Shown one piece after another: positions 1 through 43,819 of a stretch of DNA of 43,819 nt; within the stretch, counting starts at the first letter, position 1; each line of letters begins with the position of its first letter. Origin of the DNA: Thiotrichaceae bacterium (GTDB taxonomy: Bacteria; Pseudomonadota; Gammaproteobacteria; Thiotrichales; Thiotrichaceae); contig WFRR01000038.1 in the NCBI GenBank assembly GCA_015486375.1, positions 1 to 43,819 on the forward strand. Reading direction: 5' to 3'. The translations under genes were made by a program, and so were the position numbers. Under the pieces are notes generated by a model. The model was not told where the DNA came from and ran no database searches. It saw only the letters and a list, made by a program, of their open reading frames with translations.

Positions 1-53
1 AAATTAATAGCGATCCCATTATGATCAAAAGAGATGAAATGGCACAAGGCTAA
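1..53 (+). CDS. Possible 3' end of an unidentified plus-strand gene
   Basis: A reading frame is open from the window edge to a TAA at 51-53 and encodes about 16 residues ending KRDEMAQG. It would converge with pyrC, whose stop codon overlaps it by two bases. The fragment is too short to identify and may be chance. Minus-strand sequence left of pyrC shows nothing else I can name. Confidence 0.2.
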   Translation, partial: INSDPIMIKRDEMAQG

Positions 54-1384
54 CGATCAAACTGCAACCGTTGTCCAAAACCGACTTCATGCACTTTGCC
101 GTCAGAGTAAACCACTTTGCCATTGACAATGGTGGTATCAATCGAAGAGCGGAAAGTATAGGCATCAAAAGGAGTCCAATGACATTTTGACAATACCCGA
201 TCGTGGCGTGCAGTAATGGGTTTATTTAAATCGACTAAGACCAAATCAGCCCAATAGCCTTCACGGATATAACCCCGTTCGATAATTTGAAAACGATCTG
301 CCACGGCATGACTGATTTTATTGACGATAAATGGCAAAGAGAAAATACCATCGTGGTAATTTTCTAGTAAAGATAATAAAGCGTATTGCACTAACGGCAA
401 ACCAGAAGGGGCTTGAAAGTAGTCTGCTTGCTTTTCTTTCCAAGTATGTGGCGCATGGTCGGTTGCAATCGTATCAATATAACCATCCATTAAGGCTTGG
501 ATAATTCCAGCCCGATCTTCGGCTGTTTTAATGGCAGGATTACATTTAATTAATGCGCCTTTATCGGCATAGTCATCATCAGAAAAAACTAAGAAATGCA
601 CACACGCTTCGGCACTAATTTGTTTATCAGCAAGTGCTTGGTTAGTAAATAGCTCAACTTCTTTAGCGGTAGATATATGCAGTACATGTAAACGTGTACC
701 GTGTTGTTTGGCTAAGTCCACGGCAAAAGAAGAAGATTTAAAACAGGCCTCTTCACTACGAATAATAGGGTGCATTGCAAAAGGAATCTTATCACCATGA
801 ATCTGACGATAGCTTTCTTCATTCTCTAAAATAGTCGGTGTATCTTCGCAGTGTGTCGCCACTAAAGTCGGTGCATGTTTGAAAATATCATCCAGAATAT
901 CGGGGTTATCGACTAACATATTGCCTGTTGATGCACCCATAAAGACCTTAATACCACAGGCGGCTTTGGGGTCTAAGCTTTTAATCGACTCTAAATTATC
1001 ATTGGATGCACCCAGATAAAAAGAGTAATTAGCAATTGAACGATCAGCAGCAAGACGATACTTATCTTCTAATACTTCAGAGGTTAAAGTATTCGGAATG
1101 GTATTCGGCATATCCATAAAACTGGTAATGCCTCCCGCGACGGCTGCCCGACTTTCAGTGGCAATCGTGGCTTTATATTCCATTCCTGGTTCACGAAAAT
1201 GTACCTGTCCATCAATCATGCCCGGTAGTAAGGTTTTACCTTTTGCATCGATGACTTGGCTAATGCCTTCAGCCGATATTTCAGCGGCAATTTTTGCAAT
1301 GCGTCCCGACTTAATTAACACATCACCTGATTGAATCTTACCTTCATTAACAATTTGAGCATTGCGTATTAATAATGCGTCCAT
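50..1384 (-). CDS. pyrC: Dihydroorotase, class I type with a QxH variant metal motif
   Basis: Cytosolic amidohydrolase that interconverts N-carbamoyl-aspartate and dihydroorotate in pyrimidine synthesis. The 444 residues have the usual amidohydrolase order. The strand-1 motif IDGQVHFREPG is at 57-67, then Lys146 in GIKVFMGASTG, His178 in ATHCED, His236 in LHVLHIS and Asp309 in IATDHAPH. The first metal His of the usual HxH is Gln60, while His62 is kept. From memory, a DQVHFREPG form also occurs in dihydroorotases of some Bacteroidetes and Xanthomonads, so this is probably a genuine subfamily and not a dead enzyme. Dihydropyrimidinase or allantoinase is possible but fits the FREPG motif less well. 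It is the last gene of the sspA-sspB-folA-pyrC run, 19 bases after folA. Confidence 0.88.
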   Translation of the reverse strand: MDALLIRNAQIVNEGKIQSGDVLIKSGRIAKIAAEISAEGISQVIDAKGKTLLPGMIDGQVHFREPGMEYKATIATESRAAVAGGITSFMDMPNTIPNTLTSEVLEDKYRLAADRSIANYSFYLGASNDNLESIKSLDPKAACGIKVFMGASTGNMLVDNPDILDDIFKHAPTLVATHCEDTPTILENEESYRQIHGDKIPFAMHPIIRSEEACFKSSSFAVDLAKQHGTRLHVLHISTAKEVELFTNQALADKQISAEACVHFLVFSDDDYADKGALIKCNPAIKTAEDRAGIIQALMDGYIDTIATDHAPHTWKEKQADYFQAPSGLPLVQYALLSLLENYHDGIFSLPFIVNKISHAVADRFQIIERGYIREGYWADLVLVDLNKPITARHDRVLSKCHWTPFDAYTFRSSIDTTIVNGKVVYSDGKVHEVGFGQRLQFDR

Positions 1385-1403
1385 TCCCCATTGTCCCTCT
1401 GTA

Positions 1404-1889
1404 TTATTTGATACGATCTAATATAACGAATGTATAAGCATAAGCATTTTTGGCATCGGGTTGATGCTGTTCGCGAAATACTTCATTCCACTGGAACTGA
1501 GTATAGTCGGGGAAATAGGTATCACCTTGTAAATCTGCATCGATATAGCTTAAATAAAGGCGATCTGCCATCGGCAGAAAAATACGATACAGTTGTTCTC
1601 CGCCTGTAATCATGACTTCCGCTTCATCAGCCGTATCTGCCAAGATTGATTCGGGTGAATCAAACACATCACAGCCTGCAATTTCATGCGCTGATTGACG
1701 GCTTAAAACAATATTACGTCGCTGCGGCAAAGGGCGACCAATAGACTCAAGTGTACGCCGTCCCATGACAATCGACTTGTTTAAGGTGTTTTTCTTAAAC
1801 CATGCCAAATCAGCAGGTAAGTGCCACGGCATACCGCCGTCAGCACCGATCAGCTGATTTTTTGCCATCGCTGCAATCATTGATAGCAT
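1404..1889 (-). CDS. folA: Dihydrofolate reductase
   Basis: Reduces dihydrofolate to tetrahydrofolate with NADPH in the cytosol. The protein has 161 residues, the normal size for a chromosomal FolA. It shows the N-terminal MIAAMAKNQLIG strand, GMPWHLPADLAWFK with the catalytic acid Asp27, the cofactor-binding stretch SIVMGRRTLESIGRPLP, and the late ITGGEQLY segment. The ATG overlaps the stop of sspB as TAATG at 1887-1891, so translation is probably coupled. The start is fixed by this overlap and by the family N-terminus. Confidence 0.95.
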   Translation of the reverse strand: MLSMIAAMAKNQLIGADGGMPWHLPADLAWFKKNTLNKSIVMGRRTLESIGRPLPQRRNIVLSRQSAHEIAGCDVFDSPESILADTADEAEVMITGGEQLYRIFLPMADRLYLSYIDADLQGDTYFPDYTQFQWNEVFREQHQPDAKNAYAYTFVILDRIK

Positions 1890-2443
1890 TACTTGACGAC
1901 CTGTAAATGCGGACGTTTACTTTTCTTTTTACGCTTGCTGCTTTTATCCTCATCCGTATTCGGAGTATTGGATTTTTCTACCTTTTCATCATCATCTATA
2001 GATGATGATTCTTCAGAGCTAGCCGTTTCCGCAATTTTAGGGGCAGAACGAACTGCACTAATTTTGGGTGGTGGCGGTGCTGTATTGACAGTGGTGGCAG
2101 TAGATGAATTAGCAGCAGGGTCTTTATCATTCCCATCCATTTCTGCTAATACAATCCCTTCACCATTTTCTGCGGCATAAATACCAAGAATAGAATAAAT
2201 CGGTAAATACAAATTAAAGGGCTTACCACCAAAACGCGCACTAAAGCTGACATATTCATCATCCAGCACGAGACCTTGTACCGCCTGCATACTCGCGTTA
2301 AGTACAATACGTCCATTCTCAACGTGGGCTTGTGGCACGATTACGTCTTGATAATTGGCATCAACGACTAAATGCGGAGTTAAACCGCTGTCGCTGACCC
2401 AGTCGTAAAAAGCTCGTAAAAAATAAGGTCGTTTAGGAATCAT
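1889..2443 (-). CDS. sspB: ClpXP protease specificity-enhancing factor SspB
   Basis: Adaptor that delivers ssrA-tagged and other substrates to ClpXP. The 184 residues start with the family pattern RPYFLRAFYDWVSDSGLTPH, followed by the beta-rich substrate-binding domain to about residue 110 (FSARFGGKPFNLYLPIYSILGIYA). A Ser/Asp/Lys-rich flexible linker of about 60 residues comes next. The last residues, RPHLQVVK, match the short ClpX-binding tail of the family. It overlaps sspA by four bases (ATGA, 2440-2443) and folA by one base. Confidence 0.94.
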   Translation of the reverse strand: MIPKRPYFLRAFYDWVSDSGLTPHLVVDANYQDVIVPQAHVENGRIVLNASMQAVQGLVLDDEYVSFSARFGGKPFNLYLPIYSILGIYAAENGEGIVLAEMDGNDKDPAANSSTATTVNTAPPPPKISAVRSAPKIAETASSEESSSIDDDEKVEKSNTPNTDEDKSSKRKKKSKRPHLQVVK

Positions 2444-3066
2444 GGACGAATTGCCTTTTCTGCATCACTAAGCGCAACCTGAAAAGCATCCCGTGTAAAG
2501 ACACGATCCATATACGCTAAAATTGACTTAGCACTTTCAGGGACATTAATACCGTATTTAGGTAAACGCCAAAGAATCGGTGCGATAGTCGCATCAATCA
2601 GTGAGAAAGTATCACTTAAGAAATAGTCCTTATGTTCAAACACACCTGCGGCAGAAAGCACCCCTTCTTTCAAAATAGCTCGTGCCTTATCCGCTTTTAT
2701 TTTTTCACCACTTTCAATATCTTGCAATAGGGTATACCAATCTTTTTCAATCCGATATAAGGCTAAGCGAGAATGGGCGCGGGTAACAGGGTCAACAGGC
2801 ATTAGAGGTGGATGCGGAAAACGTTCATCCAAATATTCCATAATAACCCGTGCTTCATAGAGAACCAATTCACGATCAACGAGCGTTGGAGCGCTATTGT
2901 AAGGATTCAAATCAGCAAGATCTTCAGGGGGATTATGAGGGGTGATATTGATAATATCAGCGGATATATCTTTTTCTGCTAAAACAATTCGGACACGGTG
3001 ACTATCTGCATTATCGGGGGCGGAGAAGAGTGTCATCACTGATCTACGATTTGAAACGGCTGCCAT
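2440..3066 (-). CDS. sspA: Stringent starvation protein A (GST fold, RNA polymerase-associated)
   Basis: SspA binds RNA polymerase and modulates transcription in starvation and acid stress; it has a glutathione-transferase fold without that activity. The 208 residues begin MAAVSNRRSVMTLFS, as in other SspA proteins, which supports this start over the internal Met11. The thioredoxin-like half spans about 10-90 (HRVRIVLAEKDI, NPYNSAPTLVDRELVLYEARVIMEYLDERFPHP broken here only for reading), with the helical half to the end. First gene of the sspA-sspB-folA-pyrC run. Its promoter should lie in 3067-3165, but I see no convincing -35/-10 pair there. Confidence 0.94.
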   Translation of the reverse strand: MAAVSNRRSVMTLFSAPDNADSHRVRIVLAEKDISADIINITPHNPPEDLADLNPYNSAPTLVDRELVLYEARVIMEYLDERFPHPPLMPVDPVTRAHSRLALYRIEKDWYTLLQDIESGEKIKADKARAILKEGVLSAAGVFEHKDYFLSDTFSLIDATIAPILWRLPKYGINVPESAKSILAYMDRVFTRDAFQVALSDAEKAIRP

Positions 3067-3165
3067 TATATTTTAATACTCCATGATCGAAACGACGTTT
3101 TAATAAACTATTTTATGATTCATATATTAATACGGTGTTTCGGGTTTTTTAGTAGACAAAAACAG

Positions 3166-3200
3166 AAAAACTACCCAGACCGAAATCAGGGTAGTTTTTT
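3166..3200 (-). terminator. Rho-independent terminator of petABC
   Basis: Inverted repeat with arms AAAAACTACCC (3166-3176) and GGGTAGTTTTT (3189-3199) around a 12-base loop. T-runs lie on both sides, so it could work in both directions. It lies about 77 bases downstream of petC, on the minus strand, and separates petABC from sspA. Confidence 0.88.
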
Positions 3201-3276
3201 CGTTAATTTCCTCTGTGCGTACAAGTTTAATACAAGTTACTGAGGAAAACTTGGACTTATTACTTAGAAATTTATC

Positions 3277-4050
3277 TTAGTGGACATCTTTCCAATATTC
3301 TTTCTTCAATAAATACGCGAAGATAAAGAAAATTCCGAGGAATAATAAGACCCAAACACCGTATGTTTTACGGTGTAATTGCACTGGCTCAGCAACATAA
3401 ACTAAGAAATTGGTTAAATCACGCGTCACAGCTTTGTATTCTGTTTGCGTTAAAGAACCAGGTTCTTCGATGCTTAATGTCGGTGCAGCGGCATGATGTG
3501 CATCACCGTGTTCATCGGCTTTGGCTTCATGCAAGGTTGCTAGACCTTGTAAACCCGCTAATACATGCGGCATACCCACATTCGGGAATACAAGATTATT
3601 CACACCCATTGGACGTGAAGGATCTGCATAGAATGAATTTAAGTATGTATAAATCCAATCCGCACTGCGCGATCGTCCGACCAATGACAAGTCAGGTGGT
3701 GGCGCACCGAACCATTTTGCCGCTGCTTCTTTATCTAAAGCATTGGTCATTAAATTACCGACTTTAGTCGGATTACCTTTAACGTCACGGGTAAATATCA
3801 AGTTTTCTATCACTTGATCATTAGTTAAACCCATATCTAAAGCAATACGATTATAACGACTAAATTTTAAGGAGTGACAACCCTGACAGTAGTTTACAAA
3901 GTATTTTGCACCCCGCTGTAAACTCGCCTGATTGTGTATATCAATATTGGCACTTTGTAATTCAGCCCCACCATTTGCAGATACACTGCTCGGTAAGATA
4001 AACACGCTGGCACTCAATACCAAGGTGCTGATAAGTTGCGTTAATTTCAT
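3277..4050 (-). CDS. petC: Cytochrome c1 subunit of the bc1 complex
   Basis: Membrane-anchored c-type cytochrome that passes electrons from the Rieske protein to soluble cytochrome c. The 257 residues carry a cleavable N-terminal signal (about 1-25), a single haem site CQGCH at 55-59, the cytochrome c1 pattern SLKFSRYNRIALDMG, a candidate axial Met in NVGMPHVL, and a C-terminal anchor helix VWVLLFLGIFFIFAYLL before KKEYWKDVH. A His/Ala-rich insertion HEAKADEHGDAHHAAAP lies near residue 180. It overlaps petB by four bases. Confidence 0.95.
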   Translation of the reverse strand: MKLTQLISTLVLSASVFILPSSVSANGGAELQSANIDIHNQASLQRGAKYFVNYCQGCHSLKFSRYNRIALDMGLTNDQVIENLIFTRDVKGNPTKVGNLMTNALDKEAAAKWFGAPPPDLSLVGRSRSADWIYTYLNSFYADPSRPMGVNNLVFPNVGMPHVLAGLQGLATLHEAKADEHGDAHHAAAPTLSIEEPGSLTQTEYKAVTRDLTNFLVYVAEPVQLHRKTYGVWVLLFLGIFFIFAYLLKKEYWKDVH

Positions 4051-5450
4051 GATGTCACCCTCGCTGGTACGGGCTTTTCTGCATTACACGATGCATTCAG
4101 CATAGGCATGAGCAGTGTCATCGCTAAGTAAATAACAGGGATTGATAACTGTATCCAGAATTGAGATGTCTGCTCAGCCGAGAAACTTGGATCCAATCGT
4201 AAATAATCCGTAATAGCGACAAAAGCAACTAAAATCACAAACCACATTGCATATTTAGCTTCTTTCGGACGACTATGAATCGCAAGAACCGCAAAGAATA
4301 AGAAATACACTTGTGTCATCCGTGTGCCTAATTCTTTAAATACATCCGTTACAGGCATGACCCCTAAATAACCAAGAATGATAAATACTACTACAAACCA
4401 TGCAAGGTTCACTTTATTAGCACGATTACGGTAACGCATCGATTTAATTGGATTTTTATCAATCCAAGGCAATAAGAATAGAACAATAATTGCTCCAAAC
4501 ATCGCTAATGTGCCACCGAAGGGATCAGGTACAGCCCGTAACACGGTATAGAATGGCGTAAAGTACCAAACAGGTGCGATATGCTCAGGTGTTTTTAAGG
4601 GGTTGGCAGGTTCAAAGTTGGCGTGTTCAAGGAAGTAGCCATTCATTTCAGGCGCGAAGAAAATAATGGCAAAAAATATCATCAAGAAGACAACAACGCC
4701 TAAAATATCTTTAACACTGTAATAAGGATGAAAAGGAATACCATCGGTTGGGGCTTTATCACTCCAACGATTACCTTTAGGACCTTGTTTAATTTCCACA
4801 CCATCAGGGTTGTTAGATCCCACTGCATGTAAAGCGACAATATGTATAAAGACTAACATGACCAAAACTAAAGGCACTGCAATGACATGGAATGCAAAGA
4901 AGCGATTCAGGGTTGGGTCTGAGATAACAAAGTCACCCCGTATCCATATCGATAGATCATCACCAATCACAGGAATAGTCTGGAATAAGTTAATAATAAC
5001 TTGCGCACCCCAGAACGACATTTGACCCCAAGGTAATAGATACCCCATAAAGGCTTCAGCCATCAAGGCGAGATATAAGGCCATACCGATTAGCCAAACT
5101 AATTGACGTTTACCTTTATAAGAACCGTACATTAAGCCACGGAACATATGCAGGTAAATGATAATAAAGAAGGCTGATGCACCTGTGGAGTGCATGTAGC
5201 GGATAAACCAACCACCGGGAACATCCCGCATAATATATTCAACCGATGCAAACGCCATTCCTGTATCAGGTTTGAAATGCATGGTTAAAAAGATACCTGA
5301 AATAATTTGAATCACCAGTACTAACATGGCAAGTGAGCCAAAGAAGTACCAGAAATTAAAGTTTTTAGGCGTATAGTATTGCGCTAAATGTTCGTTCCAC
5401 ACCTTGGTTAAAGGAAAACGATCATCAATCCATTGCACTAAACCACTCAT
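4047..5450 (-). CDS. petB: Cytochrome b subunit of the bc1 complex
   Basis: Integral membrane diheme subunit holding the quinol oxidation and quinone reduction sites. The 467 residues fit an eight-helix cytochrome b. Haem ligands are His87 and His101 in helix B and His188 and His203 in helix D. The helix D pair has 14 residues between them, one more than in the Rhodobacter protein. The Qo motif reads PVWY (in APVWYFTPFYTVLRAVPD), not PEWY. GSNNPDG follows helix D, as in beta- and gammaproteobacterial homologues I remember. Start and stop overlap petA and petC by four bases each. Confidence 0.96.
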   Translation of the reverse strand: MSGLVQWIDDRFPLTKVWNEHLAQYYTPKNFNFWYFFGSLAMLVLVIQIISGIFLTMHFKPDTGMAFASVEYIMRDVPGGWFIRYMHSTGASAFFIIIYLHMFRGLMYGSYKGKRQLVWLIGMALYLALMAEAFMGYLLPWGQMSFWGAQVIINLFQTIPVIGDDLSIWIRGDFVISDPTLNRFFAFHVIAVPLVLVMLVFIHIVALHAVGSNNPDGVEIKQGPKGNRWSDKAPTDGIPFHPYYSVKDILGVVVFLMIFFAIIFFAPEMNGYFLEHANFEPANPLKTPEHIAPVWYFTPFYTVLRAVPDPFGGTLAMFGAIIVLFLLPWIDKNPIKSMRYRNRANKVNLAWFVVVFIILGYLGVMPVTDVFKELGTRMTQVYFLFFAVLAIHSRPKEAKYAMWFVILVAFVAITDYLRLDPSFSAEQTSQFWIQLSIPVIYLAMTLLMPMLNASCNAEKPVPARVTS

Positions 5451-6046
5451 GCTGTAGCCTCCCCATCTTCACCAACTAATACAACTTCATCAGTTTTATA
5501 ATAATGAGGCGGAACAACTAAGTTCGTACCCGCTGGAGAACCTTTCAAAACCCGTCCTGCTAAGTCAAAACGTGAACCGTGACAAGGGCAATACCAGCCA
5601 CCTTTCCAACCCACCCCTAAATCAGCAGGTGATAATTCAGGTCGATACGTGGGAGAACAACCTAAATGTGTACAAATACCGACTAAGATTAAGTATTCTG
5701 GTTTACGAGAACGATTACTATTTTTAGTATATTCTGGCTGTTGTGATACCACCTCAGAATTTGGATCTTTTAGCTTTGAATCGTTTGAAGGGAGGTCTTT
5801 CAACATCTCTTCCGTTCGTTTAACGATCCAAACTGGCTTGCCCCGCCAGATTTCACGTATTAATTGCCCATCCCCAACCTTGGATATATTAATCTCGACA
5901 GGCGCACCTGCTGCTAGCGCTCTCGCACTCGGACTCCAAGAATTGAGAAAAGGGACAGCTATCGCGCCTGCTCCTGCAGCACCTACAACCGATGTGGCAC
6001 CAATCAGAAAACGGCGGCGACGTGTGTCTACCCCAGAATTCGCCAT
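5447..6046 (-). CDS. petA: Rieske iron-sulfur subunit of the bc1 complex
   Basis: Carries the high-potential 2Fe-2S cluster of the bc1 complex and accepts the first electron from quinol. The 199 residues start with a twin-Arg-like stretch RRRRFLIGATSVVGAAGAG that also forms the membrane anchor. The two cluster loops are CTHLGC and CPCHGSRFD in the C-terminal third. A charged insertion of about 40 residues (LKDLPSNDSKLKDPNSEV and onward) sits before them. A GGAG ribosome site lies 8 bases before the ATG. It is the first gene of petABC, 70 bases downstream of a perfect FNR box. Confidence 0.96.
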   Translation of the reverse strand: MANSGVDTRRRRFLIGATSVVGAAGAGAIAVPFLNSWSPSARALAAGAPVEINISKVGDGQLIREIWRGKPVWIVKRTEEMLKDLPSNDSKLKDPNSEVVSQQPEYTKNSNRSRKPEYLILVGICTHLGCSPTYRPELSPADLGVGWKGGWYCPCHGSRFDLAGRVLKGSPAGTNLVVPPHYYKTDEVVLVGEDGEATA

Positions 6047-6080
6047 TTGCTCACTCCCAATAAAGTTAAAAATCTGTAAT

Positions 6081-6129
6081 ATCTTGCTAATATATCGATA
6101 TGCCTAAAACTAAGGTTGATTTAAATCAA
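6081..6129 (-). promoter_or_regulatory. Predicted FNR-type class II promoter of petABC
   Basis: TTGATTTAAATCAA at 6116-6129 matches the FNR consensus TTGAT-N4-ATCAA in all ten fixed positions. On the minus strand a -10 candidate TATATT (complement of 6089-6094) has its centre 31 bases downstream of the box centre. In class II FNR promoters the box is centred near -41.5, and this spacing fits to within about one base, with transcription starting near 6081-6082. No good -35 hexamer is present, as expected when an activator takes its place. A related CRP/FNR-family regulator is also possible. Confidence 0.65.
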
Positions 6130-6151
6130 GCTCTTAATTCGTATATTAGAA

Positions 6152-6177
6152 GATGCTAAAAAAACCTGCGTAGCATC
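6152..6177. repeat. Inverted repeat upstream of the FNR box
   Basis: Perfect 7-base arms GATGCTA (6152-6158) and TAGCATC (6171-6177) surround a 12-base spacer. The centre is 42 bases, about four helical turns, upstream of the FNR box centre. It could be a second regulator site or an RNA hairpin for the end of the upstream minus-strand hupE-like gene. It lacks a following T-run on the minus strand. Confidence 0.4.
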
Positions 6178-6280
6178 GCTCAAGATTGGATTAAGGTCAA
6201 GTTACAATCATTGCTTTTTAGGGGTTTTTTGTGACTTATCCCGTATTCAGATAGTGTTTAAGTACGCCACATCACCCGTG

Positions 6281-7441
6281 CTATAGCCATAGCAAACGCT
6301 CGGCAGTCCAATACAAAGCAACCAATGAAATAACACTAGAACAAGGAATTACCACGATATTTCGATACCAAGACTTATGTTTAAACCAGAAGGTTAAACT
6401 GAAAAATGCCAGTAAAATAATGGCTATTTGCGCTAATTCAACGCCAATGTTAAAGCTGATTAGTGCGGCTGCAAAAGCATGACTAGGCATACCAAAATCA
6501 CTTAATACCCCTGCAAACCCTAACCCGTGCAGTAAGCCAAATAGAAAAATTAATACCAAACGGCTACGATGTAAGGATTTTGCCCAAATATTTTCAATCC
6601 CAATATAAACAATCGATAAAGCAATCAGGGGTTCAACAATATAAGCAGGTAAGGCAATAATGCCATTCATTGATAAACCTAAAGTCACTGTATGTGCGAG
6701 CGTAAATAAACTGACTTGCCACAATAAGGGCTTTAGACGATAACTCAGTAAAAAGATACCGAAAATAAATAGCATATGATCCCAACCCTTGGGAATAATA
6801 TGTTCAAAACCTAAGACAATATATTCACCGATCACCTCTAGTAAGGGAGCTTGTGTTACCAACTCTGTCAGTGAAAATGGTGAGCTAGGGCTGTCATCAC
6901 GTAGCCAATGCCAAACTGACCAATGCCATTTCTGGTTGACTTCATCCACTTGACGCAAACGCACTGCATTATCACCAAAGGCTTTCGGATAATACCATTG
7001 CAAACTTTCTGTTTGTAAATCAATGACTGCGGACAATTTAATAAGACTAATACGTGGCACTTTGGGATAACCAACTTCAGGAATATCAACCGATTCAACC
7101 GCAAGAACAACGGGGTTATTTTGCTGATCATGTAAATAAATTGAGTTTAAAAATTGAGCTTTAAATTGATTAAAGGCTTGTTCTAATTGTGCAGGGGATA
7201 AATTACGCAGACGGTCATATTCTTTTGCAGTAGGGGCATTTTGTGTGTTTTTATACTGACTATTAATGCCTGTTAACAGTGCTTCAATGCTGGCACGAAT
7301 TTCAATGTGAATATCACCTTCCGTATTTGCACTAATTTCAATCAGAGCAGGTTTGACCACATCAGCCTGTACACTATTCATTACGCTACTTGAGAATAGC
7401 AATATTAATATAAGTTGTATTGTTTTCCAACAATGGCACAT
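6281..7441 (-). CDS. HupE/UreJ_2-family membrane protein
   Basis: The 386 residues begin with a signal or first membrane helix (TIQLILILLFSSSVMNSV). A soluble periplasmic segment runs to about residue 200, followed by six or so membrane helices. The second half has the hallmark GWDHMLFIFGIFLLS, FTLAHTVTLGLS and LFGLLHGLGFAGVL stretches of the HupE/UreJ_2 family, whose conserved His/Asp residues suggest metal handling. The exact function is unknown. No hydrogenase or urease genes are nearby. A GAGG ribosome site is 8 bases before the ATG. It is divergent from the AAA ATPase gene and upstream of petABC on the same strand. Confidence 0.75.
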   Translation of the reverse strand: MCHCWKTIQLILILLFSSSVMNSVQADVVKPALIEISANTEGDIHIEIRASIEALLTGINSQYKNTQNAPTAKEYDRLRNLSPAQLEQAFNQFKAQFLNSIYLHDQQNNPVVLAVESVDIPEVGYPKVPRISLIKLSAVIDLQTESLQWYYPKAFGDNAVRLRQVDEVNQKWHWSVWHWLRDDSPSSPFSLTELVTQAPLLEVIGEYIVLGFEHIIPKGWDHMLFIFGIFLLSYRLKPLLWQVSLFTLAHTVTLGLSMNGIIALPAYIVEPLIALSIVYIGIENIWAKSLHRSRLVLIFLFGLLHGLGFAGVLSDFGMPSHAFAAALISFNIGVELAQIAIILLAFFSLTFWFKHKSWYRNIVVIPCSSVISLVALYWTAERLLWL

Positions 7442-7569
7442 AAATTAACCTCTAGAATTCTTATATGGGGATTTCGTCGTATGATGAAATATTTGTGAAC
7501 TATTGTTACAAAAAATAGCCTAGAATTAAACGGTAAAATCTATCGGTCAAAACATGGATAACTCTATTA

Positions 7570-9696
7570 GTGAAACATAATAAACTTTCAGAACTTTCAA
7601 CTCAATATGAAAAAATCATTAAATCTTGGTCGTTGCGTATTCTATATGATCTAAAGGCTTATACCATGATGAATATGCGCTACGGTGTTGATGATTATGA
7701 GAATCTATTTTCGCTATTTGAACTGGACGCATTATATGAACGCTATGAGGATGAGCGTTTGTCTAAAAAGAAATTCAGAAAAGTCCTTAAAATACTCAGT
7801 AAAAATTATCATCAAAAGATAGATGCCAAACACTTAGAACAGGGAGCATTATTCAAAAATACGCGTGAGTTAGCGTATTTAGTCGGTCTTAATAAAACCG
7901 AGCAAGCACTTATCTGTTTTGGTGTATTGCTACATGTAAGCAATGAGTTAGAAGAAGTCAGCGAAATTTTAGGCAGTGTTTCTTTCCATGTTTCTAGCAA
8001 TATGTTATCGGTTTTACTGCAACGAGATCGCGTAAAAGTCCGTAAAGCATTGGCAAAAGATGCCTTATTACATCGTACAGGCTTATTGAGAATTGATCGT
8101 GATGGGCGCAATCAGATTATTTATCAACTCAGTATTATGAATGAAATATCAGATGTGCTGTTGGATGAAAACCAACCCGATATTATGAAAGCCTTAGGAC
8201 GTTTCTTTTTACCTAGCCCTAAAGCTAAGTTAAAACCAGAGAACTTTACTCATATTCAAACCGATTATGATTTACTTAAGCAGTATTTAGGTCAATGTAT
8301 CCATAAGGCTAAACAAGGGGTCAATATCTTAATTTTTGGTCCGCCAGGAACAGGCAAGACTGAAGTGGTTAGAACCCTAGCCGCACAATTAAAATCTTCA
8401 TTATATGAAGTCACTACTGACCAAAGTGAGGCAGATTATGACGATGCTGAACGCTCTCGTTTAGATGCCTATCGTTTATGTCAATATGTCCTTAAACGCA
8501 AAAAGAATACCTTAATTTTATTCGATGAAATTGAAGATACCTTTATTCGAGATGGCAGTATGGAACGGTTTGGCATTCGTACCAGTACTGATGCTAAAAA
8601 AGGCTCATTTAATCATCTACTAGAAAGTAATCCTTTACCTGCCGTTTGGGTTTCTAATGTGATCAGTCATATTGATGAAGCCATTATTCGTCGCTTTGAT
8701 TATGTTATGGAGCTTAAGATTCCCCCGCAAAGTGTGCGTGCTAATATTATTCGTCAACATACTAAAGCATTAAATGTCAGTGAAAAATGGGTTAAACAAG
8801 TGGCTTCTAATGAAGCCCTCGCCCCTGCCCTAATTTCTCGGGCGGTGAAAGTTGCCAGTGAATTAGAGACTGATGATACCGTTAAAACTGAAGCAAATTT
8901 AACCCATATTTTGGGTAATACCCTCAATGCAATGGGGCATAATAAAAATTTATTAAATGGGCATAGCAGCCCGATTAGTTATCGCTTAGATGCACTCAAT
9001 CCTGATTATGATTTAGCCGTATTACAAGCGGCATTAAAGACTAAAACAAAGTCGGGGCGTTTCTGTCTGTATGGGCCTTCAGGCACAGGAAAAAGTGAAT
9101 TTGCGCGTCATTTAGCCAAGGAGTTGGATAAACCTTTACTGATTAAACGGGCTTCTGATTTGCTTGATCCTTATGTTGGTATGACAGAACGTAATATCAA
9201 TAGTATGTTTCAACAAGCCACAGAAGAAGAATCATTATTGCTTTTAGATGAAGCCGATAGTTTTTTACGAGATCGAAGCCGCGCGAGTCGTTCATGGGAA
9301 ATTACACAAGTGAATGAACTGCTAACCCAGATGGAAAGTTTCAGAGGGCTATTCTTTTGCACGACGAATTTAATGGAAAAGTTGGATCAGGCTTCATTAC
9401 GTCGTTTTGATCTAAAAATTAAATTTGATTACCTTAAGGCAGATCAAGTTTGGACTCTATTTAAACAGGCATTAAGTGATTATCACTATGATTTTACTGA
9501 TGCTAAATCGTGGCAACATGAAGTGCGAGGGTTACAAGGGGTAACGCCCGGTGACTTTGCCACTGTCGCCCGACAGAATAAATTTTCTGATCAATCCCTC
9601 AACCCCAAAAGTTTATTGCAAGGCTTAGAGCGTGAAATCAAATTCAAACGATACGGGGCATTTAAAGGCATGGGTTTTATTGACGGAAAGCATTAG
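7570..9696 (+). CDS. Two-module AAA ATPase of unknown role
   Basis: The 708 residues hold two AAA cores. Module 1 has Walker A GPPGTGKT (257-264), Walker B LILFDEIED (about 315) and an RRFDYVMEL stretch with probable arginine fingers. Module 2 has Walker A GPSGTGKS (about 502), Walker B LLLLDEADSF (about 557) and RRFDLKIKF. The first 230 residues are helical and match no domain I recognise. The start is GTG with no clear ribosome site; an in-frame ATG pair lies about 30 codons downstream. Proteins of this layout are usually remodelling ATPases. No substrate is suggested by the neighbours, a HupE-like gene (divergent) and a rhodanese-MBL gene. Confidence 0.8.
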   Translation: MKHNKLSELSTQYEKIIKSWSLRILYDLKAYTMMNMRYGVDDYENLFSLFELDALYERYEDERLSKKKFRKVLKILSKNYHQKIDAKHLEQGALFKNTRELAYLVGLNKTEQALICFGVLLHVSNELEEVSEILGSVSFHVSSNMLSVLLQRDRVKVRKALAKDALLHRTGLLRIDRDGRNQIIYQLSIMNEISDVLLDENQPDIMKALGRFFLPSPKAKLKPENFTHIQTDYDLLKQYLGQCIHKAKQGVNILIFGPPGTGKTEVVRTLAAQLKSSLYEVTTDQSEADYDDAERSRLDAYRLCQYVLKRKKNTLILFDEIEDTFIRDGSMERFGIRTSTDAKKGSFNHLLESNPLPAVWVSNVISHIDEAIIRRFDYVMELKIPPQSVRANIIRQHTKALNVSEKWVKQVASNEALAPALISRAVKVASELETDDTVKTEANLTHILGNTLNAMGHNKNLLNGHSSPISYRLDALNPDYDLAVLQAALKTKTKSGRFCLYGPSGTGKSEFARHLAKELDKPLLIKRASDLLDPYVGMTERNINSMFQQATEEESLLLLDEADSFLRDRSRASRSWEITQVNELLTQMESFRGLFFCTTNLMEKLDQASLRRFDLKIKFDYLKADQVWTLFKQALSDYHYDFTDAKSWQHEVRGLQGVTPGDFATVARQNKFSDQSLNPKSLLQGLEREIKFKRYGAFKGMGFIDGKH

Positions 9697-9799
9697 GAAC
9701 ATCGAAAATTTTATGGCAAGCTGATGCCCGAATTATGATTGAGTCACAGTATTTTTGCTGTGCGTCTTTAAATACAGTTTTAAATTTAGGGGATATTCG

Positions 9800-11110
9800 A
9801 TGAAAAAGAGGCTACAAGGAATATTGCTGAGCATTGGTTTTTTGCTGTCAACAGCCATATCAGCCGTTGATACAGTCAGCACAGATACAACCATCGCACC
9901 CACAATCAATAATATTTCAACCGAGGTATTACAAACATCACTTAAGCAAAAGCCCAACCTCGTTTTAATTGACGTTCGCACACCGAAAGAAATTGAAACC
10001 ATTAACGCTATGATTGCTGCCCCTCAAAATATCAATATTCCTCGGGGTTGGCTGGAATTTCGGATTGCAGAAGCTGTACCTGATAAAGATACGCCTATTG
10101 TTGTGTACTGTGGAAAAAACTTACGTAGCCCCTTGGCAGCAAAAACATTGACACAGATGGGGTATCGCAATGTCAAAAATTATGCTGATGGTTTTGAGTC
10201 GTGGCAAGCTAAACAGTTACCCATTAAACAAGTTGATTACGCGCCTGACTCCATGCTGTATCGTAAGCCTATTAAAGTAGCCGATGGAGTCTATTCTGCT
10301 ATCGGCGCGACCGCTCCGCCCAGCTATGCAAACTCAGGACATAATAATAACCTATCTTTTATTGTGACTAAAAATGGCGTACTGGTGGTTAATGCTGGTG
10401 ATAGCTATTTGCTTGCCAAAGCGTTTCATACCGAAATCAAAAAAATAACGAAGCAACCTGTTAAGTATGTCGTACTGGAAAATGCCCAAGGTCATGCCAT
10501 GTTAGGGGCAAATTATTGGCGTGAACAAGGTGTGTCCATTATTGCCCATGTTGACGCCGTTAAAGAAATTAAAGCACATGGCGAGGAAAGCTTAGCCCGA
10601 ATGCGAAAACGCAATAAAGACAAAGCAATGGATACCAAGGTGGTTATTCCGACCCAAACATTTACGAATAAACTCAGCATTACCTTAGGGCAGCAAACCA
10701 TTGAAATACTCAATTTAGGTTCAGCACATAGTCCCGGTGATACGATGGTATGGTTGCCGAAAAAGAAATTAGTCATTACCGGTGATATGGCGTTTCATCA
10801 ACGTTTATTACCTGTTTTTGAACATACAGATACCGCAGCATGGTTAGAAACATGGAAAAAATTTGCTGCTTTAAAGGCTGAAATCGTTATCCCTGGACAC
10901 GGTGAACCGACCAATATGCAAGAAGTCACTCAATATACCCAAGGTTATTTAGTTTATATGCGGGCTGAAATTGCTAAAATTATTGAGCAGGGCGGTGATT
11001 TACAAGATGCCTATCAGATAGACCAATCGGCTTATGCACACCTAAATACGTTTAACGAATTGGCACAACACAATGCAGGACAAATTTTCCGAGCGATGGA
11101 ATTTGAGTAA
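9800..11110 (+). CDS. Exported rhodanese-like protein fused to a degenerate MBL-fold domain
   Basis: ATG at 9800 is chosen over a TTG at 9755 because TAGGGGAT lies just upstream and the protein then starts with a clean signal peptide (MKKRLQGILLSIGFLLSTAISA). The 436 residues contain a rhodanese domain (about 40-140) with active loop VVYCGKNLRS, Cys104. A metallo-beta-lactamase-like domain (about 155-430) follows. Its metal motif HxHxDH is replaced by ENAQGH at 227-232, though later landmarks SAHSPGD, ITGDMAFH and IPGHGEPT are kept. Likely periplasmic and linked to sulfur or thiol chemistry, but it may not hydrolyse anything. Related fusions occur in sulfur-metabolising bacteria (memory, unverified). 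Confidence 0.78.
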   Translation: MKKRLQGILLSIGFLLSTAISAVDTVSTDTTIAPTINNISTEVLQTSLKQKPNLVLIDVRTPKEIETINAMIAAPQNINIPRGWLEFRIAEAVPDKDTPIVVYCGKNLRSPLAAKTLTQMGYRNVKNYADGFESWQAKQLPIKQVDYAPDSMLYRKPIKVADGVYSAIGATAPPSYANSGHNNNLSFIVTKNGVLVVNAGDSYLLAKAFHTEIKKITKQPVKYVVLENAQGHAMLGANYWREQGVSIIAHVDAVKEIKAHGEESLARMRKRNKDKAMDTKVVIPTQTFTNKLSITLGQQTIEILNLGSAHSPGDTMVWLPKKKLVITGDMAFHQRLLPVFEHTDTAAWLETWKKFAALKAEIVIPGHGEPTNMQEVTQYTQGYLVYMRAEIAKIIEQGGDLQDAYQIDQSAYAHLNTFNELAQHNAGQIFRAMEFE

Positions 11111-11166
11111 GCCTTAACTTATTTATATTCATATTTAGAATTTAAAGTACCTCAATATACGCTTTA

Positions 11167-11196
11167 TTGTTCTATATTTAGTAATCAAATTATAAT
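11167..11196 (+). promoter_or_regulatory. Predicted sigma-70 promoter of the outer-membrane protein gene
   Basis: A perfect -10 TATAAT at 11191-11196 is preceded at 18 bases by TTGTTC (11167-11172), a 3-of-6 -35. It lies 32 bases before the ATG at 11229 in a very AT-rich 118-base gap. Confidence 0.45.
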
Positions 11197-11228
11197 TATC
11201 CATTATAAAATAAAGAGCAAAATTTAAT

Positions 11229-11870
11229 ATGAAAAAACATTTAAGCCTTATCAGTTCTACCTTACTATTTTCACTCTCTTGTACTGCTTATGCGGGTGGC
11301 AGTTATTTTGATGGAAGCTATGTTAGCTTTAATGTCGGTGTTGCAGATATTAATGATAGCGATGCTGTTTCTCCTGTTCTAGCACCCGGTGCAGCTATTG
11401 TACTGAGTGCAGATAATGGTGCTGCACTTAGTTTAGCGGCGGGCTACAAGTTTGGCAATATGCGGCTGGAAGGAGAGTTTGCTTATCAAAAGAATGATTT
11501 AGATAGCATTAATATTGCAGGATCAAGTAATCAAATTACAGGAGATGCTGCTAGTTCAAGTCTCCTAATCAATGGTTACTACGACTTTAAGAATAAGAGT
11601 AAATTTACACCCTTCGTTACCGCAGGCGTGGGTATAGCCAATATCGATGTTAGTAATATTGATATAGTGGGTGTAGGACCTATGAGCAATGCAGCCGATG
11701 ACTCAACTTTTGTTTATCAAGTCGGTGCAGGTGTTAGTTACCCTATTAGTAAAACCGTAGATTTTGATCTTAAATATCGTTATTTCGAAGCATCTGACCC
11801 TGATTTTCCAATCATGACAGCAGAATATGCAAGTCATAACTTTTACGTGGGTATTAGAAACTCTTTTTAA
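11229..11870 (+). CDS. Outer-membrane beta-barrel protein (OmpA/OmpW-like porin family)
   Basis: The 213 residues have a clear signal peptide ending TAYAGG. Alternating beta strands typical of an eight-stranded barrel follow: YVSFNVGVADIND, LSLAAGYKFGNMRLEGEFAYQK, FTPFVTAGVGIAN, YQVGAGVSYPISKTVDFDLKYRYF. The C-terminus HNFYVGIRNSF ends in Phe, as needed for BAM insertion. The specific role is unknown. It converges with tagF, with 30 bases between stops. Confidence 0.82.
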   Translation: MKKHLSLISSTLLFSLSCTAYAGGSYFDGSYVSFNVGVADINDSDAVSPVLAPGAAIVLSADNGAALSLAAGYKFGNMRLEGEFAYQKNDLDSINIAGSSNQITGDAASSSLLINGYYDFKNKSKFTPFVTAGVGIANIDVSNIDIVGVGPMSNAADDSTFVYQVGAGVSYPISKTVDFDLKYRYFEASDPDFPIMTAEYASHNFYVGIRNSF

Positions 11871-11900
11871 AACGGAATATGTGCAAGGTTCACCGCTCAA

Positions 11901-12623
11901 CTAACTTCCAGAATATAACCACCCTGCCTTACCCCAGTTTCCATCCAATAGTGAAGAAAAGCCTGCAAAAGGGGGTAAACCTTCGGAGATTAATAAACTC
12001 GCAGAGATAGATTGTGAACCTTCTGTTTTCCATACACTATAAGCAGGGCAAAAATTATTTAATATATTGGCTAATAAGAGAGGGTAAACACGTACATCTT
12101 GATCAAGACGAGTAGCAGGAACACGCCATGCAGATTGATTATAATGTTGCAAAGAAGGCTGAATCATTGTGCCACTTTCATCCAAACTCAAATGTTGCAA
12201 ACGTTGCTCAAAAACCGTTAATTGAAAGTCATCTGCCAAACAGGACATTAATAAACGTTCAGCATCTTCAAACCACTGTTTATGTTGGGTAAATAGTAAT
12301 AATGGATTCGCAGAGGCTGAAGCTGTACGACAAAGTGTCAGCGGAAAATAGCGTCCAATACGATCAACGCTAGGGATCATCACGCCCATCCAAATTTGCT
12401 GTCCGCAGTTATGCGGTGATAATACATACCAATAGGGTGGTGCGGTTAAATAACTATCTAACCATGCACTACCCAGCTCTGTCTGACTACTTAATAGAGC
12501 AGTTTGTAGCCATGTATCCCAAGGTTCAATAAAACCTCTCGGTAATCCTTTGCTAATAAAATCACCATGGGTAGGTAACTTGCCATAGTAGCCTTGGAAT
12601 ATTTGTTTTCGGCGATGATTCAT
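11901..12623 (-). CDS. tagF: Type VI secretion-associated protein TagF
   Basis: TagF proteins repress or tune T6SS assembly after translation, partly by binding FHA protein. I place the start at ATG 12623, which overlaps the tssM stop as ATGA (12620-12623); a GTG four codons earlier is less likely. The 240 residues show the family opening GYYGKLPTHGDFISKGLPRGF and the WDTWLQ, YWYVLSP and MIPSVDRIGRYFPLTL segments. Length matches a TagF without an added PP2C domain, and the phosphatase is a separate gene here (pppA). Last gene of the leftward tagH-tssK-tssL-tssM-tagF run. Confidence 0.88.
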   Translation of the reverse strand: MNHRRKQIFQGYYGKLPTHGDFISKGLPRGFIEPWDTWLQTALLSSQTELGSAWLDSYLTAPPYWYVLSPHNCGQQIWMGVMIPSVDRIGRYFPLTLCRTASASANPLLLFTQHKQWFEDAERLLMSCLADDFQLTVFEQRLQHLSLDESGTMIQPSLQHYNQSAWRVPATRLDQDVRVYPLLLANILNNFCPAYSVWKTEGSQSISASLLISEGLPPFAGFSSLLDGNWGKAGWLYSGS

Positions 12624-15600
12624 AATTTTGGACACTTAAAGTTGCGTAGATCACTGCGTATTATTTTAAAGGGATTGGGTTGGATTTTTGTATTGACCTT
12701 AAAAACAGCATCTCCCATCCGAATTTTCTGATTACTACTGATTAACTTAAATAACTCCCATGCTGAATTCCCCGGTGTAATTTCTAGATGAACCTTTTCT
12801 TTAGAAGCTTCTGGCTCTGGAGAAAGCTCTGGTTCTGGTTCGGTAGGCTCAAGCTGGATAGCCAGCAGTGGATCAAGGATAGCATTCTCATCACCCATTT
12901 CTGTATTATTAGGATTGTTTTCAGAGCTTACATTGGGATCAGTCTCAGGTGTTTCAGGCACTGCATTCGGGTCAGCCTCAAGGAAATCTGTTGAGATACC
13001 TTCTGCTGGCCACGAATATTTCTTTTGATCGCCAATATTGGCAAATGTATGTTGTACAGGGCCAATCGTGACATCAATGCTGTGAAAAGGCTCAGGTACG
13101 CTCAATAATTCTAAAGAAAAACTAATATTCAAATAGCCTAGGGAAAATAAGGCTTTACGAATATTATCGGCTTTAGAGAACTGTCTACGTATTGGATTCA
13201 GCATTTCCTCGGGGTATGAACTGTTTTTTTTTAGGTTTTGTTTAACAAAACCATCCAAAGTCCCGTTGGGGCTGAAAATCTCACTAAATGCAGCAATACC
13301 AATGGATTGAGAAGCCCCTTTTGCAAAAGGATAGACCCCTTTTATACTTGCCTGACAGAGCCTACTCACATTTTCATCAAGGTCTGCTTTGAGTTGTTTA
13401 TTCATATTATGAATAATCGCTGCACTGACTTTCTGTTTAGCTTCCCCTGTCATTTTCAGTAAAATCTGCTTTAATGCCCCTGGCAAATGCAATGTCTCAG
13501 CTTGCAACTTATTAATGGCGGCTTCAATTTGATTTTCATCAATTTTTGCAAAAGCAGATTCACTATTAAAACCGATAAAAATATCATTAATCAAATCAAT
13601 AATTTTTTTCAACTTTTCAGCATCTGCCCACTCATTAAATGGTTTGAAATGTTGATCCACACTCTTAGGTATCGGTTTTAAATTACCCTCTATCTTTGTT
13701 GGTTCTTTATCTGATGGTTCATCTTTTTTTGCACTAAAATTGGTTTCTGCTTTAATAGCAGTGAGTAACTTGACAATAAGGTTATTGCCGTCCGCTGTGA
13801 GGGGTTCTAATACTGTAATGGCTTGGGCTTTATTGCCTAATGGCTTAATACTGAGATCATCAATAAAATCTTGCCAATACTTAATATAATCTTTCTGATA
13901 ACTTTTAAGGACATATTCCTCAACTTTCCCATCCGTCACATAAGAGGCTTTACCCAAGACCCAGCTATCCTTTTTTAGCTCACTGACTGCGGTAGCATAA
14001 TGCTTCAGAAACACATCATAAAAACCTTGTTTAGTGAATAATCCAGGAATACCATCTGACCATGCTTTACCACTGATTCGACTAAAGCTTTGATTAATTT
14101 CCTTTAAACCTTCTTTTTGAATAACTTTAAAGTCATCAATATTTTTTGGGTGTAGATACGTATTTTTTAGGTTTTGATAAGCAAGGTTCGTGATATTAGA
14201 GTTTTCTAATTGGGTACGCGTTTGCTGAATTAAGGCTTCGTCCAATGCAAATTTATCACTACTACTATTTTGTAATAGGGCTAAAAAGTGTTGATTAAGT
14301 TGAGAATCTTCTGAATCTTCACGCTGATTTTTATTCCAATCGGCTTCTATCATTGGAATGCTAGCCCCTTGTTTTTCCTGCCCCCCTAAGAATAAATACA
14401 CTTTTAATAGGGTAAATAATTGACCTGCATTATCTTGGTTATTGCGTAGTAGCTCCTCTAATAATTGTTTTGAATGCGGTTGCATGGTATTTCGTAGCAG
14501 TTGAATGTATTTAACATCCATTTTTTGTGCCAATGTTGAGCCTTGGTATAAACCCAAACGAGCCGTTAAAGGTACAGGTGGCTTAGTATCACTGTAACTA
14601 TCGGTTAATTGTCTGACTTTATTTAATAAAGGTAATTGTGCGATTAAATCTGCTTCAGTCGAGCTATTGGCTAAGAGTGTTTTAACCTTTTCCACTTCAG
14701 CTTGGTAATGCTCAATCAGTTGCTTATTATTGTAATAGCTATTGAACCATAACATGATAATCGCAAGACTAATGACAATGGTGCTAACCCCCGCTACACT
14801 TTGTAACCATTGCATTTTCTTCTTTAGCTTGAGGTTAACGCCTGCTAAGCCTGATTCTGAAAAAATAACCTGACTTAAAAGTTGATTGATGAAGAAGCTT
14901 TTCCCTTTCATTGCAAAGCTACTAATATTCTGATGTCCAATACCAAACTGGTTCGCTAAAGACCCCATAATACGATCAATGGGTGAACCTTCCTGTATGG
15001 CACTGGTAAAATAGACACCCCTTAACAAGGCATTGGTTTGAAAGTTAGAGGACTTAAACGTGACATCTAAAAATTCACTCAATAAATCTTGTAGTGATGT
15101 AAATTGTTGTGGAAAAGAATACAGAGTTTGTCGGCGTTTGAGGTTGCGTTCACGTTCTAGTTTTTCTACTAATTGACGATGAATGCGTTGTTCCAATAAT
15201 TTAAATTCAGCCTTGAATAAGGTCGTGTTAAAACCTGTATTATTTTCGCTGGTATTTTCATCCAATGGAAATGTCATGCCCCATACTTGTTCTCGTTCTT
15301 GCTTATTGAGATCATCGAAAAATTCATTAAAACCTGCGACCAAGTCGGTTTTAGTAAACATCATATAGATAGGAAAATTAATATTTAGCTGACTATGTAA
15401 TTCTTCGATTCTCTGTCGAATACTTTTAGCATGTTGCAAGCGTTCTTCTTGAGTTTGTTGCAATATATCTAATAAGCTAACCGCAATAATGACCCCATTA
15501 ATAGGTTGTTGTTTACGGTGTTTCTTGAGTAAATCCAGAAAACCTAACCATGCATTATGATCAACAGTGGCATTACTATCTTGTGTCGTGTAGCGACCTG

Positions 15601-16171
15601 CGGTATCCAATAAAATCGCATCATCCGTAAACCACCAATCACAATTACGCGTGCCTCCCACTCCTCTTAGCGCTTCTTTTCCAAATTGTTCTGATAGTGG
15701 AAAGTGTAAATCTGAATTACTTAATAACGTCGTTTTACCTGCCCCCGGTGGACCGATAATAATGTACCAAGGTAACTCATATAAAAATTGTTTTTGTTTA
15801 TCTTTACCCACTTTAGTATTTTTTAAAGCAGATAAGGCATCCTCAAGTCGTTCGGATAAATGTCCAACTTCTTCTTTGACGTTGACTTCATCATCAGAAA
15901 TTTCAGATTCTTTATTTGCACCAATGTTATCAATTAAAGCCTGATTTTTCTTTTTAGCACGAAGCGATTTCCAGCCGATCACTAATAACCACAATACAAA
16001 TACAGTGGCAATGGCGATAATTCGATTGATCTGTGGTGCTAAAGGTTTTATCTCTCCAACCCCTAACTTATGACCTAAGAACCAAATCAGTGCTGATATT
16101 GCCAGAACACCCGCAAAAGAAGCCATTTTTCCTGATTTAAACAGTGTTAACGTTTCTAATATTCTATCCAT
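12620..16171 (-). CDS. tssM: Type VI secretion inner-membrane protein TssM (IcmF)
   Basis: Forms the trans-envelope complex with TssL and TssJ. The 1183 residues have two N-terminal membrane helices (about 17-35 and 48-66), a cytoplasmic GTPase-like region with Walker A GPPGAGKTT near residue 140 and LLDTAGRY, then a third helix (STIVISLAIIMLWF, about 455-470). A large periplasmic IcmF region follows. Near 1075-1135, within the C-terminal domain, there is an acidic Pro/Glu/Asn-rich insertion (PETPETDPNVSSENNPNNTE and PTEPEPELSPEPE). The gene precedes tagF with a four-base overlap. TssJ, its lipoprotein partner, is not in the window. Confidence 0.95.
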   Translation of the reverse strand: MDRILETLTLFKSGKMASFAGVLAISALIWFLGHKLGVGEIKPLAPQINRIIAIATVFVLWLLVIGWKSLRAKKKNQALIDNIGANKESEISDDEVNVKEEVGHLSERLEDALSALKNTKVGKDKQKQFLYELPWYIIIGPPGAGKTTLLSNSDLHFPLSEQFGKEALRGVGGTRNCDWWFTDDAILLDTAGRYTTQDSNATVDHNAWLGFLDLLKKHRKQQPINGVIIAVSLLDILQQTQEERLQHAKSIRQRIEELHSQLNINFPIYMMFTKTDLVAGFNEFFDDLNKQEREQVWGMTFPLDENTSENNTGFNTTLFKAEFKLLEQRIHRQLVEKLERERNLKRRQTLYSFPQQFTSLQDLLSEFLDVTFKSSNFQTNALLRGVYFTSAIQEGSPIDRIMGSLANQFGIGHQNISSFAMKGKSFFINQLLSQVIFSESGLAGVNLKLKKKMQWLQSVAGVSTIVISLAIIMLWFNSYYNNKQLIEHYQAEVEKVKTLLANSSTEADLIAQLPLLNKVRQLTDSYSDTKPPVPLTARLGLYQGSTLAQKMDVKYIQLLRNTMQPHSKQLLEELLRNNQDNAGQLFTLLKVYLFLGGQEKQGASIPMIEADWNKNQREDSEDSQLNQHFLALLQNSSSDKFALDEALIQQTRTQLENSNITNLAYQNLKNTYLHPKNIDDFKVIQKEGLKEINQSFSRISGKAWSDGIPGLFTKQGFYDVFLKHYATAVSELKKDSWVLGKASYVTDGKVEEYVLKSYQKDYIKYWQDFIDDLSIKPLGNKAQAITVLEPLTADGNNLIVKLLTAIKAETNFSAKKDEPSDKEPTKIEGNLKPIPKSVDQHFKPFNEWADAEKLKKIIDLINDIFIGFNSESAFAKIDENQIEAAINKLQAETLHLPGALKQILLKMTGEAKQKVSAAIIHNMNKQLKADLDENVSRLCQASIKGVYPFAKGASQSIGIAAFSEIFSPNGTLDGFVKQNLKKNSSYPEEMLNPIRRQFSKADNIRKALFSLGYLNISFSLELLSVPEPFHSIDVTIGPVQHTFANIGDQKKYSWPAEGISTDFLEADPNAVPETPETDPNVSSENNPNNTEMGDENAILDPLLAIQLEPTEPEPELSPEPEASKEKVHLEITPGNSAWELFKLISSNQKIRMGDAVFKVNTKIQPNPFKIIRSDLRNFKCPKL

Positions 16172-16192
16172 CGTTTTATCCCCTATTATTAT

Positions 16193-17491
16193 TTATTGTA
16201 GAATAATTTCAACGCGACGATTTTTCTGTCGAGCTTCTTTTGTGTTGGCCGTATCAATCGGTTCATAGTCCGCTTTTCCCTCTGACAAAATGCGTTGTTG
16301 ATCAGCAATCGATGAATTTTTAGCAATCAGTAGTTTTGCAATGCTGTCAGCCCTTGCTTTAGAAAGTGCATCATTATCCGCAAAGCGAATGGGGTTTTTC
16401 ATCGCAATATTATCGGTATGTCCAATAATATTAAGTTTGTGCTGTACAAATTGTTTAGAAACTAAAACATCCGAAATTTTTTCAATCAGTTTAATCCGCT
16501 TTTTAATCACTTGATCACTCCCTGAAGCAAATAGACCTTTGACTCCCCGTAATTCAATTAGACTTCGACCCTTTTTTTCACGTATATCAATGAACTGAGC
16601 GACAATTTCTGTTTTAAATAACTGCCGTAATGTCGCTAGCTCATCGGGCTTCGGAGCAACCTTGATTTGTGGAATAGATAAGCTGGATATTTCTTTTTTT
16701 AATGGACTAACGTTTACATTCAGTGCGTATAAGAAGCCTATAAATACAGCTAGCAGTAATACACTGGCAAGGGCGACAAAGACCCATAATGGAATGGTAT
16801 TAATGACATTTTTCTTTTTTGTGACTACGCCTTGCCAGTGTGGTGATAATAATCGTTCACTACTACCGCGCTGTTTATGAATCAGTTGTATTAACCAATC
16901 CCGTATCTGGATTAGTTTTTCTTGCCCCCGATCAGCAATGCGATAACGTCCTTGGAAACCCAGCGCTAAGCAAATATACATCAGTTCTAAAAGATGCAGA
17001 TGCTTAGAGGGATTTTGACCTAATTTTTTCAGTTTAAAAAAGAATTCTTCTCCACCCGAAACCTCTCCATGAAAAACACTTAATAAACTGCGTTCACCCC
17101 AACCACTTTGTCGTCCCCACGGCGTATTAAAAATAGCTTCATCAATGGTCGTACATAAACCGTAACTGGCATCGGCGAGTGTTTCTGCATCATAACCTGC
17201 TTTCTCAGCACTAATGCGGAAGGTCTTTATTTCTTGAGTGAGTTGTTGTGTTAGCTTTTGTGGTTCTGAGTGTGATTGGCTGTGATATAGCTGTGAAATT
17301 AAAGCCAGTAGTGCAGATGCCGCACTTTCTAATGGATTGACTTTACCTAAATTGGCAATACTCATCGTGCTGGTATCTACCGAGAAATTAGTCTCCGCAG
17401 GGCGTTTAATATCTTGATGACGACCACCGGGTACAGGGCGTATTACGGTACGATCATCTGCTGAGAAAAATGGATCATCTTGTTTATTCAT
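16193..17491 (-). CDS. tssL: Type VI secretion TssL (DotU) with C-terminal OmpA-like domain
   Basis: Inner-membrane partner of TssM and TssK. I prefer ATG 17491, with AAGGA 10 bases upstream, over a TTG at 17536 that has no ribosome site; this gives 432 residues. The DotU region covers about 45-225 (ASALLALISQLY, CTTIDEAIFNTPWGRQSGW, ERSLLSVFHGE, YICLALGFQGRYR). One membrane helix follows (IPLWVFVALASVLLLAVFIG), then a periplasmic OmpA-type peptidoglycan-binding domain with NIIGHTDN, LSKARADSIAKLL and NRRVEIILQ. Such fusions, sometimes called evolved TssL, anchor the system to the cell wall without a separate TagL. Confidence 0.93.
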   Translation of the reverse strand: MNKQDDPFFSADDRTVIRPVPGGRHQDIKRPAETNFSVDTSTMSIANLGKVNPLESAASALLALISQLYHSQSHSEPQKLTQQLTQEIKTFRISAEKAGYDAETLADASYGLCTTIDEAIFNTPWGRQSGWGERSLLSVFHGEVSGGEEFFFKLKKLGQNPSKHLHLLELMYICLALGFQGRYRIADRGQEKLIQIRDWLIQLIHKQRGSSERLLSPHWQGVVTKKKNVINTIPLWVFVALASVLLLAVFIGFLYALNVNVSPLKKEISSLSIPQIKVAPKPDELATLRQLFKTEIVAQFIDIREKKGRSLIELRGVKGLFASGSDQVIKKRIKLIEKISDVLVSKQFVQHKLNIIGHTDNIAMKNPIRFADNDALSKARADSIAKLLIAKNSSIADQQRILSEGKADYEPIDTANTKEARQKNRRVEIILQ

Positions 17492-17560
17492 TTTTATACT
17501 GTCCTTGGTATTATCCTCTTGCTCATATTCATTCAACCCTATGGTTTAAATAAGTGAGCA

Positions 17561-18895
17561 TTAACTTTTAATTGCCCATAACTCAAGTTCTAAATCAGGT
17601 AAGTTCGTGCCTATATGGATCGCCAAGCCCCCTGATGTTTTGAGTGCTTGCCAATATTTATTCTGCGTATGTACTTCAAAATAGGTAAAACCTGCATGGT
17701 AAGGAATTTGTCTAGGTGCAACCGCTAGGGGACTGATTTTAACGCCAGGCAAATGTGCATTAACTAAATTACGAATCACTTCCACCGTGGCAATCGTAGT
17801 TTGTTTAGGGAATTTACTGCGTACTTTTTCACTAGAAATATTGGCTTTAGCTGCCAATACAAAGCCTGCTGAATCCAGTAATGATTTATCTTTAAAGAGA
17901 CCGACCCAAATACCGAATTTATGTAATTTTAGCTCAATTGCAATCGCGCGTTGTTCCAATACTAAGCTTAAAGCCCGCCGAATTTCATCCATCACAGGCG
18001 TAAAAGAGGCATATAAATCGGTATGTTGATAGCTAGCCAGTTGAATCGGACGACGCTTCGTTTGGGTAAACGTAGCCAGCTCTCCTGCAAGTTCTACTGC
18101 TAATTTATACAGCTCTTCAGGGTGTAGCATTTTAAGCGTTCTAATATGTCTTAATAAACTCTCAAAACGATTGACTAATTGCAGCAGTAAAAAGTCGGAA
18201 ATTTCCGCAATTCCGCCTGTATTCGCTTCAACTAAACGAGTTGCTAAAGCTTCACCTCGGTGTTTAAGTAAGCCTTGAATTTCTTTAATAAAAGACCTTA
18301 AGATTGAACTAGCATCACAATGTAAAACCGTAGGAATATAATGATTATCCAAGCGAATCTGGCTGTCTTTATGTCGTTCAACAATATACGTTAAAGGAAT
18401 AGTAGAAAAAGCATTTTGTTTTTCTGTTTCAGGCAATAGAGAGATATTTAATATGCCTACTTGTAATTCAACTTGACTATCAATTTCTTCTGTATGTAAG
18501 TCTTTAGTATTCGTATCTTTAATTTTATAACGTGTTAGTGTTTTTTTATCCGACTCATAAGACATCTCATGTATTCCTGTTTGCATCAATGGTAATGCCA
18601 GTGAAATACGCGTGTTTTTCATTTCTTCAGGAATATCTAATGGTTCAGGTGCAGGAGTTGTATAGGGAATATCAAAGGGTGTTCCGTCAGGAAAAACACC
18701 TTGGCAATGTTCGATCGCCAATTTACCTAAGGCAAGCAAAGCTTTGTCAAAACTAATTTGCGTAATTCCCCAACTATACGGACGTAAACCACCACAACGG
18801 TATTCAATCCAATGTTGTAAAAATCGGTCTTGTTGTTGAAAGTGTTGTGGTCGAAGAAATAAACCCTCATGCCACACAACCCTATTTTTATCCAT
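17561..18895 (-). CDS. tssK: Type VI secretion baseplate protein TssK
   Basis: Connects the baseplate to the TssL/TssM membrane complex. The 444 residues open with the family signature VVWHEGLFLRPQHFQQQDRF. Later blocks include YRCGGLRPYSWGI, a long helical middle (LRHIRTLKMLHPEELYKLAVELAGELATF broken for reading) and the C-terminal YFEVHTQNKYWQALKTSGG region with IHIGTNLPDLELELWAI. AGGG lies 6 bases before the ATG. It sits 8 bases after tagH, and tssL follows. Confidence 0.95.
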   Translation of the reverse strand: MDKNRVVWHEGLFLRPQHFQQQDRFLQHWIEYRCGGLRPYSWGITQISFDKALLALGKLAIEHCQGVFPDGTPFDIPYTTPAPEPLDIPEEMKNTRISLALPLMQTGIHEMSYESDKKTLTRYKIKDTNTKDLHTEEIDSQVELQVGILNISLLPETEKQNAFSTIPLTYIVERHKDSQIRLDNHYIPTVLHCDASSILRSFIKEIQGLLKHRGEALATRLVEANTGGIAEISDFLLLQLVNRFESLLRHIRTLKMLHPEELYKLAVELAGELATFTQTKRRPIQLASYQHTDLYASFTPVMDEIRRALSLVLEQRAIAIELKLHKFGIWVGLFKDKSLLDSAGFVLAAKANISSEKVRSKFPKQTTIATVEVIRNLVNAHLPGVKISPLAVAPRQIPYHAGFTYFEVHTQNKYWQALKTSGGLAIHIGTNLPDLELELWAIKS

Positions 18896-18903
18896 GTTAT
18901 ACC

Positions 18904-20811
18904 CTAATTAGTGTTTGATTTTTTTAGAATAGCAATTTGTTGTTCATACGCTTTAGTAAACTCTAAGCCAAATAAACGATTAAAATCGTCTTCAGCTTCT
19001 TCTTGTATCGTTTCATATAATGCTTCAAACAATCCCCAAAGTTTCGCTTGACGACGTAGCGGAATAATGGCACTAATTGGACTATCTTTTTCTAAACGTG
19101 CACTGAGTTTTTTTGGTTCAAAGCGGGCTAGCATATAATTTAACGTCCCCTGTATTCCAGAAATTACTGCCAATTGGTGCGCTCTAATATCGTCATAAGC
19201 TTCTAGTAAAGATTGTTGTGGAGCAAGATAGCTTTCTTTTTGATCGACTAATAAGCGTAATAAAGCATCTTCGACCGTAATTGAAAACTTTAAGGGGTTG
19301 TTTTCAATTGGACGGATTGTGGTGACATCCATACGCATTTCATTTTTAATACTGGTACGAGAGTGTAAAATATCCAATGTTCCCTGAATACTGCTACGAA
19401 AAAGTTCGCCAATTTGCTTAAAATCCATTGATTCAGCAATCTTGTTTTCAATATCCTTATCATCAAGATTTAAACCCTGTAGAAACTGTTTAATTGAATC
19501 TTGATCTGTCTTTACATCATGAGCCATTGGCTTTTCAGAAATATTTCGAGCTTGAAAATCTTCTTCTTGAACTGTCTCTACATCCCGAACCCTTGGTTTC
19601 TCAAAAATATTGTTTTCTTGAATTTTTTTCTGGACAGAGGGCTTTTGTACTTGTGCAGGTTTAGGAATTGCTATATTTGGGTTGGGACGATTGCTCGGTG
19701 GATTAGGCTTTTTCTCTTCAGCAATATTGGTTGCATCACTATCACTGGGTTTTTCAATAGCGGGGGTTTGAATTTCAGTTTTATCTAGGGCTTGAATAGG
19801 TTCAGCAGTAGGTGGTTTTTCACCTAAACCTGCAAATAAATTATTGAAATCTGATTCTGGTTCTGATTGGTCAGTATCTACATCGACTGCGAAGCTTTTG
19901 GCTATATCCTGATTAAACCAATTTTCATCCCATTGCTCCTCAGATTGTGTTGATTCTGACGCTTGATTTTTCGATGAATGCTCTTTTTTAGTACTATCTT
20001 GTTCAAAAAAATTGCCATTCCAGCTTTGATCTTTACTTTGCTCAGATGATTCTACCCGACTTTCTAATCTAGACGCAGGTTTAGGTATTCTTTCACGTGG
20101 GGTTGCAACAACGGGAGGCGTGAAATTATCATCAATAATATCGGCTACTGGTATGGATGAGGGCTTATCGCTAGCACTGACGCTGGCTGAAAGATAATCG
20201 TCTTGCCACATATCGCCAAACGGGTCATTTTCAATATTTTCAGATTTAGGCGTAATAGCATTGTCATTCGAAAATTCATCACTAATGTCTGAGAAAGGAT
20301 CATCGCTCAGCGAGGCTTTATCGCTATATGAATGAGAATTTTGCTTAGAAAAAGGGTCATTATTACTATATGCATCAGTCTGTTGGTTAGCTAAAGGGTT
20401 ATCTATGCCTGAAGGTGAATCTGAACGATATGAATCCGTCTGTTGGTCGGTGAAGGGATTATCTGTAATTGAATGTGATGAATCTGCGGAAACAGGAATG
20501 CTCACACTGATTTCATAAATGCCCATTCGCAAGACATCGCCATCATTCAAAGAGGTAGAACACCCCTTACCTAAGGCCTGATCAGAGTGATTAACAAACA
20601 CCCCATTCGTACTGGTATCTGTCAGAATATACTGTGTGTCACGGTATTCAATCGTAGCATGTTGCCCTGATAGGTATTTTTGTTCATCGGGTAAAACCCA
20701 TGAATTACCTTGTCCTCTCCCAATACTGCCACTCTCCTGTCTAAATTCATGCTGAATTGAATGACGAGGCGTATATTGATCCGTTGATAAAACATTCAAA
20801 ACAAGTGTCAT
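18904..20811 (-). CDS. tagH: FHA-domain protein TagH of the type VI secretion system
   Basis: FHA domains bind phosphothreonine; TagH/Fha proteins are the substrate and reader of the PpkA-PppA switch. The 635 residues have an N-terminal FHA domain (about 25-95: SIGRGQGNSWVLPD, LSGQHATIEY, DTSTNGVFVN). A disordered Ser/Asp/Gln-rich linker of about 320 residues follows, with a degenerate repeat near 115-165 (NPFTDQQTDSYRSD, NPLANQQTDAYSNN, DPFSKQNSHSYSD). The C-terminal T6SS-FHA domain (about 425-630) contains the MDFKQIGELFRSSIQGTLDI helix and ends AEDDFNRLFGLEFTKAYE. It is the first gene of the leftward run, divergent from tssA. Confidence 0.92.
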   Translation of the reverse strand: MTLVLNVLSTDQYTPRHSIQHEFRQESGSIGRGQGNSWVLPDEQKYLSGQHATIEYRDTQYILTDTSTNGVFVNHSDQALGKGCSTSLNDGDVLRMGIYEISVSIPVSADSSHSITDNPFTDQQTDSYRSDSPSGIDNPLANQQTDAYSNNDPFSKQNSHSYSDKASLSDDPFSDISDEFSNDNAITPKSENIENDPFGDMWQDDYLSASVSASDKPSSIPVADIIDDNFTPPVVATPRERIPKPASRLESRVESSEQSKDQSWNGNFFEQDSTKKEHSSKNQASESTQSEEQWDENWFNQDIAKSFAVDVDTDQSEPESDFNNLFAGLGEKPPTAEPIQALDKTEIQTPAIEKPSDSDATNIAEEKKPNPPSNRPNPNIAIPKPAQVQKPSVQKKIQENNIFEKPRVRDVETVQEEDFQARNISEKPMAHDVKTDQDSIKQFLQGLNLDDKDIENKIAESMDFKQIGELFRSSIQGTLDILHSRTSIKNEMRMDVTTIRPIENNPLKFSITVEDALLRLLVDQKESYLAPQQSLLEAYDDIRAHQLAVISGIQGTLNYMLARFEPKKLSARLEKDSPISAIIPLRRQAKLWGLFEALYETIQEEAEDDFNRLFGLEFTKAYEQQIAILKKSNTN

Positions 20812-20874
20812 AGTAGTTTATCTATATTCAATAATAATTATGAAAAAATAGCGAAGGAATGTAACAGAACTTAA

Positions 20875-20902
20875 CTATACTTATTGGATGATTTAAGTAT
20901 AG
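20875..20902. promoter_or_regulatory. Inverted-repeat operator candidate between tagH and tssA
   Basis: Perfect 9-base arms CTATACTTA (20875-20883) and TAAGTATAG (20894-20902) surround a 10-base spacer, so half-site centres are 19 bases apart. The left arm overlaps TATACT (20876-20881), a 5-of-6 match to a -10 box for the tssA direction, without a matching -35. It ends 41 bases before the tssA ATG. A dimeric repressor site or a leader hairpin are both possible. Confidence 0.5.
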
Positions 20903-20943
20903 ATCAAGATAATTATTTTACATCTGGTACAGGAATTTTTCTT

Positions 20944-21996
20944 ATGTTAAATATTGACAGCCTATTAGGTGAAATTAGTGATATTTCACCCTGTGGTGCA
21001 GACCTAGAATATGATTCTTTATTCACTGAAATGGAAAGGGCTAAAAGAGGTACAGAAACCCAACAAATGGGTAATGCTGTGAATGAGGGTGAACCGCCTG
21101 ATTGGCGTTTGGTTAAAAAGAATGCCATTAGTTTATTAAAACAAAGTCACGATGTCCGTATTGCTACCACGCTTAGTATGGCAATGTTGCATATTCATGG
21201 TTTTGCAGGTATGGCAAAAGGTATGACTTTATTAACAGGTTTAATAGAGACTTACTGGGAATGTATTTACCCTGAACATGATCCTTATGATGACTACCCT
21301 ATTGAGCGAGTTAATGCTTTAAGTGAGCTGTCTTATCCAACCTTTGTACTCGTGGTGAAAAAACAGCCCTTAGTTTTTGCAAAAGGTCTCGGTAGTTTTA
21401 GCTTTTATGATATTCAGTATGCTTTAGAACACAGTGGTGAGAAAGCAACTGAAGATCATCCTGATACAGCATTAATTAATGCAGCTTTTCAAGCCTGCGA
21501 ACTTGATCTGTTAGAAGATACTCGCAAAGCCATTGCCGATATATTAGTTACTTTTGAACAAATCAGTCATTCATTACGAACCGCAATAGGGGCAGAATAT
21601 GCACCTAACTTTTCTGCTATTACACAATTATTTAAAGAAATAGAACAGAAATTACAAAGTCATTTACCTGAACCAGAAGCCCTTACCGAAGTCGCGAGTG
21701 CATCAGAACCACTGGATGATGAAGCTAATCAAAATGTACAAAACGCAGTAATTAATTCCGCTCCCATTCCTGTTCAACGTCTAAGTAGTATAGAGAATAG
21801 AGAAGATGTTAATGATGCTTTGGATAAAATTTGTAAATACTATGAAAAATATGAACCAGGTAGCCCTGTTCCTTTATTTCTAAAACGCGCGCAACGCTTA
21901 GTGGATAAAAGCTTTGTGGAATTGATGGAAGATTTATCGCCGAATAGTATTAATGATTTAGTGCAACTATTTGGAATTAAAGATGAAAATCAATAA
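20944..21996 (+). CDS. tssA: Type VI secretion protein TssA (ImpA family)
   Basis: TssA nucleates or caps sheath and tube assembly. ATG 20944 with AGGA 9 bases upstream is chosen over a TTG at 20884; this gives 350 residues. The ImpA N-terminal domain spans about 5-140: ISPCGADLEYDSLF, the GEPPDWRLV segment, and ETYWECIYPEHDPYDDYPIE. A Glu-rich linker near 245 leads to the short C-terminal region IENREDVNDALDKICKYYEK, YEPGSPVPLFLKRAQRLVDKSF and FVELMEDL. It heads the rightward tssA-pppA-ppkA run. Confidence 0.93.
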   Translation: MLNIDSLLGEISDISPCGADLEYDSLFTEMERAKRGTETQQMGNAVNEGEPPDWRLVKKNAISLLKQSHDVRIATTLSMAMLHIHGFAGMAKGMTLLTGLIETYWECIYPEHDPYDDYPIERVNALSELSYPTFVLVVKKQPLVFAKGLGSFSFYDIQYALEHSGEKATEDHPDTALINAAFQACELDLLEDTRKAIADILVTFEQISHSLRTAIGAEYAPNFSAITQLFKEIEQKLQSHLPEPEALTEVASASEPLDDEANQNVQNAVINSAPIPVQRLSSIENREDVNDALDKICKYYEKYEPGSPVPLFLKRAQRLVDKSFVELMEDLSPNSINDLVQLFGIKDENQ

Positions 21997-22069
21997 ATCT
22001 GTGTATTAATTAATTATTTTTTTAATCCCTATTAATAATAAAAATTCTAATTCAGCGAGTAGCGACACT

Positions 22070-22819
22070 ATGTTATGGAATCTTCGTAAAAAATATCAAT
22101 ATACATCCTTAGGTATCAGTGATAAAGGTCAAGTACGTGATCATAATGAAGATGCTTTCTTAGATAAAAATGAACAGGCAATCTGGGTAGTTGCCGATGG
22201 CGCAGGTGGACATGAGTCAGGCGAAGTTGCCAGTCATATGATCGTTGAGTCCCTATCTAAAATTGAAAAAAAATTAATTCTCAATCAAGCCGCAAAAGAT
22301 ATTAAACAACGCTTATCTTATGTAAACAGCCAGTTAATCCGATTAAGTGGCGGTGAAAGCTCGAATCAATTAATTGCGAGTACAGTATGTATTTTAGTAA
22401 TTCGTAAAAATAAATGTGTCTGTCTTTGGTCAGGTGATAGCAGAATTTATTTATATCGTAATAAAAAATTGACCTTACTCACTCCTGATCATAATCGTGC
22501 TGATGAATTTATTGCAGCAGGATTTACGCCAGAAGAAGTTGAAAAACACCCGATTGCACAACAATTAACTCATGCTGTGGGGGTTGAAGAACCTTTATTT
22601 TTAGATCAGCAGTTCTGTGAGGTACAAGAAAATGACCTGTTTTTGCTGTGTAGTGATGGAATTTATAAAGAATTAACTGAAAGAGAAATTGAAGAATATT
22701 TACAAGAAGAAAAGGAGGTCAATGCTAGCGTTCGTGACCTCACCAATATCGCGATGAAACGAGGTGCGCGCGACAATATTACGGCACTGCTGGTTAACGT
22801 TAGTCGTTGTATGAATTAA
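22070..22819 (+). CDS. pppA: PP2C-type protein phosphatase PppA of the T6SS switch
   Basis: Mn/Mg-dependent Ser/Thr phosphatase expected to reverse PpkA phosphorylation. The 249 residues carry the metal and phosphate motifs of the Stp/PppA group: VRDHNEDAFL, WVVADGAGGHESGEVAS, LWSGDSRIYLYR, LTHAVGVEE, LFLLCSDGIYKELTEREI and ARDNITALLVNV. It is a single-domain soluble protein of normal size. It follows tssA after 73 bases and precedes ppkA by 38 bases. Confidence 0.92.
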   Translation: MLWNLRKKYQYTSLGISDKGQVRDHNEDAFLDKNEQAIWVVADGAGGHESGEVASHMIVESLSKIEKKLILNQAAKDIKQRLSYVNSQLIRLSGGESSNQLIASTVCILVIRKNKCVCLWSGDSRIYLYRNKKLTLLTPDHNRADEFIAAGFTPEEVEKHPIAQQLTHAVGVEEPLFLDQQFCEVQENDLFLLCSDGIYKELTEREIEEYLQEEKEVNASVRDLTNIAMKRGARDNITALLVNVSRCMN

Positions 22820-22832
22820 AATAATATAAAAT

Positions 22833-22854
22833 TTACCTCGATTTTTAGAGGTAA
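22833..22854 (+). promoter_or_regulatory. Hairpin covering the ppkA ribosome binding site
   Basis: Arms TTACCTC (22833-22839) and GAGGTAA (22848-22854) pair perfectly over 7 bases with an 8-base loop. The right arm contains the GAGGT Shine-Dalgarno sequence of ppkA (ATG at 22858), so the folded RNA would hide the ribosome site. There is no T-run, so it is not a terminator. Confidence 0.5.
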
Positions 22855-22857
22855 GTA

Positions 22858-24879
22858 ATGAAAATCAAAAATTATAAGATAAAACAGGAAATTGGCAAAG
22901 GGGGTATGGCAACCGTTTACCTTGGAGAGCATATTAGTCTCAAACGTGATGCAGCTCTTAAAATTATGTCACCTGAACTTGCTGCTAATAAGCAATTTGA
23001 GCAAAGTTTTTTAAAAGAAGGCGAAATTGTTGCCAAGCTAGAACATCTTAATATTGTTGGAATTTATGATATTGGTAGAACGGAAGATGATGCAAGTTCT
23101 TTTATGGCAATGGAATATTTGCGCGGTGGTAGTCTTAAAGAAAAAATAGATAATAATGAATCCAATCATCAGGGCTTAGAATATCAACAATGTGAAGATA
23201 TTTTGACACAAGTCGGAGCAGGTTTAGGGCATGCTCATCAACATGATTTTGTACATCGTGATATTAAACCCGCTAATATTTTATTTCGTCAAGATGGCAC
23301 CGCCGTACTGACTGATTTTGGTATTGCGAAATTACAAGATAGTGTAGGAGATTTAACCCGTTTAGGTTATACCCTTGGCACATTGCAATATATGAGTCCT
23401 GAACAAGCCAGTACCACAGAATTAGATCAACGTTCTGATATATATAGTTTGGGCTTAGTGTTCTATGAAATGTTGACGGGGCATAAAGCTTATAACGCCG
23501 ATACAACCGCTCAAGCCATCTATCAACATGTCAATGAGCCACCGCCCTACTTACCCAATCAATATGCTTATCTACAACCTGTTATTGACAAAGTACTGGC
23601 TAAAAATCCAGATGATCGTTTTTCTACTGTCGATGATTTTGTCACAGCGGTTAAAAACGTGGATAAAAATGCGTATTTAGCCGATGATAAAACAGTTATT
23701 TATAATGCCGCTACTCCCGTTAAAATGGCTAAACAGACAGTGAGTTCCAGTCAATCAGGTAAGTCATCATCTTCCTTAGTTAAACACCCCTTATTTATAA
23801 GCTCGATAATTGGAGTGATTGCCTTATCAGTATTTGCTTTTTTACTCTCTTCTGCTGAAGAAGATGATAGTAACCTAGCTAGCAATGCCACTAATTCTAA
23901 TTTTATTTCAGAAAATTCAATTAAAATTGAAGCTAGCAAAGACATTGACACTAATTCAGAAGAAAACCTGAAAGAACAGGAACCTAAGGGTCAATTGGAA
24001 AATACAGAGATAGATGCAGAAAGTAATATAAAAATAGATACAGAAAATAGTATAGAAGTAGAGAAACCCTCTAAGCCTGATAAACCTGAAAAAGCAAAGT
24101 TTGGAATATTGAAGCTAAAAGCAATTTCTCAAAAAACGGGTAAACCTATTAAAGCTGATTTTATTGTTAAACGAATAGATAAAACAGCGTTTCAACAACA
24201 AAGTTCCAATACTTCGCTCAGCCATGCTGTACTCAATATTCTGATTTCACCCGCTGCAGCACAAAAAACATATTCCATGAAAAAAGGTACAAAGAAGTTG
24301 CGAGTGCTTGACGTTTATTCAGCCCAATTTAAACTGGCGGTGGGTCACTATAAAATAACGGTAAAAAATACATATTCAAGTGTTAGAAAAACAGTTTCCA
24401 TACAATCTGATCAAGCATTATCAAAGGAAATAATACTTAAATCTAAGCCTGAACCCAAACTTGAACCAGTGGAAGAAGTCTCTTCTACACCACCTAATCA
24501 GCCCACTCCAGTGACTAGTGAAACTGAAAGCCCAGATCCAACGGATAATAATCCAAATACAGGTAATCCAACAAACAGCAACTCAGATAATACTGTTCCT
24601 AATACAGACAGTAACGTGGGCAATCCAACAGACAATAATTCAGATAATACTGCTCCTAATACAGACAGTAACGTGGGCAATCCAATAGACAATAACTCAG
24701 ATAGTACTATTCCTAATACGGATAGTAACTCTGACAATAATATGCCATCAACAGGAGATAATTCAGTGGATGAAAATCCTGATAGTAATACCTCTACAGA
24801 AAATCAACCACTACCCATATTATTGGATAAATTAAAGATACCCAAAGAGATACAGGAAGTGATCAAGATTATAAAATAG
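22858..24879 (+). CDS. ppkA: Membrane-anchored Ser/Thr protein kinase PpkA
   Basis: Hanks-type kinase expected to phosphorylate TagH and so switch on the T6SS. The 673 residues have a kinase domain at about 6-265 with IGKGGMATVYLG, Lys35 in AALKIM, HRDIKPANIL (133-142), LTDFGIAKL and the MSPEQAS segment. One membrane helix follows (about 308-330). The outside part has a beta-rich segment (about 405-530: GILKLKAISQKTGKPIKADF to GHYKITVKNTYSSVRKTVSI) and an Asn/Asp/Thr-rich tail with 19-residue repeats. I do not see the von Willebrand domain found in some PpkA proteins. It converges with the heme-HAMP gene, leaving 10 bases between stops. Confidence 0.88.
   Translation: MKIKNYKIKQEIGKGGMATVYLGEHISLKRDAALKIMSPELAANKQFEQSFLKEGEIVAKLEHLNIVGIYDIGRTEDDASSFMAMEYLRGGSLKEKIDNNESNHQGLEYQQCEDILTQVGAGLGHAHQHDFVHRDIKPANILFRQDGTAVLTDFGIAKLQDSVGDLTRLGYTLGTLQYMSPEQASTTELDQRSDIYSLGLVFYEMLTGHKAYNADTTAQAIYQHVNEPPPYLPNQYAYLQPVIDKVLAKNPDDRFSTVDDFVTAVKNVDKNAYLADDKTVIYNAATPVKMAKQTVSSSQSGKSSSSLVKHPLFISSIIGVIALSVFAFLLSSAEEDDSNLASNATNSNFISENSIKIEASKDIDTNSEENLKEQEPKGQLENTEIDAESNIKIDTENSIEVEKPSKPDKPEKAKFGILKLKAISQKTGKPIKADFIVKRIDKTAFQQQSSNTSLSHAVLNILISPAAAQKTYSMKKGTKKLRVLDVYSAQFKLAVGHYKITVKNTYSSVRKTVSIQSDQALSKEIILKSKPEPKLEPVEEVSSTPPNQPTPVTSETESPDPTDNNPNTGNPTNSNSDNTVPNTDSNVGNPTDNNSDNTAPNTDSNVGNPIDNNSDSTIPNTDSNSDNNMPSTGDNSVDENPDSNTSTENQPLPILLDKLKIPKEIQEVIKIIK
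24583..24741 (+). repeat. 57-base tandem repeat inside ppkA
   Basis: Two full units (24583-24639, 24640-24696) and a 45-base third unit encode SDNT(V/A)PNTDSNVGNP(T/I)DNN, with a diverged relic just upstream (GNPTNSN). The array keeps the reading frame and lies in the predicted extracytoplasmic tail. Copy number is likely variable between strains. Confidence 0.85.
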
Positions 24880-24889
24880 ATAGTATTGT

Positions 24890-25762
24890 TTAAGCTCCGA
24901 GCATACTCATTGCTTTTTCTAGGCTGCGTTTCATTCGATTAAATGATGCACCTAGGATAGCAATTTCATTTTTACCCTTATCATTAAATTCAGGTAAATC
25001 TTCTTCGCCTTTACTCATTCTATCGGCAACATCTGCCATTTTTATAATAGGTTTAACTACTAAAAAGTGTAATAAAACATTTAAGATAATGATAATAAAA
25101 ACAAATATCGCTGCTAAGACACTCATAAATAGTACGAATGCTTCATTCGCATTTTGAATAGGAATTTCCATTGGTACAGTAATAATTTGTGCGCCAACAA
25201 CCTCATTTAATTTCCAGCCGAAACCATTTGCTGTGCCGTATAGTTTAATCATTGATTCAGGTGCAGCATCAACAGTGCTATGACAATTTAAACAGGCTGG
25301 ATTGGTTATTTTAATGGGGCTGGCAAAATAAAGTGATTCACCTGACAAACCTTGCCGTTTTCCAAATACCTGTTTCAATTCACTATCATTATTAAAACGT
25401 TGAATAATATCATGTTCCCAATCAATGGCACGGTTACGGGGGTTAGTTGGATTTAAGGTCGCTTCTTTATAAGTGTATTCAGGATATTTTTTTCGCAAAC
25501 GATCAAACGTTTGTGTAGCGGCATAAGCAGGTACAGTTTGTGGTAAAAAATTACGCTTATTTTGTACTTTGAGTAAGGGGCGAACTTCCTTGACCGTATA
25601 AGCACGCATTGCAAGTGCAGATTCCATCATAATTTTAGCGCGATCGAGAATTTCTTTTTGAGCATTGTTTTGCAAAATGGTATAAGAACTTATTCCTGCA
25701 ATTGCAAATCCAATCAACAATACCAAAATTATAATTAAATTAAATTTTAATGCGAGTTTCAT
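24890..25762 (-). CDS. c-type-heme (DUF3365-like) membrane sensor with a terminal HAMP domain
   Basis: The 290 residues have an N-terminal membrane helix (about 9-30) and a periplasmic domain (about 31-205) like the Tll0287/DUF3365 family, with one haem-binding motif CLNCH at 157-161. A second membrane helix (about 209-235) and a HAMP domain (about 236-285: VKPIIKMADVADRMSKGE to NEIAILGASFNRMKRSLEKAM) follow, and the protein stops there. No kinase, GGDEF or methyl-accepting domain is attached, so output must pass to a partner. The start is firm: AAGGAGAG precedes the ATG, and the ATG overlaps the stop of the upstream gene (TAATG). Confidence 0.85.
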   Translation of the reverse strand: MKLALKFNLIIILVLLIGFAIAGISSYTILQNNAQKEILDRAKIMMESALAMRAYTVKEVRPLLKVQNKRNFLPQTVPAYAATQTFDRLRKKYPEYTYKEATLNPTNPRNRAIDWEHDIIQRFNNDSELKQVFGKRQGLSGESLYFASPIKITNPACLNCHSTVDAAPESMIKLYGTANGFGWKLNEVVGAQIITVPMEIPIQNANEAFVLFMSVLAAIFVFIIIILNVLLHFLVVKPIIKMADVADRMSKGEEDLPEFNDKGKNEIAILGASFNRMKRSLEKAMSMLGA

Positions 25763-26436
25763 TATTTCTCTCCTTCAGGAACATTTTTAACGGTGTTATC
25801 ACTTTTCTTATTAGCGTCAGAATCAGAAGGCTTTGGCATATCCCCACTTTTTTTCTTATCTTCAGTGTTAGAAGAGTTTTCAGAGTCAGAAATTTTTACT
25901 TTATCCATTCTGCATGATTCAGGTAACGTCTCGTAGGCTTTAGTAAAACCCAATAAACTAAATTTTGCCTCTTGAACTCCTTTAGACGGCCATGTTGGCC
26001 AGAATCTTAGTTGTAGTTTGACATTCTGTCCTGCAATAAATTGCTGAGTAATCGTGGTAATATTCTTTTCGAATACAACATCAACCGCATTATCAACCTT
26101 ATCAAGAGGAATGAAATCTTTATCATCTATCTTGATACCAATATCATTAAATCCCGCATCAATATCCGATTTTGTTTTTAATATCAATGATTTATCTGTA
26201 ATTTCTAGCCAAATATGGGTTTTTCCTTGACCATCATCAATAGTAACTTTAGGACTTAATAAAAAACATTTAGACCGCGAAGCATCGTCTCCTTCTTCTA
26301 AGTTAGGTAAACGCCAGTTTTCTTGTTTTTCTACTTTATCCTCTGCTTCATTGGCGGAAACAGGAGTTAAAAATAATAAGTAAAATAGAAAAAGTAGTAC
26401 GTAGGGTTTCTTATGAGATAGATTTTTTTTATTCAT
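25762..26436 (-). CDS. Exported protein of unknown family
   Basis: I do not recognise this 224-residue protein. It has a signal peptide (KKPYVLLFLFYLLFLTPVSANEA). A compact mixed region follows (about 38-175), with TIDDGQGKTHIWLEITDKSL, VVFEKNITTITQQFIAGQNV and LQLRFWPTWPSKGVQEAKFSL, and two Cys residues (in SKCFLL and ESCRMD) that could form a disulfide. The tail (about 180-224) is charged and disordered. Its ATG overlaps the kinase stop by four bases (ATGA) and its stop overlaps the heme-HAMP start, so the three are probably made together. A periplasmic partner of the heme sensor is an inference. Confidence 0.75.
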   Translation of the reverse strand: MNKKNLSHKKPYVLLFLFYLLFLTPVSANEAEDKVEKQENWRLPNLEEGDDASRSKCFLLSPKVTIDDGQGKTHIWLEITDKSLILKTKSDIDAGFNDIGIKIDDKDFIPLDKVDNAVDVVFEKNITTITQQFIAGQNVKLQLRFWPTWPSKGVQEAKFSLLGFTKAYETLPESCRMDKVKISDSENSSNTEDKKKSGDMPKPSDSDANKKSDNTVKNVPEGEK

Positions 26437-27863
26437 GCTTTCATCCTCTTGATAAAGTCTTTGCGATGTTCATCATTATCTAATTCATCAGCTAATTGGG
26501 TTATTAATGCTTCCTGAGAGTCAACGGTTTGAGCAATCTTATTGACTAATATTTTAGCAATTGGACCAAGATAATAAGAGAGACAATTGATTGCATGGCT
26601 TAAGCCATCTTGAGTAATTGCAGTCACAGAATGACTTTCCTTATTTTTTTCATGGAAAATACTAATATTTTCAGCTTCTTTTGGTGGAAAGCTGCCCCCA
26701 GACTGTTTAATAAATTGTTGACGTTGCTGTTCTGATGAAATATGTTTTGCGAGTGACTGAACTAACTGCATTGGATCACTGGTTTGTGCTTGCGCTTTTT
26801 TTATTAATATTTTTGCGATAGGTCCAATTGCTTGAGCTAAATTAATACTTAAGCGATCAGGTGAAACTGTCATATTTTCAATATTGATTGATTGCGCTTG
26901 CAGATTAATGCTGGGGGGAGAGTTATTCAGTATGAGTTTATTTGGTTTAAACAGTAAATTAGTTTGTTGAGAACTTGAAGTTTCTTTTTGAATAAAATTT
27001 AAAACTTCAGTAGTTGTTTGAGGACGTTTTTTAGGTTCAGAGTGAATCATCCACTCAATGAGTTGAATAAGGGATTTAGAATACTGTGTACCCAATTTCT
27101 TGAAGCTAGCAGTAGTTGGGTCTGCCCTTTTTTGATAGCTTGCACTAATACGCAATGTCGCAAAAGGAGGTGCAACCCCTGTCATACAATGATAAATGGT
27201 TGCACCGAGTCCATATATATCTGTCCAAGCACCTTGATTATCGCCATTATATTGTTCAAATGGAGCATAACCTGGGGTAATAACCGCAGTTAGCGCAGTA
27301 TTTTGATTACTTGCTGTGGCTCTTGCAGAGCCAAAATCGATTAATACAGGGGTATGATCAGCTCTGAGTAAAATATTAGAAGGTTTAATATCACGATGTA
27401 GAATGTTTTGCTGATGCACATCATATAAACCCTGTAATAAGGGAGTCATAATGTGGTAAATGGCATCTTCAGGCAGTATTTTATCGTGTTTGAGTTTTTG
27501 AGATAAAGAGATACCTGCTTCAAAATCCATAATTAAGTAAGCAGTTGCATTTGCCTGTATATAATGGGAAATACGTACAATATTATCATTACGAAATTTT
27601 GCAAGAGTACGTGCCTCGTCTAAGAAACGCTGTAAACCATACTGGTAAAACTCTTGATCTTGCTTATTCTGTTGAGAAACCGTATTACAATGACTTTTTC
27701 GATAGGCAACATCAGTAGGGAAATATTCTTTAATGGCTACCGTTTGGTTTAATACATGATCATAAGCTTGATAAGTTATACCGAACCCACCAATACCTAA
27801 AACCTTTTGGATTTCATACGATTCAATTCGTGTACCTGAAGGTAATACCTGTGTGTGATTCAT
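26433..27863 (-). CDS. Ser/Thr protein kinase with a duplicated C-terminal GPIAKIL module
   Basis: The 476 residues start with a Hanks-type kinase domain (about 16-290): VLGIGGFGITYQAYD, Lys45 in VAIKEYFP, HRDIKPSNILL (156-166), LIDFGSAR and TPGYAPFEQY. After a linker come two copies of an approximately 50-residue helical module. Copy one is at 339-388 (AIGPIAKILIKKAQ to QQFIKQ) and copy two at 422-473 (YLGPIAKILVNKIA to KDFIKR). Similar modules occur at the end of other bacterial kinases and adenylate cyclases (memory; name not certain, perhaps DUF8082). There is no membrane helix, so it is cytoplasmic. First gene of the three-gene set. Confidence 0.9.
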   Translation of the reverse strand: MNHTQVLPSGTRIESYEIQKVLGIGGFGITYQAYDHVLNQTVAIKEYFPTDVAYRKSHCNTVSQQNKQDQEFYQYGLQRFLDEARTLAKFRNDNIVRISHYIQANATAYLIMDFEAGISLSQKLKHDKILPEDAIYHIMTPLLQGLYDVHQQNILHRDIKPSNILLRADHTPVLIDFGSARATASNQNTALTAVITPGYAPFEQYNGDNQGAWTDIYGLGATIYHCMTGVAPPFATLRISASYQKRADPTTASFKKLGTQYSKSLIQLIEWMIHSEPKKRPQTTTEVLNFIQKETSSSQQTNLLFKPNKLILNNSPPSINLQAQSINIENMTVSPDRLSINLAQAIGPIAKILIKKAQAQTSDPMQLVQSLAKHISSEQQRQQFIKQSGGSFPPKEAENISIFHEKNKESHSVTAITQDGLSHAINCLSYYLGPIAKILVNKIAQTVDSQEALITQLADELDNDEHRKDFIKRMKA

Positions 27864-27877
27864 TCAAAGAATTATAG
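27862..27877 (-). promoter_or_regulatory. -10 box placed for a leaderless kinase transcript
   Basis: On the minus strand a perfect TATAAT ends 7 bases before the kinase ATG, which would put transcription start within one base of the start codon. No Shine-Dalgarno sequence lies in the preceding 20 bases. No -35 match is seen at the usual distance. Confidence 0.35.
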
Positions 27878-28008
27878 TACACCATTAATACTCTTCCCTC
27901 TTTATCTGTGTAAAATGTACTACCAAGACAAGAATATCTGAATCTTCTTCTATCAAATTTAAGCATGATAAAATACCTACTTTTACCAATATCTATTAAG
28001 TGACACTT

Positions 28009-28596
28009 ATGTCCTATCTAATCATCATTTCAGCCTATCTTATTGGCTCTTTGTCCACAGCAATTATTGTCTGTCAATTAATGGGCTTGACTGATCCACG
28101 CACAGTCGGTTCTAAGAATCCTGGGGCGACCAATGTATTGCGAATTGGGGGTAAGAAAGCTGCTTTTTTTACTTTATTGGGTGATGTGTTAAAGGGCTTA
28201 TTGCCTGTACTCATTGCCAAACAATTAGGACTGGATTATGAATGGCTAATTTTAGTGGGAATGGCAGCCTTTTTAGGACATTTATATCCACTTTATTATG
28301 GCTTTAAAGGCGGTAAGGGCGTTGCAACGGCCATCGGTGTGTATTTGGCTATCCATTTTGGCGCGGGTTTAGCCGTGGTTGCGACATGGTTATTAATTGC
28401 TAAGGGATTTAAGATTTCTTCTTTAGCTGCTTTGATTGCAGTAATCTTAGCACCTTTATACTTCTATGCTTTTACAGATTCTTTAAATTTAAGTTATGGC
28501 TTACTGGTTATGGCACTCTTTATTGTTTGGCGACATCGCTCTAATATTAAAAATATTATTGATGGTTCAGAAAGCAAAATTAAGGCGGATAAATAA
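28009..28596 (+). CDS. plsY: Glycerol-3-phosphate acyltransferase PlsY
   Basis: Inner-membrane enzyme that acylates glycerol-3-phosphate from acyl-phosphate, the first step of phospholipid synthesis. ATG 28009 is preferred over a GTG three codons earlier and gives 195 residues, the usual size. Family motifs are [58 protein letters not shown] and the final [13 protein letters not shown]. About five to seven membrane helices are predicted. The stop overlaps mnmA by one base (TAATG). Confidence 0.95.
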
Positions 28597-29684
28597 TGAC
28601 TAAGAACAGTAAACCACGGGTGATCGTCGGTATGTCTGGAGGAGTAGATTCTTCTGTTGCTGCCCTATTATTACTGGAACAAGGCTATCAAGTTGAAGGC
28701 TTGTTTATGAAGAACTGGGAAGAGGATGATAATGAAGATTATTGTTCTGCGGCAGTCGATTTAGCGGATGCACAATCTGTAAGTGATCAACTTGGAATTA
28801 AGCTGCATACCGCTAATTTTTCCAGTGAATATTGGGATCGTGTCTTTGCCTATTTTCTAGCGGAGTATAAAGCAGGTCGAACTCCCAATCCTGATGTCAT
28901 GTGCAATAAAGAAATTAAATTTAAAGCATTTCTCGATCATGCCCTGAATCTAGGTGCAGATAAAATTGCGACGGGACATTATGCCCGTATAGCAGTCGAT
29001 CAAACTCAAGTTCAATTGCTGAAGGGGGTAGATAATAATAAAGATCAAAGCTATTTTTTACATCTGTTGAATCAATACCAACTGAGTCACAGTCTTTTTC
29101 CTGTCGGAGAAATTGAAAAGCCGCGTGTCCGTGAAATAGCTCAACAAGCAGGTTTTGAGACAGCCAATAAAAAAGACAGTACGGGAATTTGCTTTATTGG
29201 AGAGCGTAAATTTAAAGATTTTTTACAGCGTTTCCTACCTGCACAACCAGGTGAGATTATTAATCCCGAAGGTGAGGTTATTGGCGAACATCATGGTTTA
29301 ATGTATTACACCTTAGGGCAGCGACAAGGCTTAGGTATTGGAGGGCTTAAATCAGCTTCAGAACAACCTTGGTTTGTGGTAAAAAAAGATTTACCCAATA
29401 ACCAGTTAATTGCCGCACAAGGGCATCAACACCCCTTACTACTGAGTAAACAATTACGTGCCTCACAATTGCACTGGGTTACTGGTCACGCGCCTGCACA
29501 ACAATTTCAATGTTATGCAAAAACTCGTTATCGTCAACCTGATCAAGTTTGTACAGTCACTTTAAAAAGTAATGATGATTGCAGCGTAGAGTTTGAACAA
29601 CAGCAACGTGCAATTACCGCTGGACAATCTGTCGTATTTTACCAAGGTGATCAATGTTTGGGGGGTGCAATTATTGATGCTTAA
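28596..29684 (+). CDS. mnmA: tRNA 2-thiouridylase MnmA
   Basis: Thiolates U34 of tRNA Lys, Glu and Gln using sulfur relayed from IscS through Tus proteins. The 362 residues have the PP-loop GMSGGVDSS (12-20), the catalytic Cys103 in VMCNKEIKF and Cys199 in [12 protein letters not shown], at nearly the positions of the E. coli enzyme. Other family blocks are [16 protein letters not shown] and [13 protein letters not shown]. It is translationally coupled to plsY and converges with the yiaA-like gene. The iscS tail lies at the other end of this window. Confidence 0.97.
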
Positions 29685-29697
29685 CGCAATTAATTGT

Positions 29698-30150
29698 TTA
29701 GTCTCTGCTTTCTTGTCTTGCTGCGGGTGTCGTACTTGTAGCAGTTTGAGCATCGCTTACATCACGAATATTTTTTTGTACAGTGATCACTGCAAAAAGG
29801 CATAAGGTAAATGCCATACCATAAAAGCCTTTTTCACTTAATGACATGGTGGCATTAATTAAGCCAATCACCAATAGTACAATAGACGTTGCTAAGGTAC
29901 TCCAACTCATTGCCATAAAAATTTTGGTGACAGGAATGCCTTGTGCTTGGTCTCTAATGATTTTCTGTAGTGTCACTGCGGAGAACATCCCTAGTAAAAA
30001 AATAGCGAAATAAAAACCTTTCTCATTCAATTGAATATCGGCATTCCAAAGCCCAACGAGGTAACCTAGTATACCAATAGCTAAAGCTGCCCATGTTGAA
30101 TTGATATAAGTAGGCGTTGGAGCATTAATTATCATTTGCTTAGAACGCAT
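29698..30150 (-). CDS. YiaA/YiaB-family inner-membrane protein
   Basis: The 150 residues hold two copies of the YiaA/B two-helix unit: WAALAIGILGYLVGLW...EKGFYFAIFLLGMFSAVTLQKIIRD and WSTLATSIVLLVIGLI...EKGFYGMAFTLCLFAVITVQKNIRD. This makes four membrane helices. The family has no proven function. Its ATG overlaps the stop of the RsiV-like lipoprotein gene (TAATG), so it ends a three-gene run that begins at 31838. Confidence 0.85.
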   Translation of the reverse strand: MRSKQMIINAPTPTYINSTWAALAIGILGYLVGLWNADIQLNEKGFYFAIFLLGMFSAVTLQKIIRDQAQGIPVTKIFMAMSWSTLATSIVLLVIGLINATMSLSEKGFYGMAFTLCLFAVITVQKNIRDVSDAQTATSTTPAARQESRD

Positions 30151-30983
30151 TAATTTTCCCCTTGATGAGTTAATGCAGCCAGTAAGCCATTGGGATCAAT
30201 TAGATTTTTAATTTCACTATAGGGAATTAATATCTCTGTTGCACCCAGTGCATAAGGGGCAATATCATAAGCATTAAAGTAAAATAGCAGTCCTTTTTCT
30301 GTAATCAAAAAATTGTCATTGAGAGCAAAACCCCTTTCAAACCAATAGCCTGCTTTTTCTAAGTTAGCATTACGACTGAGTTCTTTGACTTGCCTAAATA
30401 TTTTCTCACCCGTAACATTTAATTCAGCTTCATAGCCTGCCAATAAAATATCGGATAATGCCAATGACTGCATAATATCAAGATCAATATTTAAAAACGC
30501 TTGACTATACGCGCCATGTGCACCGCCTGTATAACTGGATTCATTAATAGAAAAACTAATAATTTGCGGGGTATTGAGTATGACCTCTACAACCTTTTCA
30601 AGATTCCAATTCGCAGGGTGTTCAAGTGTTTCTTTTTTATAGTCTTGTATAAACAAATACGCCATTTGTTCAATGCTTTGCGGTTGTACTTCATTATCAC
30701 TCGACAGTATCAGTGCTTTGATTTTTTGATTCAGTTGTTTCTGCATCTCAGGTTCAGGTGCGCTTTGAATATCAGGGTACTGAAGTTTGATAGAGACACA
30801 ACGTTGATTTTCTTCAGTAACTTGCGGATCGCCTAAGCAAGCACCATCTTGACGTGAAAAAGTGCTATTTTCATAGCGAATTTTTTCCTCTTGCTCTGAA
30901 AAACCTAAACCACTATCACAGGCAGTTAGACCAAGGATAGAGAAGATAAAAAGTATATAAATAATCGGGTTTAATCGTTTCAC
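30150..30983 (-). CDS. RsiV/DUF3298-domain lipoprotein
   Basis: The 277 residues start at a GTG with GAAGAAG upstream. A lipoprotein signal ends LTAC with acylated Cys22. The body shows the DUF4163/DUF3298 pattern of the RsiV extracellular domain: SINESSYTGGAHGAYSQAFL, LALSDILLAGYEAELN, FLITEKGLLFYFNAYDIAPYALGATEILIPYSEI (shown in parts). RsiV-like domains bind lysozyme in Bacillus, but this protein has no anti-sigma or membrane domain and no sigma factor gene is near. It lies 27 bases after a paralogue. Confidence 0.82.
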   Translation of the reverse strand: MKRLNPIIYILFIFSILGLTACDSGLGFSEQEEKIRYENSTFSRQDGACLGDPQVTEENQRCVSIKLQYPDIQSAPEPEMQKQLNQKIKALILSSDNEVQPQSIEQMAYLFIQDYKKETLEHPANWNLEKVVEVILNTPQIISFSINESSYTGGAHGAYSQAFLNIDLDIMQSLALSDILLAGYEAELNVTGEKIFRQVKELSRNANLEKAGYWFERGFALNDNFLITEKGLLFYFNAYDIAPYALGATEILIPYSEIKNLIDPNGLLAALTHQGEN

Positions 30984-31010
30984 AGTCGCTTCTTCAATAT
31001 ATTTAAATCG

Positions 31011-31838
31011 TTAAGGGTCGATATTCCGAATATCAATCACATCGACAAGTGCTTCATAGGGAATAAAAAGTCGGGTCGTACTCACTACATAGGTCGCAAT
31101 TTCATCGCGATTATAGTAGAACACAATCCCTTGCTTTAAGACTGAAAAATTTTTACTCAAACTGAACTGATTTCGTTCAAATTCAAACCCTGCTTGGGCT
31201 AAATCGGCTCTTTTTGAGAGCGTATGTAATTGCCTAAAATATTGTTCAGCAATCTTCTTTAATTTTTGTTTGCTCTGCCTTTTATTTTTCGTCTTACTCC
31301 CCTTTAGAATATCACTAAGTTTAAGTATTTTCCCTGTATTCAGATCAAGGCTCACTAATCGCTTATCAGTGAAGCTATGCGCGCCACCCGTGTAACTATC
31401 CTCATTATCTTGCAGACTTAAAATATTCTCATTGAGGAAGATCACTTCAATTTTTTTATTTTGTTCCCAATTACCTGAAGAGGCTTGATCATTCTGGATA
31501 TAATCTGAATAGTCATCGATAAATTTTTGAGAAAAATTGGCGATACCTGTGATTTTTTGATCATTCGTACGGGTATAACAAATATGTTCTTCGCTGATAT
31601 ACTGATTAAGTTGTACTGCTGAACGTGTGCCGAGAGGTGAAACAAAGAAAGGATAGCTAATATGGATAGTCGCACATACATCACTATTATCTGACTGGCA
31701 GCTTGCTGATTTTTTTATATAGTTTTTAGTAATGTAGCTAACTTTTTTAATATTTTCATGTATTTCTTGTCCAACGATGTTATTGATCAATAACATACCA
31801 CTGCTTAAACATGTCAATAATAATATCATCCTGAACAT
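31011..31838 (-). CDS. RsiV/DUF3298-domain exported protein, tandem paralogue
   Basis: The 275 residues begin with a signal-like helix (MILLLTCLSSGMLLINNI) and lack a lipobox. The body matches the neighbouring lipoprotein in order and motifs: EDSYTGGAHSFTDKRLVSLDL, LKLSDIL, FERNQFSLSKNFSVLKQGIVFYYNRDEIATY (shown in parts) and LFIPYEALVDVID. The pair looks like an old tandem duplication in which one copy became membrane-anchored by lipid. A basic stretch (KTKNKRQSKQKLKK) is found only in this copy. Function unknown. Confidence 0.8.
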   Translation of the reverse strand: MFRMILLLTCLSSGMLLINNIVGQEIHENIKKVSYITKNYIKKSASCQSDNSDVCATIHISYPFFVSPLGTRSAVQLNQYISEEHICYTRTNDQKITGIANFSQKFIDDYSDYIQNDQASSGNWEQNKKIEVIFLNENILSLQDNEDSYTGGAHSFTDKRLVSLDLNTGKILKLSDILKGSKTKNKRQSKQKLKKIAEQYFRQLHTLSKRADLAQAGFEFERNQFSLSKNFSVLKQGIVFYYNRDEIATYVVSTTRLFIPYEALVDVIDIRNIDP

Positions 31839-32051
31839 ATTATTGGTCTCTTGTCGATACTTTCAACAAATTCTAGTCTAAAAAATTGAAAAAAAAGCCT
31901 TTTATTGCTGTTTTATGGGTGAATTGTTTAAATTTTGTTATTACCTGTATTAAAGAGCAGGCAGTTTGAGCTAAATAACAAGTTTCTATTGCTTTTTTTG
32001 TAAAAGAACTTAAATTAATAGCTTGCTTATTTTTATCAATATCGTTTGCTT

Positions 32052-33878
32052 ATGTCTATCTGCAATTATTTAAAAAAATCATCTATTCCACTGCTAGTTC
32101 TATTTCTTTTAGTCTTTAGTTCCTATCTCAGTGCTGCTGCTACGATTAGCCTGAAAGTGGATCGTGATCCAATCGTTCTAAACGAACAGTTTACCCTCAA
32201 TTTTTCTGCCGATGCAACCCCGAACGCTGATCCTGACTTTAGTCCCTTGAAACAAGATTTTGATATTTTACGACAAGGAAAAAGTAGCAGCGTACAAATT
32301 ATCAATGGCAATATGAGTCAAAATATCACATGGAATTTACAGCTATTTCCCAAACGTATCGGTACGATTGATATTCCCGTGATTCATTTTGGTTCAGATC
32401 AAAGTGCAACAAAGCAGTTAACCGTTGTCGATCGTGCCACACTGTCAGCCTCATCCCAAGCAAGTGGTAACAATCAAGGAGCTGTTTCTACGCTAGAAGA
32501 TATTATTGTTGAAGCAGAGGTCGAAACTAAAACGGCTTATGTACAGCAGCAAATTATTTATGTGCAACGTCTGTATTTCGCCCGAGAATTTTTTGATAAT
32601 GCCACGCTCAGTACCCCTCAGCTAAAAACAGGTAAAATTGATTTAGAAAAGCTAGGTTCAGGACGTGAATATACGGAAACCAAGCAAGGGCGTGAATATA
32701 AAGTGATTGAACGTCGCTATGCAATCTTTCCGATTCAAAGTGGCACATTAGAAATTGCGCCGACCTTTTTTGAAGGACGTTTAATCGACCCCAATAGCCA
32801 ACATAATAATTTTGGCTTCTTTAGTCGTCCAACAGGACAAGTGGTGCGTCGTTTTTCACCCGCCATTAAAATTAATGTCCAAGCGCAAGCAACACAATAT
32901 AAAGGTAAAGATTGGTTACCCGCCAGTCAGTTAACGCTACATGCTAATTGGTCATCACCTCCGACTCAAGCAAAGACAGGTGAACCCTTAACACTTACCT
33001 TAAGTATTATTGCAGATGGCTTACGAGCGGAACAGTTACCTCAGCTACAGCTAAATATGCCTGAGGGTTTAAAAACCTATAATGATCAGCCTGTCTTAAA
33101 TAATGAGAGTAATAGCAATGGGATTGTGGGAACACGCCAAGAAAAGATCGTGGTCGTGGCAACAAAATCAGGTAGCTTTACGATTCCCGCGATTCAATTA
33201 GAGTGGTGGGACAACCGTAAAAATCAGACTCAAACAGCCAGTATTCCCGCAATTACCCTAACAGCAACAGGAGTAGCGAGCAGTGCGAATATCACAATTC
33301 CACCCCCTAGCCCTATTCCTACCAATGCTGCCGCAGCAAGTATTAATCAGGCAACTCAAACAGGGGTAAGTACGGCTGAAATAAATAAAAATACTCCAAC
33401 ACGTACAGCGACTGCCAATCAATCTAGTGGTCAATATCAAGATGATTTCTGGTTTTATTTCTCATTATTCTTATTACTTATCTTACTTTTTGTGATTTAT
33501 TTACTCTGGCAGCAACTGAGTGAAAATAGCAGTATCAAAAAGAAAAAAGTCGGTATGACTAAAAAACCCTCTTTGGAACAACAATTAAATCAAATAGAGA
33601 AAGCCAGTGAGACGAAAAATTATAAAGCTTTACGCGTTGCTATCTGTCGTTGGGGACGACAAGTATTACAACAGAACAATATGAATTTACAGCATTTAGC
33701 TAATCAAGTGGATGATCCTATTTTACAAAAAGAATTACAGTCCTTGAGCCAAGTATTGTATGCACCTCAAAGTATTGATTGGAATGCTCAAGCACTGTGT
33801 CAAGCGATTCGTCGTTATCAACCTGAAAAAACAAGTATAAACCGTGATTCAAGAATTGCTTCCTTGTACCCGAGTTGA
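32052..33878 (+). CDS. batD: BatD-family protein
   Basis: BatD is an envelope protein of the Bacteroides-type aerotolerance (bat) clusters. ATG 32052 is chosen over a TTG two codons earlier and gives 608 residues. There is a signal peptide (LLVLFLLVFSSYLSAAA), then repeated beta-sandwich domains (LKVDRDPIVLNEQFTLNFSA, DFSPLKQDFDIL, YVQQQIIYVQRLYFAREFF, YKVIERRYAIFPIQSG). A membrane helix near 470-492 (FWFYFSLFLLLILLFVIYLL) and a cytoplasmic tail of about 110 residues follow. The usual batA, batB and batC partners are not adjacent. Confidence 0.87.
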   Translation: MSICNYLKKSSIPLLVLFLLVFSSYLSAAATISLKVDRDPIVLNEQFTLNFSADATPNADPDFSPLKQDFDILRQGKSSSVQIINGNMSQNITWNLQLFPKRIGTIDIPVIHFGSDQSATKQLTVVDRATLSASSQASGNNQGAVSTLEDIIVEAEVETKTAYVQQQIIYVQRLYFAREFFDNATLSTPQLKTGKIDLEKLGSGREYTETKQGREYKVIERRYAIFPIQSGTLEIAPTFFEGRLIDPNSQHNNFGFFSRPTGQVVRRFSPAIKINVQAQATQYKGKDWLPASQLTLHANWSSPPTQAKTGEPLTLTLSIIADGLRAEQLPQLQLNMPEGLKTYNDQPVLNNESNSNGIVGTRQEKIVVVATKSGSFTIPAIQLEWWDNRKNQTQTASIPAITLTATGVASSANITIPPPSPIPTNAAAASINQATQTGVSTAEINKNTPTRTATANQSSGQYQDDFWFYFSLFLLLILLFVIYLLWQQLSENSSIKKKKVGMTKKPSLEQQLNQIEKASETKNYKALRVAICRWGRQVLQQNNMNLQHLANQVDDPILQKELQSLSQVLYAPQSIDWNAQALCQAIRRYQPEKTSINRDSRIASLYPS

Positions 33879-33925
33879 ACGGTAAACTGTGCAATATTCA
33901 AAATAATTTTGCAAGGAGAGGCGCT

Positions 33926-35233
33926 ATGAAACCTGTAAAGGTCGGTCTTTTAGGACTGGGTACCGTTGGTGGTGGAACAGCTGTTGTACTACAAAGAAAT
34001 GCTGAAGAAATTGCTCGTCGAGTGGGACGTAGTATTATTGTCGATCATATTGCTACTTTAGATTTAGGTCGTGTGGATGAACTTGGTTTAAATCCTAGTA
34101 TACGAGCAACCCAGCAAGCCAGTGATGTGGTGAATGATCCTGAAATTGATATTGTCATTGAGCTGATTGGTGGTTACTCCCCTGCCAAAGAATTAGTTTT
34201 AGAAGCGATTGAAAATGGTAAGCATGTTGTGACGGCAAATAAGGCCTTAATCGCTATGCACGGCACAGAAATTTTTGCCAAAGCCCAAGAAAAAGGTGTG
34301 ATTGTGGCATTTGAAGCAGCCGTTGCAGGTGGAATTCCTATCATTAAGGCGATGCGTGAAGGCTTAGCAGGTAATCAAATTGAATGGTTAGCTGGCATTA
34401 TCAATGGTACAGGCAACTTTATCCTGACAGAAATGCGCGATAAAGGCCGGGCTTTTGATGATGTCTTAGCAGAAGCTCAAGCATTGGGTTATGCCGAAGC
34501 TGATCCCACTTTTGATGTAGAAGGTATTGATGCAGCGCATAAGTTGAGTATTTTATCCTCATTAGCGTATGGTATTCCGCTCCAGTTTGAAAAAACCTAT
34601 ACAGAAGGGATTAGTAAAATTACCGCTGAAGATGTTGAAAATGCGTCTGAATTAGGCTATCGCATTAAACACCTTGGTATTGCACGCCGTACTGATCGTG
34701 GTATTGAACAACGTGTTCACCCAACTATGATCCCTGAAAAGCAATTAATTGCGAATGTTGATGGGGTAATGAATGCAGTCTTAGTGCAAGGCGATGCTGT
34801 TGGTCCCACACTCTATTATGGTGCAGGGGCTGGTGATGAACCAACGGCTTCAGCAGTTGTTGCAGATATTGTTGATGTTGCCCGCGCTTTAACCTCTGAG
34901 CCAGATAACCGTGTCCCACATTTAGCTTTCCAATCTGAAGCCATTGCCGATATTGCTATCTTAGATATTAGTGAAATTGAAACAGCTTTTTACTTGCGGA
35001 TTTGTGTACAAGATCAATCAGGTGTATTAGCGGATATGACCAAAATACTGGCTGATAATGGTATTAATATCGAGGCGATTACTCAGAAAGATGTTAATCA
35101 GAATCAAGTCAATATTATTATTTTGACGCATGTTGTCCGTGAAGGGAATATGAATCAAGCCATTACCAGTTTAGAGCAACTCGAAGCCGTCACAGGGGAA
35201 GTTAGCCGTATTCGGGTTGAATCACTGAGTTAA
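33926..35233 (+). CDS. hom: Homoserine dehydrogenase
   Basis: Reduces aspartate semialdehyde to homoserine in Thr/Met synthesis. The start is ATG 33926 with AAGGAGAG 6 bases upstream; a longer frame from 33875 overlaps batD and is rejected. The 435 residues have the NAD(P) fold (VGLLGLGTVGGG), the substrate region (VTANKALIA, EAAVAGGIPIIKAMREGLAGNQ, GIINGTGNFILTEM, AEADPTFDVEGIDAAHKLSIL in parts) and a C-terminal ACT domain (FYLRICVQDQSGVLADMTKI) for feedback by threonine. thrC follows after 11 bases. Confidence 0.97.
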   Translation: MKPVKVGLLGLGTVGGGTAVVLQRNAEEIARRVGRSIIVDHIATLDLGRVDELGLNPSIRATQQASDVVNDPEIDIVIELIGGYSPAKELVLEAIENGKHVVTANKALIAMHGTEIFAKAQEKGVIVAFEAAVAGGIPIIKAMREGLAGNQIEWLAGIINGTGNFILTEMRDKGRAFDDVLAEAQALGYAEADPTFDVEGIDAAHKLSILSSLAYGIPLQFEKTYTEGISKITAEDVENASELGYRIKHLGIARRTDRGIEQRVHPTMIPEKQLIANVDGVMNAVLVQGDAVGPTLYYGAGAGDEPTASAVVADIVDVARALTSEPDNRVPHLAFQSEAIADIAILDISEIETAFYLRICVQDQSGVLADMTKILADNGINIEAITQKDVNQNQVNIIILTHVVREGNMNQAITSLEQLEAVTGEVSRIRVESLS

Positions 35234-35244
35234 CGGGTATTACT

Positions 35245-36714
35245 ATGAATTTTATCGAAACACGTGGCAATGATGGCAAGATGCCCAAAGAAGTCACTTT
35301 CTCTGAAGCCATATTAAGCCCAATGTCCTCGTTTGGGGGTATTTACTCGCCCATCTCATTACCTGACTTAGGAGAAACTTTTTTAGAAAAGCATATTCAC
35401 TCCAGTTACAAAGTAATGGCTGCTGATGTGCTAAATGAATTTGGAATTGATATTGATGCAGCCGTGATTGATGAGGCTTTAAGTCTTTATGATCACTTTG
35501 ATGATCCTGAGAATCCAGCCCCTCTATGTAAAGTCCGTGATGATCTATATGTTAGTGAGCTTTACCACGGTCCTACGCGTGCTTTTAAAGATATGGCATT
35601 ACAACCGTTTGGAGTGGTGTTATCGTCCTTGGCACAACAGCGTAATGAAAACTATCTTATCTTAGCCGCAACCAGTGGTGATACAGGGCCAGCGGCACTG
35701 GATACATTTAGAAACCGTGCCAATATACAAGTTGCGTGCTTATATCCTGATGGTGGTACATCGGATGTACAGCGTCTACAAATGGTCACAGAAGATGCGG
35801 ATAATCTAAAGGTTATTGGTATTCACGGTAATTTTGATGATGCACAGAGTGCTTTAAAATTGCTATTAAGTTCTGAAAGCTTTAAAGCGCAATTACAGCA
35901 AAATAATATCCATTTATCGGCTGCTAATTCAGTTAATTTTGGGCGGATTATCTTTCAATTAATCTATCATATTCACAGCTATTTAGAATTAGTGCGTCAA
36001 GATGCAATTAATTTAGGTGATAAGGTTTATTTAGATATTCCAAGTGGCAATTTCGGTAATGCGCTGGGTGCATATTATGCTGCTAAAATGTGTATTCCTG
36101 TTGAAAAAATCATGATTGCCTCGAATGCAAATAATGTCTTAACACAATGGATTAATACAGGTTGTTATGATCTGCGTGATTCAGCCGTCATTCCTACAAC
36201 TTCACCTGCAATGGATATTTTAAAATCCTCCAATGTAGAACGAATCTTATTTGATTTATTGGGTGCAGAACGTACCAAAGTACTTATGTTGCAGTTAGAT
36301 TCACAGCAATATTATCAATTAGAGCCACAAGAACTTGAACAACTGCAAAGTATTTTTGTGGCTGATTACTGTGATGATGTGCAAGGACAAGCCTATATTC
36401 AACGCTATTTTGAAGCAGGTTATCTAATGGATCCGCATACCGCCACCTGTCTCAAAACATATGAAACCTGTAAAACTAAGCCGCTAAAAACCATCGTTTA
36501 TTCAACAGCGGAATGGACTAAGTTTTCACCTACCATTGCCGCCGCATTGACAGGCAATAGTAGCAAGGATGATCAAGAGGCTCTAAGCACCATTGCTAAA
36601 AAAGCCAATATTGAAATTCCAATACAAATCAGTGCTTTATTTGACAAATCGATTACTCAAAAGACATTAATTAATCAACAAGATATTGAAAAAGAAATTC
36701 TCGATTTTTTATAA
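35245..36714 (+). CDS. thrC: Threonine synthase
   Basis: PLP enzyme that converts phosphohomoserine to threonine. The 489 residues match the E. coli-like class: N-terminal NFIETRGNDG and SFGGIYSP, the PLP Lys115 in GPTRAFKDMALQ, AATSGDTGPAAL, NSVNFGRIIFQ and IPSGNFGNALGAYYAAKM. The final region has YSTAEWTKFSPTIAAALTG. It forms an operon with hom and ends at a terminator. Confidence 0.97.
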   Translation: MNFIETRGNDGKMPKEVTFSEAILSPMSSFGGIYSPISLPDLGETFLEKHIHSSYKVMAADVLNEFGIDIDAAVIDEALSLYDHFDDPENPAPLCKVRDDLYVSELYHGPTRAFKDMALQPFGVVLSSLAQQRNENYLILAATSGDTGPAALDTFRNRANIQVACLYPDGGTSDVQRLQMVTEDADNLKVIGIHGNFDDAQSALKLLLSSESFKAQLQQNNIHLSAANSVNFGRIIFQLIYHIHSYLELVRQDAINLGDKVYLDIPSGNFGNALGAYYAAKMCIPVEKIMIASNANNVLTQWINTGCYDLRDSAVIPTTSPAMDILKSSNVERILFDLLGAERTKVLMLQLDSQQYYQLEPQELEQLQSIFVADYCDDVQGQAYIQRYFEAGYLMDPHTATCLKTYETCKTKPLKTIVYSTAEWTKFSPTIAAALTGNSSKDDQEALSTIAKKANIEIPIQISALFDKSITQKTLINQQDIEKEILDFL

Positions 36715-36746
36715 AATATCAATACAATCATTCGGTTGAGAATGAC

Positions 36747-36790
36747 AACCTTAGTAGGTAGCTTGATCAGACTTACTAAGGTTTTCTTTT
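36747..36790 (+). terminator. Rho-independent terminator after thrC
   Basis: Perfect 10-base arms AACCTTAGTA (36747-36756) and TACTAAGGTT (36774-36783) are followed by TTTTCTTTT-type sequence. It lies about 33 bases after thrC. The minus-strand MFS gene ends at 36844, so the hairpin may serve both. Confidence 0.85.
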
Positions 36791-36842
36791 ACAATAGGTC
36801 ATGGAAAAACTATTAGGTTATGTACTACTTATTATTGGATGA

Positions 36843-36868
36843 CCTATATCTCTATATCTCTATATCTA
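36843..36868. repeat. 9-base direct repeat at the 3' end of the MFS gene
   Basis: About 2.7 units of TCTCTATAT span the stop codon of the minus-strand gene. Slippage here would only change the last few residues. Confidence 0.6.
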
Positions 36869-38013
36869 AAGAGTAATAAGCTAATCAACCAGCCTAAAAA
36901 CGCCATACTGGCTGCAATAATAAAGGTATCGGTTTTACCAACGCTTTCCCATAAATAGCCGCTGCTATAACCACCAATAACACCTCCGAGACCAAAGCTT
37001 AAACCTGCATATAAGGCTTGCCCTCGTCCTTGTAAACTATCAGGAAAATACTGGTGTACGATTTGAATCGCTGAAGCATGAAAAAGTCCATAGCTAATCG
37101 CATGAAGTAATTGGGAAAAAATCAGGACGGCAGTATTATCAACCCCATAAGCCAGTAATAACCACCGAATCGCAGTAATTAAAACCGAAAATGAAAATAA
37201 GAAATAGGCGTGAAAGCGTTGCATTAAAGGTTGAATTAGTAAAAATAAAGCGACTTCGGCTATAACACCTAATGCCCACATTGCTCCTGTAAAATCAGGA
37301 CTATAATGATGCTCATAGAGATATAAACTAAAGAAGGTGTAATACGCACCATGACTGGCTTGTTGTAGTACACAGGCAAGCAATAGGGCAATAATAATCG
37401 GTTGCTTTAATACGCTTCGCAAAGAGGCTTTAGGCATAGATGCGTGATGTGAGGATGATGTTTTATCTTTGACTAAGTAGGTTGAAGCACTGATGCTAAT
37501 TAATAGCAATAATATAATGATCGTAAACCATTCAAAGCCGAGCCATACCAATAGTAAAGGGGTTCCTATTACTGTGACAATAAAACCAATAGAACCCCAT
37601 AGACGAATTGAGCTATAACGATCTGTATTATCGTGTAAATAATTCAGTGTAATAGCTTCAAATTGCGGTAAGGAAGCATTCCAGAAGAAGCCGAATAAAA
37701 ACATTATCATAGCGATCCAGATAAAACTGGATTCAACAAAGATACCTGCAAAACAAATAATGGTTAATAAACTTACCCAGCGAATCGTTTCTAAACGTCG
37801 TCCATAATGATCAACCAGCCAACCGACGATCAATGGAGAAATAATCTTGCTGCTCATAAAGATTGCCATTAACTCGCCAATTTGCAGTGCAGAAAAACCA
37901 ATTTCACGTTCTAAATACACAGGCCATAAAGGCACGAATGCTCCTAAGGTTGCAAAGTAAAAAAAATAGAAGTTGGATAGGCGAACGATGGGAATGGATT
38001 TAATGGGATTCAC
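36844..38013 (-). CDS. MFS transporter, MFS_1-like/HcaT group
   Basis: The 389 residues form 12 predicted membrane helices. The opening RLSNFYFFYFATLGAFVPLWPVYL is typical of the MFS_1-like group (relatives of HcaT and nucleoside carriers). Between helices 2 and 3 is VGWLVDHYGRR, and WNASLPQFEAITLNYL and SIRLWGSIGFI are conserved in this group. The substrate cannot be read from sequence. The start is GTG without a clear ribosome site. The last codons lie in a 9-base repeat and encode RYRDIEI. A 14-base palindrome sits just upstream. Confidence 0.85.
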   Translation of the reverse strand: MNPIKSIPIVRLSNFYFFYFATLGAFVPLWPVYLEREIGFSALQIGELMAIFMSSKIISPLIVGWLVDHYGRRLETIRWVSLLTIICFAGIFVESSFIWIAMIMFLFGFFWNASLPQFEAITLNYLHDNTDRYSSIRLWGSIGFIVTVIGTPLLLVWLGFEWFTIIILLLLISISASTYLVKDKTSSSHHASMPKASLRSVLKQPIIIALLLACVLQQASHGAYYTFFSLYLYEHHYSPDFTGAMWALGVIAEVALFLLIQPLMQRFHAYFLFSFSVLITAIRWLLLAYGVDNTAVLIFSQLLHAISYGLFHASAIQIVHQYFPDSLQGRGQALYAGLSFGLGGVIGGYSSGYLWESVGKTDTFIIAASMAFLGWLISLLLFRYRDIEI

Positions 38014-38029
38014 ACGATATTTTGTCTGC

Positions 38030-38043
38030 TATTTGTACAAATA
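38030..38043. promoter_or_regulatory. 14-base perfect palindrome upstream of the MFS gene
   Basis: TATTTGTACAAATA is a perfect palindrome centred about 23 bases before the MFS start codon, within the MFS/PFK divergent gap. It has the form of a small operator for a dimeric regulator; no regulator gene is adjacent. Confidence 0.35.
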
Positions 38044-38166
38044 TTGCCATTTTTGCGCCTTCTATCTCTTTTGAGTGGGTAAATTTTGCTGAAATTATCA
38101 CACAAAAATAGGATTTGTGTTTCATAGTCACGTAGTATTAAACAACAATTTTAGAAAGCTATAGTG

Positions 38167-38193
38167 CTTATGATTTCATCTGAAATAGATAAG
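38167..38193 (+). repeat. Inverted repeat in the phosphofructokinase leader
   Basis: CTTAT-g-ATTTCA-TC-TGAAAT-ag-ATAAG is almost fully symmetric, with an inner perfect 6-base stem and outer 5-base arms. It lies 49 bases before the ATG at 38242 and could be an operator or a leader RNA hairpin. Confidence 0.4.
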
Positions 38194-38241
38194 CAAATAA
38201 GTGGAATTTTTGGTTATTACTTAATATTTTAAGGAGTTAAT

Positions 38242-39504
38242 ATGTCTGTAAAAAATGCATTTTATGCACAGTCAGGTGGTGTTACTGCCGTTATCAATAC
38301 TTCAGCCTGTGGTGTGATTGAAACTGCCCGTAAGTACCCTGATAAAATCGGTACGGTTTATGCAGGTCAAAACGGTATTATCGGTGCGCTATTAGAAAAC
38401 TTGATTGATACCAGCAAAGAATCTGATGCAGATATTGCAGGTTTACGTCACACCCCTTCGGGTGCATTCGGTTCTTGTCGTTACAAGATGAAAAGCCTTG
38501 AAGATAATAAAGCGGAATATGAGCGTTTAATTGAAGTGTTCAAAGCACACAATATTGGCTATTTCTTCTACAATGGTGGCGGTGATTCAGCGGATACTTG
38601 TTTAAAAGTTTCTCAGTTATCTGAAAAAATGAATTTCCCAATTCAGGCGATTCACGTCCCTAAAACGGTTGATAACGATTTACCGATTACGGATAACTGT
38701 CCTGGTTTTGGTTCTGTTGCTAAGTATATTGCGGTTTCAACGCGTGAAGCGAGTTTTGATGTTGCATCAATGGCAGCCACTTCGACTAAGATTTTTGTAC
38801 TTGAAGTCATGGGTCGTCATGCAGGCTGGATCGCAGCCGCAGGCGCACTGGCAGCGGATGAAGATAACGATATTCCAGTGGTTATCTTATTCCCTGAAAT
38901 TAAATTTGATCAAGAAAAATTCTTAGCCTTAGTTGACTCAAAAGTTAAATCACATGGCTATTGCACTATCGTCGTATCAGAAGGCACGGCATGGCCTGAT
39001 GGTCGTTTCCTTGCAGAACAGGGTACCCGTGATGACTTCGGTCATGCACAACTCGGTGGTGCAGCCCCTGTGGTTGCTAACCTAATCAAAGATGCGTTAG
39101 GTTATAAATTCCATTGGGCAGTGGCTGATTATCTACAGCGTGCAGCACGTCACTTATCTTCAAAGTCAGATGTTGAGCAAGCTTATGCACTGGGTGAAGC
39201 GGCTGTTGAGATGGCAATGGAAGGTAAAAACTCAGTAATGCCTGCGGTTATCCGTACTTCCAACAACCCTTATCAGTGGGAAATTGGTTCAGGTAATTTA
39301 GTTGATATTGCTAACGTTGAAAAAATGATGCCGATGGAATACATCAGTGAAGATGGTTTCGGTATTACGGATGCTTGTCGTGAGTACTTACTACCGTTGA
39401 TTGAAGGTGAAGATTATCCTCCTTACAAGAACGGTATGCCTGACTATGTCACCATGAAAAAGGTCTTGGCAGAAAAGAAACTTCCAACATTTGAAATGAA
39501 ATAG
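38242..39504 (+). CDS. pfp: Pyrophosphate-dependent 6-phosphofructokinase
   Basis: Reversibly phosphorylates fructose-6-phosphate using PPi, thus serving both glycolysis and gluconeogenesis. The 420 residues match the long PPi-PFK group: AQSGGVTAVINTS, the NGGGDSADT loop (111-119), PKTVDNDLPIT with Lys141, and MGRHAGWIAAAGAL. The Lys in PKTVDND, where ATP enzymes have Gly, is the main mark of PPi use. A strong AAGGAG ribosome site lies 5 to 6 bases before the ATG. It stands alone, with a terminator behind it. Confidence 0.92.
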   Translation: MSVKNAFYAQSGGVTAVINTSACGVIETARKYPDKIGTVYAGQNGIIGALLENLIDTSKESDADIAGLRHTPSGAFGSCRYKMKSLEDNKAEYERLIEVFKAHNIGYFFYNGGGDSADTCLKVSQLSEKMNFPIQAIHVPKTVDNDLPITDNCPGFGSVAKYIAVSTREASFDVASMAATSTKIFVLEVMGRHAGWIAAAGALAADEDNDIPVVILFPEIKFDQEKFLALVDSKVKSHGYCTIVVSEGTAWPDGRFLAEQGTRDDFGHAQLGGAAPVVANLIKDALGYKFHWAVADYLQRAARHLSSKSDVEQAYALGEAAVEMAMEGKNSVMPAVIRTSNNPYQWEIGSGNLVDIANVEKMMPMEYISEDGFGITDACREYLLPLIEGEDYPPYKNGMPDYVTMKKVLAEKKLPTFEMK

Positions 39505-39585
39505 GAAAGTTCATTCTATTCTCAGTGCTGAAAAAGTTGCTGTTAACCTGTAATTAATCTTAATTAAATTAATAGCAATTTCTGC

Positions 39586-39616
39586 AAAAAAGCCCTCTGA
39601 CCAGAGGGCTTTTTTG
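39586..39616 (+). terminator. Rho-independent terminator after the phosphofructokinase
   Basis: AAAAAAGCCCTCTG (39586-39599) pairs with CAGAGGGCTTTTTT (39602-39615) around a 2-base gap that must open to a small loop. A T-run follows. It is GC-rich at the core and about 80 bases after the stop codon. Confidence 0.93.
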
Positions 39617-39779
39617 TGTCTTAACTGTTTGATAATCAGTGATTAAAGGTTATTTTATTTTTTAGTGATAAATTTAACTTATGAGTATCCATAAAAAACT
39701 TTCATCAGGTTGTGTCAAACTTTATCGGATGACTGGCGTTCTATAGCTACATGTTCAGAAAGTATTAAGGTTTTTAGTG
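39617..39779. other. Non-coding stretch after the terminator
   Basis: The gap 39505-39971 contains the terminator at 39586-39616 and a possible small gene at 39780-39923. In the remaining AT-rich sequence I see no RNA gene, repeat array or convincing promoter, and no terminator for iscX in 39924-39971. Confidence 0.5.
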
Positions 39780-39923
39780 ATGTTTAAATGGTTAATAGAA
39801 ATTCCCCAAGTCCGTGAGTTATGGGAACTGCACCAATGGAAAAAACGTGCGACATTCGTGAAGCATCAGATAGAAATAAATAATGAAAAAATTGATAAAC
39901 AACAAGCATCGAACCCAATTTAA
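39780..39923 (+). CDS. Possible 47-residue protein
   Basis: ATG at 39780 is preceded by AAGG with 9 bases spacing and opens a frame to TAA at 39921-39923. The product starts MFKWLIEIPQVRELWELHQW and continues basic and helical (KKRATFVKHQIEINNEKIDK), ending QASNPI. It is rich in Trp, Lys and Glu and could form an amphipathic helix or coiled coil. I do not recognise it. It converges with iscX, 48 bases away. Confidence 0.45.
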   Translation: MFKWLIEIPQVRELWELHQWKKRATFVKHQIEINNEKIDKQQASNPI

Positions 39924-39971
39924 TCAGTCATACATAAAGCATAATATTTTGCTGAATTCGATAAAAGATAT

Positions 39972-40178
39972 TTAGTCTTCTCGTTCTTCAATCCAATTCA
40001 TTTGGATCGCTTCTAGAATTTTTTCATTGGAACGTTCAGGGTTATCATTGAAATTTTCAAGCGCACAGACCCAACGGTGTAAGTCAGTAAAACGAATTGT
40101 TCTAGGATCAACGTCGGCATGACTTTCATCGAGTTCAATGGCAATATCGAGTACATCTGTCCATTTTAATTCAAACAT
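39972..40178 (-). CDS. iscX: Iron-sulfur assembly protein IscX
   Basis: Small acidic protein (68 residues) that binds IscS and iron and tunes cluster assembly. Family blocks are LKWTDVLDIAIEL, HADVDPRTIRFTDLHRWV and the C-terminal EAIQMNWIEERED. The ATG overlaps the fdx stop by one base (TAATG). It is the last gene of the isc operon. Confidence 0.95.
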   Translation of the reverse strand: MFELKWTDVLDIAIELDESHADVDPRTIRFTDLHRWVCALENFNDNPERSNEKILEAIQMNWIEERED

Positions 40179-40519
40179 TAGTGTTGCGCCTCCGAAACCA
40201 TATTGATGGTGTATTTAGGAATTTCAATGACTAAATCTTCATCCGCAACTAGAGCTTGACAGCTTAAGCGAGAATCGGGATCTACTCCCCATGCTTTATC
40301 TAAATAGTCTTCTTCTAAGTCGGTCGCTTCTTCTAAAGACTCAAAGCCTTCACGCACATAAACGTGACAAGTCGTACAGGCACACGATTTCTCACAAGCA
40401 TGTTCAATATGAATATGCATTTTTAATGCAGCATCACACAATGATGTGCCTTTTTCTGCCTCAAACACTGCACCGTCGGGACACATTTCTTCATGGGGTA
40501 AAATAATAATCTGTGGCAT
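40178..40519 (-). CDS. fdx: ISC-type 2Fe-2S ferredoxin
   Basis: Supplies electrons for cluster assembly on IscU. The 113 residues have cluster ligands Cys42, Cys48, Cys51 and Cys87, the same numbering as E. coli Fdx, plus the conserved extra Cys46 (in ACEKSCACTTCHVYV and SRLSCQAL). It lies 9 bases after hscA and overlaps iscX. Confidence 0.97.
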   Translation of the reverse strand: MPQIIILPHEEMCPDGAVFEAEKGTSLCDAALKMHIHIEHACEKSCACTTCHVYVREGFESLEEATDLEEDYLDKAWGVDPDSRLSCQALVADEDLVIEIPKYTINMVSEAQH

Positions 40520-40528
40520 TTTATTGTC

Positions 40529-42382
40529 TCATTTAAATTCGCTAATACGATGTCCTGCCATTGCAGACTGGACGTTGCTATTCATACGTCGAGCAACATA
40601 AAATTCTGCTGCTTTTTCCATACTTTTCATGGCTAGTTCAATACGATCTGCATCATCAAGCTTGCAGCTATCGGCAAGTTTTTCTCTGGCTTGTAAAATA
40701 GTCTCTATTTCAGTGGCATCAAGAAGTTGTTCAGCATCGGTTTTCAAAGCAGAATCTAGCGCGGCTAGAGTTCGCTCAGCCTCCATACGCATTTCACGTA
40801 ATTGGCGGGCTTGTTTATCTGCTTGAGCATTAGTCATTGAATCCCGTAACATGGTTTCAATTTCTGTATCACTTAAACCATAGGAAGGTTTAACTTCAAT
40901 ACTGGATTTAACGCCTGTTGCCATCTCTTGTGCAGAAACATTTAATAAACCATCAGCATCCACTTGGAACATAATTTGAATACGTGCCGCGCCTGCAACC
41001 ATAGGAGGAATGCCGCGTAGGGTAAATTTAGCTAAAGAGCGGCAATCTTCTACCGTGTCACGCTCACCTTGCAGTACATGCACGGTCATGGCAGTTTGAC
41101 CATCTTTAAAGGTGGTAAAGTCCTGAGCGCGGCTAATCGGGATAGTTGTATTTCGACTAATAATCGTTTCGACTAAACCCCCCATTGTTTCTAAACCTAA
41201 AGATAATGGGGTTACGTCTAAGAGCAACATTTCATTATCTGGCTTATTGCCTGCTAATATATCGGCTTGTATCGCCGCGCCGACTGCCACTACACGGTCA
41301 GGATCAATATCAACTAAGGGTGGTTTAGCAAAGAATGCACCGACTCGTTCTCGTACATAAGGAACACGAGTTGACCCACCCACCATAACTACATTGGCGA
41401 TTTCATCTTTATCTAAGTTAGCATCACGTAAAGCGCGTCTACAAGCTAATAAAGTGCGTTTGACCCAAGGTTCGATCAGAAGATTAAATTTTTCACGGGT
41501 AATGGTTTCTTTCCAGTGACCACAGGAAGTTTCCACACCGTCATGTACTGTTAAAGCTTCTTTAACCCGTCGAGCTTCCATTAGAGCAAGGCTAACAATT
41601 GCTTGTGTGCTGGTTTGTCCTGATTCTTTAATCATATATTCAGCTAGAACATGATCAAAATCATCCCCGCCGAGGGCTGAATCACCGCCTGTTGCCATGA
41701 CTTCAAACACCCCTTGATTGAGGCGTAAGATGGAAATATCAAATGTTCCACCGCCTAAATCATAAACGGCAATAATGCCTTGAGCATCTTTATCAAGACC
41801 GTAAGCAATTGCAGCAGCAGTAGGTTCATTCAGTAAGCGTAATACCTCTAAATTTGCCAACGTAGCCGCATCACGGGTTGCTTGTCGCTGAGCATCATCA
41901 AAATAAGCAGGGACAGTAATCACAACCCCATTTAACTCGCCGCCGAGACTTTGCTCCGCGCGGGTCTTTAAAGATTTTAAGATTTCAGCTGATACTTCAA
42001 TCGCAGAAACATCACCACCCTCGGTACGAATGCGCGGTACGCTGGCATTACTATCAACAAAGTTAAAGGGTAAATGTCCTGCTAAGGTTTTTGCATCCGA
42101 GGCAGCTCGCCCGATGAGGCGTTTAGCTGAAGCAATGGTATTTAACGCATCTTCTGCCATACGAACTTGAGCAGGATAGCCAACCAATGGACTGTATTGC
42201 TGACTGTAATGCACCACAGAGGGTAATAAATGCCGACCTTCATGGTCTGCCAGTGTTTCTGCTTTCCCACTACGAACAGTCGCAACTAATGAATTAGTCG
42301 TACCAAGATCAATACCGACCGCTAAACGATGCTGATGTGCAACCGTTGACATTCCAGGTTCTGAGATTTGCAGCAGTGCCAT
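40529..42382 (-). CDS. hscA: Fe-S assembly chaperone HscA
   Basis: Hsp70-class ATPase that helps release clusters from IscU. The 617 residues carry the Hsp70 signatures [29 protein letters not shown] and [17 protein letters not shown], the HscA-specific N-terminus [10 protein letters not shown], and a substrate domain with [18 protein letters not shown] 77-base gap separates it from hscB. Confidence 0.97.
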
Positions 42383-42459
42383 AAACTTACCTTAAAAATT
42401 TTTCATGCGATTGAAATAACCGCCAGATAGAGAAACACAAAATAGGGGGGAAGTCATAA

Positions 42460-43002
42460 TTAGAAGAACTCATCTTCTAATTTTTCTTCTAGTCGTTGAA
42501 TTTCAGAAAAAACTCGTTCCATAAAACGCATTTTTAATACTAATTGTTTCGCTTCAAGTAATTGCTGCTCTAAATAATGCTGTTGAAAAGCATCTTCAAG
42601 GGCTAGCCTTTGCTGTTTTACATCCGCTTTAATCTCATCCAATGCATCTAAAGGATCATCTGCATCCGTGACATCTTCAATAGACTCGCGTAACTCCATT
42701 TGCTGCATTAGAAATAGGGGGTCTTGCGAAGTTTCTATTTCATCATTAAATGAAACATCGGCTAATTCCAGTAAATAACGCGCGCGTAAACGGGGACGAC
42801 TGAGCGTCGTCTGAGCCGTATTGATAAACGAAGTATTTTGCATGGAAATACGCCGTTCTTCATCGCTACCACTGGCAAAACGATCAGGATGCCACTGATG
42901 TTGCAATTGTAAAAAGGCAGCAGATAAAGCCGCCTTATCTATATCAAATTGAACAGTCAGTGCAAATAGATCGAAATAATTTTGTTTTAGATCAAGACTC
43001 AT
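42460..43002 (-). CDS. hscB: Fe-S assembly co-chaperone HscB
   Basis: J-domain protein that brings IscU to HscA. The 180 residues have an N-terminal J domain with the HPD triad in [11 protein letters not shown] (about residues 33-43), then the three-helix IscU-binding region ([38 protein letters not shown]). It overlaps iscA by four bases. Confidence 0.96.
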
Positions 43003-43322
43003 ACCGTGAAACTTTCACCACAGCCACAACTGCCTTTTTCATTAGGATTAACGAATTTAAAGCCTTCGTTTAAACCCTCTTTGCTGAAATCCATTTCAGT
43101 ACCATCAAGATAGACCAAACTTTTAGGGTCAATGATAATTTTAACCCCTTTTTCTTCAAAGACTTTATCCATCTCATCTAAATCATCAACAAACTCCATA
43201 ACATAGGCCATACCTGAACAACCTGAAGTTTTGACACCTAAACGTAAGCCAATCCCTTTGCCTCGATTTTGAAGAAAAGTACCGACTCGTTCTGCTGCTG
43301 CATCTGTTAAGGTAATTGCCAT
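42999..43322 (-). CDS. iscA: A-type Fe-S carrier IscA
   Basis: Binds iron or clusters and passes them to target proteins. The 107 residues have the three conserved cysteines in [12 protein letters not shown] and [11 protein letters not shown]. The [16 protein letters not shown] region is typical of IscA. It lies 44 bases after iscU and overlaps hscB. Confidence 0.97.
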
Positions 43323-43366
43323 ATTATTTGCCTCGTATTGACTTTATCTATCCTTTGATTTTCAGA

Positions 43367-43744
43367 CTAGTTCTTACTCTGATAGTCCTTAATTGCTGCT
43401 TTAATCGCATCTTCTGCTAAAACTGAGCAATGAATTTTTACAGGGGGTAATTCTAGCTCGTCTGCAATCTCAGAGTTTTTAATCTGACTGGCTTCATCCA
43501 AACTTTTACCTTGTACCCATTCTGTTAATAAGCTTGAGGATGCGATTGCAGAACCACAACCATAAGTTTTAAACTTGGCATCTTCAATAATGCCTTGCTC
43601 ATTAACTTGAATCTGTAATTTCATCACATCACCACAAGCGGGTGCGCCAACCATACCAGTACCCACATTAGCCGCTTTTGTATCTAATTTTCCAACGTTG
43701 CGTGGGTTTTCATAGTGGTCAATAACCTTTTCACCATATGCCAT
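43367..43744 (-). CDS. iscU: Fe-S cluster scaffold IscU
   Basis: Scaffold on which IscS-derived sulfur and iron are assembled. The 125 residues keep the three ligand cysteines in APACGDVM, YGCGSAIA and KIHCSVLAEDAI, the Asp after the first Cys, and the HscA-recognition motif LPPVK. AAAGGAA lies before the ATG. Confidence 0.98.
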   Translation of the reverse strand: MAYGEKVIDHYENPRNVGKLDTKAANVGTGMVGAPACGDVMKLQIQVNEQGIIEDAKFKTYGCGSAIASSSLLTEWVQGKSLDEASQIKNSEIADELELPPVKIHCSVLAEDAIKAAIKDYQSKN

Positions 43745-43796
43745 ACTAAAATTCCTTTAAATTAATTCAATTGATGTTTGCTAAATACGAGCTAAT

Positions 43797-43819
43797 TTAA
43801 TGTGCAGCCCATTGTACTG
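43797..43819 (-). CDS. iscS: 3' end of cysteine desulfurase iscS
   Basis: The minus strand at the window edge reads VQWAAH followed by TAA, which matches the C-terminal end of IscS proteins. It lies 52 bases upstream of iscU, as expected in an isc operon. Only seven codons including the stop are present. Confidence 0.7.

Follow-up and report, generated by a model that had tools for sequence, protein, structure and literature searches.

Af1503 of Archaeoglobus fulgidus is a HAMP-only receptor to which Af1502, a protein consisting of a STAC domain alone, is translationally coupled (PMC4834066). Receptors of this type were described as having no recognisable effector module (PMC4834066), and the role of the STAC domain was described as unclear (PMC13022988, PMC9100948). 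The locus examined here lies in a 43,819-nucleotide stretch of DNA from a Thiotrichaceae bacterium (the whole stretch is hereafter referred to as the window), and it has, in common with Af1503/Af1502, a HAMP-ended receptor with an RSLxxAMxxL tail and a neighbouring gene for a STAC-like domain with an LGPxA motif. The two systems differ in that the window has a haem Cache domain as the sensor and two STAC-like domains that are fused to a Ser/Thr kinase. In the SLC5-STAC histidine kinases (CbrA, CrbS), a STAC domain is likewise placed between an input in the membrane and a kinase as the output; these proteins, however, are single polypeptides with a transporter as the input and a histidine kinase as the output.

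Two further systems are relevant. One is the sCache_heme-TM-HAMP protein of P. azotoformans (WP_033902098), the only HAMP-bearing member of its family that has been studied: it binds NO selectively (koff ~6e-4 per second), does not form a stable complex with O2, and has no axial Cys, while the stand-alone members of the family resemble redox proteins in their behaviour (PMC12889525). The window receptor shares with it the periplasmic c-type haem Cache domain, the two TM helices, the terminal HAMP, and the lack of an axial Cys. Serine/threonine kinases or a partner are not mentioned in the text of that preprint (PMC12889525); the Ser/Thr kinase partner is the addition of the present analysis. 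The other is the PpkA-PppA-Fha threonine phosphorylation pathway of the type VI secretion system (T6SS), in which genes for a Ser/Thr kinase, a PP2C phosphatase, and an FHA protein occur at one locus, as they do in the window. The TM and periplasmic parts of PpkA belong to the kinase chain itself (PMC12607579), whereas the kinase examined here has no TM-like segment, and the receptor and the kinase are separate proteins. We interpret the genes as encoding a split transmembrane receptor kinase, with a probability of about 0.72 for the explanation as a whole.

Gene organization and domain anatomy

The three genes are minus-strand ORFs encoding a kinase, an exported protein, and a receptor (Table 1). 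The ORF coordinates agree with the original prediction in the overlaps of 4 and 1 bases and in the convergent orientation relative to ppkA. As was also predicted, the TagQRST sensors are absent: no TagQRST-like gene was found among the window ORFs scanned. Genes for a bc1 complex are also present in the window. Separately, two adjoining genes with PdaC and DUF3298 domains (30150-31838), apparently a tandem duplication, were seen there.

Table 1. Positions of the features in the window
Feature	Position	Strand	Basis
Ser/Thr kinase with two C-terminal STAC-like domains, 476 aa	26433..27863	-	Pkinase E 8e-43; no TM-like segment
Protein kinase domain, residues 16-286	27006..27818	-	PF00069 match
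STAC-like repeat 1 (IGPIA motif)	26703..26849	-	profile A3 E 7.6e-20 (repeat in seed set); AF2 four helices; Foldseek to Af1502 prob 0.97
STAC-like repeat 2 (LGPIA motif)	26445..26588	-	profile A3 E 4e-18; AF2 four helices
Exported accessory protein, 224 aa, predicted IalB/MotY-N-like beta sandwich	25762..26436	-	alignment A2; AF2; VIA
HAMP-ended receptor, periplasmic c-type haem Cache domain, 290 aa	24890..25762	-	PF11845 + PF00672; two TM-like segments
CLNCH haem c attachment motif, residues 157-161	25280..25294	-	sequence; sole Cys residues of receptor
HAMP, last domain of receptor, residues 234-282	24917..25063	-	profile match; best PDB match is HAMP of Af1503, 4gn0
RSLxxAMxML tail after HAMP helix 2	24899..24928	-	common to Af1503 and other HAMP-ended receptors
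Canonical PpkA-like membrane kinase, convergent neighbour	22858..24879	+	Pkinase E 2e-49
PppA-like PP2C phosphatase	22070..22819	+	PF13672, Stp1 family
T6SS FHA protein, likely phospho-target of the pathway	18904..20811	-	PF20232 and FHA

The first gene had been read as a cytoplasmic Ser/Thr kinase, which its domain match and the lack of a TM-like segment confirm, and the motifs of its kinase domain are intact (GxGGFG, VAIK, HRDIKPSN, and DFG). The last gene had been read as a membrane protein with a periplasmic c-type haem domain and a terminal HAMP. This is also correct: the protein has two TM-like segments and matches PF11845 (Tll0287-like, sCache_heme; E 1e-41, 142.9 bits against a curated cut-off of 24.1) and the HAMP family (PF00672, E 3e-9), and its only two cysteines both belong to CLNCH, an instance of the CXXCH haem c motif. 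The protein ends 8 residues past the HAMP, with no domain beyond it. By its domain order, the receptor is of the Af1503-like HAMP-only type: the HAMP is the last domain and an output domain is absent, a feature that is conserved among its relatives.

The middle gene encodes a protein with a signal-peptide-like N-terminus, and two cysteines and an FWPTWP motif are common to its homologues (alignment A2). It was originally described as belonging to no known family. This stands at the sequence level, where the searches of Pfam, NCBIfam, and the PDB sequences provided no family; what has to be amended concerns the fold. The AF2 model resembles IalB (3dtd; VIA Z 10.8, rmsd 2.9, 123 residues) and the N-terminal domain of MotY (2zf8; Z 8.8), so that an IalB/MotY-N fold is predicted. 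The identity to these proteins is only 12-15%, and the exported protein has a motif and a Cys pair of its own. Since a Pfam sequence match is absent, we take the relation to IalB as a likeness of fold only.

Tandem repeats at the kinase C-terminus

The original prediction overlooked one feature: the C-terminus of the kinase consists of two tandem helical repeats of ~50 residues each. Their motif is (I/L)GP(I/M)A, in which G13 and P14 are invariant in alignment A1. In the AF2 model, each repeat forms four helices, with a pLDDT of about 90 or more in most blocks of the bundle, and the motif is located at the turn between the first two helices (2-12 and 16-26). The STAC domain of Af1502 has the same arrangement, with its motif between helices 1 and 2 (PMC4834066). 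The predicted repeat thus has the STAC features, namely, a four-helix bundle composed of two hairpins and an LGPx(x)A motif between h1 and h2.

The database comparisons point to the same protein, with individually weak values. Among 350,542 PDB chains searched with Foldseek, Af1502 (5A1Q) was the only high-probability match (0.97 and 0.96 for two chains; TMt 0.58, E-value 1.0), and every other row had a probability of 0.16 or less. Af1502 was also the top row in VIA, with a Z of 5.5 that is low in absolute terms (rmsd 2.7, 58 of 69 residues). In the search of 177,635 PDB sequences, it was the top match of the tandem repeat profile, with a weak E of 0.13, and ranked seventh for the single-repeat profile (E 0.23). 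Two other candidates gave little. The STAC regions of the SLC5-STAC histidine kinases, tried as a sequence bridge, align with the repeats in register but weakly (hhalign probability 15%). Pfam names no family for the C-terminal region of the kinase, and a match to NRBF2_MIT was below the cut-off of that family and was seen in one member only.

The weak sequence statistics, together with the fact that helical bundles are common and small ones are easily matched, could be taken to mean that the repeats serve as a lineage-specific helical module for the dimerisation of kinases and cyclases, with a likeness to STAC that arose by convergence and no relation to the binding of HAMP. We regard this as improbable: the same motif is placed at the same loop as in STAC, the best structural match is the only STAC protein for which coupling to a HAMP-only receptor is known, and the partners are of the same type, HAMP-ended receptors, despite their differing sensor domains (see below). 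These lines, each weak individually, and the shared genomic partner make it very probable that the repeats are STAC domains, as judged from the alignments and the predicted models.

Pairing of the receptors with repeat-bearing proteins

In a genome scan, close relatives of the receptor were located at 80 loci, of which 77 were testable, the other three ending inside the kinase gene at a contig edge. In 74 of the 77, which are spread over the Pseudomonadota, a repeat-bearing protein is encoded on the same strand, beside the receptor or within one gene of it, and nearly all of these proteins have two copies of the repeat. No STAC protein was found beside the haem receptor in the other three (L106, L109, and L112). 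The commonest order is the receptor followed by the kinase, and the exported gene or a gene for a FecR-type or peptidoglycan-binding envelope protein is often located upstream. The order in the window (kinase-exported-receptor) is a variant among the relatives, and in three loci (L040, L177, and L184) it is extended by a cyclase gene at the end. In an even sample of the phylum (299 genomes), the four strongest full-length HAMP-ended haem receptors, that of the window included, all adjoin such a kinase. A fifth, weaker receptor (G344) has no STAC gene within the short flank.

The reciprocal search, in which the repeat profile alone was used on 229 Gammaproteobacteria, provided 21 loci, two of which are cut by contig ends. 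A HAMP-ended receptor adjoins the repeat gene in 18 of the 19 testable loci: 16 of these receptors are of the haem type and two are of the dCache type (L191 and L192), the latter being partnered by a small protein with one repeat. The exception (G508, L187 5777-7636) is a kinase that has both repeats and an extra N-terminal region and adjoins no HAMP-ended receptor.

The partners that are free of a kinase domain are informative for the function of the repeat. Those of the cyclase type keep the repeats (L039, L041, L047, and L178). Moreover, dCache HAMP-ended receptors that were found by HAMP similarity alone adjoin roadblock-like proteins with a diverged STAC repeat, and a Ras-like GTPase gene is present beside these sets where the neighbourhood was read. 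Because the repeat is kept in both the cyclase and roadblock types, STAC is probably the docking part. The genome of the window itself has such a set on another contig (C133; L236 4186-7245), in which a dCache HAMP-ended receptor and a roadblock-like protein with a diverged C-terminal STAC repeat are accompanied by the gene of a Ras-like GTPase. L237 has this set of three genes as well, and the dCache receptor with the roadblock-like STAC protein was also seen in L125, L126, and L128.

A corresponding feature exists on the receptor side. The tail RSLxxA(M/I)xxL occurs in 81 of 87 HAMP-ended receptors and in none of 17 HAMPs that are followed by another domain, and Af1503 also has it. The STAC domains would thus meet the HAMP end together with this tail.

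The occurrence of the trio could be a chance clustering of genes with no joint function, since the exported gene is missing from most loci and the gene order varies. However, the pairing is conserved in dozens of species of several classes, and the adjacency recurs in scores of genomes, which leaves this possibility hardly any weight. In the original prediction, a receptor gene usually separated from the other two was named as speaking against a functional trio. This was not observed: a kinase or a kinase-like STAC protein adjoins the receptor in nearly every locus, although the exported gene is optional. The predicted envelope haem sensor acting through a Ser/Thr kinase is therefore well supported by the conserved pairing, and, taking the gene neighbourhoods and the models together, we consider with good confidence that the HAMP receptor and the STAC kinase form one signalling unit.

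As a mechanism, we propose that a change in the periplasmic haem Cache domain passes through the membrane helices to the terminal HAMP, and that the two STAC domains of the soluble kinase, acting in trans, recognise the HAMP dimer together with the C-terminal tail. This recognition would change the activity of the kinase or its position at the membrane. The IalB-fold exported protein may be an optional accessory beside the sensor domain in the periplasm. The likely targets of the kinase would be the FHA-containing proteins encoded nearby.

Two loci with altered genes were also observed. In one genome (G012, L122 9884-12963), the receptor frame is interrupted by a stop and has no STAC kinase beside it, while the exported domain is located inside a long protein that also contains TPR and peptidoglycan-binding parts. 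In another genome (G021, L117 8435-9106), in which no T6SS marker was found, the kinase gene seems to be reduced to a C-terminal part with one repeat, while the receptor and the exported gene look intact.

Putative signal and linkage to the T6SS

The haem Cache domain would bind a small ligand, most likely NO, or report the redox state of the haem. NO is the leading ligand because the P. azotoformans protein with the same architecture binds it and the window receptor has no Cys outside CLNCH. By analogy with this one characterised relative, we give NO as the sensed signal an even chance. An endogenous source of NO is not evident, since the genome of the window has no NirS; an obligate link to denitrification was rejected, as strong NirS matches were found in only 4 of 21 cases. 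Alternatively, the domain may be a redox or electron-transfer sensor. The haem c with its CXXCH motif, the redox behaviour of the stand-alone family members (PMC12889525), and the bc1 complex encoded in the window fit such a role, which we nevertheless hold to be somewhat less likely, because the sole studied HAMP-bearing relative binds NO selectively and, like the window receptor, lacks an axial Cys.

The trio was originally suggested to be an alternative input of the T6SS. The pair adjoins a T6SS cluster or is located inside one in ten loci, the window among them, and these belong to alpha-, beta-, and gammaproteobacteria. One genome (G018) has a single run of TssM-TagF-PppA-PpkA-FHA/SLT-kinase-exported-receptor, the trio being collinear there with the genes for TagF, PppA, PpkA, and an FHA protein. 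In G259, the kinase is convergent with TagF; in G187, the pair is upstream of TssK-TssL-TssM-PP2C; and in L038, it is beside TssA-TssB-TssC-Hcp. T6SS-linked pairs are also carried on plasmids by three Caballeronia, Paraburkholderia aromaticivorans, and Skermanella rosea, and all five kinases have both repeats; in Skermanella rosea, the pair is within the run tssM-tagF-receptor-kinase-tssH. In seven clusters (the five on plasmids, G187, and G259), the pair kinase was the only Ser/Thr kinase seen in the scanned regions and stands at a place where one expects PpkA. In a tree of 108 receptors, calculated with a quick model and containing some long branches, the T6SS linkage changes 6 times, at least 4 of them by well-supported branches, and a single clade is rejected. 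As the sample was not drawn to estimate frequencies, we claim recurrence and give no rate.

The T6SS is, however, not required for the pair, because TssK was found in only 16 of the 34 pair-bearing genomes (a count that leaves out G190) and was absent from the other 18; an obligate association is thus rejected. An occurrence mostly in genomes without a T6SS had been named as adverse to the original suggestion, and the outcome is about even. Of that suggestion, the linkage in ten loci of three classes, with seven cases as the sole kinase, is retained, while the arrangement is a minority one. Recently, TssW was named as a partner of PpkA; it was rejected as the identity of the receptor, since TssW is an outer-membrane protein.

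These results bear on whether the pair is specifically a T6SS input, with the kinase acting in place of PpkA or in support of it, and with secretion gated through the haem receptor according to the NO or redox state. The ten linked loci, the seven clusters with the pair kinase as the only one in the scanned region, the recurrent changes on the tree, and the collinear run in G018 speak for it. As about half of the pair genomes lack TssK, only 1 of the 80 relatives' loci is linked to the T6SS, and PpkA is already present in the window, we entertain this specific role only tentatively and prefer the split receptor kinase as the general description. In several T6SS clusters, the pair would probably do the job of PpkA, and where its kinase is the only one of the cluster, control of the T6SS by the pair is rather likely. 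In the organism of the window, the pair may feed the same phospho-switch alongside PpkA; because the canonical PpkA stands beside the trio, such an input is possible but doubtful.

A broader view, to which we give slightly less than an even chance, is that the HAMP-ended receptors of bacteria and archaea are a general class signalling in trans via STAC on interchangeable outputs (a Ser/Thr kinase, a nucleotide cyclase, or a roadblock/GTPase system), and that T6SS clusters have repeatedly taken up the haem version as a split substitute for PpkA that is gated by NO or the redox state. At any rate, the locus provides a tractable bacterial HAMP-receptor/STAC pair with an assayable output enzyme, and the NO-binding sCache_heme-HAMP proteins gain a likely downstream partner. 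A direct route is also proposed that leads from the NO or redox state of the envelope to Ser/Thr phosphorylation and, for some species, further to T6SS activity.

Finally, a gene for an FHA-lytic transglycosylase (SLT) protein was found to adjoin the trio in two relatives (L118 6084-7796 and L117 10532-12217). From its domain composition, this protein could be a phosphothreonine reader that acts on the cell wall.
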